Position numbers and translations under genes: made by a program
In this document: positions 1-64,000 of the stretch, piece by piece
Layout of the letters: every line of letters begins with the position of its first letter
Numbering within the stretch: position 1 is the stretch's first letter
DNA from: Flectobacillus major DSM 103
Lineage (GTDB): Bacteria > Bacteroidota > Bacteroidia > Cytophagales > Spirosomataceae
Direction of reading: 5' to 3'
NCBI RefSeq assembly: GCF_000427405.1
Contig: NZ_KE386491.1
Coordinates: 4,287,812-4,351,811 of the forward strand
DNA length: 64,000 nt
The notes under the pieces: generated by a model
The model's input: only the letters and a program-made list of their open reading frames with translations
Told to the model about the DNA's origin: nothing
Databases searched by the model: none

Positions 1-2
1 TT

Positions 3-59
3 TTTCAAGAATTATGGAAACATCAAAAAGAAAGCCAGCGAGTAGCCTATACCGATTGA
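3..59 (+). CDS. Possible C-terminal tail of a gene cut by the window edge
   Basis: An open plus-strand frame runs from the window edge to a TGA at 57-59 and would encode 18 residues rich in Gln, Lys and Glu. It converges on the AraC-type gene that follows. Nothing identifies a family, and two other forward frames are also open for part of this stretch, so this may be a chance frame. Confidence 0.25.
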   Translation, partial: FQELWKHQKESQRVAYTD

Positions 60-89
60 TTTGGGACAAATAAGTAATACCCAGTATGC

Positions 90-944
90 TTAAATCTTGT
101 AGTTGGTAGGTGTTACGCCGTACTTTTCTTTAAAAGCCTTAATAAAGTGCGAAACACTTTCATAACCTATTTCCATGCTGATTTCTGATACATTCATTGG
201 CGAATTTTCGAGCAAGAGCCGAGCGTGTTCAAGGCGTTTGTTTTTGAGCCAAAGAGCAGGGGAGGTGTGAAATTGTTTTTGAAAGTCTCGTTTAAAAGCC
301 GATAAGCTACGCCCCGATAGTCGCGAAAGTTCGTCCATCGAAAGAGGTTTTAGGTAATAGCTGTCCATCAAAAACTCCAAATCTGCTTTTTCACCTTTGT
401 AAATAGCATAAATAATAGATTTGAGTTCGCCGGTGGGGTCTATTTCCAATAAATGCAAAAGAAGCTCCTGAAGTTTGAGATTGAGGAAGTGATTGAGATA
501 ACGTGTTTTTAGGTGAAAATAAGGAAAAATAGAGTCGATAAATTTTTCGAGGCTTTCGTTAATTCCAAAAACCAAAAGCCCTTTACTATTATCGGGCTCG
601 TTGAGATGTTCTTCCTGAAATAAGGTTAAATGGCTAGCAACAAACTCTTTGAGTAGTTTTTCATTAAAGAAAAACACCAAACTACGATACTGCTTGTTGA
701 TAGCCTCTTGCATCATATAGTAGCCTCGCCTGATAAAAACAACATTGCCTTTTTTTACCCGAATTTCTTGTTCGGGAGTCACAAATTTTTTTTCACCTTC
801 CAGCACAAAAATGAGGGCATGTTCTTCAAAAAAGACTTCATTTTTGAGTGGTGGGTCTTGATTTCGATAAGCAACAAAAGTCATATCCTTGATTTTCAAG
901 GATTGAAACTCTCCAGCATGAATAAAAGACGGAACTCGGATCAT
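90..944 (-). CDS. AraC-family transcriptional regulator
   Basis: A 284-residue DNA-binding regulator. Residues about 35-80 look like a cupin-type sensor half (beta-rich, EHALIFVLEG followed by a GNVVFIRRG turn), and residues about 200-282 carry the paired helix-turn-helix of the AraC family, with the second motif IGYESVSHFIKAFKEKYGV at 259-277 matching the family signature closely. The gene ends near position 90 and its start lies 55 bp from the ilvA stop, so it is read in the same direction as ilvA and could be cotranscribed with it. The ligand is unknown; the effector half lacks the HxxH pattern of metal cupins. Control of ilvA or of a neighbour outside the window is only inferred from position. 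Confidence 0.9.
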   Translation of the reverse strand: MIRVPSFIHAGEFQSLKIKDMTFVAYRNQDPPLKNEVFFEEHALIFVLEGEKKFVTPEQEIRVKKGNVVFIRRGYYMMQEAINKQYRSLVFFFNEKLLKEFVASHLTLFQEEHLNEPDNSKGLLVFGINESLEKFIDSIFPYFHLKTRYLNHFLNLKLQELLLHLLEIDPTGELKSIIYAIYKGEKADLEFLMDSYYLKPLSMDELSRLSGRSLSAFKRDFQKQFHTSPALWLKNKRLEHARLLLENSPMNVSEISMEIGYESVSHFIKAFKEKYGVTPTNYKI

Positions 945-999
945 GTTTGTAGGAAAGGCCGCCTCATTATTGGGCTTTTGAGGCGGCTCTTAATTGAAA

Positions 1000-2262
1000 T
1001 TACACCAAAAAGGTAAATAAGTCAGGTTTTTCGTTGAGTAACTGAAACTGAATTTTGTGGTCTTCCATGCGTGTAATAAGCGATTCGTAGTCTTCTTTGC
1101 GTTTCAGCTCGATACCAAGCAATACTGGCCCCGACTCACGGTTGGTTTTTTTCTGATACTCAAAGTGCGTAATATCGTCGTCTTCTCCTAAAACATTATT
1201 CAGGAAATTTCTCAAAGCACCAGCCCTTTGAGGAAAACGAATAATAAAATAGTGTTTTAGCCCTTCATACAACAACGAACGCTCTTTGATTTCTTCGGTA
1301 CGGGTAATATCGTTATTGCCACCCGATACCAAGCATACTACATTTTTTCCTTTGATTTTTTCTTTCATAAAGTCCAATGCTGCAATGGTTAATGCACCAG
1401 CAGGCTCGGCTACAATAGCCGATTCGTTATAAAGTTCGAGAATGGTTGTACAAACTTTTCCTTCTGGAATAAGAATAATATCATCGAGTGTTTCTTTACA
1501 AATTTCAAAAGTTTTGTCGCCAACACGCTTTACTGCCGCACCATCCACAAACTTGTCGATGGTGTCGAGTTCTACAACATGGCCAGCCCGAATACTTTCT
1601 TTCATCGACGGAGCTCCCTCTGGCTCGATACCAATAATTTTGGTATGTGGCGAAAGTTGTTTGAATACCGTAGAAGTACCCGCTGCTACACCGCCACCAC
1701 CAATAGCGAGTAAGATATAATCAATTTTTATATCGGCATCTTTAAAAATTTCAAGGCCAACAGTACCCTGCCCAGCAATCACATCCATATCGTCGAAAGG
1801 GTGTACATACGTAGCATTCTGTTCTTCGCAGTATTTTTTGGCAGCATTAGAGGCATCGTCGTAGGTGTCGCCTACAAGCATGATTTCGATATGTTCACGG
1901 CCAAACATTTTAACAGATTTTATCTTTTGATTGGGGGTAGTAGTTGGCATAAATACCGTTCCTTTTACTTTCATTTTGTGGCAAGCATAGGCCATTCCCT
2001 GAGCATGGTTACCAGCACTAGCACAAACAACCCCTTTGTCGAGGGCCTCTACCGACAGCTTCGACATTTTGTTGTAAGCACCACGAATTTTGTAAGACCT
2101 TACAATTTGTAAATCTTCTCTTTTCAAAAAAATATTAGCCTCATATCTTTCCGAAAGGATAAGATTTTCCATCAAGGGGGTGTGGGTTGCTACGCCACGG
2201 AGGCATTCGGCAGCATCGTAGATACTTTCCAAAGAAGGATAAATAGAAGGTGAATTGTGCAT
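1000..2262 (-). CDS. ilvA: Threonine ammonia-lyase (threonine dehydratase)
   Basis: Converts threonine to 2-oxobutanoate with pyridoxal phosphate, the committed step to isoleucine. The PLP lysine is K58 in RSYKIRGAYNKM, the phosphate-binding glycine loop is GGGG at 188-191, and SGGNND lies further on. After about residue 335 an ACT-like regulatory domain follows; at 420 residues this is the short single-ACT form, shorter than the E. coli enzyme with its doubled domain. It stands apart from ilvDBN, separated by ilvC and an AraC-type gene, on the same strand as ilvDBN. Isoleucine feedback through the C-terminal domain is expected from the family. Confidence 0.96.
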   Translation of the reverse strand: MHNSPSIYPSLESIYDAAECLRGVATHTPLMENLILSERYEANIFLKREDLQIVRSYKIRGAYNKMSKLSVEALDKGVVCASAGNHAQGMAYACHKMKVKGTVFMPTTTPNQKIKSVKMFGREHIEIMLVGDTYDDASNAAKKYCEEQNATYVHPFDDMDVIAGQGTVGLEIFKDADIKIDYILLAIGGGGVAAGTSTVFKQLSPHTKIIGIEPEGAPSMKESIRAGHVVELDTIDKFVDGAAVKRVGDKTFEICKETLDDIILIPEGKVCTTILELYNESAIVAEPAGALTIAALDFMKEKIKGKNVVCLVSGGNNDITRTEEIKERSLLYEGLKHYFIIRFPQRAGALRNFLNNVLGEDDDITHFEYQKKTNRESGPVLLGIELKRKEDYESLITRMEDHKIQFQLLNEKPDLFTFLV

Positions 2263-2394
2263 ATTCGTGGAAAACGCTTTATAGAGTTATTTTGAGAATG
2301 AAGATTGAAGTCGAATGATTTCTGCCAGCAAAGGTAAAAGAATTATCCTATTCCTGACAGGCATTTGATGGCATAAATTGCTTGTCAAGGCGGT

Positions 2395-3285
2395 TTATAA
2401 ATGTTCGTTGGTTTGATGCCTGTACGACAATGGTGACAAATGTGTTAGTTTTTTGAAATACTTGGAAAAATACGATTGGTCAGCAAAGTTGAGCTGATAG
2501 GCTATCTCTGAAATACCCAAGTCGGTATGTTTTAACAAACGTTTTATTTCCATAATCATACGGTCGTTGATAAGGTCGGTAGAGGTACGCCCAGTTACAT
2601 TCTTGACCGTTTCGCTTAGGTGATTGGGCGTTACAGCTAGCAAATGAGCATATTCTTTTACCGAAAGATTTTCTTTACATTTCTCTTCAATCAGTTGTTT
2701 GAAGCGTTTTACCATGATTTTACCCTTATCGGTTCTTTCATCCTGAGCACTAAGAGGATACATTCTTTTACACTGAATAAGTATCAGGTCTAGCAATGCC
2801 CTGATAGCCTCGTCTCGGTCGGGCAAATATTGGTTATGTTCGGCAATAGCCTGCTGAAACAGATTGGTTATTGACAGAATCTCGGCGGTGCTTTCCAGAT
2901 AGATAGGCGGTGTTTCTTGGCTAAGGTTATAAAAAAAAGGAAGTTCAAATAACTTATGAGGGTCGGTTTTATTGAAATGATAAAAAGCCGATGTAAACAA
3001 CAAGATAAACCCCTTAACGTCTTGCGAAAGGTTGAGCTCATGAATTTGTCCAGGCGAAAGGAAAAAAATAGTATAGGGCTGAATAGTATAATGCTGAAAA
3101 TCAATGGTATGAATACCTTCGCCATGAGTTAGGAATAAGATTTCGTAAAAATCATCATGACGGTGCGGGTATGTCACCTTGAAATTACGGTTAATGTCAA
3201 ATAATTCAACCTGATATTGGATAGCGTGGTCTGCTTTGGTATTGAATTTGTCTATACTATAAACAGGGATTTGCTGTTGTTTCAT
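2395..3285 (-). CDS. AraC-family regulator with cupin sensor domain
   Basis: A 296-residue regulator. The N-terminal half is a cupin (AraC-binding-like) with YPHRHDDFYEILFLTHGEG at about 39-57, which includes the H-x-H and downstream Glu typical of the metal-cupin fold. The C-terminal hundred residues carry two helix-turn-helix motifs, the second around LNFADQSYFSKYFKKLTHLSP. It is transcribed divergently from ilvC across a 219-bp spacer, so it is placed to influence ilvC and itself, but no operator could be recognised there. It is not closely similar to the other AraC-type gene at the window start. Confidence 0.9.
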   Translation of the reverse strand: MKQQQIPVYSIDKFNTKADHAIQYQVELFDINRNFKVTYPHRHDDFYEILFLTHGEGIHTIDFQHYTIQPYTIFFLSPGQIHELNLSQDVKGFILLFTSAFYHFNKTDPHKLFELPFFYNLSQETPPIYLESTAEILSITNLFQQAIAEHNQYLPDRDEAIRALLDLILIQCKRMYPLSAQDERTDKGKIMVKRFKQLIEEKCKENLSVKEYAHLLAVTPNHLSETVKNVTGRTSTDLINDRMIMEIKRLLKHTDLGISEIAYQLNFADQSYFSKYFKKLTHLSPLSYRHQTNEHL

Positions 3286-3504
3286 ATTGTAAAATTAGAC
3301 AAGATTGTTTTTTTATAAAAGTTTTAAAATCATGTACTTAAAAAAACACGCAAAATAGTACTAACTATTCTAGCCATAAAAAGTACCTAAATAAACAGTG
3401 AAATAACCAAGTTTTTTTTGAATAAATTGATGAACTTTGTAATTATATTGTGGAAAACCACTTTCGTTAGATAGGCGAAATAAATCTTAAAAAATAAAAA
3501 TACA

Positions 3505-4989
3505 ATGGCGAATTATTTTAACACGCTTCCTCTTAGAGAGAAATTGAATCAATTAGGTGTTTGCGAATTTATGAATAGTGCTGAATTTGCAGATGGCGTA
3601 CAAGCATTAGTAGGTAAGAAAATCGTAATAGTAGGTTGCGGAGCACAAGGTTTGAACCAAGGTTTGAACTTGAGAGATTCAGGTTTGGATGTTTCTTATG
3701 CTTTGCGTCAGGAAGCAATAGATGGTAAAAGACAATCGTGGAAAAGTGCTACTGAAAACAACTTTACTGTAGGTACTTACGAGCAATTGATTCCATCGGC
3801 TGATTTAGTAATTAACCTTACGCCAGACAAACAACATACTTCGGTAGTAAACGCTGTAATGCCTTTGATGAAACAAGGTGCTACACTTTCATATTCGCAC
3901 GGTTTCAATATCGTTGAAGAAGGAATGCAAATCCGTAAAGATATTACTGTAATCATGGTAGCTCCAAAATGCCCAGGTTCAGAGGTGCGTGCCGAATACG
4001 TGCGTGGCTTTGGTGTACCTACTTTGATTGCTGTTCACCCAGAAAACGACCCAGAAGGAAAAGGATGGGCTTATGCAAAAGCATATTGTGCTGGTACAGG
4101 TGGACACCGTGCAGGGGTATTGAAATCTTCTTTTGTAGCTGAGGTTAAGTCTGACTTGATGGGCGAACAAACTATTCTTTGTGGTTTGTTACAAACAGGT
4201 TCTATCCTTTGTTTCGACAAAATGGTTGAAAAAGGTATTGAAGCTGGTTATGCCTCAAAATTAATCCAATACGGTTGGGAAGTAATTACTGAAGCCTTGA
4301 AGCAAGGTGGTATTACTGCTATGTTCGACAGACTCTCAAACCCTGCTAAAATCAAGGCGTATGAAATTTCTGAAGAATTAAAAACTATCATGCGACCATT
4401 GTTCCAAAAACACCAAGATGATATCATGAGTGGTGAGTTCTCTTCTACCATGATGGCTGACTGGGCAAACAATGACATCAACTTGTTGACTTGGAGAGCC
4501 GCAACAGGCGAAACAGCTTTTGAAAAAACACCAGCAGGTGATGTAAAAATTGCTGAACAAGAGTTTTTTGATAATGGTTTGTTAATGGTAGCTATGGTGC
4601 GTGCTGGTGTTGAATTGGCATTTGAAACCATGGTTGAGGCTGGTATCAAAGCTGAGTCGGCTTATTATGAGTCTTTACACGAAACGCCACTTATTGCTAA
4701 TACAATTGCTCGTAGAAAATTATATGAAATGAACTCTGTAATTTCTGATACAGCAGAATACGGATGTTATTTGTTTGACCACGCTTGTAAGCCGTTATTG
4801 GCTGATTTTATGAGTACTGTAGAAACAGATATTATCGGTACAAACTTCAATGCTGGTAAAGATAACGGAGTAGATAACAGAGCATTGATTACTGTAAATA
4901 AAGCGTTGCGTTCGCATCAAATCGAACAAGTAGGAGATGTATTGCGTCAGGCAATGACTGCAATGAAAGCCATTTCTACAGTAGCGTAA
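3505..4989 (+). CDS. ilvC: Ketol-acid reductoisomerase (NADP+), long form
   Basis: Isomerises and reduces 2-acetolactate or 2-aceto-2-hydroxybutanoate to the dihydroxy acids, the second common step of valine and isoleucine synthesis. The Rossmann motif GCGAQG is at 44-49. At 494 residues it matches the class II (E. coli-like, about 490-residue) enzyme with a duplicated knotted C-terminal domain, not the 330-residue class I form. It lies opposite and convergent to ilvN-ilvB-ilvD and shares a strong bidirectional terminator with them. The start ATG follows an A-rich stretch with no Shine-Dalgarno motif, as is usual in this phylum. Confidence 0.97.
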
Positions 4990-5001
4990 TTCAATATCAG
5001 T

Positions 5002-5039
5002 AAAAAAAATCCCGAAGAGTAATCTTCGGGATTTTTTTT
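5002..5039. terminator. Bidirectional terminator between ilvC and ilvN
   Basis: A perfect 17-bp stem (5002-5018 with 5023-5039) closes a GTAA loop. Eight A on one side and eight T on the other give a T tract in both directions, so it can end the convergent ilvC and ilvN transcripts. Confidence 0.92.
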
Positions 5040-5060
5040 GGCAAAAAAGAAAAATGTAAA

Positions 5061-5591
5061 CTAAACTGTTTGCCAATCACCTTCAGGAAGGTATTCTACC
5101 AATCCTTTTTCTGTTTTTCCTACAGCAACACGTCCAGATTTGAGGTATTCAAGGATTTCCCAGTTTTTGATATATTGATAAAACTCTGCAATCTCTACTT
5201 CTGTACCATTTTTTTCAATCACTACGTAGTCTAAGCCCCAGTGTACTACTTTGGCATTCCAGTCGATATTAATTTCTTTAATATTGAGTGGTGTACCGCC
5301 AAGAGGTGTAGCGATTTTGAAAAGAGCGATTTCATTAAAAACAATTTCGTGGTCGAGATAACCAAAAACGGCCAAAACATCTACCACCTTTCTGATTTGA
5401 CGAACTAATTTTTCTACAGCCTCACGCGAATCGTGACGAATAACAATCGTGAATCGAGATACACCTTGACGTTCGGTTTCACATACAGTAAGCGATTCGA
5501 TATTGAGTCGCCTACGAGTGAAAATAATGGTTATACGGTTCAACAAACCGATTGTATTGGAGGTAAATATGGATAATGTGTATGTTGTCAT
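5061..5591 (-). CDS. ilvN: Acetolactate synthase small (regulatory) subunit
   Basis: Regulatory partner of IlvB that gives the holoenzyme full activity and valine feedback sensitivity. The first 75 or so residues form an ACT domain (opening YTLSIFTSNTIGLLNRITIIFTR in two overlapping stretches, with the Gly-Leu-Leu-Asn-Arg valine-site pattern), followed by the small-subunit C-terminal domain; 176 residues is normal for the family (also called ilvH). It is last in the minus-strand ilvD-ilvB-ilvN series, but is separated from ilvB by 330 bp, which is long for this pair. Confidence 0.95.
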   Translation of the reverse strand: MTTYTLSIFTSNTIGLLNRITIIFTRRRLNIESLTVCETERQGVSRFTIVIRHDSREAVEKLVRQIRKVVDVLAVFGYLDHEIVFNEIALFKIATPLGGTPLNIKEINIDWNAKVVHWGLDYVVIEKNGTEVEIAEFYQYIKNWEILEYLKSGRVAVGKTEKGLVEYLPEGDWQTV

Positions 5592-5921
5592 TGTCTTGAA
5601 AGAGTATTAGAAAAAGGTAAGATGGAGTATTTATACAAAATAAGTTTGATTTTTTTGATTTGTAATTAATTGATAATTAATTATTTAGTTTCAAATCTTA
5701 GAGCTTGTAATACTAGGCTCTTATGTAAGTAATGGAGTACGATTAGATTAGTTTTTGAGCTAAGTTATTGATAAACAAAAAATAAACTCATCACTCATAC
5801 TTATTTTTACCTTTTCTTCAACTTAAATTATGGGGAAATGCTAAGTTTTAGTGCAAGATAAAGCCGTATATATGAACAGAGGGCCTTATCTTGCTAATGA
5901 CTTAAAAGGTTTCCAGAGAAA
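5592..5921. other. 330-bp spacer between ilvB and ilvN
   Basis: No open frame of credible length lies here. It is very A+T-rich, holds the imperfect hairpin listed at 5853-5894 and a short inverted repeat near 5700-5722 (AGAGC ... GCTCT). No clean TAnnTTTG promoter was found for ilvN, so read-through from ilvB remains the simplest assumption. Confidence 0.6.
5853..5894. repeat. Intercistronic hairpin downstream of ilvB
   Basis: GCAAGATAAAGCC at 5853-5865 pairs with GGCCTTATCTTGC at 5882-5894 with one mismatch and a 16-nt loop. It begins 28 bp beyond the ilvB stop on the minus strand and has no T tract, so it is more likely an mRNA processing or stability structure than an efficient terminator. 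Confidence 0.5.
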
Positions 5922-7667
5922 TTACTCCAAAATCACATTGGTTACACAAGCACCTGCAGGTACCATAGGAAACACATTTTCTTCTTTTTCGCAGATAATT
6001 TCCAATAAATAAGGCTTATCAGAATTAAGAAGCGTATCAAGTGATTCTGAAAGCTGAGAGCGGTCAGAAACAGTATGTCCAGCAATACCAAAGCCTTTGG
6101 CAATTGTAATAAAATCAGGGTTTTGTAATTCTACAAACGAATAGCGTTTTTCAAAAAACAATTGTTGCCATTGGCGTACCATTCCCAAGAAATTATTATT
6201 CAAGATAATGATTTTAACAGGTAAGCCACTCTGAGCAATTGTCCCTAACTCTTGCAAAGTCATTTGGAAGCCACCATCACCAATAATAGCAATAACTTCA
6301 CGATTAGGTGCCCCCACTTTGGCTCCAAAGGCAGCAGGAAGAGCAAAGCCCATTGTACCCGCACCCCCCGAAGTAATACTAGAGAAGGGTTTTTTGAAGC
6401 GATAATAACGATTGGCTATCATTTGGTGTTGTCCAACATCGGTAACTGTTACAGCTTCGCCTTTTGTTTTATTAGAAAGCATTACCACGGCTTCGCCCAT
6501 TTTGATTTGGTCGCCTTCGTGGAAAATATCTTTTTTTGTGATTTTTTCGTATTCTACAGCATCGTATTTGGCAAATTCAGCACGCCATTCTTCGTGTGAA
6601 TTGTTTTTTACCAATGGCAACAAAGCCTTGAGTGCCTCTTTGGCATCGCCAACAACAGGGGCATCGGCAATCACGTTTTTATTGATTTCGGCAGGGTCAA
6701 TTTCAATATGAACAACCTTAGCTTGTTTGGCATAGGTTGTTAAATCGCCCGTAATACGGTCGTCAAAACGCATACCAATGGCAATTAACACATCACATTC
6801 GTTGGTCAAAACGTTAGCTCCGTAGTTGCCGTGCATACCCGGCCAGCCTACATACAAAGGGTGGTCGGCATCTACAGCCGACATACCCAAAAGGGTAGTA
6901 GCTACAGGAATACCTGTTTTTTCGATAAATTGATTTAACTCATCCTGAGCGTTGGCCAATAATACACCATGACCAGCCAAGATATAAGGTTTTTTGGCAG
7001 CATTGATTAGCTTGGCTGCCGCTTCTACATGCTCTTGTTTAGGAACAACACGAGGGCGATAGCTAATAATATCAATTTCTTTGCTATAATTAAACGGCTT
7101 AGTCATTTTATCGGTTTGAGCCGTTCTGGTAACCTCAATCAAAACAGGGCCAGGACGACCCGACTCTGCAATATAAAATGCTTTTGCTAAAATTTCTGGA
7201 ATTTCGTTGGCATCTACAATTTGGTAATTCCATTTAGTAACAGGCATCGACATACCGATTATATCACATTCCTGGAAAGCATCAGTACCTAATAAGTTGC
7301 CTTTTACTTGCCCAACGATACAAACCATTGGTGTCGAATCCAACATAGCATCGGCAATAGGAGTCATTAGGTTGGTAGCTCCAGGGCCAGATGTTACCAT
7401 AGCAACGCCCGCACGGTTGGTCATACGAGCATACCCCTGAGCAGCATGACCAGCACCTTGTTCGTGACGTACCAGAATGTGCTTGAGGCTGTCTTGATAA
7501 TCATAAAGAGCATCATACGTAGGCATGATGGCTCCGCCAGGATAGCCGAAGATTGTATCAACACCTTGCTCGACTAAAGATTGCATTATGGCCTGAGCAC
7601 CCGAAAGAAACTGTTGTGTTTCTTTGGCAATTGGCTCTGCGGTCATGGTTTGTGTCTGTGCTGCCAT
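5922..7667 (-). CDS. ilvB: Acetolactate synthase large (catalytic) subunit
   Basis: Thiamine-diphosphate enzyme that condenses two pyruvates, or pyruvate with 2-oxobutanoate, in the first common step of branched-chain synthesis. The catalytic glutamate is E69 in RHEQGAGHAAQGYAR; the ThDP/Mg motif starts GDG at 463-465 and ends NNN near 490-492. The length of 581 residues is typical. It follows ilvD after 148 bp on the same strand. A run of threonines and glutamines before residue 20 is outside the conserved fold; a later start is possible, but the ATG used here is well placed. Confidence 0.97.
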   Translation of the reverse strand: MAAQTQTMTAEPIAKETQQFLSGAQAIMQSLVEQGVDTIFGYPGGAIMPTYDALYDYQDSLKHILVRHEQGAGHAAQGYARMTNRAGVAMVTSGPGATNLMTPIADAMLDSTPMVCIVGQVKGNLLGTDAFQECDIIGMSMPVTKWNYQIVDANEIPEILAKAFYIAESGRPGPVLIEVTRTAQTDKMTKPFNYSKEIDIISYRPRVVPKQEHVEAAAKLINAAKKPYILAGHGVLLANAQDELNQFIEKTGIPVATTLLGMSAVDADHPLYVGWPGMHGNYGANVLTNECDVLIAIGMRFDDRITGDLTTYAKQAKVVHIEIDPAEINKNVIADAPVVGDAKEALKALLPLVKNNSHEEWRAEFAKYDAVEYEKITKKDIFHEGDQIKMGEAVVMLSNKTKGEAVTVTDVGQHQMIANRYYRFKKPFSSITSGGAGTMGFALPAAFGAKVGAPNREVIAIIGDGGFQMTLQELGTIAQSGLPVKIIILNNNFLGMVRQWQQLFFEKRYSFVELQNPDFITIAKGFGIAGHTVSDRSQLSESLDTLLNSDKPYLLEIICEKEENVFPMVPAGACVTNVILE

Positions 7668-7771
7668 GCGATTTTTGAATTTTGAAAGTTTTTGAAAACG
7701 GATATATGTATCGTTTTCTCAATAATTACTGCTGTTATTATTACTCTTGTGGTTTTGCTATTAGTTGAAAG

Positions 7772-7805
7772 TACCCACCTCAATAATGATAGATAGAGGT
7801 GGATA
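7772..7805. repeat. Intercistronic hairpin between ilvD and ilvB
   Basis: CCACCTC at 7775-7781 pairs with GAGGTGG at 7796-7802, with two further outer pairs, only about 10 bp past the ilvD stop. No T tract follows on the minus strand, so this is not a convincing terminator; it may protect or punctuate the ilvD message. Confidence 0.45.
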
Positions 7806-7815
7806 CCCCGCTATT

Positions 7816-9492
7816 TTATAAATCCGTCACACAGCCTTCGCTTGCCGACGATACGTTTTTGACATATTTGCGTAACACCCCTTGCTTAAATGGAGACTCG
7901 ATAGGTTTCCATTCTTTACGACGTTCGGCCAACTCTTCGTCAGAAACGTGTACATGAAGGATATTATTAACGGCATCAATAGTGATAAGGTCGCCATCTT
8001 TTACCAAACCGATATTGCCACCTACCTGAGCTTCTGGGGTTACGTGGCCTACCACAAAACCGTGAGTACCACCCGAGAAGCGGCCATCGGTAATCATGGC
8101 TACTTTGTTGCCCAAGCCAGCACCCATTACAGCCGAGGTTGGTTTTAGCATTTCGGGCATTCCAGGGCCGCCCTTAGGGCCTTCATTTCTAATCACAATA
8201 ACATGACCTTCTTTAATTTCGCCCTTTTGTAAATATTCGATAACTTCTTCTTCGCGTTCACAAACCTTGGCAATACCCTCAAATTTCTCTCCTTCTTTTC
8301 CTGTAATTTTGGCTACAGCCCCACCTGTTGCTAAGTTGCCATATAATACCTGCAAGTGTCCAGTAGGTTTGATAGGAGTTGATAAAGGTAAAATGATTTT
8401 TTGAGCATCAAAGTCCAATTCAGGAACATCGGCCAAGTTTTCGGCTACAGTTTTTCCTGTGATTGTCAAACAGTCGCCATGTAAGTAACCTTCCTTCAAC
8501 AAATATTTCATCAAAGCAGGTACACCGCCAATGGCTAGCATATCTTCCATGTAGTATTTACCAGAAGGCTTAAGGTCGGCAATAAGAGGCGTACGGTCTG
8601 AAATCGCTTGGATATCCTTTAAGGTAAAATCTACCTCAGCAGCACGAGCAATCGCCAAATAGTGCAATACGGCGTTGGTAGAGCCACCCATAGCCATTAC
8701 GATTGTCATGGCGTTTTCAAAAGCCTTGCGAGTCATAATGTCACGAGGGCAGATATTTTTCTCTAACAAGTTTTTCATGGCAGCACCAATGGCCAAACAC
8801 TCAGCTTTTTTGCCTTCGTGCGTAGCTGGATACGATGCCGAGTTGGGTAAGGTAAGGCCCATAGCTTCCATCGAAGAAGCCATTGTATTGGCAGTGTACA
8901 TACCACCGCAAGCACCAGCACCAGGGATAGCGTTTTTGATAACACCTTCATAATCTTCGTCAGATATATTTCCTGCGAATTTTTTACCCAATGCTTCAAA
9001 AGCCGAAACAATATCTAACTTTTGTCCTTTGTATTCTCCTGTACGAATTGTACCACCATAAACCAACATAGCAGGTCGGTTAAGACGAGCAATCGCCATC
9101 ATGGCTCCAGGCATATTTTTATCGCAACCAACTACTGCAATAACGCCATCGTACCATTGTGCTCCAACAACGTTTTCGATAGAGTCGGCAATTAAATCAC
9201 GAGACGGCAATGAATAAGACATCCCGTTGTTGCCATTTGTCATACCGTCCGAAACACCGATTGTATGGAAAATCAACCCAACCATTCCGTTCTCTTGAAT
9301 CCCTTTTTTAACGTGTACCGACAGACCATTGAGGTGCATATTACAGGTGTTTCCTTCGTAGCCTGTGCTGGCAATACCAATTTGGGCTTTTTGCATGTCT
9401 TCAGTTGTAAGGCCAATACCATACAACATGGCTTTTGCAGCAGGGTTGGTAATTTCTTGAGTAAGGGTTTTTGAGAATTTGTTCAGTTCCAT
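7816..9492 (-). CDS. ilvD: Dihydroxy-acid dehydratase
   Basis: Dehydrates 2,3-dihydroxy-isovalerate and the isoleucine counterpart to the 2-oxo acids. The three conserved iron-sulfur cysteines are visible: C50 in GNTCNMHL, C123 in GCDKNMPG and C195 in GAGACGGMY, with [10 protein letters not shown] and GRFSGGTHG downstream. The length of 558 residues is normal. First gene of the minus-strand ilvDBN unit; its 5-prime leader carries a promoter, a branched-chain-rich leader ORF and a terminator hairpin, described separately, so its expression is probably set by attenuation. Confidence 0.97.
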
Positions 9493-9617
9493 AACTTAAA
9501 AGATGCTTTATTTGACGTAACTAATGATTCGCTTTGATGATTGAATTGGGAGTAATTTAGTTTTTGTACTTTTTGTTTATTTTTTGTCTTATTTTAAGTT
9601 GTATATTTCTGTATAAC

Positions 9618-9653
9618 AAAAGACCTTTCTCGATACAATGAGAAAGGTCTTTT
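9618..9653 (-). terminator. Putative attenuator terminator in the ilvD leader
   Basis: A perfect 14-bp stem (9618-9631 with 9640-9653, AAAAGACCTTTCTC type) with an 8-nt loop. Read on the minus strand it ends in TTTTGTTAT. It lies 27 bp downstream of the leader ORF stop and 125 bp before the ilvD start, where a terminator makes sense only as a regulated one. I could not find a clear antiterminator pairing by eye. Confidence 0.75.
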
Positions 9654-9679
9654 AGAAAAATCTATAATAGAAACCCGTC

Positions 9680-9742
9680 TCATACTATACAGCTGAGTAG
9701 AATGACAACGAGGACAATATTTACCAATTTAGAAATATTCAT
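9680..9742 (-). CDS. Branched-chain-rich leader peptide of the ilvDBN unit
   Basis: A 20-codon ORF (ATG at 9742, TGA at 9680-9682) encoding MNISKLVNIVLVVILLSCIV. Thirteen of twenty residues are Leu, Val or Ile, including an unbroken block of eight from residue 9 to 16. It sits between a good promoter match (9787-9818) and a strong terminator hairpin (9618-9653), upstream of ilvD. This matches the logic of ilv leader peptides in other bacteria, in which ribosome stalling at Leu/Val/Ile codons prevents termination. The peptide would also pass as a short hydrophobic segment, so translation needs proof. Confidence 0.72.
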   Translation of the reverse strand: MNISKLVNIVLVVILLSCIV

Positions 9743-9751
9743 ACTTTATTT

Positions 9752-9765
9752 AGCGAATTTTCGCT
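9752..9765. promoter_or_regulatory. Palindrome AGCGAA-TT-TTCGCT, copy 1
   Basis: AGCGAATTTTCGCT is an inverted repeat of 6-bp arms around TT. It lies just upstream of the leader-peptide ATG and about 15 bp downstream of the predicted ilv transcription start. A nearly identical site in the same orientation is at 9994-10007; flanking bases TTT before and TGTTTT after also match. Could be an operator or an RNA hairpin in the leader. Confidence 0.5.
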
Positions 9766-9786
9766 GATGTTTTATTCAGTACTTTA

Positions 9787-9818
9787 CAAATATACAGATG
9801 TTAATTTTTTAATTGCAA
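9787..9818 (-). promoter_or_regulatory. Predicted promoter of the ilv leader and ilvDBN
   Basis: On the minus strand TTG (9818-9816), 21 bp, then TATATTTG (9794-9787) gives an exact match to the Bacteroidota housekeeping consensus TTG-N17-23-TAnnTTTG. Transcription would begin near 9780, 38 bp before the leader ORF. Confidence 0.65.
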
Positions 9819-9993
9819 GAAATTTCCAAATAAAATTTTAGTAATAAATACTTATGCCAATTATAATTTTGGGAAAATTAGGGTGTTTTTAGTGGAATAA
9901 TCCTGTTTTTTTACTTTTTTTAGTAGATAATTCTGTTTATAAATAAGGAATTAAAATATTATTTTTTATGAAAAAATACCATATTTATGTTTT

Positions 9994-10007
9994 AGCGAAA
10001 ATTCGCT
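9994..10007. promoter_or_regulatory. Palindrome AGCGAA-AA-TTCGCT, copy 2
   Basis: Same 6-bp arms as the site at 9752-9765, 242 bp away, with the centre AA instead of TT. It lies 25 bp past the stop of the serine hydrolase gene, about 180 bp upstream of the predicted ilv promoter on the minus strand. The pairing suggests a two-site operator, but no cognate regulator is identified. Confidence 0.45.
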
Positions 10008-10031
10008 ACTGTTTTTCGGTAAGAAATTACC

Positions 10032-11540
10032 TTACTTTTTATTGAAAATAATCTCACCTGCATTAGGAATGGATGCCTTTATCTGATAGATTTCACCTTT
10101 GAGGTTACTCTCAAATTCGAGTGGTACATTCTCCCACAATTCATTGCCCATAAAGTAATCGTAATGAAAATGCGTTAGCTCAAACGACCTATTATGATAG
10201 GTAGCCCGAAGCCCTCGGTCGGTTTTATAAATTTGTAATATTCCGTAAGCGGGGTGTTCAAAAATACCTGTATAAAAATCGATATGATGCGACATCGCTG
10301 CTCCTATTTTTCTATTGGCGGCCATAGCTTTGGTCTTTTTTTCTTCTTCAAATCGGGCATCTTCTCGGTCTTTCTTATAACGCTGATTCCAATCTATGCT
10401 ATTGAGTTCAAGGAGTTGGTCTGCAATATAATTAGTTACCGTATTCACAAAGAAATAGTCGGCATCGCTGGTATTCGTGGTAATAAAAATCCCAAGCCCA
10501 TTGTTAGGAAATACGGTCATCTGCGAGCGGTAGCCCTCAATCGACCCATTGTGCTGCGAACGCTGAGCTCCACGGTAAACATTGAGGTTCCAGCCCATGC
10601 CATAAGTAGCAAAACCCAGTTCGGGATATTTGGCTTCGGCAGGCCATACTACTTGAATAGGCGTGTGGTTTTCTTTGAGGTTCTTTTCCGAAATAATAGG
10701 TTGGTCATTAAACTTACCTTTTTGTAACTGTAATAACAGCCAATTAGTCATATCAATTGTATTGGATTTTATAGCTCCTGCTGGGCCAATGGCATCGACA
10801 TTACTGGCAAAGCCTACCTCTACCCAATTGCCCTTATCTTCTTTGTAAGACAGAGCGTAGTCGGTGCTTTTAAATAGTTCGGGATAAGTCAAAACAGTAC
10901 TGTTCATATTGAGCGGAGTTAAAATACGCTCTTTTACAAAGGCTTCCCAGCTTTTTCCAGCAACCTTTTCTACCAAAATACCTGCTACCATATACATAAG
11001 ATTATTGTACTGATATTGGTCATAGGGCTGCTTGGACAGCTGTAAATACTTCAGTCGCTCATAAATTGCCTGACGGTTGAGATTACTAAAAAGCCAAACA
11101 AAATCGTGGCGAGGCAAACCTGTACGGTGCGACAGTAAATCGCGAACAGTGATAAGATGTTCGGCTTCGATATTACTTAGCTGAAAGTCGGGCAAATAGT
11201 TTTTTACGGGTTTGTTCCATTCTATTTTGCCTTCGTCGACCAAAATGGCTAGGGCTGCTGCTGTAAACGACTTGCTACACGAAGCAATCGGAAATAGTGT
11301 TTGGGCGGTAACAGCCTGTTTTGTTTGTTGGTTTTTAAGGCCAAAACCTCCATTAAAATAGCTTTTACCATCTTTGACAATACTTATGGCACAGCCAGGT
11401 ACTTTCCATTCGGTCATCATCTGATACACAAAATTCTGGATATTAGCTGTGGGATCTTCGGCCTGTTTGCCCTTTTTTTGGGCTAGAATAGGCATACTCA
11501 GTAATAATAATAGAGCGATATAAGGTTTAAAATGTTTCAT
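10032..11540 (-). CDS. Exported serine hydrolase (beta-lactamase class C / PBP4* family)
   Basis: A 502-residue secreted or periplasmic hydrolase. The chosen start at 11540 gives a standard signal peptide (MKHFKPYIALLLLLSMPILAQ, written across the cut site); an upstream ATG would add 18 residues and spoil it. Motifs of the penicillin-binding-like fold are present: nucleophile S87 and K90 in SCSKS, YNN as the Y-x-N element, and HNGSIEGYRS in place of the KTG box. A C-terminal extension of about 100 residues (after YIADQLLELNS) resembles the DUF3471-type domain often fused here. Substrate (D-amino peptide, ester or lactam) cannot be told from sequence. Monocistronic. Confidence 0.9.
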   Translation of the reverse strand: MKHFKPYIALLLLLSMPILAQKKGKQAEDPTANIQNFVYQMMTEWKVPGCAISIVKDGKSYFNGGFGLKNQQTKQAVTAQTLFPIASCSKSFTAAALAILVDEGKIEWNKPVKNYLPDFQLSNIEAEHLITVRDLLSHRTGLPRHDFVWLFSNLNRQAIYERLKYLQLSKQPYDQYQYNNLMYMVAGILVEKVAGKSWEAFVKERILTPLNMNSTVLTYPELFKSTDYALSYKEDKGNWVEVGFASNVDAIGPAGAIKSNTIDMTNWLLLQLQKGKFNDQPIISEKNLKENHTPIQVVWPAEAKYPELGFATYGMGWNLNVYRGAQRSQHNGSIEGYRSQMTVFPNNGLGIFITTNTSDADYFFVNTVTNYIADQLLELNSIDWNQRYKKDREDARFEEEKKTKAMAANRKIGAAMSHHIDFYTGIFEHPAYGILQIYKTDRGLRATYHNRSFELTHFHYDYFMGNELWENVPLEFESNLKGEIYQIKASIPNAGEIIFNKK

Positions 11541-12051
11541 GTGAATTGAATAAATGCGTGAAATAACCCAACCTGTTTGTAAGTAGATATGCAATATACG
11601 AAGGCATTGGTATTGATAGGTAAAAAGTGATTCTAAGATTTGGTGTTGGTGGTTGCTATATAATCTTCAACGACTTAGGGCTGTTTTGACGATACTTTGT
11701 TTTCGGTTCCGACATCTCTATTCATTGTATTTATATCTTCATTAAAATTACAACAACGAGTGTATTTGGGCTAAGAATTTTGGTAGTATGTCGTATTTTT
11801 AGTGAATTTGATAGTAAAAACCTCAAAAAGAGCTCTTTCTCTTTGTAGAAGAGTACATTAAAGTATAAAAATACCTGTATATTTATGACCTTAATATATT
11901 AAACTTTTCAAATATAATATTGTCTTTTTATTGGATATTTCAAAGGCTATTATTCAATAAATATAGCCTACCCAACAATCAGAACAGTTCATGGTATGGT
12001 CATAAAAGTGACCAAAGTATTATTTCACAATAACAAAAAAATAGCAAAATT
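11541..12051. other. Spacer between divergent serine hydrolase and GMC cassette 1
   Basis: Over 500 bp without a credible gene. It separates divergent units, so must hold promoters for both. The only recognisable element is the 27-nt box at 11901-11927 shared with cassette 2. An AGAACAG heptamer at 11981-11987 resembles half of the xylA/susC operator but is unpaired. Confidence 0.6.
11901..11927 (+). promoter_or_regulatory. Conserved 27-nt box upstream of GMC cassette 1
   Basis: Begins AAACTTTTCAAATA and ends TTGTCTTT; 24 of 27 positions equal the box at 14910-14936. It starts 151 bp before the subunit-3 gene. Weak similarity continues a further 15 bp. Likely a shared promoter or activator site. 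Confidence 0.5.
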
Positions 12052-12582
12052 ATGAATCGTAGAGATGCACTCCAACGTGTTGCCATTTTGATGGGTGGAG
12101 TTATTTCCGCTCCAGTAATGGCCGGTGTAATGGGCGAAAAAATCAATACTGGTGCTAGTGTAAAAGTTACTGTACAACAAGAGGCATTCTTGGCAGAAGT
12201 AGCAGACATCATTATTCCGACTACTGATACCCCCGGAGCAAAGGCGGCTGGTGTCGAAAAATTTGTGGTGCGAGTAATGAGCGATTGTTATAAGAAAGAA
12301 GACCAAGATAAATTTTATGCAGGATTGGCCAAGCTCGACAGCGATAGCAATGCCAAATTTGGGAAAAGCTTTGTTAGCTTGGATACCAAACAAAAAAACG
12401 AAATGGTAAAGCTAGCTACTACCGAAAACAAAGAGTTTTTCTTGAGAATGAAAGAACTTACGGTAACTGGCTATTTTACTTCCGAAATAGGAGCAACCAA
12501 AGCCTTGGCTTATTTGCCTGTTCCTGGCAAATTTGAGGGTTGTGTGCCATTGAAGCCTGGACAAAAAGCTTGGGCCTTATAA
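12052..12582 (+). CDS. Gluconate 2-dehydrogenase subunit 3-like protein, copy 1
   Basis: A 176-residue protein with a twin-arginine signal (MNRRDALQRVAILMGG, then a small-residue cut region near 25). The rest matches the subunit-3 family of membrane-bound sugar and polyol dehydrogenases: EVADIIIPTTDTPGAKAAGVEKFV, split by a Pro-Gly turn, and a C-terminal GYFTSEIGATKALAYLPVPG. In that family the small Tat-targeted subunit accompanies a flavoprotein lacking its own signal. The GMC gene follows after 60 bp and indeed has none. Paralogue of the 15081-15686 gene. Confidence 0.88.
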   Translation: MNRRDALQRVAILMGGVISAPVMAGVMGEKINTGASVKVTVQQEAFLAEVADIIIPTTDTPGAKAAGVEKFVVRVMSDCYKKEDQDKFYAGLAKLDSDSNAKFGKSFVSLDTKQKNEMVKLATTENKEFFLRMKELTVTGYFTSEIGATKALAYLPVPGKFEGCVPLKPGQKAWAL

Positions 12583-12642
12583 AACCCCTGCCTGTTAGGT
12601 TATAGTTATGTTTTATTCCCACTTACTATTCAACTGAAAAAA

Positions 12643-14358
12643 ATGTCATATCTTAATATAGATGCCATCAAAGGTAATACCTACGATGCAATCGTTGTTG
12701 GCTCCGGAATTACAGGAGGATGGGCTGCCAAAGAACTTACCGAGAAAGGTTTGAGGGTTTTGATGCTTGAAAAAGGCAAAAACCTTGAGCACGTTACAGG
12801 CTATGAAAATGCCATGAAAGACCCTTGGGAGTCTAAATACAATGGCCGCCTTACGATTGAACAAAAAGAAACTCACCCTAAATTAGCTCGTGATTATCCG
12901 TACAACGAAATGACCGAAAAATATTGGTTCAATGATTCAGATTCGATGTACAAAGAGGAAAAACGTTTTGACTGGTATCGACCTAATATCGTAGGAGGGA
13001 AGTCTATTATGTGGGGTCGTCAATCATATCGCTGGAGTGATTTGGATTTTGAGGCCAACCTCAAAGATGGTCATGGTTCAGATTGGCCGATTCGCTACAA
13101 AGATATTGCTCCTTGGTATTCGTATGTAGAAAAATTTGTAGGGATTTCGGGCGAAAAACTAGGTTTACCTCAGTTGCCCGATAGCGATTTTTTGCCTCCA
13201 ATGGATATGTATTGTGTTGAAAAAGAGGTAAGAAAACGTTTGGAAAAAAACTTTCCGGGGCGTACAATGACCATTGGACGTGTTGCCAATTTATCAAAAG
13301 CAGCACAAGCACAGCTTGGCGTTGGGCGTACGGGCTGCCAATATCGCAACAAATGCTCGCTGGGCTGCCCTTACGGAGCTTATTTTAGTACACAGTCGTC
13401 TACATTACCTGCCTGTATGAAAACTGGTAGACTAACCCTTCGTCCAGACTCAATTGTAAGCGAGGTACTGTATGATGAAAATAAAAAGAAAGCAACAGGT
13501 GTAAGAGTTGTAGATGCCGTAACCATGCAAACTACCGAATATTATGCCAAGGTAGTATTTTTGTGTGCTTCAACAATTGCTTCAACGGCTTTATTGCTAA
13601 ACTCAACCTCCAACCGTTTCCCGAATGGTTTTGGTAATGATTCAGAACAATTAGGCCATAATCTCATGGATCATCACTTCCGTATTGGTGCGTCGGGTGT
13701 ATGGGAAGGCGACGAAGACAAATACTATTTTGGCCGTCGTGCCAATGGTATTTATATACCTCGTTACCGAAACTTTGGCAACGATAAACGTGATTATTTG
13801 CGTGGATTTGGCTACCAAGGTGGCGGAGGCCGAGGCGGATGGCAACGCAATGTAGCAGAGTTGAGTTTTGGCGAAGAGTTCAAAGAAAAAGCAACAACTC
13901 CAGGGCCTTGGACAATCGGTTTCAGTGGTTTTGGCGAAACACTCCCTTATTACGAAAACAGAATGTTTTTGGACAAAACAGCCAAAGATAAATGGGGGCT
14001 TCCTATCGTGGTATTTGATGCTGAACTCAAAGAAAATGAGAAGAAAATGAGGGTAGATATGATGAACGATGCCAAAGAAATGTTGGAAGCTTCGGGCGTG
14101 AAAAACGTAACAACTTATGACAGAGGCTCATACTTGGGTATGGCTATTCATGAGCTTGGTACTGCCCGTATGGGACGCGACCCTAAAACATCTGTATTGA
14201 ATGCCTTCAATCAAGTACATGCTTGTAAAAACGTATTTGTAACAGATGGCTCATGTATGGCTTCGGCTTCGTGTGTAAATCCATCGTTGACTTACATGGC
14301 ACTCACAGCTCGTGCTGCCGACCATGCCGTAAAAGAATTGAAGAAGCAAAGCCTGTAA
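12643..14358 (+). CDS. GMC-family FAD dehydrogenase, copy 1
   Basis: A 571-residue glucose-methanol-choline oxidoreductase. The FAD-binding GSGITGG begins at G20; the catalytic pair is H503 (IHELGTARMG) and N546 (SCVNPSLTYMAL). Cysteines C232, C238 and C242 in CQYRNKCSLGCPYG resemble the cysteine cluster of the related sugar dehydrogenases that hold an iron-sulfur centre; cluster binding here is inference. No signal peptide, so export with the upstream Tat-signal partner is likely. Substrate is probably a sugar, polyol or sugar acid. No cytochrome subunit is encoded beside it. Confidence 0.9.
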   Translation: MSYLNIDAIKGNTYDAIVVGSGITGGWAAKELTEKGLRVLMLEKGKNLEHVTGYENAMKDPWESKYNGRLTIEQKETHPKLARDYPYNEMTEKYWFNDSDSMYKEEKRFDWYRPNIVGGKSIMWGRQSYRWSDLDFEANLKDGHGSDWPIRYKDIAPWYSYVEKFVGISGEKLGLPQLPDSDFLPPMDMYCVEKEVRKRLEKNFPGRTMTIGRVANLSKAAQAQLGVGRTGCQYRNKCSLGCPYGAYFSTQSSTLPACMKTGRLTLRPDSIVSEVLYDENKKKATGVRVVDAVTMQTTEYYAKVVFLCASTIASTALLLNSTSNRFPNGFGNDSEQLGHNLMDHHFRIGASGVWEGDEDKYYFGRRANGIYIPRYRNFGNDKRDYLRGFGYQGGGGRGGWQRNVAELSFGEEFKEKATTPGPWTIGFSGFGETLPYYENRMFLDKTAKDKWGLPIVVFDAELKENEKKMRVDMMNDAKEMLEASGVKNVTTYDRGSYLGMAIHELGTARMGRDPKTSVLNAFNQVHACKNVFVTDGSCMASASCVNPSLTYMALTARAADHAVKELKKQSL

Positions 14359-14439
14359 TAAAGCACTACAATAGGCTATAGAATACCCCAAAATGGTAAT
14401 TCGTTTTGCCTACTCAAGTGCTACTTATTTAGCCATAAG

Positions 14440-14730
14440 CATGAGTCCTTCCAAATTTAGTGAATGCCGATGAGTGATTATTGTTGAATATGGTTTTCAC
14501 CAGTAGGGATATAATGCTTTGTGGCTAAAGATATGTCATTCTGACATTTGATATGAAAAAGGCGTTCGAAATTAGTTTTTCGAACGCCTTTTTCATGAAT
14601 AGCCCCTAAATTTTTATCATTCGAGCAAATGATAAGCCCCATCAAAGTTTACTTGACAACCCTATGAAGCCCAACAAACACCAATAGGAGGTCTCTTTCT
14701 AATATTACCTAAAATTCAGGATGACACATG
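14440..14730 (+). repeat. MITE-like intergenic repeat, copy 1
   Basis: A 291-bp non-coding element bounded by CATG at both ends. It aligns along its whole length with the reverse complement of 38122-38393. The left end reads CATGAGTCCTTCC and the right end GGATGACACATG, an imperfect terminal inverted repeat that is perfect over 11 bp in copy 2. The centre holds TGTCA-TTC-TGACA and a 19-bp perfect hairpin (14553-14571 with 14578-14596, loop TTAGTT). No reading frame is conserved. It lies between the two GMC cassettes and might also act as a terminator for cassette 1. No target-site duplication is evident. Confidence 0.85.
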
Positions 14731-14909
14731 TTTTCTTTTTGTAGAATAAAACAATTAAGCAATACAAATGATTTTTCCAAATAAACAATTGCAGAAAACA
14801 AAATGTACAGAAGAATAAATAGATTGTTCAAAATTAAAAGAAGGATTTACATGGCAAGTCCTTGCAAAATATTGATGATAATTGGTTAACTTTATCATCC
14901 AGAAAAATA

Positions 14910-14936
14910 AAACTTTTCAAATAAAGTTTTGTCTTT
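14910..14936 (+). promoter_or_regulatory. Conserved 27-nt box upstream of GMC cassette 2
   Basis: Twenty-four of 27 positions match 11901-11927. It starts 171 bp before the subunit-3 gene and about 30 bp upstream of the promoter elements at 14967-14996, a fitting place for an activator site. Confidence 0.5.
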
Positions 14937-14966
14937 GACGTTGAATACAAAATAATATATCTTTAT

Positions 14967-14996
14967 TTTGTCGAAATGATACAATACATATCTTTG
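14967..14996 (+). promoter_or_regulatory. Predicted promoter of GMC cassette 2
   Basis: TTTG (14967-14970), 18 bp, TATCTTTG (14989-14996): exact match to the Bacteroidota consensus. Transcription would start near 15003, about 78 bp before the ATG. Confidence 0.6.
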
Positions 14997-15080
14997 TACA
15001 AAATAGGGTATATTTCTCCTTTAGGGTTTATTGAGAAAACAAAAACTAATTTATTAATACTATAACAATCCCGATCTAAA

Positions 15081-15686
15081 ATGAACAGAAGAGACGCACT
15101 CTCAAAAGTTGCCTTATTGATAGGAGGGACGCTAACAGCACCGACCCTTTTGGCAATGAGCAGAGTAGGTGAAGCTAAAAACACTTCTCTAGCAGTTGAA
15201 TCGTTTAGCCTAAACGAGGCTCAGCGTAAAATTGTAGCTGAAGTAGCGGAACATATTATCCCAAAAACTACGACCCCTGGTGCCAAAGATGCTGGTGTTC
15301 CTGCGTTTATTGAAATGATGTTGAATGATTGCTATCACCAACCTGAACACAATAGTTTTTTGGTAGGAGTTGCAGATTTGGAGAAAAAGAATTTCTTATC
15401 TCAAAGCAAAAACGAGCAAGTTGCTACGTTGAAGCAGGTAGAAATTGATACCAAAGAGTTAATGAAATCGTATAATGTGAAACAAGTAAAAGTTGGAGAT
15501 AACGTTGATAAAGAAAGTATGGATGCCAAACAAGGCGTTCCTTTCTGGCGTTTAATGAAAGAGCTTACCTTGTTGGGGTACTATACTTCTGAAGAAGGAA
15601 TAAAAGCTTCATTCATTTATGAACCAATTCCTGGCAAATTTGAGCCAATCAAAATTAAGCCAGGTCAAAAATCATACGTTCACTAA
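15081..15686 (+). CDS. Gluconate 2-dehydrogenase subunit 3-like protein, copy 2
   Basis: A 201-residue paralogue of the 12052-12582 product, 25 residues longer because of an insert around residues 130-150 (KQVKVGDNVDKESMD region). It has the same twin-arginine start (MNRRDALSKVALLIGG), the same EVAEHIIPKTTTPGAKDAGVP pattern across two segments and the same C-terminal GYYTSEEGIKASFIYEPIPG. It precedes its GMC partner by 104 bp. Expected to carry the flavoprotein through the Tat system, by analogy with the gluconate dehydrogenase family. Confidence 0.88.
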   Translation: MNRRDALSKVALLIGGTLTAPTLLAMSRVGEAKNTSLAVESFSLNEAQRKIVAEVAEHIIPKTTTPGAKDAGVPAFIEMMLNDCYHQPEHNSFLVGVADLEKKNFLSQSKNEQVATLKQVEIDTKELMKSYNVKQVKVGDNVDKESMDAKQGVPFWRLMKELTLLGYYTSEEGIKASFIYEPIPGKFEPIKIKPGQKSYVH

Positions 15687-15790
15687 TCCAATGGTTTGTG
15701 GTATGATAAGCTTAAAAATTTATCTGAATTGATGATAATTTAAGCCTCTTTCCTGAATCAAATCATGAAATTTAACTCAAAGAAATAACA

Positions 15791-17506
15791 ATGAATCTTA
15801 ATATAGATGCAATAAAAAGCCAGACCTTCGATGCTATCGTAGTTGGTTCTGGTATTTCGGGTGGATGGGCTGCAAAAGAACTAACCGAGAAAGGCTTGAA
15901 AGTAGCAGTTTTGGAGCGTGGCCGTGAAATCAAACACGTAGAAGGATACGAAACCGCAATGAAAGAACCTTGGGAGTTTGCTCACCGTGGTCGCCCAACC
16001 AATATGGCTGCTGAAGAGTATTGGGCTGGTATGCGTACTGGTTATACTGCCAACGAAGAGCACCGCTATTTGTTTGAAAATGACAAACAAAACCCTTATA
16101 TCGAGAAAAAAGGAGGCTTTGATTGGCTTCGTGCTTATCATACAGGAGGAAAATCTTTGTTGTGGGGTCGTCAATCATACCGCTGGAATAAAGAGGATTT
16201 TGAAGCTAACTTAAAGGAAGGCGTTGGTGTTGACTGGCCAATTCGTTATGAAGATTTGGCTCCTTGGTACACTTATGTAGAGAAATTTGCGGGTATTTCG
16301 GGTCAAAGAGAAGGCCTAGATGTATTGCCAGACAGTCATTTCTTGCCAGCTATGGCTATGACTGCCCCTGAAGTACATTTCAAAAACGAAGTAAATAAAA
16401 AACTAGGTCGTCCTGTTACAGTAGGTCGTGTGGCTCACTTAACTAAACCAGGCCCTCAGCATACTGCGGTAGGTCGTGGTTCGTGTCAATACCGTAACAA
16501 ATGTATGCGTGGATGTCCTTACGGTGGGTATTTCAGTTCTTTGTCGGCTACACTACCAGCAGCAGCTCGTACAAAGCGTTTGACAATGATTCACAATGCT
16601 ATTGTTTCTGAAATTATATTCGACGACAAAACACAAAAAGCAAAAGGAGTAAGAGTAATAGACCAAAATACATTGGCTGTTACTGAATACTATGCTAAAA
16701 TTATCTTTGTGAATGCTGGTGCTATTGGTTCAACATCCATTTTGATGAACTCAAAGTCTAGCCGTTTTCCTACAGGTTTGGGTAATGATAGCGACCAATT
16801 AGGCCGTAACATCATGGATCACCATTTGGGTGTAGGTGCTAGTGCAACCGTAGAAGGCTTCAACGATGATTATTTCTTCGGTAGCCGTCCAAATGGTTTG
16901 TATATTCCTCGTTTCCGTAACTGGGGCAAAGACAAGCGTGATTATTTGCGTGGATTTGGGTATCAAGGTGGTGCTAGCCGTGCAGGTTGGGGGCGTGGTG
17001 TTGGTATGGATGGATTCGGAGCTACCTTCAAAGAAGATTTGACACATCCTGGTACATGGAGTGTAGGTTTTGGTGGTTTTGGCGAAATTCTTCCAAATCC
17101 TGAAAACCGCTTCGTTTTGGGTGAACAAAAAGATAAATGGGGTTTACCAATTTTGGAATTCTCGGCAGAATTTAGCCAAAATGAATTGAAAATGCGTGAA
17201 GATATGATGCACGATGCTGCTGAAATGTTGGAAGCTGCAGGTTTCAAAAATATCAGCCAATACAATAGCAACTCAACTCATATTGGCTTAGGTATCCACG
17301 AAATGGGTACTGCTCGTATGGGACGTGACCCTAAAACCTCGGTATTGAATAAACACAATCAGGTTCATGGTGTTAAAAACGTATTTGTTACCGATGGTGC
17401 AGCTATGGCTTCGGCTTCTTGCGTAAACCCTTCGTTGACTTATATGGCTTTGACAGCTCGTGCTGCTGATTTTGCTGTAAATGAGTTGAAGAAAAAGAAC
17501 TTGTAA
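15791..17506 (+). CDS. GMC-family FAD dehydrogenase, copy 2
   Basis: Same length (571 residues) as the copy 1 flavoprotein and similar throughout, with FAD motif GSGISGG, cysteines C232, C238 and C242 at identical positions in CQYRNKCMRGCPYG, and catalytic H503 and N546. The region around residues 60-120, between the FAD motif and FDW, is the main zone of divergence and may set substrate choice. It has no signal peptide. A clear terminator follows. The equal cysteine and catalytic positions argue that both copies are active enzymes rather than one being a relic. Confidence 0.9.
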   Translation: MNLNIDAIKSQTFDAIVVGSGISGGWAAKELTEKGLKVAVLERGREIKHVEGYETAMKEPWEFAHRGRPTNMAAEEYWAGMRTGYTANEEHRYLFENDKQNPYIEKKGGFDWLRAYHTGGKSLLWGRQSYRWNKEDFEANLKEGVGVDWPIRYEDLAPWYTYVEKFAGISGQREGLDVLPDSHFLPAMAMTAPEVHFKNEVNKKLGRPVTVGRVAHLTKPGPQHTAVGRGSCQYRNKCMRGCPYGGYFSSLSATLPAAARTKRLTMIHNAIVSEIIFDDKTQKAKGVRVIDQNTLAVTEYYAKIIFVNAGAIGSTSILMNSKSSRFPTGLGNDSDQLGRNIMDHHLGVGASATVEGFNDDYFFGSRPNGLYIPRFRNWGKDKRDYLRGFGYQGGASRAGWGRGVGMDGFGATFKEDLTHPGTWSVGFGGFGEILPNPENRFVLGEQKDKWGLPILEFSAEFSQNELKMREDMMHDAAEMLEAAGFKNISQYNSNSTHIGLGIHEMGTARMGRDPKTSVLNKHNQVHGVKNVFVTDGAAMASASCVNPSLTYMALTARAADFAVNELKKKNL

Positions 17507-17530
17507 TACCAGCAGTGTTATCAAACATAG

Positions 17531-17567
17531 AATCCCCTTTCTGTTGACGAAAGGGGATTTTGTTTTT
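17531..17567 (+). terminator. Terminator of GMC cassette 2
   Basis: AATCCCCTTT (17531-17540) pairs perfectly with AAAGGGGATT (17550-17559) around a 9-nt loop, followed by TTGTTTTT. It separates the cassette from the cupin gene. Confidence 0.88.
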
Positions 17568-17637
17568 AGGGTTACTTCTAGCAAAATAACAAGTGTTTTT
17601 GGAATATCAATCGTAACATTTTTAACTAAATACCAAT

Positions 17638-17994
17638 ATGAATTATCATCATCAAACTGCACCTTTTGTTGTACCCACTACCGACGGAAAGCTCATAGAA
17701 GAACATTTTGGTCGTGTAGCTACTGGCCACGAGGGGATTAGTATTGCTCACATGATAGCTCCGGCTAATTGGAGTGAGCCTCACCAAAATCCAGATTTTG
17801 ATGAGTGGACGTTGGTAAGTCGAGGACGAAAGCTTATTGAAGTAGACGGACAAGTAATAGAAGTATCGGCAGGACAAAGTATTTTGGTAAAAAAAGGGAG
17901 TCGTGTACGTTATAGTAATCCTTTTGCCGAAGAGTGCGAATATTGGAGTGTTTGTTTACCTGCTTTTTCTGTAGATACTGTCAATAGGGAGTAA
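17638..17994 (+). CDS. Small cupin-domain protein
   Basis: A 118-residue single-domain cupin. The barrel strands run from about residue 35 (IAHMIAPANWSEPHQNPDFDEWTLVSRG, in two parts) with H-x-N-P-x-F-x-E as the first metal motif, to GQSILVKKGSRVRYSNP and a second region EECEYWSVCLPAF. No signal peptide, so cytoplasmic. It stands 131 bp after the cassette 2 flavoprotein, beyond a terminator, so probably has its own promoter. It may bind a sugar or sugar acid linked to the neighbouring dehydrogenases, but function is not known. Confidence 0.8.
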   Translation: MNYHHQTAPFVVPTTDGKLIEEHFGRVATGHEGISIAHMIAPANWSEPHQNPDFDEWTLVSRGRKLIEVDGQVIEVSAGQSILVKKGSRVRYSNPFAEECEYWSVCLPAFSVDTVNRE

Positions 17995-18029
17995 AAAAAA
18001 TGAGCAATCTATTGTAAATAGATTGCTCA
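17993..18029 (-). terminator. Terminator of the TIM-barrel isomerase-like gene
   Basis: A 13-bp perfect stem (18001-18013 with 18017-18029, loop GTA). On the minus strand the stem is followed by eight T (17993-18000), which overlap the cupin stop codon. It can also serve the convergent cupin gene. Confidence 0.85.
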
Positions 18030-18040
18030 AAATCAATTTG

Positions 18041-18940
18041 TTATATATCGCAAATCAAGATACCTTCACGCAAAGACGAAATTTTGTCGGTTCTAGTAGG
18101 AATAAATTCCTGACCTACAAAGCCCTTATAACCAGTATCTACAATAGCCTTCATAATAGCAGGATAATTTAGTTCCTGAGTATCGTTAATTTCGTTTCTG
18201 CCCGGAACCCCCCCAGTATGATAATGAGAAATATATTGGTGGTACTTTTTGATAGTCGCAATTACATCACCTTCCATAATTTGCATGTGGTAAATATCAT
18301 ACAATAGTTTGAATTTCTCAGAACCTACCATTTCGCAAAGCTCAACACCCCACTCTGTATGGTCGCATTGATAATCTTTATGATTTACTTTCGAGTTGAG
18401 TAGTTCCATGGAAAGCGTAACATCGTATTTCTCAGCAGTTTTGATAATACGCTGAATAGCTTTTTTAGAATTCAACAAACCTTGGGTTTCGCTGATACCA
18501 TTACGATTTCCTGAAAAACAAATGATATTTTTGATACCAGCTTTAGCAGCCTCAGGAATCAAATAGTCATTGTAGTAATTCACCAAAATATCATGGTTTT
18601 TGGGCTCATTAAAAAAGCTAGTTAGGCCAGTTCCTTCAGGCCATTGTCCCCAGCCCATACCAGCCGTAAGGTCGTATTTTTTCATAATACGCCATTCTTC
18701 TGGCCCTGTAAGTTCGATAGACTTCATGCCAATTTCTTTTGCCGACTTACACAAATCTTCAAAAGGAATAGACTGATAACACCAACGACAAGCCGAGTGA
18801 TTGATGCGTCCTTTTAGGGCTGAACCAATATGATTATCGGCAGCTTCTATACGGTTGGTTAACGAAGTAGTGAGCATGGTTGCAGTAGTAGCCGCCAGTG
18901 TTTTTTGCAAAACCGAGCGACGTGACATTGAATTTTCCAT
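18041..18940 (-). CDS. Tat-exported sugar isomerase-like TIM-barrel protein
   Basis: A 299-residue member of the xylose isomerase-like TIM-barrel family (hydroxypyruvate isomerase or inosose isomerase type). MSRRSVLQKTLAATTATML at about 5-23 is a twin-arginine signal, so the mature enzyme is periplasmic; translation may start at that second Met. Metal-ligand candidates are the Glu in SMELLNS, Asp-x-x-His in YDIYHMQ, His in HYHTGGVPGRNE and Glu in GQEFIPTR, the usual order. Substrate unknown; a periplasmic partner for the nearby exported dehydrogenases is plausible but unproved. Confidence 0.85.
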   Translation of the reverse strand: MENSMSRRSVLQKTLAATTATMLTTSLTNRIEAADNHIGSALKGRINHSACRWCYQSIPFEDLCKSAKEIGMKSIELTGPEEWRIMKKYDLTAGMGWGQWPEGTGLTSFFNEPKNHDILVNYYNDYLIPEAAKAGIKNIICFSGNRNGISETQGLLNSKKAIQRIIKTAEKYDVTLSMELLNSKVNHKDYQCDHTEWGVELCEMVGSEKFKLLYDIYHMQIMEGDVIATIKKYHQYISHYHTGGVPGRNEINDTQELNYPAIMKAIVDTGYKGFVGQEFIPTRTDKISSLREGILICDI

Positions 18941-19135
18941 AGTTGCTTTTAAATTCCTCTATAACATGAACTAAAGTAGGATGATATATACTCTATCCAT
19001 GTTTTACTATGAAATTTACAATTTCTTTTTTACAAACGTATGCTCTTTATGGGCATCTATCCAGTTTTTTTTTAGATGCTTCTAAATTATATTCTTACTC
19101 ACACTAAGCTCTATGATGTATTTGGAAATATGAAA

Positions 19136-19495
19136 TTAGATTCTCCAATTTTTTATGATACCAAGTGTTTCATAAGCCACTTTTTGGTTGTATTCAAAAG
19201 CAAGGCTACGGTAGTTGACCAAATCCACAATTGTACCAATCATACAGAGTCCACCTGTAAAGAAATACAAAATACCCATACCAATACGGTCGGTAAGAAA
19301 GCGTTGAATACCCGCAAATCCCACAAATCCCATAATGGTTGTAATCAAAATAAGAATTGTTTCTCGACGCTTATTTTGATACATCATCAAAAATTGCTTT
19401 TGTTGTTCTTCATCCAATTCTTTGATAAGGTTTTGGATAAATAAAGCTTCCTCTGGTTCAAGGTTAGCTATAATCATCATGAGGTTCTGGTTCAT
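19136..19495 (-). CDS. TM2-domain membrane protein
   Basis: Start taken at the ATG of 19495, giving 119 residues; the longer upstream frame merely overlaps the DUF2752 gene out of frame. Residues 1-45 are a helical, charged cytoplasmic part (EPEEALFIQNLIKELDEEQQ), then comes the TM2 domain: two hydrophobic helices joined by a short polar turn, TTIMGFVGFAGIQRFLTDR and GILYFFTGGLCMIGTIVDL. Its ATG overlaps the stop of the DUF2752 gene as ATGA, so the pair is translationally coupled. Role unknown. Confidence 0.85.
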   Translation of the reverse strand: MNQNLMMIIANLEPEEALFIQNLIKELDEEQQKQFLMMYQNKRRETILILITTIMGFVGFAGIQRFLTDRIGMGILYFFTGGLCMIGTIVDLVNYRSLAFEYNQKVAYETLGIIKNWRI

Positions 19496-19824
19496 CGTTT
19501 TAGGTATTTTAAAAATGGAATAAATGATTGGTAAGATTTTGAGCAAACGTTTGAGCAAAATGTATATTTTATCAAGGAAAAAATCCGAGCAATAATCACC
19601 ACTAATGCAAATAACCCCAAAGGGTGACTTTGCCAAGACAAAAACCATTGTCCTCGAAACAGATAAGAGATAGCATGACCCAATCCACATCCAGGGCAGT
19701 GTTCAAATCCGAGCAGAGACAAAGGGCATAAAGTAAAGTGCGATGTTTCGGGTTTGCTAAAAGCTAGCCAACACAAACCCCCTATCCAAAACAACAGCTC
19801 GATATTTATTTTGCGTTTGTTCAT
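19492..19824 (-). CDS. DUF2752 membrane protein
   Basis: A 110-residue protein with about three hydrophobic segments and the family hallmark CPLSLLGFEHCPGCGLGHA at about 33-51, a cysteine-rich loop between two helices that could bind a metal or form a disulfide. First gene of a two-gene unit with the TM2 protein through a 4-bp ATGA overlap. DUF2752 and TM2 proteins occur together in many Bacteroidota; function is not established. Confidence 0.85.
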   Translation of the reverse strand: MNKRKINIELLFWIGGLCWLAFSKPETSHFTLCPLSLLGFEHCPGCGLGHAISYLFRGQWFLSWQSHPLGLFALVVIIARIFSLIKYTFCSNVCSKSYQSFIPFLKYLKR

Positions 19825-19985
19825 GAACCAAATATTGAGAACTTATAGCGTTTCTCAATCAAGTTATACATCAGCAGTTATTTATAAAGGTAGATTGGTT
19901 GATTTTAAGGATGGTAAAAAGATGCCATAGACTTTTGTGCCTGAACATATAGGCTAAAAGCATGATAGGAAGACTTTTAGGTAAA

Positions 19986-20034
19986 AGTACTATTACACAA
20001 GAATAGGCACATTGCTACTGTGTAATAGTCTTTT
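19986..20034 (-). terminator. Terminator downstream of the MscS-type channel
   Basis: ACTATTACACA (19989-19999) pairs with TGTGTAATAGT (20019-20029), 11 bp with a 19-nt loop. On the minus strand it is followed by ACTTTTAC. It begins about 16 bp beyond the channel gene stop. Confidence 0.6.
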
Positions 20035-20044
20035 GAGCATTATT

Positions 20045-21130
20045 TTAGGATTGTATGATATTGAAGGTAGGGTAAGCCAGTTGAATACCTTCATTTTCGA
20101 GCATCTGCAAAATCTGGTAATTAATATCCTCTTTGGTTTGGTTCAAGGTAACAATACTACTGCTAGCTACGTGATAGGTAATCAGAATATCTAATGAACA
20201 GTCGTTGATACTATCAAATCTAGTTTTGCCAGTATCTTCTTGATAAATTTTTGGATGCGATTCTACCAATTGTTGAATAGCATCGACGGCCGTTTTTACT
20301 TTGCTGATGGGAGTATCTAATTTGAGTTTTAGTACATAGCGGGCACGTCTAAAATTGCGTTCGCTGAGGTTTTCCAAAGCTTGGGCTGTAATAAGCCGAT
20401 TAGGAACAGTAATAAGGCTACCATCGCCAGTTCTTATACGGGTACTTCTAAAGCCGATTTTTTCGACATCGCCAGTTACTTTATCGAGCAAAATGGTATC
20501 GCCTACCAAAAAAGGTAAATCCAAGAAAATCGTAAATGAGGCAAATAGATTTTCCAAAGTTTCACGTGCAGCCAATGCTATTGCCAAACCACCTATTCCT
20601 AAACCCGTAATCAGGGCTACAACATCTATCTTAAAAACGATGCCAAGCATTGAAAAAAAGGTAACCAGTACCAAAGCAACAATGATGAGGTCTTTGGTGA
20701 AGGGGACAAACTGGTCATCTAATTTACTTTCTGTTAGGGCAGCTTTTTCCTGAAATACAATCGCCAAAAATTTGGTGATTCTAATCAAAATCCATGAAAA
20801 CGAAAAAATAAGAACAATTTGAAAACTTTTCCAAATAACCATCCTAAAGCCAAATTCATGAATGGGTGCCAAATGCCAAACTCGTGGAATTTGGATATGC
20901 TGCGAAGCCATAAGAATAGCAATCAGGATAATGAATAATTCAAGGGGTTTTCGCAAAAGTTCAATACAGGTATAAATCGGAACACGGTCGTGACGTAAAA
21001 ATCTGTATAGAATTTTACTAAGAAAAATAGAAAAATAGCGTTTGATAAGAACCCCAAAAATAAATATTCCGACGCACCAAAGAATATCAATGACGGTATT
21101 TTCTAAAATTGAAAATGATAAAAATTCCAT
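20045..21130 (-). CDS. Small-conductance mechanosensitive channel (MscS family)
   Basis: A 361-residue inner-membrane channel. Several N-terminal helices span about residues 1-160, and the pore-lining helix is seen in VVALITGLGIGGLAIALAARETLENLFAS (split: glycine/alanine-rich, about 170-200). The MscS beta domain follows, with FLVGDTILLDKVTGDVEKIGF, TRIRTGDGSLITVPN and the usual NR transition. Relieves hypo-osmotic stress in the family. Divergent from coaX over 172 bp. At 361 residues with extra N-terminal helices it is larger than E. coli MscS (286). Confidence 0.93.
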   Translation of the reverse strand: MEFLSFSILENTVIDILWCVGIFIFGVLIKRYFSIFLSKILYRFLRHDRVPIYTCIELLRKPLELFIILIAILMASQHIQIPRVWHLAPIHEFGFRMVIWKSFQIVLIFSFSWILIRITKFLAIVFQEKAALTESKLDDQFVPFTKDLIIVALVLVTFFSMLGIVFKIDVVALITGLGIGGLAIALAARETLENLFASFTIFLDLPFLVGDTILLDKVTGDVEKIGFRSTRIRTGDGSLITVPNRLITAQALENLSERNFRRARYVLKLKLDTPISKVKTAVDAIQQLVESHPKIYQEDTGKTRFDSINDCSLDILITYHVASSSIVTLNQTKEDINYQILQMLENEGIQLAYPTFNIIQS

Positions 21131-21186
21131 AAGTCAACAAGTTGAATACCCTCCTAGAATAAAGATTGAAAGAGGGTGTACTACTG

Positions 21187-21194
21187 CAAAGATA
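21187..21194 (-). promoter_or_regulatory. Candidate -7 element for the MscS-type gene
   Basis: TATCTTTG on the minus strand, 57 bp before the start. The upstream element is weak (TTC at an 18-bp spacing rather than TTG). Confidence 0.4.
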
Positions 21195-21273
21195 GGAAGA
21201 GTTATAAACAGGAAGTGAATAGAACGTATTAAATTAAAAGCCGTCGAGCTAAGGTACAACAAAAAGGATACTT

Positions 21274-21281
21274 TACCTTTG
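21274..21281 (+). promoter_or_regulatory. Candidate -7 element for coaX
   Basis: TACCTTTG, 22 bp before the coaX ATG; a second perfect TATCTTTG at 21293-21300 would give an almost leaderless mRNA. Neither has a good upstream TTG, so this is tentative. Confidence 0.35.
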
Positions 21282-21302
21282 TTCTGTAAAGCTATCTTTG
21301 AA

Positions 21303-22064
21303 ATGAATTTAGTAATAGATTTGGGCAATACCTTTGCCAAAGTTGGGGTTTTTGAAAACAACCAATTGATTGACATACAATGGAATCTGGAATATGACGC
21401 ATTGCTGGCATATACCCAAAAAATCATGCCCGAGCGAATTATCGTTTCGTCGGTAAGTTATTCAGAGGAAACTCTACAAAAAACCTTTCGCCACATTACC
21501 GACGAGGTATATTTGTTGCAATACACTACGCCTGTGCCATTGGTAAAGCTATATGATACTCCCGAAACCTTAGGAGCTGATAGGGTGGCGGCGGCTATTG
21601 GGGCAACTGTTGTGTACCCCAACCAAAACTGTCTGGTTATTGACCTAGGTACATGTATTACTTATGATTTGGTAGATGCCGATTGTCAGTTTCATGGAGG
21701 GATTATTTCGCCAGGAATGCGGATGCGTTTTAAGGCAATGAATACTTTTACGCAACGATTGCCGTTAATAGAACCAGACGAAGCCCCTGCACTTATAGGA
21801 AAAAGTACCAAAACAGCTATGCAAAGTGGCGTAATCAACGGACTTGCTGCAGAAATAAATGGGCTTATTGAACAGTATAAGAATGTTTTAACAAAAATTA
21901 ACGTCATTTTATGTGGTGGAGACGCTACATTTTTTGCAAACCGCATAAAATACCCGAACTTTGTAGTTCCAGAGTTAGTGTTGATAGGTCTTAACAGAAT
22001 TTTAGAACATAATGTCAAACCCAAGAAAATTAGCGATTCAGTCAATTCAAAGCCTAGCTTTTGA
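21303..22064 (+). CDS. coaX: Type III pantothenate kinase
   Basis: Phosphorylates pantothenate in the first step of coenzyme A synthesis. The start at 21303 puts the ASKHA phosphate-1 motif at the very N terminus (MNLVIDLGNTFAKVG), as in the family; an ATG 24 bp upstream would add eight residues that are not conserved. Further motifs are ETLGADRVAA, VIDLGTCITYDLV and GGIISPGMRMR, then GGDATFFA near the end. At 253 residues it is normal in size. The next gene starts 53 bp before its stop. Confidence 0.95.
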   Translation: MNLVIDLGNTFAKVGVFENNQLIDIQWNLEYDALLAYTQKIMPERIIVSSVSYSEETLQKTFRHITDEVYLLQYTTPVPLVKLYDTPETLGADRVAAAIGATVVYPNQNCLVIDLGTCITYDLVDADCQFHGGIISPGMRMRFKAMNTFTQRLPLIEPDEAPALIGKSTKTAMQSGVINGLAAEINGLIEQYKNVLTKINVILCGGDATFFANRIKYPNFVVPELVLIGLNRILEHNVKPKKISDSVNSKPSF

Positions 22065-23352
22065 AAGAAAACCTTTAACCGCTAAACTAAAAGTAATCAC
22101 TTTTACCGTATTAGGATTAGTATTTACCAGTACTTTGTCGAAGGCACAACAAACCAATTCTCCGTATTCATTTTTGGGTGTAGGCGAGCCTCTAACCGAA
22201 GCCACTTCTATAAACAGTATGATGGGTGGCTTGGGTGTAGCGAGTGCAACAGGACTTTATGTTAATACGCTCAACCCAGCATTATTGGCTCGTAATAGAT
22301 ACACCATGTTTGAGATGGGGGTAAGTACCGAGAAAAAAAATATGCAAAACTTTACCAAACGCTCTGATACGTACCGAGGAACGCTTGGGCCTATATCGTT
22401 GGCTTTGCCAGTGAGTTCTCGCTGGACAATGTTGTTGGGCTTGCGTCCTGCTACCAATGTAGACTATCAGACTTTTACGGTAGAAAAACTTGACCTTGTT
22501 GGGGCAGACAGTACCACCAAAACTTATAACGGAAGTGGCGGCTTGAACAAAGCTATATTTTCTAATGGTTTCAGAATCAAGAAAAATGTATATGTGGGTT
22601 TAGAAACTGCTATTACCTTTGGGGTTATCAACCGAGATATTACAACACAAAACTGGAGCGATGGTCAACGTTATCAGATTAAACTTGCCGATAGGTCTAA
22701 TTATTCGGGTGTTTTGTTCAAATTGGGTGGTGCTTGGCGACCTCAAATCAGTAAAAAATATTTCTTGAATATTGGTGGAACTGTAGATTTTGCACAGTCG
22801 CTCAATGTTAATACCTTAAAGCAATTCCGTACATTGGATGCTTCGGGGCTTACAGCTATTAATGCCGATACATTGAGTAATGTAAAAGGGGCAAGTATTA
22901 CATTGCCTGCTACTTACCGCTTTGGGGTAAGTCTTGAAAAACCAGGACAATTAATGGTTTCGTTAGATTATTCAACAACCAAGTGGACAAACTTCAAAAA
23001 TGTACTAGGCGATAACGACAACCTAAAAAATGCTTATACCGTAGCTTTGGGTGCTGAATATATTCCTGATTTTGAAGCTATTTCTGGCTATTTTAATCAT
23101 GTAGTATATCGTGCAGGTGTTAGTTATACCGAATCCCCATATACATTGACGGGTAATACTGCTGCTAAAGACTACAACTTTTCGGTTGGAGCATCTTTAC
23201 CATTACGTACTATTTCGTATTTAAACATAGCTTTTGTACATGGTAAAAGAGGTGTGCTAGGAACAAACGGCTTGGAAGAACAGTACAATAAAATTGTGGT
23301 AGGGTTCTCATTGGGCGATTTCTCGTGGTTCCGTAAACCAAAAATTGACTAG
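22012..23352 (+). CDS. Outer-membrane beta-barrel protein
   Basis: A 446-residue protein with amphipathic beta-strand character throughout and an aromatic C terminus region, as for FadL-like barrels. The signal peptide is near residues 27-46 (KVITFTVLGLVFTSTLSKAQ), preceded by an unusually long positively charged stretch because no later start codon exists in frame. NSPYSFLGVGEP just after the cut site and repeated G-V-x-L-x-x-P strands are typical of the Bacteroidota proteins found beside coaX and lptC. The 53-bp overlap with coaX suggests translational coupling. Function unknown; an envelope role is likely. Confidence 0.82.
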   Translation: MSNPRKLAIQSIQSLAFERKPLTAKLKVITFTVLGLVFTSTLSKAQQTNSPYSFLGVGEPLTEATSINSMMGGLGVASATGLYVNTLNPALLARNRYTMFEMGVSTEKKNMQNFTKRSDTYRGTLGPISLALPVSSRWTMLLGLRPATNVDYQTFTVEKLDLVGADSTTKTYNGSGGLNKAIFSNGFRIKKNVYVGLETAITFGVINRDITTQNWSDGQRYQIKLADRSNYSGVLFKLGGAWRPQISKKYFLNIGGTVDFAQSLNVNTLKQFRTLDASGLTAINADTLSNVKGASITLPATYRFGVSLEKPGQLMVSLDYSTTKWTNFKNVLGDNDNLKNAYTVALGAEYIPDFEAISGYFNHVVYRAGVSYTESPYTLTGNTAAKDYNFSVGASLPLRTISYLNIAFVHGKRGVLGTNGLEEQYNKIVVGFSLGDFSWFRKPKID

Positions 23353-23417
23353 CAGTATTTACAATTGGATAGATACACTTTTAACAAGTTGACAATATTC
23401 CAATTACCATATTCAAG

Positions 23418-24023
23418 ATGATGATAGTGAAATTTTTGAATAGTCTTATCAATAAAAATAACAAAGCAGTAAATATTCTAGCCTTTAGGAAGAAATATTT
23501 ACTGCTTCCTTTTTGGGCTTTGGTGCTACTGAGTGCCTGTAGGAAAGAAGAGAAGGTCTCGAAAAGAGAGATTTATAATGGGCCCATTTCAGAGCTTCAT
23601 GGTATCAATATGAGCTATACTGATTCTGCTCGTGTCGTAGTAAAAATGTCGACAGAAACCCAACTTACCTTACAAAATGAAGATAAAGTGTATCCTAAAG
23701 AGGTAAGAATTTTTTTCTTCGACAAAATGGGTAATAATACCACTACACTACGTGGCGACTCAGCAAGGTTTGTCCGAGCCAAAAACCTATATCATATTAT
23801 GGGTAGAGTGCTGATTAATAACCAAGTAAAACACGAAACCTTACAAACTGATGAGCTTTTTTGGAATCCAGATTTCAAGAAAGTATATACCGATAAGCCT
23901 GTAGACGTGACTACCCCCGAACAAGTGTTGCATGGGGTAGGAATGGATGCCAATCAAGATTTTACTGAATATACACTGCGTAAAGTAAAAGGCGTGGTAC
24001 GGGTAAATAATATGCCTCAATAA
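23418..24023 (+). CDS. lptC: LPS-export periplasmic protein LptC
   Basis: A 201-residue protein with an N-terminal hydrophobic segment ending in a lipobox-like LLSAC at about residues 37-41, then an LptC beta-jelly-roll: SARVVVKMSTETQLTLQNEDKVYP in two overlapping stretches, FFFDKMGNNTTTLRGDSARF, and a C-terminal GVGMDANQDFTEYTLRKVKG, which is the hallmark of the family (two-strand hairpin with GxGxxxxxDFxxY). Carries LPS between LptB2FG and LptA. It follows the barrel protein after 65 bp on the same strand. Confidence 0.87.
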   Translation: MMIVKFLNSLINKNNKAVNILAFRKKYLLLPFWALVLLSACRKEEKVSKREIYNGPISELHGINMSYTDSARVVVKMSTETQLTLQNEDKVYPKEVRIFFFDKMGNNTTTLRGDSARFVRAKNLYHIMGRVLINNQVKHETLQTDELFWNPDFKKVYTDKPVDVTTPEQVLHGVGMDANQDFTEYTLRKVKGVVRVNNMPQ

Positions 24024-24040
24024 GGTAGCTTATATAAAAA

Positions 24041-24071
24041 TACAGAGTTTCACTTTGGGCGAAACCCTGTA
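24041..24071. terminator. Hairpin between convergent lptC and cytochrome c genes
   Basis: TACAGAGTTTC (24041-24051) pairs with GAAACCCTGTA (24061-24071) with one A/C mismatch and a 9-nt loop. The T tract is poor in both directions, so the call rests mostly on its convergent position. Confidence 0.5.
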
Positions 24072-24102
24072 TTATAACAAAATGTATTAATCATGAATGC
24101 CA

Positions 24103-24519
24103 TTAAGGTTGATTACAAGCATCCAAAATCTTCTTTGTCGCCTTTACATCTGTAATTATTTTTTCGCCTCCCCATTCATTATAAATAAACGTTGTGATTT
24201 CGGCTACATCAATTGCATGCAATTGCTTGTTGGCAGGCATTGGTTGGTGGTATTTTTTCCCGTTTACAACAATCGTATCATGGAGTCCATTTCGCATAGC
24301 ACAGATAATCAGGTTTTTATTGTTTTTCAAAAAATCTGAGCCTGCAATTGGCGGATACAACCCCGCCAGTCCTTTTCCGTCGATTTGATGGCAGTTGGCA
24401 CAGTGGGTTTTATACAAAGCCTGCCCATCAATATAATACTGCTTTAGTTTGAGTTCATCCTTGCTCTCACAAGCCAATAACCCTAATGCTGATAACAGGA
24501 TAAATAAGTATTTTGACAT
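24103..24519 (-). CDS. Lipoprotein cytochrome c
   Basis: Start set at 24519 (138 residues), because it gives a lipoprotein signal with lipobox LLAC (C17) and leaves an 11-bp gap to the upstream SCO1 gene; the longer frame overlaps that gene and adds a charged head. The single haem motif is CANCH at 40-44, with IDGKGLAGLYPPI after it and a candidate distal Met in HQPMPAN. A class I cytochrome anchored in the periplasm. Last of a three-gene set with SCO1 and a small lipoprotein, suggesting a role in respiration or copper-centre assembly. Confidence 0.88.
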   Translation of the reverse strand: MSKYLFILLSALGLLACESKDELKLKQYYIDGQALYKTHCANCHQIDGKGLAGLYPPIAGSDFLKNNKNLIICAMRNGLHDTIVVNGKKYHQPMPANKQLHAIDVAEITTFIYNEWGGEKIITDVKATKKILDACNQP

Positions 24520-24529
24520 TGTTTTTTTA

Positions 24530-25204
24530 TTATTGATATTGTTCCTTGAGTAATAGGTCAATATCGTTCATTAATTGGTCTACTTTTTCAGGAACAGTAC
24601 CATCATATAATCCTCTTATATTTCTGTTTTTATCGACCAAAATAAACGCTCCACTGTGTACAATACCTCCAGGCTGAGTAGGGTCGTCGGTAGCGGTAAC
24701 CATATAGCTTTTCTGTCCAAGCTCATAGATTTTCATTTTATCGCCAGTAACCATTTGCCATTGATTTCCTTCGATACCAAGGTTTTTCTTAAATTCTTTC
24801 AATACACTTGGCGTATCATGCCGAGGGTCGATGGTATGAGAAAGAATCATGAAATGCGGATTGTTTTTGTACTTTTCATATATCCGAAGCATCTGTGTTT
24901 TCATTTTTGGGCAGATAGTCGGGCAAGTTGTAAAAAAGAAGTCGGCTACATAAATTTTGTTAGCTACGTCTTTTTGGGTCGTAACTACAGAGTCTTGATT
25001 AATAAACTCAAAATCAGGAATAGTATGATAAACGGTGTCCGTTACACTTTTGCCATCTACAACTTTAGTTTCAATGCTTTTCTGGCCTAAATAAGGTAGG
25101 CTCTTTTTGCTTTCTGAGCAGCCAAATATAAAGGTAACCAGCAAAGCTATAGCCCAATGGTGGCCATGAAATATACCCATTAACTTACTTTGTAATTTTA
25201 TCAT
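24530..25204 (-). CDS. SCO1/SenC-type copper chaperone or thiol reductase
   Basis: A 224-residue thioredoxin-fold protein. The copper ligands are C94 and C98 in CPTICPK and H183 in IVHSGAF, all at the usual spacing; DPRHDTP is also present. A lipobox-like FIFGC places C29 as a possible lipid anchor. Family members deliver copper to the CuA site of cytochrome c oxidase or act as thiol oxidoreductases. It starts inside the stop of the upstream lipoprotein gene (ATGA overlap) and precedes a cytochrome c gene. Confidence 0.92.
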   Translation of the reverse strand: MIKLQSKLMGIFHGHHWAIALLVTFIFGCSESKKSLPYLGQKSIETKVVDGKSVTDTVYHTIPDFEFINQDSVVTTQKDVANKIYVADFFFTTCPTICPKMKTQMLRIYEKYKNNPHFMILSHTIDPRHDTPSVLKEFKKNLGIEGNQWQMVTGDKMKIYELGQKSYMVTATDDPTQPGGIVHSGAFILVDKNRNIRGLYDGTVPEKVDQLMNDIDLLLKEQYQ

Positions 25205-25599
25205 TTTCCTAAGAACTGCTTTGCGTTGGCAATGCTAGTATTGGTTAAAACTTTTACTTCATTAATTTTCTTTTTTTCTCCTTCAAGGTACTTCAATGCT
25301 TCCTCAATACCCTTTCCTTTTACAGATTCAGGATTGTATTCGGCCATCCAATTCGACATTTTGATGTCGGCCGAATCGAGCTGGACAAATAACTCTTTTG
25401 CCTTGATAGAATCCTTAGAAACCTTCGATACGCTATCTAATTGCCCTTTTAGTGACATAATAACATCCATTTTAGGCATTACTTCGTCATGGACAGCAAT
25501 TACTTCTTCTATAAGTTTTTTCTGTTGGTCTTCTTCTTGAGCTTTGTTGCAAGATGTAGCAATACCAAGGAGAAGAACTGGAATTATAATTTTTTTCAT
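25201..25599 (-). CDS. Small coiled-coil lipoprotein, unknown function
   Basis: A 132-residue lipoprotein: MKKIIIPVLLLGIATSC with lipid-anchored C17, then a long, charged helical region (KKLIEEVIAVHDEVMPKMD and KGIEEALKYLEGEKKKINE) ending in FLGK. I do not recognise a domain. Translationally coupled to SCO1 by a 4-bp ATGA overlap, so it probably acts in the same periplasmic process. Confidence 0.8.
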   Translation of the reverse strand: MKKIIIPVLLLGIATSCNKAQEEDQQKKLIEEVIAVHDEVMPKMDVIMSLKGQLDSVSKVSKDSIKAKELFVQLDSADIKMSNWMAEYNPESVKGKGIEEALKYLEGEKKKINEVKVLTNTSIANAKQFLGK

Positions 25600-25647
25600 A
25601 ATGGTAAATATAGTTGGATGAATAAAAAAGAGTTTTAATAAAAAACG

Positions 25648-27315
25648 CTACGATTCGATAGTATGTTTACCCAACATTTCACGAGCATTTTCAATAATCG
25701 TGGCTGAAGGATTTTGGCCACCAATCATTTGTGCAATTTCCATGATACGTTCCTCTTTAGATAACTTCTTAATTCTTGAAACGGTTCGGTCGGCAGAGTT
25801 ATCTTTATAAACAAAATAATGGGCTGCTCCCTGAGCCGCAATTTGATGCAAATGAGTAATAGCAATAATCTGATGGCTTTTGCTCATTTCACGCATCATA
25901 TTGCCTACTTTGATAGAAACTTCACCAGATATACCCGTGTCTATTTCATCAAAAACAATCGTAGGCAAAGCCCTCTTATTGGCTAGAATATACTTGATAG
26001 CTAGCATTAAACGGCTAAATTCGCCACCTGAGGCTACGTTTTTGAGAGGTTGAGGCTTGATACCTTTGTTGGCCGAAAACAACAAGTTAACAATATTGAT
26101 ACCAGTTGCCGAAGGTTTAATAAACTCATTTTCGACTTTGAGCGTAGCATTGGGCATTCCAAGGTCGAATAACAAAGCCGAGATTTGTTTTTCGATAGTT
26201 GCTAATACGCCCAAACGTGATTTTGACAAAGCCTCTGCACTTTTCATAAGGGCTTTTTCAGTTTTTTCGACCACACTTTTAGCTTTTTCCAAAGATTCGT
26301 CGAGGTTCAATACCTTACCGACTTTTATTTCGAGTTCGGCCTGAATACGTAATAAATCGTTGTCGGCTTTTACTTGATGTTTTTGTAAAAGGTGATACAA
26401 TAAATCTACACGTTGCTGTAAAGAAGATATTTTTTCATCATCTATTTCTACTTGGTCAGATTCGCTTTCTATTTCGTCGTTAATATCTTTGAGTTCTATC
26501 AAACAAGACTGTAGGCGTTCTTTGATATGGACAAACTGCGAGCCATATTGGCCAATAGTATTGATATTGGCAAGAGAAGTACCCAACAACGAAATGATTG
26601 ACTGTTCCGAGCCATTCAAAAATGCTGAAGTTTGTTGAAGCTTAGATTTTACTTCTTCGGCATTTTCCAGCTTGTTTAGTTCCGTTTCTAGCTCTTCCAA
26701 TTCATGAGCCTTTAGTTTTGCTTTGTGTAATTCTTCAAGCAAGAAGGCATTATAATCAAACTCTTTTTTACTTTCTTTTGCATCTTGCACCAATTCATCA
26801 TAAGCTTTTTGGGCTTTTTGATAGCTCAAGAAATCAGATTTGTATTTATCGACCAAACTTTCATTTTGGGCAAATGTATCAACAATCTGAAGCTGATATT
26901 CATTGGCCCCCAAAAGTAAATTATCATGTTGCGAATGCACATCCATAAGCTGAGAGGCAATTCGGCGAAGGGTTTCTAAATTGACAGGCGTATCGTTGAC
27001 AAACGCACGGGTTTTGCCCTGTGGCGAAATTTCACGACGAATAATACAATGGTCTTCATAATCTAGCTCTTCTTCCTCAAAAATACTTTTGATAATAAAT
27101 CCAGAAATATTAAACTCACCTTCAATAATACATTTTTCATCGGGGCTATATAAGGCCTTTGTATCGGCCCGATTACCAAGCAATAAGCCAATCGCTCCAA
27201 GCATAATCGACTTACCAGCTCCAGTTTCGCCTGTAATAATATTAAGGGCGTGATTGGGCGAAAGCTCTAAATGCTCGATAAGAGCATAGTTTTTTATCTT
27301 TAGATGAGTAAGCAT
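25648..27315 (-). CDS. recN: DNA repair ATPase RecN
   Basis: SMC-like protein for double-strand break repair, 555 residues, as usual. Walker A is GETGAGKS at 29-36; the ABC signature and Walker B lie in VASGGEFSRLMLAIKYI and LPTIVFDEIDTGISGE, near residues 430-470. The middle is long coiled coil (for example ELETELNKLENAEEVKSKLQ). ITHLHQIAAQGAAHYFV near the end is the conserved D-loop/H-loop region. The flanking genes are not repair genes. Confidence 0.96.
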   Translation of the reverse strand: MLTHLKIKNYALIEHLELSPNHALNIITGETGAGKSIMLGAIGLLLGNRADTKALYSPDEKCIIEGEFNISGFIIKSIFEEEELDYEDHCIIRREISPQGKTRAFVNDTPVNLETLRRIASQLMDVHSQHDNLLLGANEYQLQIVDTFAQNESLVDKYKSDFLSYQKAQKAYDELVQDAKESKKEFDYNAFLLEELHKAKLKAHELEELETELNKLENAEEVKSKLQQTSAFLNGSEQSIISLLGTSLANINTIGQYGSQFVHIKERLQSCLIELKDINDEIESESDQVEIDDEKISSLQQRVDLLYHLLQKHQVKADNDLLRIQAELEIKVGKVLNLDESLEKAKSVVEKTEKALMKSAEALSKSRLGVLATIEKQISALLFDLGMPNATLKVENEFIKPSATGINIVNLLFSANKGIKPQPLKNVASGGEFSRLMLAIKYILANKRALPTIVFDEIDTGISGEVSIKVGNMMREMSKSHQIIAITHLHQIAAQGAAHYFVYKDNSADRTVSRIKKLSKEERIMEIAQMIGGQNPSATIIENAREMLGKHTIES

Positions 27316-27435
27316 TGTATATAAATAACCCAGATACCTGAAAAATCACCAATATCTGAAATTTGTTAGTCGTTATCTGTTTAGTTTTGGGCTATATCAA
27401 CCGATTTATCATGCTAAAAATAGCGAGACAGTTCA

Positions 27436-27443
27436 CAAAAATA
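27436..27443 (-). promoter_or_regulatory. Candidate -7 element for recN
   Basis: TATTTTTG on the minus strand, about 120 bp before recN; the nearest upstream TTG is 15 bp away, slightly too close. Tentative. Confidence 0.3.
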
Positions 27444-27471
27444 CAATAGATAATCGTACAAGTAACTAAAA

Positions 27472-28278
27472 TTAATCTTCAAATTTTGGTATGCGTTTTT
27501 GTATTTTGGCCGTAAAAGCCTCTTGCAAATCATTTGATAAGAGTAGCCCTGCATTCCAAGTAGCTATATAATCAAGGCCATCGGCTATTGAATGCTCACG
27601 GCTATAATTCAGAATATGTTTTGTGCCTCGAATAGATAGAGGCGATTTTTGAGCAATTTGTTCAGCCAGAATCAGCACTTCATCAAGCATAGTTTGGTTA
27701 TCAGGGAAAGAACGATTCACTAGTCCTATTTTTGCGGCTTCTTGTCCTGTTATATTTCGACCAGTGAAGGCCATTTCTCGTACCATTCCTTCGCCAATAA
27801 GCTTCGGTAGGCGTTGAAGTGTACCCAAGTCGGCTACCATACCCATGTCGATTTCTTTGATAGTAAAAAAGCTATCGTCGGTACAATATCGCATATCACA
27901 GCCACAAATTAAATCAATACCAGCCCCAATACACCCCCCGTGTATAGCTGCCAAAACAGGTTTAGAACAATCGGCAATAGCATTGATAGGAGCTTGGAGT
28001 TGCAAAATCTCTTTCCGCAGTTTTTCTCTACCTCGGCCTTCGCACGAAACAGCCTTTTGGGTAACAGACATTAGTAGGTTGAGGTCGATACCCGCAGAAA
28101 AGTGTTTGCTTGTGCCACCATCAAGTACTACAACCCGTACTTCAGGGTTTTCGTCGATATGCTCAAATACCTCTCTAAACTCCCGCCAAAACGTTTGGCT
28201 GAGGGCGTTTGCCTTGTCGGGGCGGTTGATACTAAGATGGGCAATGTGATTTTGAATCTTTAAAAGAAGGGTTTCCAT
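27472..28278 (-). CDS. Enoyl-CoA hydratase/isomerase family, dienoyl-CoA isomerase-like
   Basis: Crotonase-fold protein of 268 residues from the ATG at 28278; an upstream ATG at 28341 would add 21 non-conserved residues. The oxyanion-hole segments are FSAGIDLNLL and HGGCIGAGIDLICGCD. TDDSFFTIKEIDMGMVADLG (in order, across the active site) carries the acidic residues in the pattern of delta-3,5-delta-2,4-dienoyl-CoA isomerase (ECH1), followed by TLQRLPKLIGEG. Probably beta-oxidation of unsaturated acyl-CoA. Alone between recN and sucD. Confidence 0.88.
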   Translation of the reverse strand: METLLLKIQNHIAHLSINRPDKANALSQTFWREFREVFEHIDENPEVRVVVLDGGTSKHFSAGIDLNLLMSVTQKAVSCEGRGREKLRKEILQLQAPINAIADCSKPVLAAIHGGCIGAGIDLICGCDMRYCTDDSFFTIKEIDMGMVADLGTLQRLPKLIGEGMVREMAFTGRNITGQEAAKIGLVNRSFPDNQTMLDEVLILAEQIAQKSPLSIRGTKHILNYSREHSIADGLDYIATWNAGLLLSNDLQEAFTAKIQKRIPKFED

Positions 28279-28526
28279 GTTAAAATGAGGTTTGTTGATT
28301 AAAACGAAAGTAATATAGGAATTCTTTTCATAAAATGGCAACCTATAAAAATTTAGCAGAAATTAATAAAAGATTAAATATTTGATTATCAGGTGATTGT
28401 AATGTTGTTTTTGAAATCTAATCAGCTAATTAACAAATCCTTTTTGCTCTTTCACATTCTGCATTTACCTTTACGAAACTTTTCTTAATACATAGGAATT
28501 TTCAATAACAGATAACGACACGAAAA

Positions 28527-29405
28527 ATGAGTGTACTTGTTAACAAAAACTCAAGAGTAATCGTACAAGGCTTTACGGGTTCGGAAGGTTCTTTCCATGC
28601 TCAGCAAATGATAGAATACGGCACAAACGTCGTGGGTGGTGTTACGCCGGGTAAAGGTGGTTCTACGCATCTTGACCGTCCAGTTTTCAATACTGTATTG
28701 GAAGCTGTACAGCAAGCTGGAGCAGATACCTCTATTATCTTCGTTCCGCCTGCATTTGCAGCCGATGCTATCATGGAAGCTGCCGATGCTGGAATCAAAG
28801 TGATTATTTGTATCACTGAAGGTATTCCAACAAAGGATATGATTTATGCCAAAGAATACATCAAAAACAAAGCTACTCGTTTGATTGGCCCTAACTGTCC
28901 AGGTGTAATGACCGCAGGAGAATGTAAAGTAGGTATTATGCCAGCTTTTATTTTCTCGAAAGGTAAAATTGGTATCGTTTCTAAGTCTGGAACATTGACT
29001 TACGAAGCTGTAGATCAATTAACTAAAGCTGGTTTAGGACAAACTACAGCAATTGGTATTGGTGGTGACCCAATTATCGGAACAACTACTAAAGAAGCCG
29101 TTGAATTGTTGATGAATGACCCTGAAACAGAAGGTATTGTAATGATTGGCGAAATCGGTGGAGGAATGGAAGCCGAGGCTGCTCGTTGGATTAAAGAAAC
29201 TGGTAACAAAAAACCTGTAGTTGGTTTTATTGCTGGTCAAACTGCTCCAAAAGGTCGTCGTATGGGTCACGCTGGTGCTATCATCGGTGGTGCTGATGAT
29301 ACTGCTGCTGCCAAAATGGCAATCATGGAAGAGTGCGGAATTCACGTGGTTCACTCTCCTGCCGACATTGGTGCAACAATGTTGAAAGCTTTAGGCTTGA
29401 AATAA
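28527..29405 (+). CDS. sucD: Succinyl-CoA synthetase alpha subunit
   Basis: Alpha subunit of the TCA-cycle enzyme that makes ATP or GTP from succinyl-CoA. The phosphorylated histidine is H248 in [13 protein letters not shown]. The N-terminal CoA-binding Rossmann part opens [19 protein letters not shown] and continues [14 protein letters not shown] and GPNCPGVMT. The length of 292 residues is normal. The beta subunit gene sucC is not adjacent, as in many Bacteroidota. A strong terminator follows. Confidence 0.96.
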
Positions 29406-29505
29406 TTGTGATGAGGCTGTTGGCAATTGGTAATAGGTAATGTAATTTTGTAAAAATATTACAGATATTGCTGAACGTCAACTATACATATTGCAAAAAC
29501 TTTAC

Positions 29506-29539
29506 AAAACCTGACAAACAATCGTTTGTCAGGTTTTTG
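29506..29539 (+). terminator. Terminator of sucD
   Basis: A perfect 14-bp stem (29506-29519 with 29524-29537), loop AATC, ending in TTTTT. It lies inside the longest possible DUF4271 frame, which shows that gene must start later. Confidence 0.9.
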
Positions 29540-29548
29540 TGCTTATTA

Positions 29549-30745
29549 TTGTCCAAACCCCTAGGCTTTCCTAGTTGGGTTCGGGTACTTATAACATATA
29601 TACTCACCCTAAGCCTATGCTTGTTGGGGAGGGGCGTAAAAGCCAATAATATTGGCCCAGACAAAGCCTACTACTTGGTGTATGATTACCATGACGATTG
29701 GCAGGTATACGACGACCACTATAAGGCTTATGTACCTTATATTAAAGGCGAACACAAAGATTACAATTCTTTCAGTTTGTTTTTTGATACCGAAAATTAT
29801 AGAGGATATAAGCTTTTGTATTATTCGGGCAAAGAAAATTACCTTTTTATCAACGCTTCTTTACAACGAAAGCTACCAACCGAGCAGTGGGTGGTGATGG
29901 ATATAGATAGTTTGAAAGAAAAATATGGAAAACTAAAATTGTTTTTGACTTTCTACGGAACCAATACCAATGTAGAAGCCATGACAGTACAGGTAGGAAA
30001 TAAGATTTCAAAAGTAGAAAAAAGTATCCAAATATCAGATTCTCTATTGACAGTTATTCCTAGAGAACTAACACCTTTTCAAGATTTTGTTACCTTAGGT
30101 TTGTTATTTTTAGCGGTCTGTTATGCCTTTTTATACAATTTACAGCCCAAAGCATTTGGTCGTTATTTTAGTATTCAAGATTTATTGACAATCAATATAA
30201 GAGACGATGCCTTTATTGTTAATAAACCATTTGATTTAGGAAACTTGCTTTTTGTACTGAATCTAAGCTTTACATTAGCATTTATTTTTATGCTTATCCA
30301 AAGCGATGAAATGGATTTATTTTCGGTTAGTACCATTCTAAGAGATGGCGAAAGCTTAGGAACGATGTTTAGTAACTTTATTGAACTCGGCGTTGTGATT
30401 TTTGTTTTGATGTTGGCCAAATATGTAGCTTTAGCCATTTTAACAAACCTCTATAGGCTCGATAATATTACTAATGTGCATTATTTTAAAGTAATTCAAG
30501 CATCCAGTATTTTCTTTTTGGTAGTGGTGGTATTCTTGAGTGTGAGTGCTGTATCGGCTCCAGAAGTGATAAAAAATATACAAAATATACTGCTGATACC
30601 GATTTCAATTTTCTTTTTACTACGACTAATATTAATATACTTTACGATAAATAAGATGACACCGTTAAAAAATCTCTATTTATTTTCGTATCTTTGCATC
30701 GTTGAAGTCATTCCATTGATAGTAGGAATTCGATATGCCCTATAG
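29549..30745 (+). CDS. DUF4271 membrane protein
   Basis: The frame extends back to 29468 but crosses the sucD terminator, so I place the start at the in-frame TTG of 29549, which gives a signal-like N terminus (a few polar residues, then VLITYILTLSLCLL and a VKA cut site); no ATG is available in this part. About 398 residues: an extracytoplasmic domain to about residue 190, then several transmembrane helices that make up DUF4271. It precedes hemD by 41 bp, a pairing common in Bacteroidota. Function unknown; start uncertain. Confidence 0.78.
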   Translation: MSKPLGFPSWVRVLITYILTLSLCLLGRGVKANNIGPDKAYYLVYDYHDDWQVYDDHYKAYVPYIKGEHKDYNSFSLFFDTENYRGYKLLYYSGKENYLFINASLQRKLPTEQWVVMDIDSLKEKYGKLKLFLTFYGTNTNVEAMTVQVGNKISKVEKSIQISDSLLTVIPRELTPFQDFVTLGLLFLAVCYAFLYNLQPKAFGRYFSIQDLLTINIRDDAFIVNKPFDLGNLLFVLNLSFTLAFIFMLIQSDEMDLFSVSTILRDGESLGTMFSNFIELGVVIFVLMLAKYVALAILTNLYRLDNITNVHYFKVIQASSIFFLVVVVFLSVSAVSAPEVIKNIQNILLIPISIFFLLRLILIYFTINKMTPLKNLYLFSYLCIVEVIPLIVGIRYAL

Positions 30746-30786
30746 GTTGGGCCAACAGTAATAACCCACATTAAAGTTTAACTGCA

Positions 30787-31578
30787 TTGAGCATGAGCGA
30801 AACAACAGGAAACGCACATCCAGACAGATTAACCAAAGTATCCAGCATTCTAGTGTCGCAAGCACGGCCAACAGATGAAAAATCACCCTATTTTGAGTTG
30901 GCTAAAAGATACAATATTAAGGTAGATTTTCGTCCATTTATTGAGATACAAGGCGTTTCATTCAAAGACTTTCGTAAGCAAAAAATTAACATTCTTGACC
31001 ATACGGCCATTATCTTTACGAGTCGTAATGCTGTAGATCATTTTTTTCGTATTTGCAAAGAAGCTCGAATCGAGGTGCCTGCAGATATGAAGTATTTCTG
31101 TATAACGGAGCAAACCGCTATATATTTACAGAAATACATTGTGATTCGCAAGAGAAAAATATTCTCTGGGCAAAAAACGGCAGCCGATTTGTTAGAACTA
31201 ATTAAAAAACACAAAACTGAAAAGTTTTTGTTTCCATGTTCAGACAAACGTCGTAACGATATTCCAGAGTTTATGGGTACAAATGATTTGCATTTGACAG
31301 AAGCGGTAATGTACGAAACGGTTTCTGCGGATTTGTCTGACCTAGAAGATGTTTATTACGATATTTTGGCGTTCTTTAGTCCGTCAGGAATTAAATCTTT
31401 GTTTGAAAACTTTCCAGATTTTAAACAAAACAAAACTCGTATGGCTGCATTTGGGCCAACTACTGCCAAGGCAGTTACAGATGCAGGTTTGATTTTGGAT
31501 ATTCAAGCCCCACTGCCCAATGCCCCTTCAATGTCGGGTGCATTGGAATTATACATTAAAAAAGTGAATGGTTTGTAA
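30787..31578 (+). CDS. hemD: Uroporphyrinogen-III synthase-like protein
   Basis: A 263-residue two-domain HemD fold: SILVSQARPTDEKSPYFELA at the start, HTAIIFTSRNAVDHFF at about 75-90, and the second domain with DILAFFSPSGIKSLFENF and AAFGPTTAKAVTDAGL. The enzyme closes and inverts hydroxymethylbilane in haem synthesis. HemD diverges strongly in sequence, but the S-P-S-G and F-G-P-T-T-A motifs are the family marks. Cotranscribed with DUF4271; ends at a strong terminator. Confidence 0.9.
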   Translation: MSMSETTGNAHPDRLTKVSSILVSQARPTDEKSPYFELAKRYNIKVDFRPFIEIQGVSFKDFRKQKINILDHTAIIFTSRNAVDHFFRICKEARIEVPADMKYFCITEQTAIYLQKYIVIRKRKIFSGQKTAADLLELIKKHKTEKFLFPCSDKRRNDIPEFMGTNDLHLTEAVMYETVSADLSDLEDVYYDILAFFSPSGIKSLFENFPDFKQNKTRMAAFGPTTAKAVTDAGLILDIQAPLPNAPSMSGALELYIKKVNGL

Positions 31579-31599
31579 GCTAAATCATTGACAAAATCT

Positions 31600-31642
31600 A
31601 GCAGGTCTGATTCGTTTTTCAATGAATCAGACCTGCTTTTTT
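31600..31642 (+). terminator. Terminator of hemD
   Basis: A perfect 14-bp stem (31600-31613 with 31624-31637, AGCAGGTCTGATTC arm), 10-nt loop, then TTTTT. Confidence 0.92.
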
Positions 31643-31902
31643 GTGGGTGTTTACAACAAAAACGCTGGAATATCCGTTTATATCAAGTGGTTTTATGTAT
31701 CAAATTATATATCATTATGGCGTTGTTACAAATAATATTTTAGCGTATTCCAATTCATACCTCAAAATTTCAATGATTATTTGGAATTTGTTATTAGTTT
31801 TGGGAAAGCGGAAGCATTTATTGTAAGTAGCTGTATTGAGTAATTGCCTCTTCATCATCACAGTACAATGCTGTACCCATGAGTACCTAGTTTGAAAACA
31901 CT
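31643..31902. other. Spacer before the sprF-like gene
   Basis: No supported gene; a 61-codon plus-strand frame at 31641-31826 lacks family features and begins inside the terminator tail. The promoter of the next gene must be here but no clean consensus was found. Confidence 0.5.
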
Positions 31903-32880
31903 ATGCAGAAAAAACTATTATTCCTCATTTTGACCTTTATTGTGATGGGCGTTCTGCCAGTAATAGCTCAGCAGGATGCTCAATTGAGCCAATATATGTT
32001 CAACCCTTTGTACATCAACCCTGCCACCGCTGGCACTGATGGCACACTCAAGTTTCAATTACACTATAGAAACCAGTGGTCGGGCTATCAAACAAGCCTA
32101 GATGGAGGAGGCTCGTTGGGTACACAAATATTTACCGCTTCGATGCCACTAAATGGCCTACGAAGTGGCATTGGTGTACATTTTGTCAATGATAAAACTC
32201 CTTCAGGGGCAGGTTACCAAGATTTAAAACTTTCATATTCTTATCAGATAGGCTTAGGGAATGGAAGTATCATTTCGCTTGGGGCAAGAGGCGGGTTTCA
32301 TATAAAATCGTTCGATAATAGTTTTCGCCCACGCGAGAGCGACGACCCCTTGATTGATGGCCTTTCGGGAAAGATTAGTCAAACCAAACCCGACTACAGC
32401 GTTGGGGTATTATACAAGGCTTCTAATTATTTTGTGGGTGCGAGCCTCAACCATATCAACTCGCCAGTGTACAATTTTGGTATAGCAAATATTGCCAATA
32501 ACAAAGCTGTCCAAAGCTTGTATGTACATGGTGGCTATAATTATTATTTGACAGACGACATTGAGATTAGTCCTACTGCACTTTTTAGAACCGACTTTCA
32601 GACGAATGTACTCGAAGGAGGTGCGATTTTGACCTATGCCGAAAAGTATTGGGTTGGAGGTTCTTATAGACTTAATGATGCTGGCATTATTATTGCGGGC
32701 ATATCTTTATTACAGAATAATTCTTTAAAGATAGGTTATTCGTTGGATTTGACCACCACGAATGGAGCATCCGCCAAGGCCCCGACATCGCACGAAATAT
32801 TGCTTAGCTATTCACTTCCAGCTCCCAAGTTATTAAGTGGTAAGAAAACTCCTGTGAGAACCCCAAGGTTTAGGAGATAA
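31903..32880 (+). CDS. PorP/SprF-family outer-membrane protein of type IX secretion
   Basis: A 325-residue barrel with signal peptide MQKKLLFLILTFIVMGVLP ending in AQ at about 23. The N-terminal QDAQLSQYMFNPLYINPATAG (two adjoining pieces) and later GIGVHFVNDKTPSGAG and the alternating strands are hallmarks of the PorP/SprF family. Members help secrete or anchor adhesins through the type IX system, and are often encoded just before gldK/porK as here. A 317-bp gap to gldK suggests a separate or additional promoter. Confidence 0.92.
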   Translation: MQKKLLFLILTFIVMGVLPVIAQQDAQLSQYMFNPLYINPATAGTDGTLKFQLHYRNQWSGYQTSLDGGGSLGTQIFTASMPLNGLRSGIGVHFVNDKTPSGAGYQDLKLSYSYQIGLGNGSIISLGARGGFHIKSFDNSFRPRESDDPLIDGLSGKISQTKPDYSVGVLYKASNYFVGASLNHINSPVYNFGIANIANNKAVQSLYVHGGYNYYLTDDIEISPTALFRTDFQTNVLEGGAILTYAEKYWVGGSYRLNDAGIIIAGISLLQNNSLKIGYSLDLTTTNGASAKAPTSHEILLSYSLPAPKLLSGKKTPVRTPRFRR

Positions 32881-33197
32881 TTCTCTTGTTTCATTGAATC
32901 CTAGCAAGGAGGAATGACGTAAGTTGATGGTGTGAATAGGCTTGTGTATCAAAACGATAATCTATTACCAAACAACCCGAAAAATTTATTAACTTTGCTT
33001 TTCTAAGCAAATACTAAAAAGTTTTTAATCTCGTTTTAAGAAAAATTAACAAATTATATTTTGAAATTAGGAAGAAAAGATATTTAGTTTTAGTAATTTT
33101 CTAATGTACCCACAATAATATAAATTAACTACGTTTACAATTTTGAGAATTATTTACCCGTTTGTAAGCAGGTATCAATCGCAAAAGTAAAATCAAT
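32881..33197. other. Spacer between sprF-like gene and gldK
   Basis: No gene. A perfect TAACTTTG at 32990-32997 could be a -7 element for gldK, about 200 bp from its start, but no TTG stands at a proper distance. Otherwise A+T-rich and featureless. Confidence 0.45.
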
Positions 33198-34346
33198 ATG
33201 AATTACAGTGTAATTTTCAGGAAAACTCTATTACTAATCCTTATAGCCGTTCCTGTTTTATTTTTAGATAGTTGTAGCTCTTCATCTAGTAAAAAAGGGG
33301 GGAAAACTGCAAGTAGTAAAAGTAAAAGTGGAAAAGGTAGAGAAGTTGCTACCAAAGGAAAAGGAGGGAAAAAAGGCCGTAGCAGCAAGAAAGAAGATGT
33401 TGGTATGGTAAATGGTGAAATTGCGGCTACTGCAAGAAAAGGCTGGAAGCAAACCACTCCACTAGGAATGGTACTGATTCCGTCGGGCTCGTATATGATG
33501 GGGCAAGCCGATGAAGATATCGTATCGTCGTCTGTTAACTTCAATAAAAGAGTTTCGGTAGCTCAATTCTTTATGGACGATACTGAAATTAGTAATAATG
33601 AGTATCGACAATTTACTTCTGCTATGCTTACTGACTCTATCTCGGTATTGGGCGAAGAAAAAATTATGACAGAGTATTATCCAGATACTACTGTATGGAG
33701 CAAAGACTTTACGTATCACAACGGTGATCCAATGACTGAATATTACTTTTCAAGCCCAGCATTTGACTTGTATCCAGTAGTTGGTGTAAGTTGGAGAGCT
33801 GCAAAGTATTTCTGCGAATGGCGTACAAAAGCTTTGAACGACCACAGAACAGCCGAAGGAATGTATATTTCTCCTCGTTTCCGTTTACCATCGGAAGCTG
33901 AATGGGAATGGGCTTCGAGGGGGGGGAAAGCTTCTGCAAAGTATCCTTGGGGTAATCCTTACGTAGCTAATGGAAAAGGTTGCTTATTAGCCAATTTCAA
34001 GCCACATAGAGGTAATTATGATGCTGATGGATATGCCTATACTGCTCCAGTAAATTCATACAACCCTAACGATTATGGCCTTTACAACATGGCTGGAAAC
34101 GTAGCTGAGTGGTGTATTGATGCTTATTCAGACAATGCTGTTGCGATTACATGGGACCTAAATACGTTGAATGACGACAAAGACGAGCCAAGAAAGGTTA
34201 TTAGAGGTGGTTCATGGAAAGACGTAGCCTATTACCTTGAAACGGGTACTCGTGCTTATGAATATGAAGATAAAAAACGTTCATATATAGGTTTCCGCTG
34301 TGCCATGACACATTTAGGACGTTCTTCAGGTAAAGAATTTAGATAG
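33198..34346 (+). CDS. gldK: Type IX secretion/gliding lipoprotein GldK (PorK)
   Basis: A 382-residue lipoprotein that with GldN forms the periplasmic ring of the type IX system. The lipobox is LDSC (C26). A Lys/Ser/Gly-rich, very basic linker fills about 27-70, then comes a SUMF1/formylglycine-enzyme-like domain (FMDDTEISNNEYRQF, PVVGVSWRAAKYFCEW, RLPSEAEWEWASRGG, GNVAEWCIDAY, RGGSWKD, GFRCAM). Eight consecutive G at 33919-33926 encode the R-G-G of that domain. First of gldKLMN; followed by a terminator-like hairpin. Confidence 0.95.
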   Translation: MNYSVIFRKTLLLILIAVPVLFLDSCSSSSSKKGGKTASSKSKSGKGREVATKGKGGKKGRSSKKEDVGMVNGEIAATARKGWKQTTPLGMVLIPSGSYMMGQADEDIVSSSVNFNKRVSVAQFFMDDTEISNNEYRQFTSAMLTDSISVLGEEKIMTEYYPDTTVWSKDFTYHNGDPMTEYYFSSPAFDLYPVVGVSWRAAKYFCEWRTKALNDHRTAEGMYISPRFRLPSEAEWEWASRGGKASAKYPWGNPYVANGKGCLLANFKPHRGNYDADGYAYTAPVNSYNPNDYGLYNMAGNVAEWCIDAYSDNAVAITWDLNTLNDDKDEPRKVIRGGSWKDVAYYLETGTRAYEYEDKKRSYIGFRCAMTHLGRSSGKEFR

Positions 34347-34356
34347 TAGATTGAGG

Positions 34357-34408
34357 GGTAATTAATTGAAACAGCTCTTTGAGGGAAGATTCAGTTAATT
34401 ACCTTTTT
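34357..34408 (+). terminator. Terminator-like hairpin between gldK and gldL
   Basis: GGTAATTAATTGAA (34357-34370) pairs with TTCAGTTAATTACC (34390-34403), 14 bp with one G-T pair and a 19-nt loop, followed by TTTTT. It stands 10 bp after the gldK stop and 120 bp before gldL, so it probably lets only part of the transcription through. Confidence 0.75.
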
Positions 34409-34523
34409 ATTTGATAACATAAGGGGGTTGAGTGTGGATAACAACAACCTTAATCCGAAACTAATAGTAAAACAAACTCGAAACTGTACATTTTCATTCC
34501 ACTTTAAATCATTTTCAGAACAA

Positions 34524-35324
34524 ATGAAGGGCTTAGAAAAAATTATTAACGTTATCGCCAGTGCTGGTGCCGCAGTAGTTATTGTTGGAGCATTATTTAA
34601 AATTTTACACTTAGAAGGTGCTAATCAAATGCTAATGGTAGGTATGCTAACAGAAGCAGCTATTTTCTTGTTGTTTGCTATTTTGTATGCTACTGCTAAG
34701 CCTGAAAAGGAGTATGAATGGGAACGAGTTTACCCTGAATTAGCCAAAGATTTTCAAGGTGAATTGCCAAAGGTGTCATCTCGTGGTTCTTTTACAGGTG
34801 GCAATGGCCTAACAGCCAAAATGGATGATGCTTTGGCCAATGCTAAAATATCGCCAGAAGTATTCGATAACTTGGGCAAAAGCCTCAAATCGCTTACTGA
34901 GTCAGTTTCAAAAATTGGAGAAATTTCAGATGCTACAATCGCTACAACTGAATATGCTAAAAATATTAAAGTAGCTTCGGCAACCGTAAGCGAAATGAAC
35001 AAAGCGTATGGTACAACCTTGAACGCTGTTTCTGAGTTTTCTAATGCTACTCAGGATGCAAAAGAATATCGTGCTCAGTTCCAAAAAATTACCCAAAATA
35101 TGGGTGCTTTAAATGCTGTATATGAATTAGAATTACAAGATACCAACAAGCACCTAAAAGCAATGAATGCATTCTATGGCAATTTGACAACTGCAATGGA
35201 AAATATGTCTGACGCAAGTAAGGATACCCAACAGTTTAAGCAAGAGTTAGCTAAATTGACAACCAACTTATCTTCATTGAACAATGTTTATGGAAGTATG
35301 TTGTCTGCCATGAAAGGTAACTAA
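34524..35324 (+). CDS. gldL: Type IX secretion/gliding motor protein GldL (PorL)
   Basis: Start set at the ATG of 34524 (266 residues) since MKGLEKIINVIASAGAAVVI is the conserved beginning; a TTG at 34428 would add 32 residues not seen in the family. Two transmembrane helices at about 8-26 and 36-57, then a cytoplasmic tail with repeated helical segments. GldL forms the proton-driven inner-membrane motor with GldM. A glutamate in the second helix region (MLTEAAIFLLF) fits the conserved motor Glu. Confidence 0.93.
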   Translation: MKGLEKIINVIASAGAAVVIVGALFKILHLEGANQMLMVGMLTEAAIFLLFAILYATAKPEKEYEWERVYPELAKDFQGELPKVSSRGSFTGGNGLTAKMDDALANAKISPEVFDNLGKSLKSLTESVSKIGEISDATIATTEYAKNIKVASATVSEMNKAYGTTLNAVSEFSNATQDAKEYRAQFQKITQNMGALNAVYELELQDTNKHLKAMNAFYGNLTTAMENMSDASKDTQQFKQELAKLTTNLSSLNNVYGSMLSAMKGN

Positions 35325-35477
35325 GTAATGAAAAAACCTTGAAGTGCGTTACAAATAGCAATGTGATTGGATATTTCACCTCACTTTCAATGTTTTTTAT
35401 CTACTTGTACAAGGAAATAATCTTGGTTATTTCTTGAAAATCAAACTTAAACTTTAAATCCTCAAGCATAATATACA

Positions 35478-37067
35478 ATGGCAGGTTTAAAAGAAACGCC
35501 CCGTCAGAAGATGATTGGGATGATGTATTTGGTACTCACAGCCTTGCTTGCTTTGCAGGTTAGTGATGCTCTTTTACAGAAATTCGCTTTATTGAATAAC
35601 AGTTTGGAGACAGCCAATCAGTCTGCATCTGAAAAAAATAAAGGTACTATTCAAGGTATCGAATCAAGAATCAAAGAATTGCCTAATCCAGCAGCTTATG
35701 CCGATATTACCCGTAAAGCTGCCGAAGTTCATAAATTAGCTGAAAGTGTAGTTAATGAAATAGAAGGAATCAAAGCTAAGGTTATTGAAGCTGGAGGAGG
35801 AATTGACCCTGAAACTGGGCAAATCAAAAATCCCAAAGAAGAAGAGAAAATTTATCAGTTGATGGTAGGTGCTAGCAAAAAAGGAGCTGCATATTCTTTG
35901 GCCACTTCAATGGAGCAATACATTACAAAGTTGACAGCTTTGGCAGATAAAGGCACCGTATTTCCAGCATTGTCTTTGTCAGCCAAAGAAGACCCAATGG
36001 TGGCTAAAGACGCTGATCAACGTAATAAAGATTTTGCAGAATTAAACTTTGCTCAGACGCCTGTAGCAGCAGCATTGGCTACTTTGAGTCAAAAGCAAGC
36101 TGAAATCAGACGATACGAAAGTGAAGTGTTAGGCCAATTAGCCGCAAAAGTTGGAGCAAAAGAAGTGAAATTTGATAAAGTATTTGCTCAAGTTTCGGCC
36201 AATGCTAATACTGTAGTAGCTGGTATGGAATATGAAGCTGAAGTATTTATTGCTGCTACTTCAAGTGGCTTTACGCCTCGTATGAGCCTTAATGGTGCTT
36301 CTTTACCTGTAAAGGATGGAAGAGGACAAATCAAATTTAAGGCAACAGGTGGCGAGTACGATAGAAATGGCTTATCTAAGAAAACATACACTGCTTCGGT
36401 ATCGTACATGAGCCCAACAGGCCCTAAAACAGAATCTATTGTAAAAGAATACTTTGTTTTAAAACCAACTTACAATATCGAAACAGCAACATTGCCAGCA
36501 TTGTATTTGGGTTGTGCTAATAGATTGAGTATTGTAAGCCCAGGTTTGGGGGCTTTATGGAATCCTTCTTTCTCTGCTGAGGGTGGTGATGCTATTGCTG
36601 GCGAACGTGGAAAGGTAACAATTGTTCCTAGCTCATCTAATGTAACATTAAATGTATCTAACGGAGGTACTTTATTAGGTAAAGAAACTTTTCGTGTGAG
36701 AAGAGTTCCTAGACCAGAGATTAAAGTATATGGAAATGGTGGTGAACTCGACGAAAAACGTGGTGCTAGTGCTTCAGGTTTAAGAGTTATCGAAGCACGT
36801 GCTTTAGCTGATGAATCGTTTAAAGCTACCAACCCAGAGGATGCTCAATTTAGAGTTTCGGAAATTTACGTGGCTCTTGCTCGTGGAACGAAAAAAGTAG
36901 GAGATGTGTCGGGTTCTGGTAGTGTCAATATTTCGGCATTAGCAGCTCAGGCTCAAGCTGGCGACCGTTATTATATCGAAGTAAAGGGTGTACAACGCAA
37001 AAACTTTAGAGGAACCGTAGAGAGTATTCCTGTAGGTAACGTGATTAAAAATATTCCATTGAACTAA
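35478..37067 (+). CDS. gldM: Type IX secretion/gliding motor protein GldM (PorM)
   Basis: A 529-residue protein with one N-terminal transmembrane helix (KMIGMMYLVLTALLALQVSD at about 11-30) and a long periplasmic part of four domains in the known structures; the helical D1 region is seen to about 230 and beta-rich domains afterwards (GMEYEAEVFIAATSSGF, YNIETATLPALYLGCANRL). GldM dimers sit on the GldL pentamer and transmit motor rotation to the GldK/GldN ring. Follows gldL after 153 bp. Confidence 0.96.
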   Translation: MAGLKETPRQKMIGMMYLVLTALLALQVSDALLQKFALLNNSLETANQSASEKNKGTIQGIESRIKELPNPAAYADITRKAAEVHKLAESVVNEIEGIKAKVIEAGGGIDPETGQIKNPKEEEKIYQLMVGASKKGAAYSLATSMEQYITKLTALADKGTVFPALSLSAKEDPMVAKDADQRNKDFAELNFAQTPVAAALATLSQKQAEIRRYESEVLGQLAAKVGAKEVKFDKVFAQVSANANTVVAGMEYEAEVFIAATSSGFTPRMSLNGASLPVKDGRGQIKFKATGGEYDRNGLSKKTYTASVSYMSPTGPKTESIVKEYFVLKPTYNIETATLPALYLGCANRLSIVSPGLGALWNPSFSAEGGDAIAGERGKVTIVPSSSNVTLNVSNGGTLLGKETFRVRRVPRPEIKVYGNGGELDEKRGASASGLRVIEARALADESFKATNPEDAQFRVSEIYVALARGTKKVGDVSGSGSVNISALAAQAQAGDRYYIEVKGVQRKNFRGTVESIPVGNVIKNIPLN

Positions 37068-37144
37068 TTGCTTAGCATAATATCAACGCATTTTCAATAA
37101 ATGCTGATAGTCTGTCGTTTAGATTTCAAAGTTTATTGGTAGAA

Positions 37145-37168
37145 ATTAGCCTTTTGTTTAAGGCTAAT
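37145..37168. repeat. Small hairpin between gldM and gldN
   Basis: ATTAGCCTT (37145-37153) pairs with AAGGCTAAT (37160-37168), 9 bp, 6-nt loop, no T tract, 29 bp before the gldN start. Probably an mRNA stability or punctuation element. Confidence 0.4.
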
Positions 37169-37197
37169 GAATGTAAAACTAATAGCGACTAACTCAA

Positions 37198-38103
37198 ATG
37201 AAGAATTTTGTAAAATACGCAGGTGCAGCCTTTGTAACTTTGGCTACCTGCACGCTGGTTTCAGCACAAGAAAGAGATAATAGTGGTAAAAATCCAGACT
37301 CTGTTCGTCCTATCGATGATTCGAATGTGATGTGGAAGCAACGTTTGTGGAGAAGAATGGATTTGAATGAAAAGCAAAACCAGCCTTTTTTCTCTAAAAA
37401 TAATGAAATCACGAAATATTTGATTGAGTGGGTTCAAAGTGGTGTTTTGCAACCCTACAAAAATGACTCTTTGAAAACCAAAATATCGAAAGAAGAATTT
37501 ATGCGTAATCTTGAAATAGATGACGCATTTGGCGATAATGCTCTTTCTGACGAAGAAAAAGCAGCAGGTTTTGGCAACGAAACTGCTGCTGCTGCAGGTA
37601 GCGATGACGGTTGGGGCGACCCTAAACCTAAAGCTGGTGCTGAAGGTAAAGCTGTTGCTGGTACAAAACCCGCAGGTGGAGCAGGTGCGTTTTATCGTTT
37701 ACCACGAGAACTAACTATTATCGAAATAAAAGAGGATGCTATTTTTGATAAGCAACGTTCTCGATTATATTTCGATATTCAAGCGATTACTATGATTGTT
37801 CCAGCCAACAAATCAGTAGCAGGATTTGATAAAGTAATTGCATCATTTAAATACAAGGACTTAGACAAATTGTTCCGTAGTAATCCCAATTGTATCTGGT
37901 ACAATGCCCAAAACGAAGCTCAACACAAGAATATGGCCGATGCTTTTGACTTGCGTTTATTCCATGCTCGTTTGATTAAAAAGGGTAATGCAGAAGATAA
38001 AGATTTACAAGAGATGTACGGAGGAGATAAAAAAGGCTTGATGATGTCTCAACAATTAGAGTATAAATTGATGGAGATGGAACACAACCTTTGGGAATAT
38101 TAA
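37198..38103 (+). CDS. gldN: Type IX secretion/gliding ring protein GldN (PorN)
   Basis: A 301-residue periplasmic protein with a signal peptide ending SAQ at about 23. The N-terminal DSNVMWKQRLWRRMDLNEKQN with N-x-P-F is the family signature. An Ala/Gly/Lys-rich linker at about 130-160 divides it from the C-terminal conserved half (LPRELTIIEIKEDAIFDKQR, then ITMIVPANKS and WYNAQNEAQHKNMADAFDLR). Partner of GldK in the periplasmic ring. Last gene of gldKLMN; the repeat copy 2 begins 18 bp after its stop. Confidence 0.95.
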   Translation: MKNFVKYAGAAFVTLATCTLVSAQERDNSGKNPDSVRPIDDSNVMWKQRLWRRMDLNEKQNQPFFSKNNEITKYLIEWVQSGVLQPYKNDSLKTKISKEEFMRNLEIDDAFGDNALSDEEKAAGFGNETAAAAGSDDGWGDPKPKAGAEGKAVAGTKPAGGAGAFYRLPRELTIIEIKEDAIFDKQRSRLYFDIQAITMIVPANKSVAGFDKVIASFKYKDLDKLFRSNPNCIWYNAQNEAQHKNMADAFDLRLFHARLIKKGNAEDKDLQEMYGGDKKGLMMSQQLEYKLMEMEHNLWEY

Positions 38104-38121
38104 TCCTCTTGGGTTGGTAAA

Positions 38122-38393
38122 CATGAGTCATCTCGAATTTTTTCCCTATTAGTGTTTGTTGAGATTCATAAAGTCGTCAAGAGAACATTGAAGAGGCTTA
38201 TCAATTGCTCAAATGATAGAAAAATAGTGGCTATTCATGCAAAAGGCGTTCGAAAAACTAATTTCGAACGCCTTTTGTATGTTAAGTGTCAGAATGACAT
38301 ATCTTTAGCCGCGAAGTATTATATTTTATATTTCTACTGGTGAAAATCATCTTCAAAAATAAACACCATTCACTCAAATTGGGATGACTCATG
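38122..38393 (-). repeat. MITE-like intergenic repeat, copy 2 (inverted)
   Basis: A 272-bp element, the reverse complement of which aligns end to end with 14440-14730. Its ends CATGAGTCATC and GATGACTCATG are a perfect 11-bp terminal inverted repeat. The central hairpin is 38240-38255 with 38262-38277 (16 bp, extended by further pairs). The fourth outer pair is C-G here and A-T in copy 1, a paired change that keeps the stem. It fills nearly the whole gap between gldN and uvrC, ending 3 bp from the uvrC stop, where it may end both transcripts. Confidence 0.85.
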
Positions 38394-38396
38394 TTT

Positions 38397-40208
38397 TTAT
38401 TGTGGATTGATAATTTCTAATTGTTGTTTTAATGCTTTTGCTTTTGCCTTTCCAAGCAAACTTTCAAGTTCTTCTAAGGGGGCTTCATAAATCTTACTGA
38501 CAGTCCCAAAATGTTTAAGTAATTTGGTAGCAGTAGTTTTGCCAATACCTTCAATACTTTCTAGCTGGCTAATAATAAAATTTTTGCTTCGTTTATCGCG
38601 ATGTTTGGTAATACCAAATCGGTGAGCTTCGTCTCGTAGGCGTTGAATGAGTTTTAGTGATTCTGATTTTTTATCGATATATAAAGGAATACTATCTTCT
38701 GGAAAATAAATCTCTTCAAGCCTTTTAGCAATACCTATAATAGGCACTTTCCCGTACAAACCCAAAGCTTTTAGGGCATCGCATGAAGCCGACAATTGAC
38801 CTTTTCCACCATCAATAATAATCAAATCAGGGAGAGGTGATTCCTCTTCGAGTAGTCGAGTGTATCGTCTTGTTACTACTTCATACATCGTAGCAAAGTC
38901 GTTGGGGCCAACAACCGTTTTGGGCGTAAAATGGCGATAATCTTTTTTAGAGGGTATTCCATCTTTAAAACATACCATAGCCGAAACAGGATTTGTTCCC
39001 TGAATATTGGAGTTATCAAAACATTCAATATGCCTAGGAATAGTTTTGAGCTGTAAGTCATTTTTCAGCGTAAGTAAAACTCGCATTTTACGGTCGCCAC
39101 CACTTTCTTCGGCCGCTTGGCGGTCGGCTTTTTCACGCCTAAAATACAATACATTCTTCATCGACATATCTAAGAGTTTTCTTTTATCGCCGATTTGAGG
39201 AATAGTATTTTCGATACCCTTCAATTCAACTGAAAGTGGAATATTGGTAATTACTTCTTTAGCCTCGCTCTGGTATTTGTCACGCATTTCCCAAACCAAC
39301 ATCGTAAGAATATCCTCATCAGTTTCATCGAGTTTTTTCTTGACATCCCATGTTTGTGTTTGCGTAATAAACCCATTGGTAATTTTCATGAAATTTAGAT
39401 AGGCCAATTGTTCATCCGAAACAATAGCAAATACATCAACATCCTTGATATTGGGGTTTACTACAGTTGACTTACTTTGAAATTTATCTAAAAGCTGTAA
39501 TTTTTCTTTAAACTCTTGGGCTTCTTCAAAGGCCAGTTTAGCGGCAGCTTCAAGCATTTTTTCCTCAAAATATATTTTTGGAAAACCCAAATTACCCTTG
39601 AGAATATGCCTAGCTTGGTCGATTTCTAAACTATAGTCAGCCTCCGACTGAAGTCCTTCACAAGGGCCTTTACAGTTGCCAATATGATACTCTAGGCAAA
39701 TCTTGAACTTACGCTCTTGGATATTTTTGGGAGACAAATTAAGGTTACAAGTCCGAAATTTATAAAGTTGTCCAAACATTTCTAAGATGGTGTACATGGC
39801 TTTCTGATTGGCAAATGGGCCAAAGAATGTTCCCAACTTACGGTCAATTCGGCGAGTCGTAATTACTTTGGGGAAAGACTCGTTGGTGATACAGATGAAA
39901 GGATACATCTTGTCATCACGAAGGAGAATATTGAATTTGGGTTGAAACTTTTTGATGAGGTTGTTTTCCAACAATAAGGCATCAAACTCGGTATTAACGA
40001 TAGTAAACTCAATTTTTCTGATTTGAGAAACCAATCGTTTTGTTTTTCGGTCATGTTGGTTCGACTTAACGAAATAACTGCTAACCCTATTTTTGAGATT
40101 TTTGGCTTTTCCAACATAAATTACCGTACCCTCTTCGTCAAAGTATCTATATACGCCAGGTTCTTCGGGTACTTTGGCTAATTCAGCTTTATAATCAAAC
40201 TCCATCAT
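38397..40208 (-). CDS. uvrC: Excinuclease ABC subunit C
   Basis: Nucleotide-excision-repair nuclease that cuts on both sides of a lesion, 603 residues. The GIY-YIG nuclease domain begins at PGVYRYFDEEGTVIYVGKAK (17-36, with GVY and YVG motifs). The UVR motif region is near 200-235, the RNase-H-like 3-prime or 5-prime nuclease region holds ECFDNSNIQGTNPV and IIDGGKGQL, and a helix-hairpin-helix pair closes the protein (IEGIGKTTATKLLKHFGTV). Single gene. Confidence 0.97.
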   Translation of the reverse strand: MMEFDYKAELAKVPEEPGVYRYFDEEGTVIYVGKAKNLKNRVSSYFVKSNQHDRKTKRLVSQIRKIEFTIVNTEFDALLLENNLIKKFQPKFNILLRDDKMYPFICITNESFPKVITTRRIDRKLGTFFGPFANQKAMYTILEMFGQLYKFRTCNLNLSPKNIQERKFKICLEYHIGNCKGPCEGLQSEADYSLEIDQARHILKGNLGFPKIYFEEKMLEAAAKLAFEEAQEFKEKLQLLDKFQSKSTVVNPNIKDVDVFAIVSDEQLAYLNFMKITNGFITQTQTWDVKKKLDETDEDILTMLVWEMRDKYQSEAKEVITNIPLSVELKGIENTIPQIGDKRKLLDMSMKNVLYFRREKADRQAAEESGGDRKMRVLLTLKNDLQLKTIPRHIECFDNSNIQGTNPVSAMVCFKDGIPSKKDYRHFTPKTVVGPNDFATMYEVVTRRYTRLLEEESPLPDLIIIDGGKGQLSASCDALKALGLYGKVPIIGIAKRLEEIYFPEDSIPLYIDKKSESLKLIQRLRDEAHRFGITKHRDKRSKNFIISQLESIEGIGKTTATKLLKHFGTVSKIYEAPLEELESLLGKAKAKALKQQLEIINPQ

Positions 40209-40378
40209 GTTGCATATTTTTCAAAATTTATTACGAAAATAATAGAATCTACAAGACTTATGAAATTTGATGATTTTAAACCCTAATAGGATTGTATTAT
40301 AACTAAATCGGCTGTAATTCATTTTAGGAAAATGGATGTTTTTTAGGGAATCATTATAATTAATATGGCTAAATATTT

Positions 40379-40407
40379 TTTGATTCAAAGATATAATTGT
40401 ATTTTCG
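40379..40407 (+). promoter_or_regulatory. Predicted promoter of xylA
   Basis: TTTG (40379-40382), 17 bp, TATTTTCG (40400-40407), one mismatch to TAnnTTTG. The predicted start near 40413 places the operator at 40425-40441 just inside the transcript, a repressing position. Confidence 0.5.
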
Positions 40408-40424
40408 CATCAAAATAAAATAAC

Positions 40425-40441
40425 AGAACAGTACAGAACAG
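40425..40441 (+). promoter_or_regulatory. Operator-like double half-site upstream of xylA
   Basis: AGAACAG-TAC-AGAACAG: two 7-bp direct repeats 3 bp apart (10-bp period, one helical turn). All 17 bases recur at 43164-43180 upstream of susC. Best candidate for the site of the GntR-type regulator encoded between the two. Confidence 0.72.
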
Positions 40442-40536
40442 TTGACTCTTAAAATATTACTGCTGAAGTGAATAGCTCAGGTAAAAACAGTATATTTAGC
40501 TTAATCTTAGAACTATAAAAATAAAAGTATAAAACA

Positions 40537-41868
40537 ATGGCAAATATTACCTTAGGCGACAAAGAATACTTCGCTGGAATCGGCAAAATTCAATTTGAAG
40601 GTAGAGAATCAGATAACCCTTTAGCATTCAAATGGTATGATGAAAACCGTGTGATTGCTGGTAAAACAATGAAAGAGCATTTGCGTTTTGCGGTTGCTTA
40701 TTGGCATACATTCTGTGGGCAAGGTGCAGATCCATTTGGTCCGGGAACACAGCAATTCCCTTGGGATGTAAAAGCGGGTGCTGTTGACAGAGCAAAAGAT
40801 AAAATGGATGCGGCTTTTGAATTTTTTACTAAAATTGGTGCTCCATATTACTGTTTTCATGATATTGACTTAGTTGATGAAGGTAACTCAATGAGCGAGT
40901 ACGAATCAAACCTACAGTCAATCGTTGACTATGCAAAGCAAAAACAAGCAGCTTCTGGTGTGAAGTTATTGTGGGGTACTGCAAACGTATTCTCTAACCC
41001 TCGTTACATGAATGGTGCATCTACAAACCCAGACTTCTCGGTGGTTGCACATGCTGGTACACAGGTTAAAAATGCGATTGATGCTACAATTGCCTTGAAT
41101 GGTGAAAACTACGTATTCTGGGGTGGTCGTGAAGGTTATATGACCTTATTGAACACAGACATGAAACGTGAATTAGCTCACATGGGACAATTCTTAACAA
41201 TTGCTCGTGACTATGCTCGTAAAAATGGATTTACAGGTAAATTCTTCATCGAACCTAAACCTTGTGAGCCAACGAAACACCAATATGACTTTGACTCAGC
41301 AACTGTAATCGGATTCTTGAAAGAATATGGTTTAGAAAATGATTTCATGTTGAACCTTGAAGTGAACCACGCTACTTTAGCTGGACACACGTTCCAACAC
41401 GAATTACAAGTGGCTGTAGATAACAATATGTTAGGTAGTATGGATGCCAACCGTGGTGACTACCAAAACGGATGGGATACTGACCAATTCCCTAACAACT
41501 TGAATGAATTAACAGAATCTATGTTAATCATCTTAGAAGGAAAAGGTATTACACAAGGAGGTATCAACTTCGATGCTAAAATTCGTCGTAACTCTACAGA
41601 TTTGAATGATATTTTCTATGCACACATTGGTGGTATGGATTCATTTGCAAGAGCTTTGGTAATTGCAGATAATATTTTGACTAAATCACCATACAAGAAA
41701 ATTCGTTCAGACAGATATGCTTCTTTTGATTCGGGTAAAGGAGCAGAATACGAAGCAGGAAAACTTAGCTTAGAAGATTTGCGTGCTATTGCTTTTGAAA
41801 GTGGCGAGCCAGCAAGAACAAGCGGTAAACAAGAATTATTAGAAAACTTGATTAATCAGTATATCTAG
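40537..41868 (+). CDS. xylA: Xylose isomerase
   Basis: Interconverts D-xylose and D-xylulose. A 443-residue class II enzyme; catalytic H108 and D111 lie in [11 protein letters not shown], and metal ligands are seen in [34 protein letters not shown] and [20 protein letters not shown]. No xylulokinase gene is next to it; the regulator gene is convergent and shares its terminator. The 328-bp upstream gap contains the promoter and operator described and no gene. Confidence 0.97.
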
Positions 41869-41887
41869 TAGTTTGCGATATTAGAAT

Positions 41888-41926
41888 AAAAAAAGGGTTA
41901 GATTGTTAAAATCTAACCCTTTTTTT
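41888..41926. terminator. Bidirectional terminator between xylA and the GntR-type gene
   Basis: A perfect 17-bp stem (41888-41904 with 41910-41926), loop GTTAA, with seven A and seven T at the ends. It overlaps the last two bases of the regulator stop codon. Confidence 0.93.
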
Positions 41927-42941
41927 ATAAGCTTCCTCGAATAATGAGCGACGAAGGGCTTGCAATTTTTCCTTTTTGTCGGTTATGTACCATTCGGCCA
42001 GCCAATTTCCCCATTTTATTGAAGTCATTAGAAATCGTGGTGATGCCATCCTCAGATAGAATTTGTTTAATAGGAGTATCGTCATAAGAGAGTAAACCAA
42101 CATCACTACCAAGCTTAAATCCTTTTTTATTGACATAATTAATGAATCTGATTATATCATTTTCTAAGAAAAGAATATAGGCATAACCTTTTTCGATAAT
42201 ATCTATTTCGAGGTTATCAACAATCTTAGCCTGAATATTGTAAGTAGTACAGAATTTTTTAAATCCTGTTAGTATACCATTGGGAGTATACTGAAAATGA
42301 TTTTTGCTTAGAAAAAGTGTAATACCCTTATATTTTTCAAGTAGAGGCAAAGCCTCCTGTAGCCCCTCAAAGATATTCCTTTCAAAATCTTGGTATAAAA
42401 TAGCGTATTCGTCATCGAATTTATCAATATCAATATCAAGTATCAAAAGCTTTTCTTTGGGAATCTGTCCAACAATATCAGATACATCTTCATTAAAGTG
42501 AGGCATCACAATATAAAAATTATAATTACCAATATTATTAATAAGAACATTTTCAAAAACCTTCAGGTCGTGGTAATGAAAAAATAAGTTAATAGAAACG
42601 TTATCACCCAAAGCCTCTTTCAAAGAATGGAATAAAACCTCTTTGTAAGGGTTCATAGCATCGAAAAGCACAAAAATGTGCATAGTAGTTTGTACATCTG
42701 TCGAAGCAACAAAATATCCTTTGCCATGCTGAGCAGCTACAATCCCCCTTTCACGCAGTTCTTCATAAGCCCTAATAATAGTCATACGAGCTACCCCCAA
42801 CGAATTAGTGATTTCATTGATAGTAGGAAGTTGGTCGCCTCGTTGAAGAGCACCACTTTGAATTTTTTCAATGATATCTTCAATAAGTTGTTGGTATTTG
42901 GGTTTTTGAGCATTAGGCTCAATTTGTAATGATTTTCCCAT
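41925..42941 (-). CDS. GntR-type regulator with periplasmic-binding-like effector domain
   Basis: Start set at 42941 (338 residues, MGKSLQIEPNAQKPKY); a further ATG at 42992 would add 17 non-conserved residues. Residues about 15-85 form a GntR winged helix: YQQLIEDIIEKIQSGALQ, then LPTINEITNSLGVARMTIIR and the wing GIVAAQHGKGYFVAS. The rest resembles the LacI-type sugar-binding fold (IFVLFDAMNPYKEVLF; ends with DVGLLSYDDTP and a TTISNDFNKMG pattern). Lies between xylA and susC, whose upstream regions share one 17-bp site, so it probably controls both in response to xylose or a xylo-oligosaccharide. Confidence 0.9.
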   Translation of the reverse strand: MGKSLQIEPNAQKPKYQQLIEDIIEKIQSGALQRGDQLPTINEITNSLGVARMTIIRAYEELRERGIVAAQHGKGYFVASTDVQTTMHIFVLFDAMNPYKEVLFHSLKEALGDNVSINLFFHYHDLKVFENVLINNIGNYNFYIVMPHFNEDVSDIVGQIPKEKLLILDIDIDKFDDEYAILYQDFERNIFEGLQEALPLLEKYKGITLFLSKNHFQYTPNGILTGFKKFCTTYNIQAKIVDNLEIDIIEKGYAYILFLENDIIRFINYVNKKGFKLGSDVGLLSYDDTPIKQILSEDGITTISNDFNKMGKLAGRMVHNRQKGKIASPSSLIIRGSL

Positions 42942-43163
42942 AGAGTTATATAAAAATGGCTTATATATACAAGCAGTCGTGGTTGAGTACACAATTTAAA
43001 CAGGATTTCCCTGATATGAAAGTTCGGGCGTTTTTCTGTGAAAAAAAGGCAGAAATCTACTCAGAATACCCTGAAATTATGTGAAAGTAAATCTAAGAAG
43101 TTTTTTATAAAAAAATGAAGAAATATTTGCATGAAAAAAATATTATGTAGAATTTTACTAAGT

Positions 43164-43180
43164 AGAACAGTACAGAACAG
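43164..43180 (+). promoter_or_regulatory. Operator-like double half-site upstream of susC
   Basis: Identical over 17 bp to 40425-40441 (AGAACAG-TAC-AGAACAG), 220 bp before the susC start. The surrounding 458-bp gap between the regulator and susC has no gene; it must hold promoters for both. No matching double site was seen immediately before the regulator itself. Confidence 0.72.
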
Positions 43181-43399
43181 AGTTATTATTGTATTATTTT
43201 GATTCAATAAGGCTCTAAAACGAATTAAAGTAGTTTAATATTGTACTATTCTTATTTTTATGAACAAAAAAAAACGTTTATAAAAATCAAAGTATAACCA
43301 TCATTTAGAACACTATCCAAAGAAAGGAGGCTATGAAAATCTAAAAAACACAATTACTCTAATCATTTTCAGTTCATTATTATCCAAAAAACCAATTAT

Positions 43400-46300
43400 A
43401 TGAAAAACAAATTACTAAATTACTTCAAGCATGTATTTGTCTTGACGGCATTGCTTGTATATAGTGTTTCGTCAATGGCACAAGACAGAAGAGTAACAGG
43501 AAAAGTAGCAGGTGTTGATAACCAAGGTATTCCGGGTGTAAGTATTTTAATAAAAGGTACTCGTACAGGAACAACTACAGATGCCAGTGGTAGCTTTTCT
43601 ATCAATTCAAAATCTGCAAATGATGTACTCGTTTTGACAGGTATTGGTTACAAGTCAAAAGAGGTAACTATAGGTGGACAATCAGTTGTTAATATTGTAT
43701 TAGAAGAAGATGTTGCGGCTTTAGATGAGGTTATTGTTACGGGTTATTCAAGTAGTAACAAAAAAGAATCAACAGCGGCTATTTCTACTGTAAAAGCTAA
43801 AGATTTAACGGCTGTACCATCAGGAAATATCGAACAACAATTACAAGGTAAAGTTTCGGGGGTAACAGTAATCACAAGTGGTCAGCCAGGTACAACAAGT
43901 ATTGTTCGTGTACGTGGTTTTGGTTCATTTGGGGGTAACAACCCATTGTATGTAGTGGATGGAGTTCCGACTCAGTCTACAGATTTCTTAGCTCCAGATG
44001 ATATTGAATCAACAACAGTTTTGAAAGATGCTGCTGCTGCTTCTATCTATGGTGCTCGTGCTGCTTCAGGGGTAATCGTATATACTACTAAGAAGGGTAC
44101 AAAGAAAGCTCGTCCATTAGAAATAACATACGATGGTATGTACGGTGTAACAGACCCTGGTACAGGAATTAAAATGTTGAATCCTCAAGACCAAGCTACC
44201 TGGACATGGAAAGCATTGGGCCCTGGAGCAAAACATGACCAATATGGCTCTGGAACTACTCCTATTATTCCAGACTATTTGTTAATTGGCTCGCCAAGTG
44301 GTGGCCGTAAGGGTTATGTTGGTTCTATCGATATCGAAGCTGAGAGAGCTAAATACCAAAACAATCCACTTGCTGGGCCACTATATCTTGTAATGGCTGC
44401 CAATAAGCAAGGAACAGACTGGTACAAAGCAATTACAAGAACAGCTCCTCTTACAAGACATAACTTAGGTTTTTCTGGAGGAACAGAAACTAGCCGTTTT
44501 TACTTCGGTTTAGGTGTTCAGGAACAATCAGGTATTTTGAAATTTAACGAATTCAGACGTTATGATTTCAGAGCTAACTCTGAGTTTGATATTACTAAGA
44601 AATTGAGAATTGGCGAAAACCTTCAATTTACATACCGTCAAACAAGAGGTTTAGCAGGTGGTAATGGTGGTGCAGGTATTGCACAAGAAGAAAGTTATTT
44701 GTTAGATGCACAACGTATGCCTACTATTATTCCGATATATGATGTATTTGGAGGATATGCCGGCTCTGCGGCTGGGGGCTTTAGTAATGCTCGAAACCCT
44801 GTGCAAGGTTTAACATTAAACTCAAATGACAATGTTTTTGGATTGAGTGGTTTTGGTAATATCTATGCAGAATACGATGTTTTGCCAGAATTAACCCTCA
44901 GAACAAGCTTTGGTGGTGGTGTAAACTTCAACACATACAGAGATTACACTTTTGTTGACCACGGAAACTCAGAGCCAGTTGCTGGTAAAAATGCTTTAAG
45001 AGAAGGTAGCTCATACAACTACAACTGGGTATGGACAAACCAAGTGAACTATAAGAAAAAAATAGGTCTTCATGGTATTGAAGCTTTAGCAGGTATCGAA
45101 GCCCTTAATACAGGTGCAGGTAGAAATATCGAAGGTTTTGGACAAGACCCATTCACTACAAGTCTTGATTATTTGAGCTTATCAACTATCTCTAGTGGTA
45201 GAAACGTAACAGGAGGTTTGTTCAGTGGTGTAAACTTCTATTCAATCTTCGGTCAGGCAAATTATTCATACAATAGCCGTTATTTCTTAACAGCCGTTGT
45301 TCGTCGTGATGGTTCTTCTCGTTTTGGTGCTAACAATCGTTATGGTGTATTCCCAGCATTCTCAGCAGCATGGCGTTTGTCTTCAGAAGATTTCATGAAG
45401 GATTTATCGTTTATCAATGACTTGAAAGTAAGAGCTGGTTGGGGACAAATGGGTAACTCTAACAACGTAGACCCTAACAACCAATACAGCTTGTATTCGT
45501 CGAGTATTGGAACTGCGGCTTATGACATAACAGGTACAAACAATGCTGTAGCCGAAGGTTTCTACAGAAGCCGTATAGGTAACCCAAATGCTAAATGGGA
45601 AACAGCAGAAACTTCTAACATCGGTTTAGACGCATCAATCTTGAATGGTAAGTTTGAAGTTCAATTAGATTTCTGGAGAAAAGATACAAAGGACTTGTTG
45701 TTCCAAGTTCCTATTGCAGGTGTAATTGGTACATTGGCTTCTGCTCCATCAGTGAACATTGCTAATATGCGTAACCAAGGTATCGACTTACAAATTGTAA
45801 ATCATGGCAAAATTAATAGCGACCTTAAATACGATATTACCGTGAACGGTTCATTGTTGAGCAATACTATTACGTCATTGGCTCCAGGAACTACCTATTT
45901 TGATGTTTCGCCTCCAACAAACCGCTTGAGTGCTGCTCCAACTCGTAACAAAGAGGGCGAATCTATGGCTTCGTTCTTTGGCTATAAAGTAATTGGCTAT
46001 TTCAAAGATGATGCCGAAGTAAAATCAGCTCCAGCACAAGAAGGTGCAGGCCCTGGTCGCTTCCGCTTTGCTGATGTTAATGGCGATGGCAAAATAGATG
46101 CAGATGACCGTACTATTTTAGGAAGTCCTATCCCTAAATTTACAGGAGGTATCAACCTTAAAGTTACTTACAAGAATTTTGATATTGAAACCTACTTGTA
46201 CACGTCATTAGGAAACCAGATTTTCAATATGACAAAATGGTATACTAACTTCTATTCAACATTCCCGGGTTCTGCCAAAGCTGAGACTGTGAAAAACTCA

Positions 46301-46636
46301 TGGACTCCAACTAATTTGAATGCTTCTTCTCCAATTTTTGAAAATGTATCTAACTTCAGTACTGATACACAACCAAACTCTTGGTATGTTGAAAATGGCT
46401 CTTATTTGAGAATGACAAACTTGGCTCTTGGTTATAACTTACCAAAAGACTTGTTGAAAAAAATGAAAATAAGAACAGCAAGAATTGCTCTTTCAACGAA
46501 CAACGTGTTTACTGTAACAAGTTACTCGGGCTTAGACCCACAAGTAGGTGGACAAGCTGATACAAACTTTGGTATTGATATTGGTAACTATCCAGTAACA
46601 AGAAGTTACAATTTATCGGTAAAACTTGGTTTCTAA
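43400..46636 (+). CDS. SusC/RagA-type TonB-dependent outer-membrane transporter
   Basis: A 1078-residue receptor. Signal peptide to about 28 (ends SMAQ), a carboxypeptidase-regulatory-like domain at about 30-110 (VTGKVAGVDNQGIPGVSILI, GTTTDASGSFSI), then the plug with DEVIVTGYSSSNKKE at about 112-126 and NPLYVVDGVPTQ, and a large barrel ending with an aromatic residue (KLGF). DVNGDGKIDADDRTILGSP near residue 890 is typical of the family. Imports oligosaccharides together with the SusD lipoprotein encoded 54 bp downstream. The shared operator links it to xylose use. Confidence 0.95.
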   Translation: MKNKLLNYFKHVFVLTALLVYSVSSMAQDRRVTGKVAGVDNQGIPGVSILIKGTRTGTTTDASGSFSINSKSANDVLVLTGIGYKSKEVTIGGQSVVNIVLEEDVAALDEVIVTGYSSSNKKESTAAISTVKAKDLTAVPSGNIEQQLQGKVSGVTVITSGQPGTTSIVRVRGFGSFGGNNPLYVVDGVPTQSTDFLAPDDIESTTVLKDAAAASIYGARAASGVIVYTTKKGTKKARPLEITYDGMYGVTDPGTGIKMLNPQDQATWTWKALGPGAKHDQYGSGTTPIIPDYLLIGSPSGGRKGYVGSIDIEAERAKYQNNPLAGPLYLVMAANKQGTDWYKAITRTAPLTRHNLGFSGGTETSRFYFGLGVQEQSGILKFNEFRRYDFRANSEFDITKKLRIGENLQFTYRQTRGLAGGNGGAGIAQEESYLLDAQRMPTIIPIYDVFGGYAGSAAGGFSNARNPVQGLTLNSNDNVFGLSGFGNIYAEYDVLPELTLRTSFGGGVNFNTYRDYTFVDHGNSEPVAGKNALREGSSYNYNWVWTNQVNYKKKIGLHGIEALAGIEALNTGAGRNIEGFGQDPFTTSLDYLSLSTISSGRNVTGGLFSGVNFYSIFGQANYSYNSRYFLTAVVRRDGSSRFGANNRYGVFPAFSAAWRLSSEDFMKDLSFINDLKVRAGWGQMGNSNNVDPNNQYSLYSSSIGTAAYDITGTNNAVAEGFYRSRIGNPNAKWETAETSNIGLDASILNGKFEVQLDFWRKDTKDLLFQVPIAGVIGTLASAPSVNIANMRNQGIDLQIVNHGKINSDLKYDITVNGSLLSNTITSLAPGTTYFDVSPPTNRLSAAPTRNKEGESMASFFGYKVIGYFKDDAEVKSAPAQEGAGPGRFRFADVNGDGKIDADDRTILGSPIPKFTGGINLKVTYKNFDIETYLYTSLGNQIFNMTKWYTNFYSTFPGSAKAETVKNSWTPTNLNASSPIFENVSNFSTDTQPNSWYVENGSYLRMTNLALGYNLPKDLLKKMKIRTARIALSTNNVFTVTSYSGLDPQVGGQADTNFGIDIGNYPVTRSYNLSVKLGF

Positions 46637-46690
46637 TTCTAATTAGAAAAACGGTAAGTTTTGTTCAACTCAAAAATTAGAAATAATCAA

Positions 46691-48430
46691 ATGAAAATAA
46701 ATATAATCGGTAAAACATTAGTCTCTGCATCCTTGTTGACTGCCCTTACGGTAGTTGGGTGTAAGGACTCATTTTTGGAAGTTGCTCCTAATGGACAATT
46801 GACCTCAGTATTATTGACCTCGAAAGCGGGTCTTGAAGGTACTTTGATGGGTGCTTATAGTATGCTAAATGGTCGTGGATTTACTCGTTTGGCTTCATCT
46901 ACTAACTGGGTATATGGTAGTATCTTGGGTGGCGAAGCTAACAAAGGAACTGAATCTGGTGACTACGGTGCAATCAACCCTATCCAAAGATTTGAAACTA
47001 TTGCCAGTGCTGGCGATGTTGAAGGTACTTGGAATGGTAAATATGAAGGTATTAGTAGGGCAAATGCTGTAATCCGTTTGGTTACTCAGGCCGATGCTTC
47101 TGTAACCGCTGCTGACAAAGCTAGGATTCTGGCTGAAGCGAAGTTCCTAAGAGCTCATTATTACTTTGAATTGAAACGTTTGTTCAATTATGCACCATAT
47201 ATCGATGAAACAGTTGATTATGGAACAGGTATTGAAAAAGTTAAAAACGATACAGATTTGTGGCCTAAAATTGAAGCTGATTTGAAAGCTGCAATGGATG
47301 CCTTGCCAGAAGTTCAAATTGCTGCAGGTAGAGCTAACAAATGGGCTGCCGCTGCATACTTAGCAAAAACATATTTGTATCAGAAAAAATATGCTGAAGC
47401 TAAAGCATTATTTGACCAAGTGATTGCTAACGGTAAAACTGCCAATGGTAAGAAGTATGGTTTGGTTGCCAAATATGCAGAAGTATTTAATGCTGCCAAC
47501 GACAACAACGAAGAATCTGTTTTTGCTATTCAGGCTGCCGCTAATACAGGTAGTGTAAACAATGCAAACCCAGAGTTTGACTTGAACTTCCCTTATGGTG
47601 GTGCTGCTGCTCCGGGTGGATGTTGCGGTTTCTTTCAGCCTAGTTTTGAGCTTGTAAACTCGTTCCGTACAGATGCAAATGGGTTGCCATTGTTGGACGG
47701 TTCTTATAACACTGGTAATAATGTTGTGAAAAACGATTTTGGTTTACTATCAAAAGATGCCTTTACACCTGATGCTGGTAACCTAGACCCTCGTTTGGAT
47801 CACTCTGTAGGTCGTCGTGGAATTCCTTATTTAGATTACGGCCCATTCCCTGGTAACGACTGGATTCGTTCTCAAAGCTATGCTGGGCCATACTCTACTA
47901 AGAAGTTTGTTTATTACAAATCTCAAGAAGGTACATTGACAGATGGTAGCTCTTGGACAAGAGGTTATGCTGCCATGAACTACAATGTAATTCGTTATGC
48001 CGATGTATTGTTGATGGCTGCTGAAGCTGAAATTGAGGTAGGAAGCTTGACAAAAGCCTTAGAATATATCAATGCGGTACGTAACCGTGCTGCTAACCAA
48101 GATGGATGGGTGAAACTAGACGGAAAACCTGCAGCGAAATATGTAATCTCTCCTTATTCTGCATTTGCAGATAAAGATGCTGCTCGTAAGGCTCTTCGTT
48201 TTGAACGCAAATTAGAGCTTTCTGGCGAAGGTCACCGCTTCTTTGACCTAGTACGTTGGGGTGTTGCTGAAAAAGAAATTAATGCTTACCTAAGCTATGA
48301 AGGTCGTCTTCTTACTATTGCGTTGGGTGGTGCTAAATTTACACCGGGTAAGAGTGAATACTTGCCTATCCCTCAAACACAAATTGATAGACAAGGTAAG
48401 GATGTTCTAAAACAAAACCCTGGTTATTAA
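46691..48430 (+). CDS. SusD/RagB-type outer-membrane lipoprotein
   Basis: Start at the ATG of 46691 (579 residues) rather than a TTG 30 bp upstream. Lipobox VVGC follows a hydrophobic stretch; the next residues KDSFLEVAPNGQLT are typical of SusD. TPR-like helices are seen (ARILAEAKFLRAHYYFELKR, RANKWAAAAYLAKTYLYQKK) and the C-terminal RFERKLELSGEGHRFFDLVRWG is a family hallmark. It caps the SusC barrel and binds the glycan. A terminator follows. Confidence 0.95.
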   Translation: MKINIIGKTLVSASLLTALTVVGCKDSFLEVAPNGQLTSVLLTSKAGLEGTLMGAYSMLNGRGFTRLASSTNWVYGSILGGEANKGTESGDYGAINPIQRFETIASAGDVEGTWNGKYEGISRANAVIRLVTQADASVTAADKARILAEAKFLRAHYYFELKRLFNYAPYIDETVDYGTGIEKVKNDTDLWPKIEADLKAAMDALPEVQIAAGRANKWAAAAYLAKTYLYQKKYAEAKALFDQVIANGKTANGKKYGLVAKYAEVFNAANDNNEESVFAIQAAANTGSVNNANPEFDLNFPYGGAAAPGGCCGFFQPSFELVNSFRTDANGLPLLDGSYNTGNNVVKNDFGLLSKDAFTPDAGNLDPRLDHSVGRRGIPYLDYGPFPGNDWIRSQSYAGPYSTKKFVYYKSQEGTLTDGSSWTRGYAAMNYNVIRYADVLLMAAEAEIEVGSLTKALEYINAVRNRAANQDGWVKLDGKPAAKYVISPYSAFADKDAARKALRFERKLELSGEGHRFFDLVRWGVAEKEINAYLSYEGRLLTIALGGAKFTPGKSEYLPIPQTQIDRQGKDVLKQNPGY

Positions 48431-48456
48431 TTTAGAAATGTAATTAGTTTTTTTAT

Positions 48457-48490
48457 AAAAGAGATGGTATATTTTGCCATCTCTTTTTTT
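48457..48490 (+). terminator. Terminator downstream of susD
   Basis: AAAAGAGATGG (48457-48467) pairs with CCATCTCTTTT (48477-48487), 9-nt loop, then further T. It lies before the start of the FG-GAP gene, so that gene is either expressed by read-through or from its own promoter. Confidence 0.78.
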
Positions 48491-48511
48491 ATAAAGAAAA
48501 ATACTTTTGTT

Positions 48512-51500
48512 ATGAATAAATTAACACAACTCTGCCTTTTTGGACTATTAGCTTTGACTCTTTCTTCGTGTAGCAACGATTCTACCGTTTTTACTCAGTT
48601 GCCTGCTGAAGATACTGGAATTACGTTTTCAAATAGAATAACCGAAAGCGACACCATGAACGTTCTAACCTTTGAGTATATTAATAACGGTGGAGGGGTT
48701 GCTATTGGAGACTTTAATAACGATAGCCTACCCGATGTTTACTTTACTGGTAATCAGGTTAATAATAAACTTTATATCAATAAAGGTGATTTCAAGTTTG
48801 AAGATATTACTCAACAAGCAGGGGTTGCGGGCGATAATAAATGGTGCTCTGGCGTAGCTTTGGTGGATATCAACAACGATAACAAACTGGATATTTATGT
48901 TTGTGCTACAGCCAAAAAGGTGGCTAGCCAAAGGGCCAATATGCTGTATGTGAATCAAGGGGTAGATAAAGATAATAAACCTATCTTTAAAGAAATGGCT
49001 CGGGAGTACGGTATCGCAGATACAACTCATTCGACTAATGCAGCTTTTTTTGATTATGATAACGATGGCGACCTCGACCTTTATGTACTTGTCAACGAAA
49101 TGGATGATACCCGTTTCCCTAATAAGTACCACGAAAAAATAAAAGATGGTTCTTCTAAAAGAACAGATAAATTGTATAGAAATGACTGGAATCCTACCTT
49201 AAAACATGCAGTTTATACTGATGTTTCAAAACAAGCGGGGATTCTTATCGAAGGCTATGGCTTGGGGCTAAATATTACAGATATTAACCGTGACGGATGG
49301 AAAGATATATACATTACCAATGATTACCTGACCAACGACCTCCTGTATATCAATAATCACGATGGCACATTTACCGACCAGTCTGACCTGTATTTTAAAC
49401 ACACTTCGTATTCGGCAATGGGCAACGAAGTGAACGATATTAATAATGATGGATTGGTTGATATAGTTGCTTTGGACATGATGCCCGAAACCAACTATAG
49501 AAAGAAAATGATGACACCTGCCAATAATTATGTGACCTATCAAAATAACGAACTGTATGGCTATAATTATCAGTACCCTCGTAATACCCTACAAGTAAAT
49601 CAAGGAAAAGACCCTAAGACAGGACGACCTTTGTTTAGTGAGGTGGGTTTATTGGCTGGTATTGCCGAAACAGATTGGAGCTGGACTCCTATGGTAACCG
49701 ATTTTGATAATGATGGCTTACGAGATATTATCATTACCAATGGTTTTCCTCGTGATATTACCGACCAAGATTTTATAGCCTATCATGCCTCGATGTCGAG
49801 CTTAGTTACCAAGATGATGCTAATGGATTCTATCCCTTCTGTCAAAATCAAAAACTTTGCTTATAAGAATAAAGGAAATCTTCAGTTTGAAGATGTAACC
49901 AATGCTTGGGGGATTACTCAGCCTTCGTTTTCTAACGGTGCCGCTTATGCCGATTTAGACAACGATGGTGACTTGGATTATATCGTTAATAATATCAATG
50001 ATTCGGCATCGGTTTATCGCAATAATATTGTTCAACAAAAACCTGCTGAAAGTAATTACTTGAGAATAAAACTCAAAGGTGGGAAAGACAATATTTTGGG
50101 CTTAGGAGCTTGGATTGAAATTGCCTATAACAACGGCGAAAAACAAGTTTATGAGTATTCGCCCTATCGTGGCTATTTGTCGAGCATAGAACCTATCGCT
50201 CATTTTGGGCTTGGTAAAGTTCAGGTAGTCGAGCAAGTAAAGGTGATTTGGCCGAATGGGAAAGCCCAAATTTTAAAACAGGTTCATACTAATAAAACTT
50301 TGTATTTGGATGAAGCAAAGGCCAAAGATATTCCGCAAGAAAACACCAAACCTCAAGTTGTATTATTAAAAGATATTACCGATGCCCTAAATATTGATTA
50401 TGTGCATCGGGAAAATGATATTATCGACTTCAATGTTCAAAAGTTGTTACCTCATAAGTTTTCTCAGTTTGGCCCAGCATTGGCTGTTGGCGATGTCAAT
50501 GGCGATGGCCTAGAGGACATTTTTGTGGCAGGTGCTAATGAATATAAAGGAAAGTTTTTGCTCCAAACCAAAGACGGTAAGTTTTTGGTAAAAGACCTAC
50601 TACCTGGAAACGAAGGCAAAGAAAAAGGTAGTGAGGATATGGGCGTATTGCTGTTTGATACCGAAAACGATGGCGACTTGGATTTGTACATTGTAAGTGG
50701 TAGTTATGAATACCCTGCTGGCGACCCTCATTATCAAGATAGGTTTTATCTAAATGATGGGAAAGGAAATTTTCAGTTGGTCGAACAAGCCATTCCTGCT
50801 ATCCTAGAAAGTGGCTCGTGTGTCAAGGCGGTAGATTTTGATAAAGATGGCGATTTGGATTTGTTTATAGGAGGAAGGGTAGAGCCAAGTGCTTATCCAA
50901 AACCAGTAAATAGCCGTATTCTAAGAAATGAAGCTCCTGCGGTGAAATTTACAGATGTTACGGCTCAGGTAGCTCCTCAATTGAATAATATAGGGCTAAT
51001 TTGTGATGCCGTTTGGACAGATTACGATAATGATGGTTGGGTTGATTTGGCTTTGGCAGGTGAGTTTATGCCTATTACATTTTTGAAAAATGAGAAAGGA
51101 AAATTTAAAAATGTAAGCGAGCAAACTGGATTAGCTAAATATACAGGCTGGTGGAATAGTATTGCGGCTGGTGATTTTGACAATGATGGTGATATTGACT
51201 ACATAGCTGGAAATTTGGGCTTAAATACCCTTAATAGAGCCTCAGAAGCTAATCCCGTGAGTGTTTATGCCAAAGACTTCAATAGCGATGGGCATTTTGA
51301 TGCTATACCAACAGTGTATTTTAAAGATTTGGACGGTGTCAGAAAAGAATTTCCTTTCAGTACCCGAGACGACCTTGCCAAGCAGTTTATCCAAACTAGA
51401 CAACGCTTTGATTCTTATGCAAAATTTGCCAAAGCAACCATCAATGAAGTTTTGAAGCCTGAAGAATTGAAAGAGGCTTTGATACTAAGAGCCACTTGGA

Positions 51501-52063
51501 TGAAGTCTAGTTATTTAGAGAACCAAGGCAATGGCCAGTTCAAAATCAAGGAATTACCTATTCAAGCTCAGTATTCGCCTGTATTTGGTATAGCTGTTCA
51601 GGATTTTGACCAAGATGGTAATTTGGATGTATTATTAACTGGAAATGATTACAGTACCGAGCTGACTGTTGGCCGATTAGATGCCTCAAAAGGAAGTCTG
51701 CTTAAAGGTAACGGCAAAGGAGGCTTTACTGTCGTAAATGTTGAACAAGGAGGCTATTGTGTTGGAGGCGATTCTAAAGCATTGGTTCAGTTGCAGAATG
51801 CCAAAGGAAATCTACTAACGGTAACCTCTCAAAATAGAGATAAATTGAAATTCTTTGAAAGTACGCTTCCCTATCGAGCAGTATTGGTAGCTCCAACAGA
51901 CAATAGTGTATTGTTGAAGTTGAAAAATGGAAAAACTAGAAAAGAAGAGATTTATTATGGGTCATCATTTTTGTCTCAATCTACACATCGACTATTAGTA
52001 GGTAATGATGTTCTTGGAATAGAAGCAATAGATTCTAAAGGGAAAAAAAGAATAATACAATAG
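48512..52063 (+). CDS. Large FG-GAP/VCBS-repeat lipoprotein with UnbV/ASPIC domain
   Basis: Start at the ATG of 48512 (1183 residues), giving a lipobox LSSC near residue 20; the longer frame begins inside the susD terminator. It has many FG-GAP calcium-binding repeats of DxNxDGxxD type (GDFNNDSLPDVYFTGN, FDYDNDGDLDLYVL, VDFDKDGDLDLFIGGR, DFDQDGNLDVLLTGND). An UnbV/ASPIC domain lies at about 520-600 (GLGAWIEIAYNNGEKQVYEY, HFGLGKVQVVEQVKVIWPNG). Proteins of this kind (CRTAC1-like) are common beside SusC/SusD pairs; role is probably surface glycan binding or adhesion, unproved. Confidence 0.9.
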   Translation: MNKLTQLCLFGLLALTLSSCSNDSTVFTQLPAEDTGITFSNRITESDTMNVLTFEYINNGGGVAIGDFNNDSLPDVYFTGNQVNNKLYINKGDFKFEDITQQAGVAGDNKWCSGVALVDINNDNKLDIYVCATAKKVASQRANMLYVNQGVDKDNKPIFKEMAREYGIADTTHSTNAAFFDYDNDGDLDLYVLVNEMDDTRFPNKYHEKIKDGSSKRTDKLYRNDWNPTLKHAVYTDVSKQAGILIEGYGLGLNITDINRDGWKDIYITNDYLTNDLLYINNHDGTFTDQSDLYFKHTSYSAMGNEVNDINNDGLVDIVALDMMPETNYRKKMMTPANNYVTYQNNELYGYNYQYPRNTLQVNQGKDPKTGRPLFSEVGLLAGIAETDWSWTPMVTDFDNDGLRDIIITNGFPRDITDQDFIAYHASMSSLVTKMMLMDSIPSVKIKNFAYKNKGNLQFEDVTNAWGITQPSFSNGAAYADLDNDGDLDYIVNNINDSASVYRNNIVQQKPAESNYLRIKLKGGKDNILGLGAWIEIAYNNGEKQVYEYSPYRGYLSSIEPIAHFGLGKVQVVEQVKVIWPNGKAQILKQVHTNKTLYLDEAKAKDIPQENTKPQVVLLKDITDALNIDYVHRENDIIDFNVQKLLPHKFSQFGPALAVGDVNGDGLEDIFVAGANEYKGKFLLQTKDGKFLVKDLLPGNEGKEKGSEDMGVLLFDTENDGDLDLYIVSGSYEYPAGDPHYQDRFYLNDGKGNFQLVEQAIPAILESGSCVKAVDFDKDGDLDLFIGGRVEPSAYPKPVNSRILRNEAPAVKFTDVTAQVAPQLNNIGLICDAVWTDYDNDGWVDLALAGEFMPITFLKNEKGKFKNVSEQTGLAKYTGWWNSIAAGDFDNDGDIDYIAGNLGLNTLNRASEANPVSVYAKDFNSDGHFDAIPTVYFKDLDGVRKEFPFSTRDDLAKQFIQTRQRFDSYAKFAKATINEVLKPEELKEALILRATWMKSSYLENQGNGQFKIKELPIQAQYSPVFGIAVQDFDQDGNLDVLLTGNDYSTELTVGRLDASKGSLLKGNGKGGFTVVNVEQGGYCVGGDSKALVQLQNAKGNLLTVTSQNRDKLKFFESTLPYRAVLVAPTDNSVLLKLKNGKTRKEEIYYGSSFLSQSTHRLLVGNDVLGIEAIDSKGKKRIIQ

Positions 52064-52326
52064 TGAAAGTAATAGTAATTAAGCTTGTTTCAGGCTGTAG
52101 TTATAACACAGGTTTGGAATGTCCAACATTTTACTCAAAATTACGATTTTAAGATGAAAAGAGTTTTGGATTATTTTGAATACTCGCTAGCTTTTCAATG
52201 ATGAATTTCCTTATTAATAGGCCAGTTTATTCACTAGTTATAACAGCTTGAATAAAAGCATTTGTTACAGAACCCCTCGTGATCACCGAAAAGAGGTAAA
52301 ACTTAAAGTGTTTCATTCAGATTGAG
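52064..52326. other. Spacer after the FG-GAP gene
   Basis: No gene or repeat recognised; A+T-rich sequence leading to the bidirectional terminator at 52327-52371. Confidence 0.5.
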
Positions 52327-52371
52327 TTTTCATAAAAATAGGGAGCTACTAGCTCCCTATTTTTATGAAAA
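52327..52371. terminator. Bidirectional terminator between FG-GAP gene and PBP1a
   Basis: A perfect 21-bp stem (52327-52347 with 52351-52371) around ACT, the longest stem in the window; core arm ATAGGGAGCT, with A- and T-rich outer parts. Confidence 0.93.
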
Positions 52372-54702
52372 TTATTTTAAAAAGCCATCTTCGTCGTCTT
52401 TTGGTTTGGCAGTTGGTACTTGCACCTGTGTAGAGTCGGAGGAGGCAGCATAACAATTAATATCCACATTGTCGGGCTTGCGGAAAGGTTCTTTCTTAAA
52501 GCCAGCTATCTTTAAAGAAGGGTCGGCATATACCTTATCCATAAACATAGCGTAGGCTGGCATAGCCATTTTAGCACCTTGCCCTAAGCTAATATTTCGG
52601 AAGTGAATACTGCGGTCGTCGCCACCAACCCAAACACCAGCTACAAGATTTTGGGTAACACCCATAAACCAACCATCGGAGTAATTAGAAGTTGTCCCCG
52701 TTTTAGCCCCAATTTCATTTCCTTGTGCACAAGCATAGCGTTTTAAGCCTTCGGCAGTACCCCCAGGCTCCAAAACAGCTCCTCGTAGCATGTGTACCAT
52801 TTTGTAAGCTGTTTCGGCCGTAAGCACTTGTTTGGTAGTAGTTTCAAACCTCCTCAATTCGTTACCATTTTTATCTTCAATACGTAAAATCATGATAGGC
52901 TCAATTCTATATCCTTCATTTACAAAAGTACAATAGGCATCAACCTGTTCATAAACAGACACTTCGCTTGCCCCTAAGCACAACGATGGTGTTTCGTTGA
53001 GTGTACTTGTAATACCAACACGGTGTGCAAATTCCGCAACTTTTTGTGGCCCCATTTGCTTCATCAGTTTGGCTGCTACAGAGTTGATAGAACGCCCCAT
53101 TGCTCTTCTCAAAGGCATACTTTCATACGAATATCGTCCATCGGCATTTTGAGGTGTCCAAGGTTTTAGCAAACCATCCTCTTTGCCAAAAGTTACAGGT
53201 TCGTCTACGACATAGTCGCAAGGGCTAGCCACATCGCTTTCAATTGCGGCTGCATAAACAAACGGCTTGAATGTTGAACCAGGTTGGCGTTTACTTTGGC
53301 GAACGTGGTCATATTTAAAAAACTTGAAGTTAATCCCCCCAACCCACGCTTTAATATGGCCATCGTTGGGGTTCATGGCCATAAACCCAGCATTGAGAAT
53401 CCGCTTGTAATAATTTAAAGAATCCATTGGCGACATTAGCGTATCTTTTTCGCCCTGCCAAGAAAAGACCGTCATTCTTACAGGTTTTTTTAATACTTCC
53501 CATACCTTATCTTCGTCGCCATCCATTTCCTCCATCAATTGCTTATAACGCTCAGTACGCTTCATCGCATCTTTCAAGAACCCTTTAAGTTCCTTCATGT
53601 GTTCGTCTACCCATGGATTACGGCCTTTCCAGTGTTCATAAAACTTCTTTTGCTGAATAATCATGTGTTCTCTTAGTGCTTCTTCGGCATACTGCTGTGC
53701 ACGGGAGTCGATAGTCGTATAGATTTTTAGGCCACTCGTGTACAGGTTTAGTTGCTCTTTTTCGTCACGGGTACTATTAATGTCGGCAATAATAGCTTGT
53801 AATTGCTTTTTAATGGCCTCTCTAAAATAAGGAGCACTACCAGTATTGTGATTTTCAACCTTGAATCGAAGCTGTATCGGTTTTTCTTGTAGTGCCAAGG
53901 CTTCGTCGGAAGGCAAATAGCCATATTTGACCATTTGGGCTAATACGGTATTGCGACGAGCCAAACACTTTTCGGGTCTGCGTCTGGGGTCGTATAGGTT
54001 TGGGTTTTGTAGCATACCCACCAAAGTAGCCGCTTCGTTGACACTCACATTGTTGACTTCTTTGCTAAAATAAGTTTTACAAGCTACCCTAATACCATAA
54101 GCATTATTGCCAAATTCTACCTCATTGAGGTACATTTTCATAATTTCCTGCTTGGTATAACGGTTTTCGAGTCGAATCGCCAGAATCCATTCTTTAGTTT
54201 TGGCAATAATAGTGCTTACTTTCGGAATCCGCATGAGCAAGCCCTTATATTGTTTACCTTCTTCGGCAGCCTCGGCATAACGAGTATTAAACAAGTTTTT
54301 GGCCAATTGCTGAGTAATAGTACTACCACCACCTGCCGTTCCAAAGCTAGTTATTACCCTAAATGTACTACGAAGGTCGATTCCCGAATGCTTTGAAAAG
54401 CGGGCATCTTCTGTAGCCATCAAGGCATTAATAATATTGGGTGAAAGCTCTTCAAATTCTACAGGACTACGATTTTCACGGAAATATTTTGACAATTCTA
54501 CACCGTCTTCAGAGATAAGTACAGAAGCCAACTGGCTTTTGGGGTTTTCAAGTTCTTGCAGGCTAGGCATACCACCAAAAAGCCAAAAAAAGTTGTAGTT
54601 TACTGCTAATACATACAGGAGTGTTCCTAAAAAAACTCGAATAGACCACTTCCAAATATTTTGAATTGTACGCTGATATTTACCTGGTTGGAGTTTTATC
54701 AT
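52372..54702 (-). CDS. Bifunctional penicillin-binding protein 1a-type
   Basis: Peptidoglycan glycosyltransferase and transpeptidase. Start taken at 54702 (776 residues, MIKLQPGKYQ); a longer frame to 54798 adds 32 residues without clear function. One transmembrane helix at about 20-42. The glycosyltransferase catalytic Glu is E98 in ATEDARFSKHSGID. The transpeptidase has S476 and K479 in GSTFKPF, SIN in GRSINSVAAK and KTG in GAKTGTTSNYSDGWFMG. Single gene, ends at a strong terminator. Confidence 0.95.
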   Translation of the reverse strand: MIKLQPGKYQRTIQNIWKWSIRVFLGTLLYVLAVNYNFFWLFGGMPSLQELENPKSQLASVLISEDGVELSKYFRENRSPVEFEELSPNIINALMATEDARFSKHSGIDLRSTFRVITSFGTAGGGSTITQQLAKNLFNTRYAEAAEEGKQYKGLLMRIPKVSTIIAKTKEWILAIRLENRYTKQEIMKMYLNEVEFGNNAYGIRVACKTYFSKEVNNVSVNEAATLVGMLQNPNLYDPRRRPEKCLARRNTVLAQMVKYGYLPSDEALALQEKPIQLRFKVENHNTGSAPYFREAIKKQLQAIIADINSTRDEKEQLNLYTSGLKIYTTIDSRAQQYAEEALREHMIIQQKKFYEHWKGRNPWVDEHMKELKGFLKDAMKRTERYKQLMEEMDGDEDKVWEVLKKPVRMTVFSWQGEKDTLMSPMDSLNYYKRILNAGFMAMNPNDGHIKAWVGGINFKFFKYDHVRQSKRQPGSTFKPFVYAAAIESDVASPCDYVVDEPVTFGKEDGLLKPWTPQNADGRYSYESMPLRRAMGRSINSVAAKLMKQMGPQKVAEFAHRVGITSTLNETPSLCLGASEVSVYEQVDAYCTFVNEGYRIEPIMILRIEDKNGNELRRFETTTKQVLTAETAYKMVHMLRGAVLEPGGTAEGLKRYACAQGNEIGAKTGTTSNYSDGWFMGVTQNLVAGVWVGGDDRSIHFRNISLGQGAKMAMPAYAMFMDKVYADPSLKIAGFKKEPFRKPDNVDINCYAASSDSTQVQVPTAKPKDDEDGFLK

Positions 54703-55069
54703 TGGGATTGAAATTACGGTAAAAGCCGTTTGAATTTTAGGTTTAATAATGCTTTTCAAGAATACCCCATTCATGGAGAATCTAAAGAAGTGCAACAAAA
54801 ATTATTAAGCAATTATGGTCATTTTTGGTAACTATTGGTACAAAACAGAGGTAATACACCTCGGTATAATCAAATAGTTCGGTTATTATTTTGTTATTGC
54901 TCAACTCTTTTGTGCTTGAATCTTATATTCATAGAGAAGAAGCAGGTAAAACACAAAATTAAAAATTTAATACAAATACGCTCATTTTAATAGAAAAGTA
55001 TTCGCGCAAAGCGATATTTCTTGCTTAATAACGCATAATCAATGGATTAACCCCCAAACGATTGTATGA
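54703..55069. other. Spacer between PBP1a and PAP2 genes
   Basis: No supported gene. A small GAGGT-AATAC-ACCTC inverted repeat near 54848-54863 is the only structure noticed. Confidence 0.5.
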
Positions 55070-55717
55070 CTACTTATGGATTAGGCTTTGCTGAGGCCAA
55101 TCTTTATTTTGATGGAAACTCAAACTTGGGTAGCCAATGCGTGTTATCAAGGCCGACAATATACCTATCAAAGAGCCTCCCAGTAGGTCTTCGGGGAAAT
55201 GCTGAAAAAGATATGGTCTTGAATAAGCCGCCAACAATGCCAATATCAAGTACAGATATCCCCATTTTTTATTAGAAGTAAATAAGGTTAGCAGGGTAAA
55301 AATACAAAAAGCCGAAGTGGTATGTCCCGACGGAAAACTATTATAACTATGAATATTGACTCCTTCCACAAAATGCCAAGGGTAGTCGACCCCTTCAAAA
55401 AAGGTAATAGGGCGTAAAGTCGAGCATAAAAATTTAAGCCCTTGAGCCATAAGTGTACTCACCAATAATGCCATTGCTAGAATAAGAGCTTTTTCGTACC
55501 TGATAAATAAATGAATAAAGATAACAGCCCCAAAAAACCAGCCTTCGCCCAATTGGGTTGCACACCAAAAAAAGGTATCTGTCCAAGTAGTACGATGCGA
55601 GTTAATCCAAGTCATTTGTTCAAATTTTGACGAAGAAAGTACCAACGCCAACACAATTACCCAAACACAAAGAAAAGGGGCAAAAAAAGTACGATTTTTT
55701 ATCAATAACGCTTTCAT
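55070..55717 (-). CDS. PAP2-family membrane phosphatase
   Basis: A 215-residue membrane protein from the ATG at 55717; a frame to 55810 would add 31 residues with odd composition. The three phosphatase motifs are complete: K95-x6-R102-P103, P129-S-G-H132, and S166-R-x5-H173-x3-D177. About five to six hydrophobic helices. Such enzymes dephosphorylate undecaprenyl pyrophosphate, lipid A or phosphatidyl lipids. It follows the PBP1a gene's upstream side on the same strand, so an undecaprenyl role would fit, but cannot be shown. Confidence 0.9.
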   Translation of the reverse strand: MKALLIKNRTFFAPFLCVWVIVLALVLSSSKFEQMTWINSHRTTWTDTFFWCATQLGEGWFFGAVIFIHLFIRYEKALILAMALLVSTLMAQGLKFLCSTLRPITFFEGVDYPWHFVEGVNIHSYNSFPSGHTTSAFCIFTLLTLFTSNKKWGYLYLILALLAAYSRPYLFQHFPEDLLGGSLIGILSALITRIGYPSLSFHQNKDWPQQSLIHK

Positions 55718-55888
55718 AAATACAAAGGTCGCAAAAAATAGAAGTGATTCAAACCTCCAAAATAGAAATAAGCTACGAGTCTGAGCTACCAAATATTTTG
55801 GATAATTCAACGATTAGCTCAGATTAAGTGATTCATTGCCTGATATTTATTAGAATACTTAGATATACAAAACTATTATAAATAAACA

Positions 55889-55920
55889 TTTGCCTTTCTC
55901 AAAAATAGTCTCTAATTTTG
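55889..55920 (+). promoter_or_regulatory. Predicted promoter of the yceD-rpmF unit
   Basis: TTTG (55889-55892), 20 bp, TAATTTTG (55913-55920): exact match to the phylum consensus, with a start near 55926. The 323-bp gap to the divergent PAP2 gene has nothing else recognised. Confidence 0.6.
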
Positions 55921-56040
55921 CAGTCTTTTCGTGTTTGCTGAGCCAGAAAGGATTCTATGTATATAGAAAAGCCACACCAAAAGCAGTAAGATGTGAATAG
56001 TTTATAGAATCGTTTCAAACACTTTTTTCGATAAAATACC

Positions 56041-56688
56041 TTGAAAAAGAATTACTTAGCAAACTATAGAATCGATATATTTCGCCTTGACAACAAGCAG
56101 TATGTACATGAGTTTGAAGGTGATAACGCGTTTTTCTCACATTTTGATCAAGATGTTATCAAAAAAGGAAAATTCAAAGCCCAAGTAATACTCGACAAGT
56201 CGGAAACAATGATTCAAATGCTTTATAACATCGATGCTGTTGTAGAGTTGATTTGTGATAAAAGCTTAGAACAGTTTGAATATCCGCTTCTGGTAAGCCA
56301 GAAAATGATATTAAAATTTTCGGATAGAACAGAAGAGGTTACAGACGAGCTAATGCTAATCGACCGCCATGTTCAGCAAATTAATGTTGCACAAGATATA
56401 TTTGACTTTATTTTCTTACAAATTCCAATTAAAAAGCTGCACCCGCGTTTTGTGGTAAAAGAAGAGACATTGGAAGATGATTTTGAAGATGACGAAGATT
56501 TTGACGACGATGATTTGCTTTGGGAAGATGAAGAAGGAGAAATTGTGTATTCAACAGGCGGAAGCGAAGATGATGACGACGACGACGATTTTGAAGAAGA
56601 TGATGAAACCGACGATAGCCCAGCCGATGAAGAAAAAATAGACCCTCGTTGGGCTATTTTGAAGAATTTGAAAAATAATAACAATTAA
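56041..56688 (+). CDS. YceD/DUF177-family protein
   Basis: A 215-residue protein that starts with TTG: no in-frame ATG precedes the conserved NYRIDIFRLDNKQYVHEFEG, so the rare start is supported. The conserved DUF177 part has the usual Cys in VVELICDKSLEQFEYPL and spans to about 140. The C terminus is very acidic (DDDDDDDFEEDDE near 180-192). The family is linked to 23S rRNA accumulation and ribosome assembly, and is almost always beside rpmF, as here (73 bp). Confidence 0.92.
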   Translation: MKKNYLANYRIDIFRLDNKQYVHEFEGDNAFFSHFDQDVIKKGKFKAQVILDKSETMIQMLYNIDAVVELICDKSLEQFEYPLLVSQKMILKFSDRTEEVTDELMLIDRHVQQINVAQDIFDFIFLQIPIKKLHPRFVVKEETLEDDFEDDEDFDDDDLLWEDEEGEIVYSTGGSEDDDDDDDFEEDDETDDSPADEEKIDPRWAILKNLKNNNN

Positions 56689-56761
56689 TATTTTAGAGAA
56701 AGACATGGTCGTTCTCGCCCACAAGTAAGTAATAACGTAACATAATTAAGGAAATAAAAAA

Positions 56762-56956
56762 ATGGCACATCCTAAACGAAGACATTCGACAACTCGCAGA
56801 GATAAGAGACGTTCTCATGATTTCGGTACTCCTAAAACGATTACAGTAGATCCAACTACTGGCGAAATCCACTTGCGTCACCGTGCACACGTGTTCGAGG
56901 GAAATCTTTATTACAAAGGCAAAATGGTAGTAGAAGGTTACGCTGCACAAGCGTAA
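56762..56956 (+). CDS. rpmF: 50S ribosomal protein L32
   Basis: A 64-residue basic protein beginning [20 protein letters not shown], the L32 signature. No zinc-binding cysteines (the C-minus form). Follows the DUF177 gene and precedes plsX, the classical order. Confidence 0.97.
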
Positions 56957-57080
56957 TTTGCTGAATATTGAGAGGTCTAAGAAACGCTAAAGTAATTGAT
57001 TATCAGTTGCATAAACTATATTTTGTTTTGGCAAAATGTAAAAAACGCAAAAAAATACTGTTTCCAACTTCATAAAATGC

Positions 57081-57088
57081 TATTTTTG
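57081..57088 (+). promoter_or_regulatory. Candidate -7 element for plsX
   Basis: TATTTTTG, perfect TAnnTTTG, 33 bp before the plsX start; no good upstream TTG. Confidence 0.4.
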
Positions 57089-57121
57089 CAAATACCAAAA
57101 TTGAGTAAACAAAAATAACAA

Positions 57122-58063
57122 ATGAAGATAGGAGTTGATGCAATGGGCGGCGACTTCGCCCCGCAAGCTATAGTTGAAGGAGCAGTGTTAGCAGCTAATG
57201 AATTACCCCAAGGCGTGACAATCGTATTGATTGGTCAAACCGAGGCTATTCAGGCTATTCTTGATAAACAAAATTTTACGGGTTCAAACATTACGATTGT
57301 TGAGGCTAACGAAACTATCGAAATGGGTGAGCACCCCGTTAAAGCCTTGCAATCTAAACCCAATTCCAGCATCGGAGTTGGGTTTAAACTTTTAAAGACA
57401 GGCGAAATCGACTCGTTTGGCTCGGCGGGTAATACTGGAGCTATGATGGTTGGTTCGCTGTTCTCGGTAAAGGCTATAGAGGGGGTTCAACGCCCAGCAA
57501 TTGCAGGATTTGCCCCACAAACCAACGGTAAGCTAGCAGTAATGGTAGATATTGGGGCTAATGCCGATGTAAAACCAGAAATGCTAGAGCAGTTTGGGCT
57601 ATTAGGCTCGGTGTATTGCCAAGCTACTACTGGCGAACCAAATCCTAAAGTAGGATTGATGAATATTGGAGAAGAACCTGAAAAAGGCTCGATTGTGGCT
57701 CAACAAGCCAACAAATTGATGAGAGAAAATCCCAAAATTAACTTTATTGGTAATATGGAGGGAAAAGACTTTTTCAAAGGAAAAGCCGATGTGATTGTAA
57801 CCGACGGATTTACAGGGAACATTCTGCTCAAAATGGGGGAGTCTCTTTACGGTATCATGAAAGAACAAGGTGTAGAAACAGATTTTCTTGCCAAAACCAA
57901 TTATGAAGCAGTAGGAGGAAGCCCAATCGTAGGTGTAAATGGCAACGTAATTATTGCTCATGGAGCATCGTCGGCTACGGCTATCAAAAATATGATTCAT
58001 CTTTCCACACAATTGGTGGAATCAAAAGTTACAGAAAAGATCAAAGAAGCACTAAGTGCGTAG
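57122..58063 (+). CDS. plsX: Phosphate acyltransferase PlsX
   Basis: Makes acyl-phosphate from acyl-ACP for phospholipid synthesis, 313 residues. The N-terminal MKIGVDAMGGDFAPQAIVEG, SAGNTGAMM, DIGANADVKPEML and VTDGFTGNILLK are the family's conserved blocks. Followed by fabH after 92 bp; the two usually act together at the start of membrane lipid formation. Confidence 0.97.
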   Translation: MKIGVDAMGGDFAPQAIVEGAVLAANELPQGVTIVLIGQTEAIQAILDKQNFTGSNITIVEANETIEMGEHPVKALQSKPNSSIGVGFKLLKTGEIDSFGSAGNTGAMMVGSLFSVKAIEGVQRPAIAGFAPQTNGKLAVMVDIGANADVKPEMLEQFGLLGSVYCQATTGEPNPKVGLMNIGEEPEKGSIVAQQANKLMRENPKINFIGNMEGKDFFKGKADVIVTDGFTGNILLKMGESLYGIMKEQGVETDFLAKTNYEAVGGSPIVGVNGNVIIAHGASSATAIKNMIHLSTQLVESKVTEKIKEALSA

Positions 58064-58155
58064 TGTGTTGTGTCGAATAGTAACCAAATAGGTGCTATAA
58101 AGCACTTTTAAGTAGGGTACTAGTAAGTCGCATTTCACTATTTATATAATAAATC

Positions 58156-59145
58156 ATGACAAAGATCACCGCAGCAATTACAGGCGTTCAAGGGTATGTG
58201 CCAGAGGATGTTTTGACCAACGCCGACTTAGCAAAAATTGTTGATACCACTGATGAATGGATAACCAGTCGTACTGGTATTAAAGAACGCCATATCTTGC
58301 GTGGAGAAGGCCTTGGTACTTCGGTAATGGGTGCTGAAGCTGTAAAAGGGTTGTTGGCAAAAACCAATACCAAGCCAGAAGAGGTTGATTTGTTGATATG
58401 TGCAACCGTTACACCAGACCATTTCTTTCCAGCAACAGCCAATCTTATTTGTGAAAAGGTAGGAATATCTTTTAGTGCATCTTACGATATTGCAGCTGCT
58501 TGCTCGGGATTTCTCAATGCTTTAGTAACAGGAGCAATGTTTATTGAATCGGGTAGATACAAAAAGGTAGTTGTTGTAGGTGCCGATAAAATGTCCGCTA
58601 TTGTAGATTATACAGACCGAACCACCTGCGTATTGTTTGGCGATGGGGCTGGGGCTGTTTTGTTAGAACCTTCTAATGATAATTGTGGTATTCAGGACTT
58701 TATCTTAAAGTCTGATGGTTCTGGAGCTAACCATTTGATTCAAAAGGGTGGTGGTAGTGCATACCCACCAACACACGAAACCATCAACAATGGTTGGCAT
58801 CATATTTATCAGGAAGGGCAAGCCGTATTCAAATTTGCGGTAACACGTATGGCCGATGTTTCTGCCGAAATTATGGAAAGAAACAACCTTACTGGCGACG
58901 ATGTGTCATTTTTAGTACCACATCAGGCCAATAAGCGTATTATCGATGCTACAGCCAACCGTATGGGTATTGGCCCCGAAAAAGTAATGTTGAATATTCA
59001 TAAATATGGTAATACCACTGCCGCAACCATCCCATTGTGTTTGTGGGATTATGAAAGTCAGCTTAAAAAAGGTGATAATCTGATTCTTGCAGCTTTTGGC
59101 GGTGGATTTACTTGGGGTAGTGTATATCTCAAATGGGCATATTAG
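58156..59145 (+). CDS. fabH: 3-oxoacyl-ACP synthase III
   Basis: Begins fatty acid elongation by condensing acetyl- or branched acyl-CoA with malonyl-ACP. Catalytic C116 is in AAACSGFL; the His and Asn are in VPHQANKRI and [11 protein letters not shown]. The length of 329 residues is normal. In Bacteroidota FabH often accepts branched primers derived from Val, Leu and Ile, which would connect to the ilv genes at the other end of the window, an inference only. Confidence 0.97.
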
Positions 59146-59152
59146 TTAAAAT

Positions 59153-59207
59153 AAGCAGTAAATAACCCAATAAACTAACACTTTTGCAGGCTATTTACTG
59201 CTTTTTT
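59153..59207 (+). terminator. Terminator of fabH
   Basis: AAGCAGTAAATA (59153-59164) pairs with TATTTACTGCTT (59192-59203), 12 bp, 27-nt loop (partly CC/GG paired), then TTTT. Confidence 0.8.
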
Positions 59208-59232
59208 ATTTGATTAATAGCTCAAAATAAGG

Positions 59233-59253
59233 TTCATGAAGCAAGTTCATGAA
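59233..59253. promoter_or_regulatory. Double TTCATGAA palindrome upstream of efp
   Basis: The 8-bp palindrome TTCATGAA occurs at 59233-59240 and 59246-59253, 13 bp apart centre to centre. A perfect TAATTTTG follows at 59262-59269 and may be the efp -7 element. Possible operator; regulator unknown. Confidence 0.4.
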
Positions 59254-59375
59254 CTATTTTGTAATTTTGTGTTTTCAAATTTTTGTAATCATCAAATTTG
59301 TAAATCTTTAATGTTAGGAAGTAACAACAATTGATTCTATTGTATTGATAAGAAACAGCTTCCAAAAATTTAAAA

Positions 59376-59939
59376 ATGGCAACGACTGCAGACATCAAAA
59401 ACGGATTAGTAATTAAATTCAACAACGATTTATTTTCAATCGTTGAGTTTTTGCACGTAAAACCGGGTAAAGGCCCAGCGTTTGTAAGAACAAAGTTGAA
59501 ATCGCTCACTACAGGAAAACAAATCGATAACACATTCAACTCGGGTGTAGCTATCTATCCTGTTCGTGTAGAACGTCGTGTATTCCAATATCTTTACGAA
59601 GAAGAATTTGGCTATACATTTATGGACAACGAAACTTTTGAACAAATCACACTCAACAAAGAAATGGTTGAAGGGGCTGATTTGATGAAAGAAGGACAAG
59701 AAGTTGAAATCTTGATTAATGCTGAGTCTGAACAACCAATCTCGTGTGAAATGCCTCCTTTTGTAGAATTGGTTGTAACTTACACAGAACCAGGTATTAA
59801 AGGCGATACAGCCAACTCTCCTAAAAAACCTGCTACCGTAGAAACTGGAGCAACAATTACTGTACCTTTGTTTATTCAAACAGACGAAAAAATCAAAGTA
59901 GATACACGTACTTACGAATATGTAGAACGTGTAAAGTAA
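59376..59939 (+). CDS. efp: Translation elongation factor P
   Basis: Relieves ribosome stalling at consecutive prolines. A 187-residue three-domain protein. The loop VKPGKGPAFVRTK carries K32 at the place that is modified in EpmA-dependent bacteria. C-terminal GDTANSPKKPATVETGATI and IKVDTRTYEYVERVK are conserved. Separated from fabH by a terminator and from accB by 293 bp, in which I see no gene. Confidence 0.97.
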   Translation: MATTADIKNGLVIKFNNDLFSIVEFLHVKPGKGPAFVRTKLKSLTTGKQIDNTFNSGVAIYPVRVERRVFQYLYEEEFGYTFMDNETFEQITLNKEMVEGADLMKEGQEVEILINAESEQPISCEMPPFVELVVTYTEPGIKGDTANSPKKPATVETGATITVPLFIQTDEKIKVDTRTYEYVERVK

Positions 59940-60232
59940 TTGCATAAAAATGTGGAGTAGTGAAAATGGATTTGTTCCGTTGAAAAAGATGTTTAATTTT
60001 AGGGCTTAATCAATACAAAGTCCCATTCATCAAGCACTAATTCTCTCAACTACTTAGTATGTGCTTAAAATTAGTTTATATTTGACAATGGTTGTCTCAA
60101 GAAAATTTTAAAATGTCCTTGAGTTTGTAAAGCAAATCAGATAACAATTAACTAATAACGGTCAACTATTTAGTATAATTTATCCCAGTAAGTATTAAGC
60201 TAAACAATAGACATTGTAACACCCAACCTCAA

Positions 60233-60703
60233 ATGGAAAATAAGGAAATACAAAAGCTTCTCGACTTTATCGCACAATCAACCCTTGATGAAGTAAACAT
60301 TGAGACTTCTGAGTTAAAACTTTCTGTTAAACGTTATGGACAAGCTCCTGTAGTACAACAAGTTGTGGCTGCTCCAGCACCTGTTGCACCAGCAGCACCA
60401 GCTCCAGTAGCGGCAGCACCTGCGGCACCAGTAGCAGCTACGCCAGCTCCAGCGGTAGCTTCAAACCGTGTAACGATTAAGTCACCAATGATTGGTACTT
60501 TCTATCGTTCTGCTAGCCCAGATTCTCCGTTTTTTGTAGAAATAGGCACAGAAATCACTAAAGGTAAAACAGTTTGTATTATCGAGGCAATGAAATTATT
60601 CAACGAAATCGAATCAGAAGTTGCTGGTCGTATTGTTGAAGTTCTTGTTGAAAACGCAACGCCAGTTGAGTTTGACCAGCCTCTTTTTGTAGTTGAACAA
60701 TAA
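60233..60703 (+). CDS. accB: Biotin carboxyl carrier protein of acetyl-CoA carboxylase
   Basis: A 156-residue carrier. The biotinylated lysine is K121 in IEAMKLF. The N-terminal 35 residues form the helical domain that docks with AccC, then a flexible Ala/Pro-rich linker (about 40-75) and the biotinyl domain ([18 protein letters not shown]). Precedes accC by 312 bp, unusually far. Confidence 0.97.
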
Positions 60704-60727
60704 GCCAACATTATTGAATTGCACACC

Positions 60728-60750
60728 AATCAAATAGGTTTGATTCTTTT
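60728..60750 (+). terminator. Weak terminator after accB
   Basis: AATCAAA (60728-60734) pairs with TTTGATT (60739-60745), loop TAGG, followed by CTTTTT. Only 7 A+T-rich pairs, so weak; may reduce read-through into accC. Confidence 0.4.
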
Positions 60751-61015
60751 TCAATAAGTAAAAAGCATATTCACCAAGTAGAAAATAAGGGTTATTGAAT
60801 TTTGAGCAAATTAGAGCCTAATACAAGTATGCTTAGGCAAATGCCTTTGTTCTGGAAGTATTTGAGTTGATACCAATAATAGTGTTTTTGATTATCTCAT
60901 AATGAGGTATTCTTTTACTCGATAATTTGTTTGATTACTTTATAATACTAAACAACTCAAACCTTATTTTTACCAAATAAATAGCTTAGTTGAGTTTATA
61001 ACGCAAAACTGAAGA
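60751..61015. other. Spacer between accB and accC
   Basis: No gene recognised; A+T-rich. An imperfect inverted repeat around 60895-60912 (ATCTCAT/ATGAGGT) is the only structure seen. Confidence 0.45.
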
Positions 61016-62359
61016 ATGTTCAAGAAAATACTTATCGCCAATAGAGGTGAAATCGCCCTCCGAATTATTAGAACATGTAAGGAAATGGGCATTAAGACGG
61101 TAGCAGTATATTCAACTGCCGACCGTGAAAGCCTTCATGTAAAATTTGCTGATGAGGCCGTTTGTATAGGCCCTCCTCCAAGTCGCCAGTCATACCTGAA
61201 TATCCCTGCAATTATTTCGGCAGCCGAGGTAACGGGTGCTGATGCTATCCACCCTGGATATGGCTTCTTGTCTGAAAATGCTGAATTCTCTCGTATTTGT
61301 TCTGAATATGGTATCAAATTTATTGGTGCTACCGCCGATCAAATCAACTCGATGGGAGATAAAGCAACTGCTAAAGCAACCATGAAAACGGCTGGTGTAC
61401 CTGTTATCCCAGGTTCTGAAGGCCTAATCGATACGGTTGAAGATGCTAAGAAAATTGCCAAGGAAATTAAATATCCTGTAATTATTAAGGCTACTGCCGG
61501 TGGTGGTGGACGTGGTATGCGTATCATTCGTCATGAAGATGAGTTCGAAAAACTCTGGAATGACGCTAAAATGGAATCTGCTGCGGCTTTTGGTAACGAC
61601 GGTATTTATATGGAGAAGTTCGTTGAAGAACCTCGTCATATCGAAATTCAGATTGTAGGCGACCAATACGGAACAGTATGTCACCTTTCTGAACGTGATT
61701 GCTCTATTCAACGTCGTCACCAAAAATTGTGTGAAGAAACTCCTTCACCAGCCTTAACACCTGAGCTACGTGCCAAAATGGGTGAAGCTGCCATAAAAGG
61801 AGCTTCTGCTATTGGCTATGAAGGTGCAGGTACTATCGAGTTCTTGGTAGACAAACACGGTGATTTCTACTTTATGGAAATGAATACTCGTATTCAAGTA
61901 GAACACCCTATTACAGAAGAGGTTACTGATTTTGACTTGATTAAAGAACAAATCAAGGTAGCTGCTGGTGTTGCTATTTCGGGCCAAAACTATACACCAA
62001 AATTGTATGCATTGGAGTGTCGTATCAATGCTGAAGACCCTGCCAATGGTTTTAGACCTTCGCCGGGTAAAATCACGAACTTGCACTTACCGGGCGGGCA
62101 TGGTGTACGTATCGATAGCCATGTTTATGCGGGCTATACGATTCCACCAAACTACGACTCGATGATTGCGAAAGTGATTGTGTCTGGACAAAGTCGTGAA
62201 GAAGTATTGCTTCGTATGAAACGTGCTCTTCAAGAATTTGTGATTGATGGTATCAAAACCACGATTCCATTCCATATTAAACTCATGGACGACGAACGTT
62301 TCAAATCTGGTGAATTTACAACGGCCTTTATGGACGGTTTTGATTTAACTTCTTTGTAA
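61016..62359 (+). CDS. accC: Biotin carboxylase of acetyl-CoA carboxylase
   Basis: ATP-dependent carboxylation of biotin on AccB. A 447-residue ATP-grasp enzyme: [33 protein letters not shown], the glycine loop [27 protein letters not shown] and [15 protein letters not shown] are all present. Carboxyltransferase subunit genes are not in the window. Confidence 0.97.
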
Positions 62360-62378
62360 TATTCTCGTTTTATTATAT

Positions 62379-62414
62379 AAAAAGGACAGGTAAAGCAATT
62401 TACTTGTCCTTTTT
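62379..62414 (+). terminator. Terminator of accC
   Basis: A 16-bp stem (62379-62394 with 62399-62414, one G-T pair), loop GCAA, ending in five T. Its 3-prime arm is repeated directly afterwards (see 62399-62440). Confidence 0.88.
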
Positions 62415-62440
62415 GCTTTTTACTTGTCCTTTTTGCTTTT
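62399..62440 (+). repeat. Tandem duplication of a terminator arm
   Basis: The 20-bp unit TTTACTTGTCCTTTTTGCTT occurs twice in perfect tandem (62399-62418 and 62419-62438, plus TT). The first copy is the 3-prime arm of the accC terminator, so the 5-prime arm at 62379-62394 can pair with either. Confidence 0.9.
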
Positions 62441-62534
62441 ATTCACACTTCCATGATTTAGATTAATGCTTCAACAATCTATTTAGGCGTTTTTCACGTA
62501 TGTCTTTCATCATCTAATTAAAAGAGCATACATT

Positions 62535-62996
62535 ATGAAAAGAGCAGAATTTATCAGAAGCCTTGGGCTTGGCAGTAGTGCTTTAATGGCAGTTTATTGT
62601 ATAGGAACGTTAAGTTCTTGTGCCAATGAGGATACTCCGCTCCCTGTAGATAATGGCAATCCTAATCCAATCTCTAATGGTAAGGTCGATTTTACATTAG
62701 ACTTGTCATTAGCCGCCAATCAAGCACTTCTTGCCAACGGGGGATATATCTACAATGGTAATATTATTATTGCCAAAACCACTTCAGGCAGTTTTATAGC
62801 CCTATCAAAAGTATGTACTCATCAAGGTACAACAGTAGAGTATCGAAAAGATACCAACGATATTTATTGCCCCAATCATGGGTCGCGATTTGATATAACA
62901 GGAAAGGTTATTCAATCGCCAGCACCCTCACCACTCACAATGTATAAAGTTGAGTATAATGCCGTAACGGCCAAAGTTCGTGTATTCGAGGCTTAA
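62535..62996 (+). CDS. Rieske [2Fe-2S] lipoprotein
   Basis: A 153-residue protein. A hydrophobic N terminus ends in lipobox LSSC (C29). The Rieske ligands are C94 and H96 in VCTHQGTTVEY and C112 and H115 in YCPNHGSRFD, with standard spacing. The typical QcrA transmembrane region is absent, so it is a stand-alone periplasmic electron carrier. It precedes a barrel protein by 33 bp, with which it is likely cotranscribed; the partner oxidoreductase is unknown. Confidence 0.92.
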   Translation: MKRAEFIRSLGLGSSALMAVYCIGTLSSCANEDTPLPVDNGNPNPISNGKVDFTLDLSLAANQALLANGGYIYNGNIIIAKTTSGSFIALSKVCTHQGTTVEYRKDTNDIYCPNHGSRFDITGKVIQSPAPSPLTMYKVEYNAVTAKVRVFEA

Positions 62997-63029
62997 GATT
63001 TATTTCTCCAATCGTTTATTTTTCTCAGT

Positions 63030-63923
63030 ATGAACAAATACTATTTTCTTTTCTTATGCCTTGGGTTATCGTTTAGCCTAAAGGCACAAACCGATTTACT
63101 AAACCTTTTGCCCGATAATGACAAACCTGAGCCCGTGTCGGCTACCTTTAAGTCGAATCGGCTTATCAACGGCTATTCGATAGAAACAACACCTGCCAAC
63201 CATTTGGATTATCGTATATCACACCGTTTTGGAACACTCAACTCTGGAGCATATCAGCTTTTTGGTTTAGACCAAGGGTATATTTATATGGGTTTTGAGT
63301 ATGGTATTACCAATAACTGGATGGTAGGAATAGGGCGTAGTTCAATCCAAAAGTTACTAAATGCTTATACCAAGCTGAAAGTACTAAAACAGCAAACTAA
63401 CGGAGGTACGCCTATTTCTATTACTTTGGTAGGCGAAGCTTATAGCGATATGACACGCTACGACATTGCCGAAAAGCGTACAAACGTTTCTAAATTTAGC
63501 TATACCTCCCAAGCCTTAATTGCTCGAAAATTTAATGATAGGGTCTCTTTACAGGTAATGCCAACGTGGGTACATCGCAATCGCAACAATGTAAATGGCG
63601 AAAGTAACGATGTATTTGCTGTGGGTGTAGGAGGACGAATAAAACTGACCAAAAGAACGGCTTTTGTAGGCGAATATTATTATGTATTGCCTAATCAAAT
63701 TAATCAGCAATACAAAAATTCATTGTCGTTTGGGTTTGATATAGAAACAGGAGGCCACGTGTTTTCGCTGCACCTAACCAACTCTACGGGTATGGTTGCG
63801 AAGCAGTTTATTGCAGAAAACCTTGACTCATGGGCAGATGGAGGAATTCACTTTGGATTTAATTTAGGACGAAGCTTTGGATTAGGCAAAAAGCATAAAA
63901 ATCAATACAAAGTAGCTCAATAA
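63030..63923 (+). CDS. DUF5777-like outer-membrane beta-barrel protein
   Basis: A 297-residue protein with signal peptide (MNKYYFLFLCLGLSFSLKAQ, cut after AQ). TFKSNRLINGYSIETTPANH, RISHRFGTLNSGAYQLFGLD and NNWMVGIGRSSIQK are close to the DUF5777 family pattern of Bacteroidota, found with Rieske, YceI-like and cytochrome genes. The C-terminal part has alternating amphipathic strands. Function unknown. Its stop overlaps the next ATG by one base (TAATG). Confidence 0.83.
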   Translation: MNKYYFLFLCLGLSFSLKAQTDLLNLLPDNDKPEPVSATFKSNRLINGYSIETTPANHLDYRISHRFGTLNSGAYQLFGLDQGYIYMGFEYGITNNWMVGIGRSSIQKLLNAYTKLKVLKQQTNGGTPISITLVGEAYSDMTRYDIAEKRTNVSKFSYTSQALIARKFNDRVSLQVMPTWVHRNRNNVNGESNDVFAVGVGGRIKLTKRTAFVGEYYYVLPNQINQQYKNSLSFGFDIETGGHVFSLHLTNSTGMVAKQFIAENLDSWADGGIHFGFNLGRSFGLGKKHKNQYKVAQ

Positions 63924-64000
63924 TGAAACGGCTGAATATAAACCTAATCGCCAAAATAATACTTTGGCTTATGTTGTGGCAGGCTGTCGATGGTATTGCA
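63923..64000 (+). CDS. Start of a gene cut by the window edge, signal or membrane segment
   Basis: An ATG at 63923-63925 overlaps the stop of the barrel gene (TAATG) and the frame stays open for 26 codons to the edge. It opens MKRLNINLIAKIILWLMLWQ, a basic start then a hydrophobic helix, so an exported or membrane protein, probably of the Rieske/DUF5777 unit. Confidence 0.7.
   Translation, partial: MKRLNINLIAKIILWLMLWQAVDGIA

Follow-up and report, generated by a model that had tools for sequence, protein, structure and literature searches.

Is the ilvD gene of Flectobacillus major DSM 103 controlled by a leader peptide, as the arrangement of its upstream region suggests? Leader-peptide attenuation is a classical mode of control for genes of branched-chain amino acid (BCAA) synthesis, known in the enteric ilvGMEDA, ilvBN and leuABCD operons, and it depends on RNA polymerase and the first ribosome advancing in step. 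The window analyzed here is the 64,000-nucleotide stretch at positions 4,287,812 to 4,351,811 of contig NZ_KE386491.1. From its letters, an earlier note had described a promoter, a 20-codon open reading frame (ORF), a terminator hairpin and an ilvDBN operon on the minus strand. The corresponding elements, in window positions, are:

9787-9818, minus strand: promoter, TTG (9818-9816)-N20-TATATTTG (9794-9787), read from the sequence.
9680-9742, minus strand: putative leader ORF MNISKLVNIVLVVILLSCIV, 20 codons, from ATG at 9742 to TGA at 9682-9680, identified from the sequence and from comparable leaders in relatives.
9612-9653, minus strand: predicted intrinsic terminator, stem 9653-9640/9631-9618 with a tail to 9612, based on sequence, fold and 15 aligned leaders.
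7816-9492, minus strand: ilvD, dihydroxy-acid dehydratase, start at 9492, the gene behind the putative attenuator (TIGR00110, 706.1 bits, over cut-off).
5922-7667, minus strand: ilvB, acetolactate synthase large subunit (TIGR00118, 711.7 bits, over cut-off).
5061-5591, minus strand: ilvN, acetolactate synthase small subunit (TIGR00119, 107.5 bits, over cut-off).

The promoter had been placed correctly at 9818-9787 of the minus strand. We take it to be of the Bacteroidota -33/-7 type, and the same TTG-N20-TATATTTG arrangement is present in the leaders of G001-G004, G008 and G013. A generic scan for sigma-70 promoters and terminators did not list the real terminator at 9653-9618 and flagged instead the two palindromes described below. 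The gene identities implied by the name ilvDBN were borne out by NCBIfam models, as was that of ilvA, also above cut-off. A single ilvDBN transcript is not established, because ilvB and ilvN are 330 nt apart. By eye, this gap (5592-5921) contains a long inverted repeat, GCAAGATAA...TTATCTTGC, and could hold a processing site or a separate promoter for ilvN. The ilvC gene (494 aa; window 3505-4989) lies on the opposite strand, converging on ilvN, and no BCAA leader was found by eye upstream of it.

The leader ORF is likewise as first described, with Leu, Val or Ile at 13 of 20 residues and an uninterrupted block of eight at codons 9-16. When the window's 500-nt upstream region was subjected to 1000 dinucleotide shuffles, 69 of them contained a comparable ORF (12-30 codons, at least 45% I/L/V). 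By itself the ORF is therefore not significant, and the rest of the case is comparative. A TIGR00110 search in 59 genomes provided ilvD upstream regions, usable in 35 of the 37 genomes of the window's family: in G010 only 19 nt of contig precede ilvD, in G028 no ilvD exceeds the cut-off, and G006 was retained despite an ilvD split in two pieces. Both ilvD and its paralogue in G006 (G006:C2:3675051-3676666 and 4274000-4275600) are matched in two pieces and hence look frameshifted, which may reflect sequencing indels.

In 20 of the 35 usable family genomes, the promoter-leader-terminator arrangement was recognized by eye immediately ahead of ilvD. In G009 it lies about 0.7 kb upstream, separated from the gene by an ORF that resembles a four-helix-bundle protein (TIGR02436; a 59-residue piece scored 25.4 bits). 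The remaining 14 show no such element at ilvD, and the second ilvD copies of G002 and G019 are without an attenuator. Outside the family, G052, from another family of the order, presents the arrangement with quite different letters. Short BCAA-rich ORFs occur in 19 of the 35 family ilvD regions, against a shuffled mean of 1.9 and a maximum of 6 in 200 runs. Three of these 19 regions (G009, G011, G017) hold ORFs unattached to any attenuator, and the attenuators of G014, G026, G035 and G036 fall below the ORF threshold.

The proposed 14-bp hairpin ahead of ilvD proved to be a perfect stem with an 8-nt loop. An antiterminator, which the earlier note had not found by eye, does exist: folding of the leader gives mutually exclusive structures that share the 9653-9638 region, with the following elements:

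9671-9683, minus strand: predicted antiterminator 5' arm, overlapping the leader stop codon (fold, duplex energy, covariation).
9638-9653, minus strand: predicted antiterminator 3' arm, comprising the terminator 5' arm and two loop bases (fold, duplex energy, covariation).
9695-9718, minus strand: putative control codons 9-16, Ile Val Leu Val Val Ile Leu Leu, the last of which starts 14 nt upstream of the antiterminator arm.

The lowest-energy structure of 9685-9634 is the antiterminator (-13.0 kcal/mol, z -2.6, 3 of 200 shuffles as good), and in a fold of 9685-9611 the terminator prevails once its 3' arm is present (z -3.5, 1 of 200 shuffles as good). Pairing in the window's antiterminator is imperfect, involving nine of ten core positions, one of them as G-U. 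A protector (1:2) hairpin, seen by eye in relatives such as G006, G016, G018 and G032, is weak in the window (-4.8 kcal/mol).

These elements suggest that the window holds a ribosome-mediated attenuator. As RNA polymerase moves along the leader, a ribosome would follow on the 20-codon ORF, which we infer to be translated. Where the supply of charged Leu-, Val- and Ile-tRNA suffices, this ribosome would reach the stop codon within arm 9683-9671 and mask it, so that the terminator at 9653-9618 would form before ilvD. If one of these charged tRNAs were short, the ribosome would stall within codons 9-16 with its leading edge short of the arm, which would then be free to pair with 9653-9638, preventing the terminator and allowing ilvD to be transcribed. 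Both structures would thus be expected to form in the cell, and starvation for Leu, Val or Ile, with its low tRNA charging, would raise expression.

Comparison of the arms in relatives argues for this pairing. Twenty-one leaders were located by hand, and 20 were put into MAFFT (G003, a near-copy of G002, was omitted); five rows were misaligned (G026, G030, G031, G032 and G052), so the model alignment (A2) comprises 15 leaders. In these 15, the terminator is paired in 97.8% of cells, with five pairs changed on both sides and a covariation score of 0.402, compared to 0.199 in shuffles; two of five measures were reached by shuffles (both-side changes in 22 of 500, further pair types in 478). The antiterminator helix is paired at 80.5%, with four pairs changed on both sides, and versions of the helix slid out of place pair at most 59.7%. 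Three of the five antiterminator measures beat all 500 shuffles, and two were reached by them (both-side changes in 60, further pair types in 368). With arms set by hand in 20 family leaders (G052 left out), 171 of 200 positions pair, compared to 157.2 +/- 2.6 after shuffling, and 0 of 10000 permutations were as high, a figure inflated, as in all the permutation tests of arm pairing, by the relatedness of the leaders. Arm pairs that have changed independently include GTGAAGAAGG/CCTTCTTCAC in G030 and GTGGGGAGGGG/CCTTTTCCCAC in G052.

A larger set of leaders was obtained with a covariance model (R1). In 200 family genomes, 157 match at the permissive threshold of E 1, a figure that should not be taken for the number of true elements. 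Seventy of the listed matches were examined, consisting of the 30 best, all before ilvD, and 40 chosen ones, 20 of them as guessed leuA elements. In this selection, which is no census, 35 precede ilvD, 27 leuA and two an EamA transporter; the other six, with E from 2.9e-6 to 4.0e-4, precede none of these and indicate the chance background. The window's own genome (G000) has three candidate elements. The one at ilvD scores 83.7 bits; that at leuA, with leader MKNKYTKNTLLIIQLLALV, lies 2.1 kb beyond the left end of the window (C6:4285638-4285748, 47.2 bits); and that at an EamA transporter, with leader MTYSVAILVWLNLLISKD, is weak (C6:3174583, 27.4 bits, E 0.011). An EamA-like transporter is preceded by a Leu-containing leader and a terminator in G008, G000 and G061 (L101, L111, L140), and is possibly under BCAA control.

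For duplex energies, 87 sources were used and gave 112 matches; near-copies (e.g. L064, L072, L078, L079, L123 and L138) were omitted, as was L141, which is cut at a contig edge and was excluded from the counts. Removal of 17 antisense copies and of the spurious L069:830 and L077:2212, and merging of identical arm pairs, left 85 distinct leaders. Across the 85, antiterminator arms form duplexes of -18.3 kcal/mol on average with their own partners versus -14.0 kcal/mol when swapped, and 0 of 5000 permutations were as low, in a test that fixes no register. Individually, 78 pair better than their own swapped mean and seven do no better.

The position of the control codons provides a further line of evidence. 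Given the distance between the A-site codon and the leading edge of a ribosome, control codons are expected at least about 12 nt upstream of the arm. In the 21 leaders located without the model, 164 of 208 codons that begin 12-41 nt ahead of the arm specify I, L or V, as against 2 of 47 among those that begin 3-11 nt ahead of it. The same spacing is seen in 84 distinct leaders, a set obtained in part with the model built from 15 ilvD leaders; in the leuA leaders it holds for Leu taken by itself. Val is frequent (9 of 12) at the codon that touches the arm, since the arm sequence itself reads GTG there. As far as spacing goes, control codons ending about 12 nt before the arm agree with the masking prediction, in which a stalled ribosome would free the arm and one at the stop codon would cover it.

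The leader amino acids match the operon behind. In the 84 distinct leaders (peptide counts also omit L153:1670 and L154:1670, in which no leader ORF was found, and three EamA leaders), an internal Val, the last residue excluded, occurs in all 62 leaders in front of ilvD or ilvE as first gene versus 4 of 22 leuA leaders, and the ratio of Leu to Ile plus Val is 177:403 in the former and 94:48 in the latter. Codon choice also differs from that of the leaders' own downstream genes (82 leaders): Leu codons favor CTC and CTA (0.37 and 0.22 versus 0.13 and 0.04) and Val codons favor GTC (0.45 versus 0.10), a lean that may serve either sensitivity or pairing with the arm. The comparison with relatives put forward in the earlier note thus came out in its favor: the Leu/Val/Ile-rich ORF ahead of a terminator recurs, its arms show compensatory changes and its composition follows the operon, and the check named there, for an ORF lacking conservation or enrichment in relatives, did not refute the proposal.

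These data also bear on the reading that the ORF encodes a functional small hydrophobic, perhaps membrane, peptide, with the terminator merely ending its short transcript. The window's peptide is indeed short, hydrophobic and followed by a terminator, but the peptides vary widely apart from their I/L/V content, and leuA-type leaders such as MENNSTNKSFIIIKLLAD or MIQRNLLRLTWS are not membrane-like. Control codons that hold their spacing to the arm, and arms that co-vary, also speak against such a function, which we regard as very unlikely.

A leader that is structured and ends in a terminator could also belong to a sequence-specific arrest peptide or to a metabolite-binding riboswitch, in place of control by tRNA charging. 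Neither a T-box nor any other Rfam cis-regulatory family matched in the window at curated scores, and the best match below threshold in 9400-10050 (E 0.24) is unrelated. The peptide sequence varies within I/L/V, and inspection by eye showed nothing conserved apart from the arms; we regard this explanation as extremely improbable. The locus combines clustered codons for the end products, a terminator between ORF and gene, and a mutually exclusive antiterminator supported by sequence, energy and covariation, as a leader-peptide attenuator should. As judged from sequence comparison, it is very probably a transcription attenuator of the classical ribosome-mediated kind, serving ilvD and probably also ilvB.

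A second candidate level of control is a palindrome, one copy of which lies between the promoter and the leader ORF:

9750-9767, no strand assigned: palindrome TTAGCGAATTTTCGCTGA, probable DNA operator just past the expected start site (pattern counts, relatives).
9992-10009, no strand assigned: another copy of this palindrome, located 242 bp farther upstream (pattern match).

The spacing of these copies (TTAGCGAAWWTTCGCTAA type) corresponds to about 23 helical turns in the window and is 241-242 bp in G001-G004, G013 (241) and G061, which would suit a looping repressor. A strict pattern, AGYGAAWWTTCRCT, yields two sites in the window and five in the genome, and its reversed control none. One of the other three genomic sites lies between an XRE-type regulator and the genes for malate synthase and isocitrate lyase; the remaining two precede an ORF with an SCP2 domain and a GAPDH-like gene, respectively. 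The looser pattern GYGAAWWTTCRC has 10 sites in the window's genome versus one for its reversed control, and shows no excess in some relatives (5 versus 6 in G018, 2 versus 4 in G019). An RNA hairpin was considered less likely, as 7 of 29 copies carry a pairing-breaking change (GCGAA..TTCAC) and one a pairing-keeping G-U; the palindrome is probably a DNA operator.

Control might then be exerted mainly at initiation, by a repressor on palindrome 9767-9750, with the leader setting basal termination only. The looser pattern is found in the ilvD upstream region of 29 of the 35 family genomes, attenuator-less ones included. Its distance from the promoter hardly varies, being in most cases 18-22 nt from a TTTG/TTTA that we take as the -7 element upstream of it. 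Such a repressor leaves unexplained the covariation, the codon spacing and the difference between leuA and ilvD leaders, and the pattern occurs in 0 of 13 ilvD regions outside the family, though attenuators occur in other families. We consider it highly unlikely that the repressor dominates, and repression at the palindrome and attenuation can coexist.

A candidate for the protein acting at the palindrome is encoded at locus L056 (G000:C6:588575-590065), where a palindrome (3632-3645) separates a regulator with HTH_3 and Peptidase_M78 (XRE/IrrE) domains (2073-3566), distantly like RamB, from malate synthase and isocitrate lyase. Its identification as RamB itself (NF038139) was rejected, at 46.7 bits against a cut-off of 700. 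A palindrome site lies within 300 nt upstream of 10 of the 27 regulator homologs tested (30 loci minus three partial ones). Among the 35 family genomes, the ilvD palindrome is absent from all three that have no regulator and present in 29 of the 32 that do (Fisher 0.003), with regulator presence in G012, G013 and G017 resting on fragments. G070, which has the regulator and lacks the palindrome, goes against a link. The link between this regulator and the ilvD palindrome is hence tentative and suggestive only.

The putative attenuators extend beyond the family. In 291 genomes of the order, 14 of the loci fetched lie outside the family; all 13 of these that were read carry such leaders, and they come from five further families. 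The first gene is ilvE in ten of the 13, with ilvD seen behind it in nine, and ilvD in three. Among 296 genomes of the phylum, 21 match R1 at E <= 1e-4; since R1 was trained on one family, misses in distant genomes are expected. In 20 out-of-family loci examined by tblastn, ilvE, ilvD or ilvA lies within 0.8 kb in 14, a neighboring ORF was read as the acetolactate synthase small subunit in two (one of them, tested as a 120-residue piece, scored 43.2 bits against a cut-off of 119), and nothing relevant was found nearby in four. Several out-of-family leaders have Ile and Val without Leu (MKTNSNIIIISIIIRSFE). Tandem attenuator-like sites were observed before ilvD or ilvE in L097, L147, L148, L152, L153, L154 and G691 (L195/L214); no leader ORF was found at the second sites of L153 and L154, and the two leader peptides of G691 differ by one residue.

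A wider reading of these results, which we hold to be possible but rather doubtful, is that leader-peptide attenuators occur throughout the phylum, re-tuned per gene (Ile/Val before ilvE-ilvD, mixed before ilvD, Leu before leuA) and operating on ribosomes without Shine-Dalgarno pairing, and that in the window's family they are layered on a repressor site shared with the glyoxylate-shunt locus. If so, close coupling of transcription and translation would be required in the phylum, and ilvD would read both tRNA charging and a central-carbon signal. In the literature consulted on such coupling in the phylum, we found nothing that settles the matter. This question could be assayed directly with a naturally occurring attenuator whose relatives in the same genome are tuned differently, and the attenuator family would allow control of BCAA synthesis to be predicted from sequence in many genomes.

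The element in the window is a classical leader-peptide attenuator and not a new kind. Like those of the enteric ilvGMEDA, ilvBN and leuABCD operons, it has a BCAA-rich leader ORF, control codons and an antiterminator sharing the 5' arm of the terminator, and the choice of leader amino acids follows the operon. Unlike them, the present family has a Shine-Dalgarno-like motif (GGAG, GAGG or AGGA) upstream of 1 of 83 leader starts, a stop codon in or just before the antiterminator arm, and the recurring arm GTGAG/CTCAC. The near absence of Shine-Dalgarno motifs is as expected, because Bacteroidia ribosomes are described as not recognizing them (PMC9976891, PMC6847099). Together with the promoter type, it is consistent with the placement in Cytophagales.

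Within the same phylum, signs of leader-peptide attenuation have likewise been described, as clues ahead of amino-acid operons in Flavobacterium psychrophilum (PMC9723704) and as leader-like sORFs in 5' UTRs of Bacteroides thetaiotaomicron (PMC7366714); the string 'ilv' occurs 0 times in the main texts of these two papers. No description of the ilvD/leuA attenuator family was found in the sources consulted; a 2010 survey by Lopatovskaya and co-workers may cover part of that family. The Corynebacterium ilvB-II motif and the ilvB-OMG uORF motif combine a BCAA-rich uORF and a terminator ahead of an ilv gene, and ilvB-II, like the present element, also has a predicted antiterminator (PMC10272879). 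The ilvB-II motif is described there as lying upstream of ilvB, once per genome, whereas the present family is found before ilvD, ilvE-ilvD, leuA and EamA genes, with three candidates in the window's genome. The principle of attenuation is classical, and it is traced here, by comparison of sequences, in a bacterial group in which it has hardly been studied.
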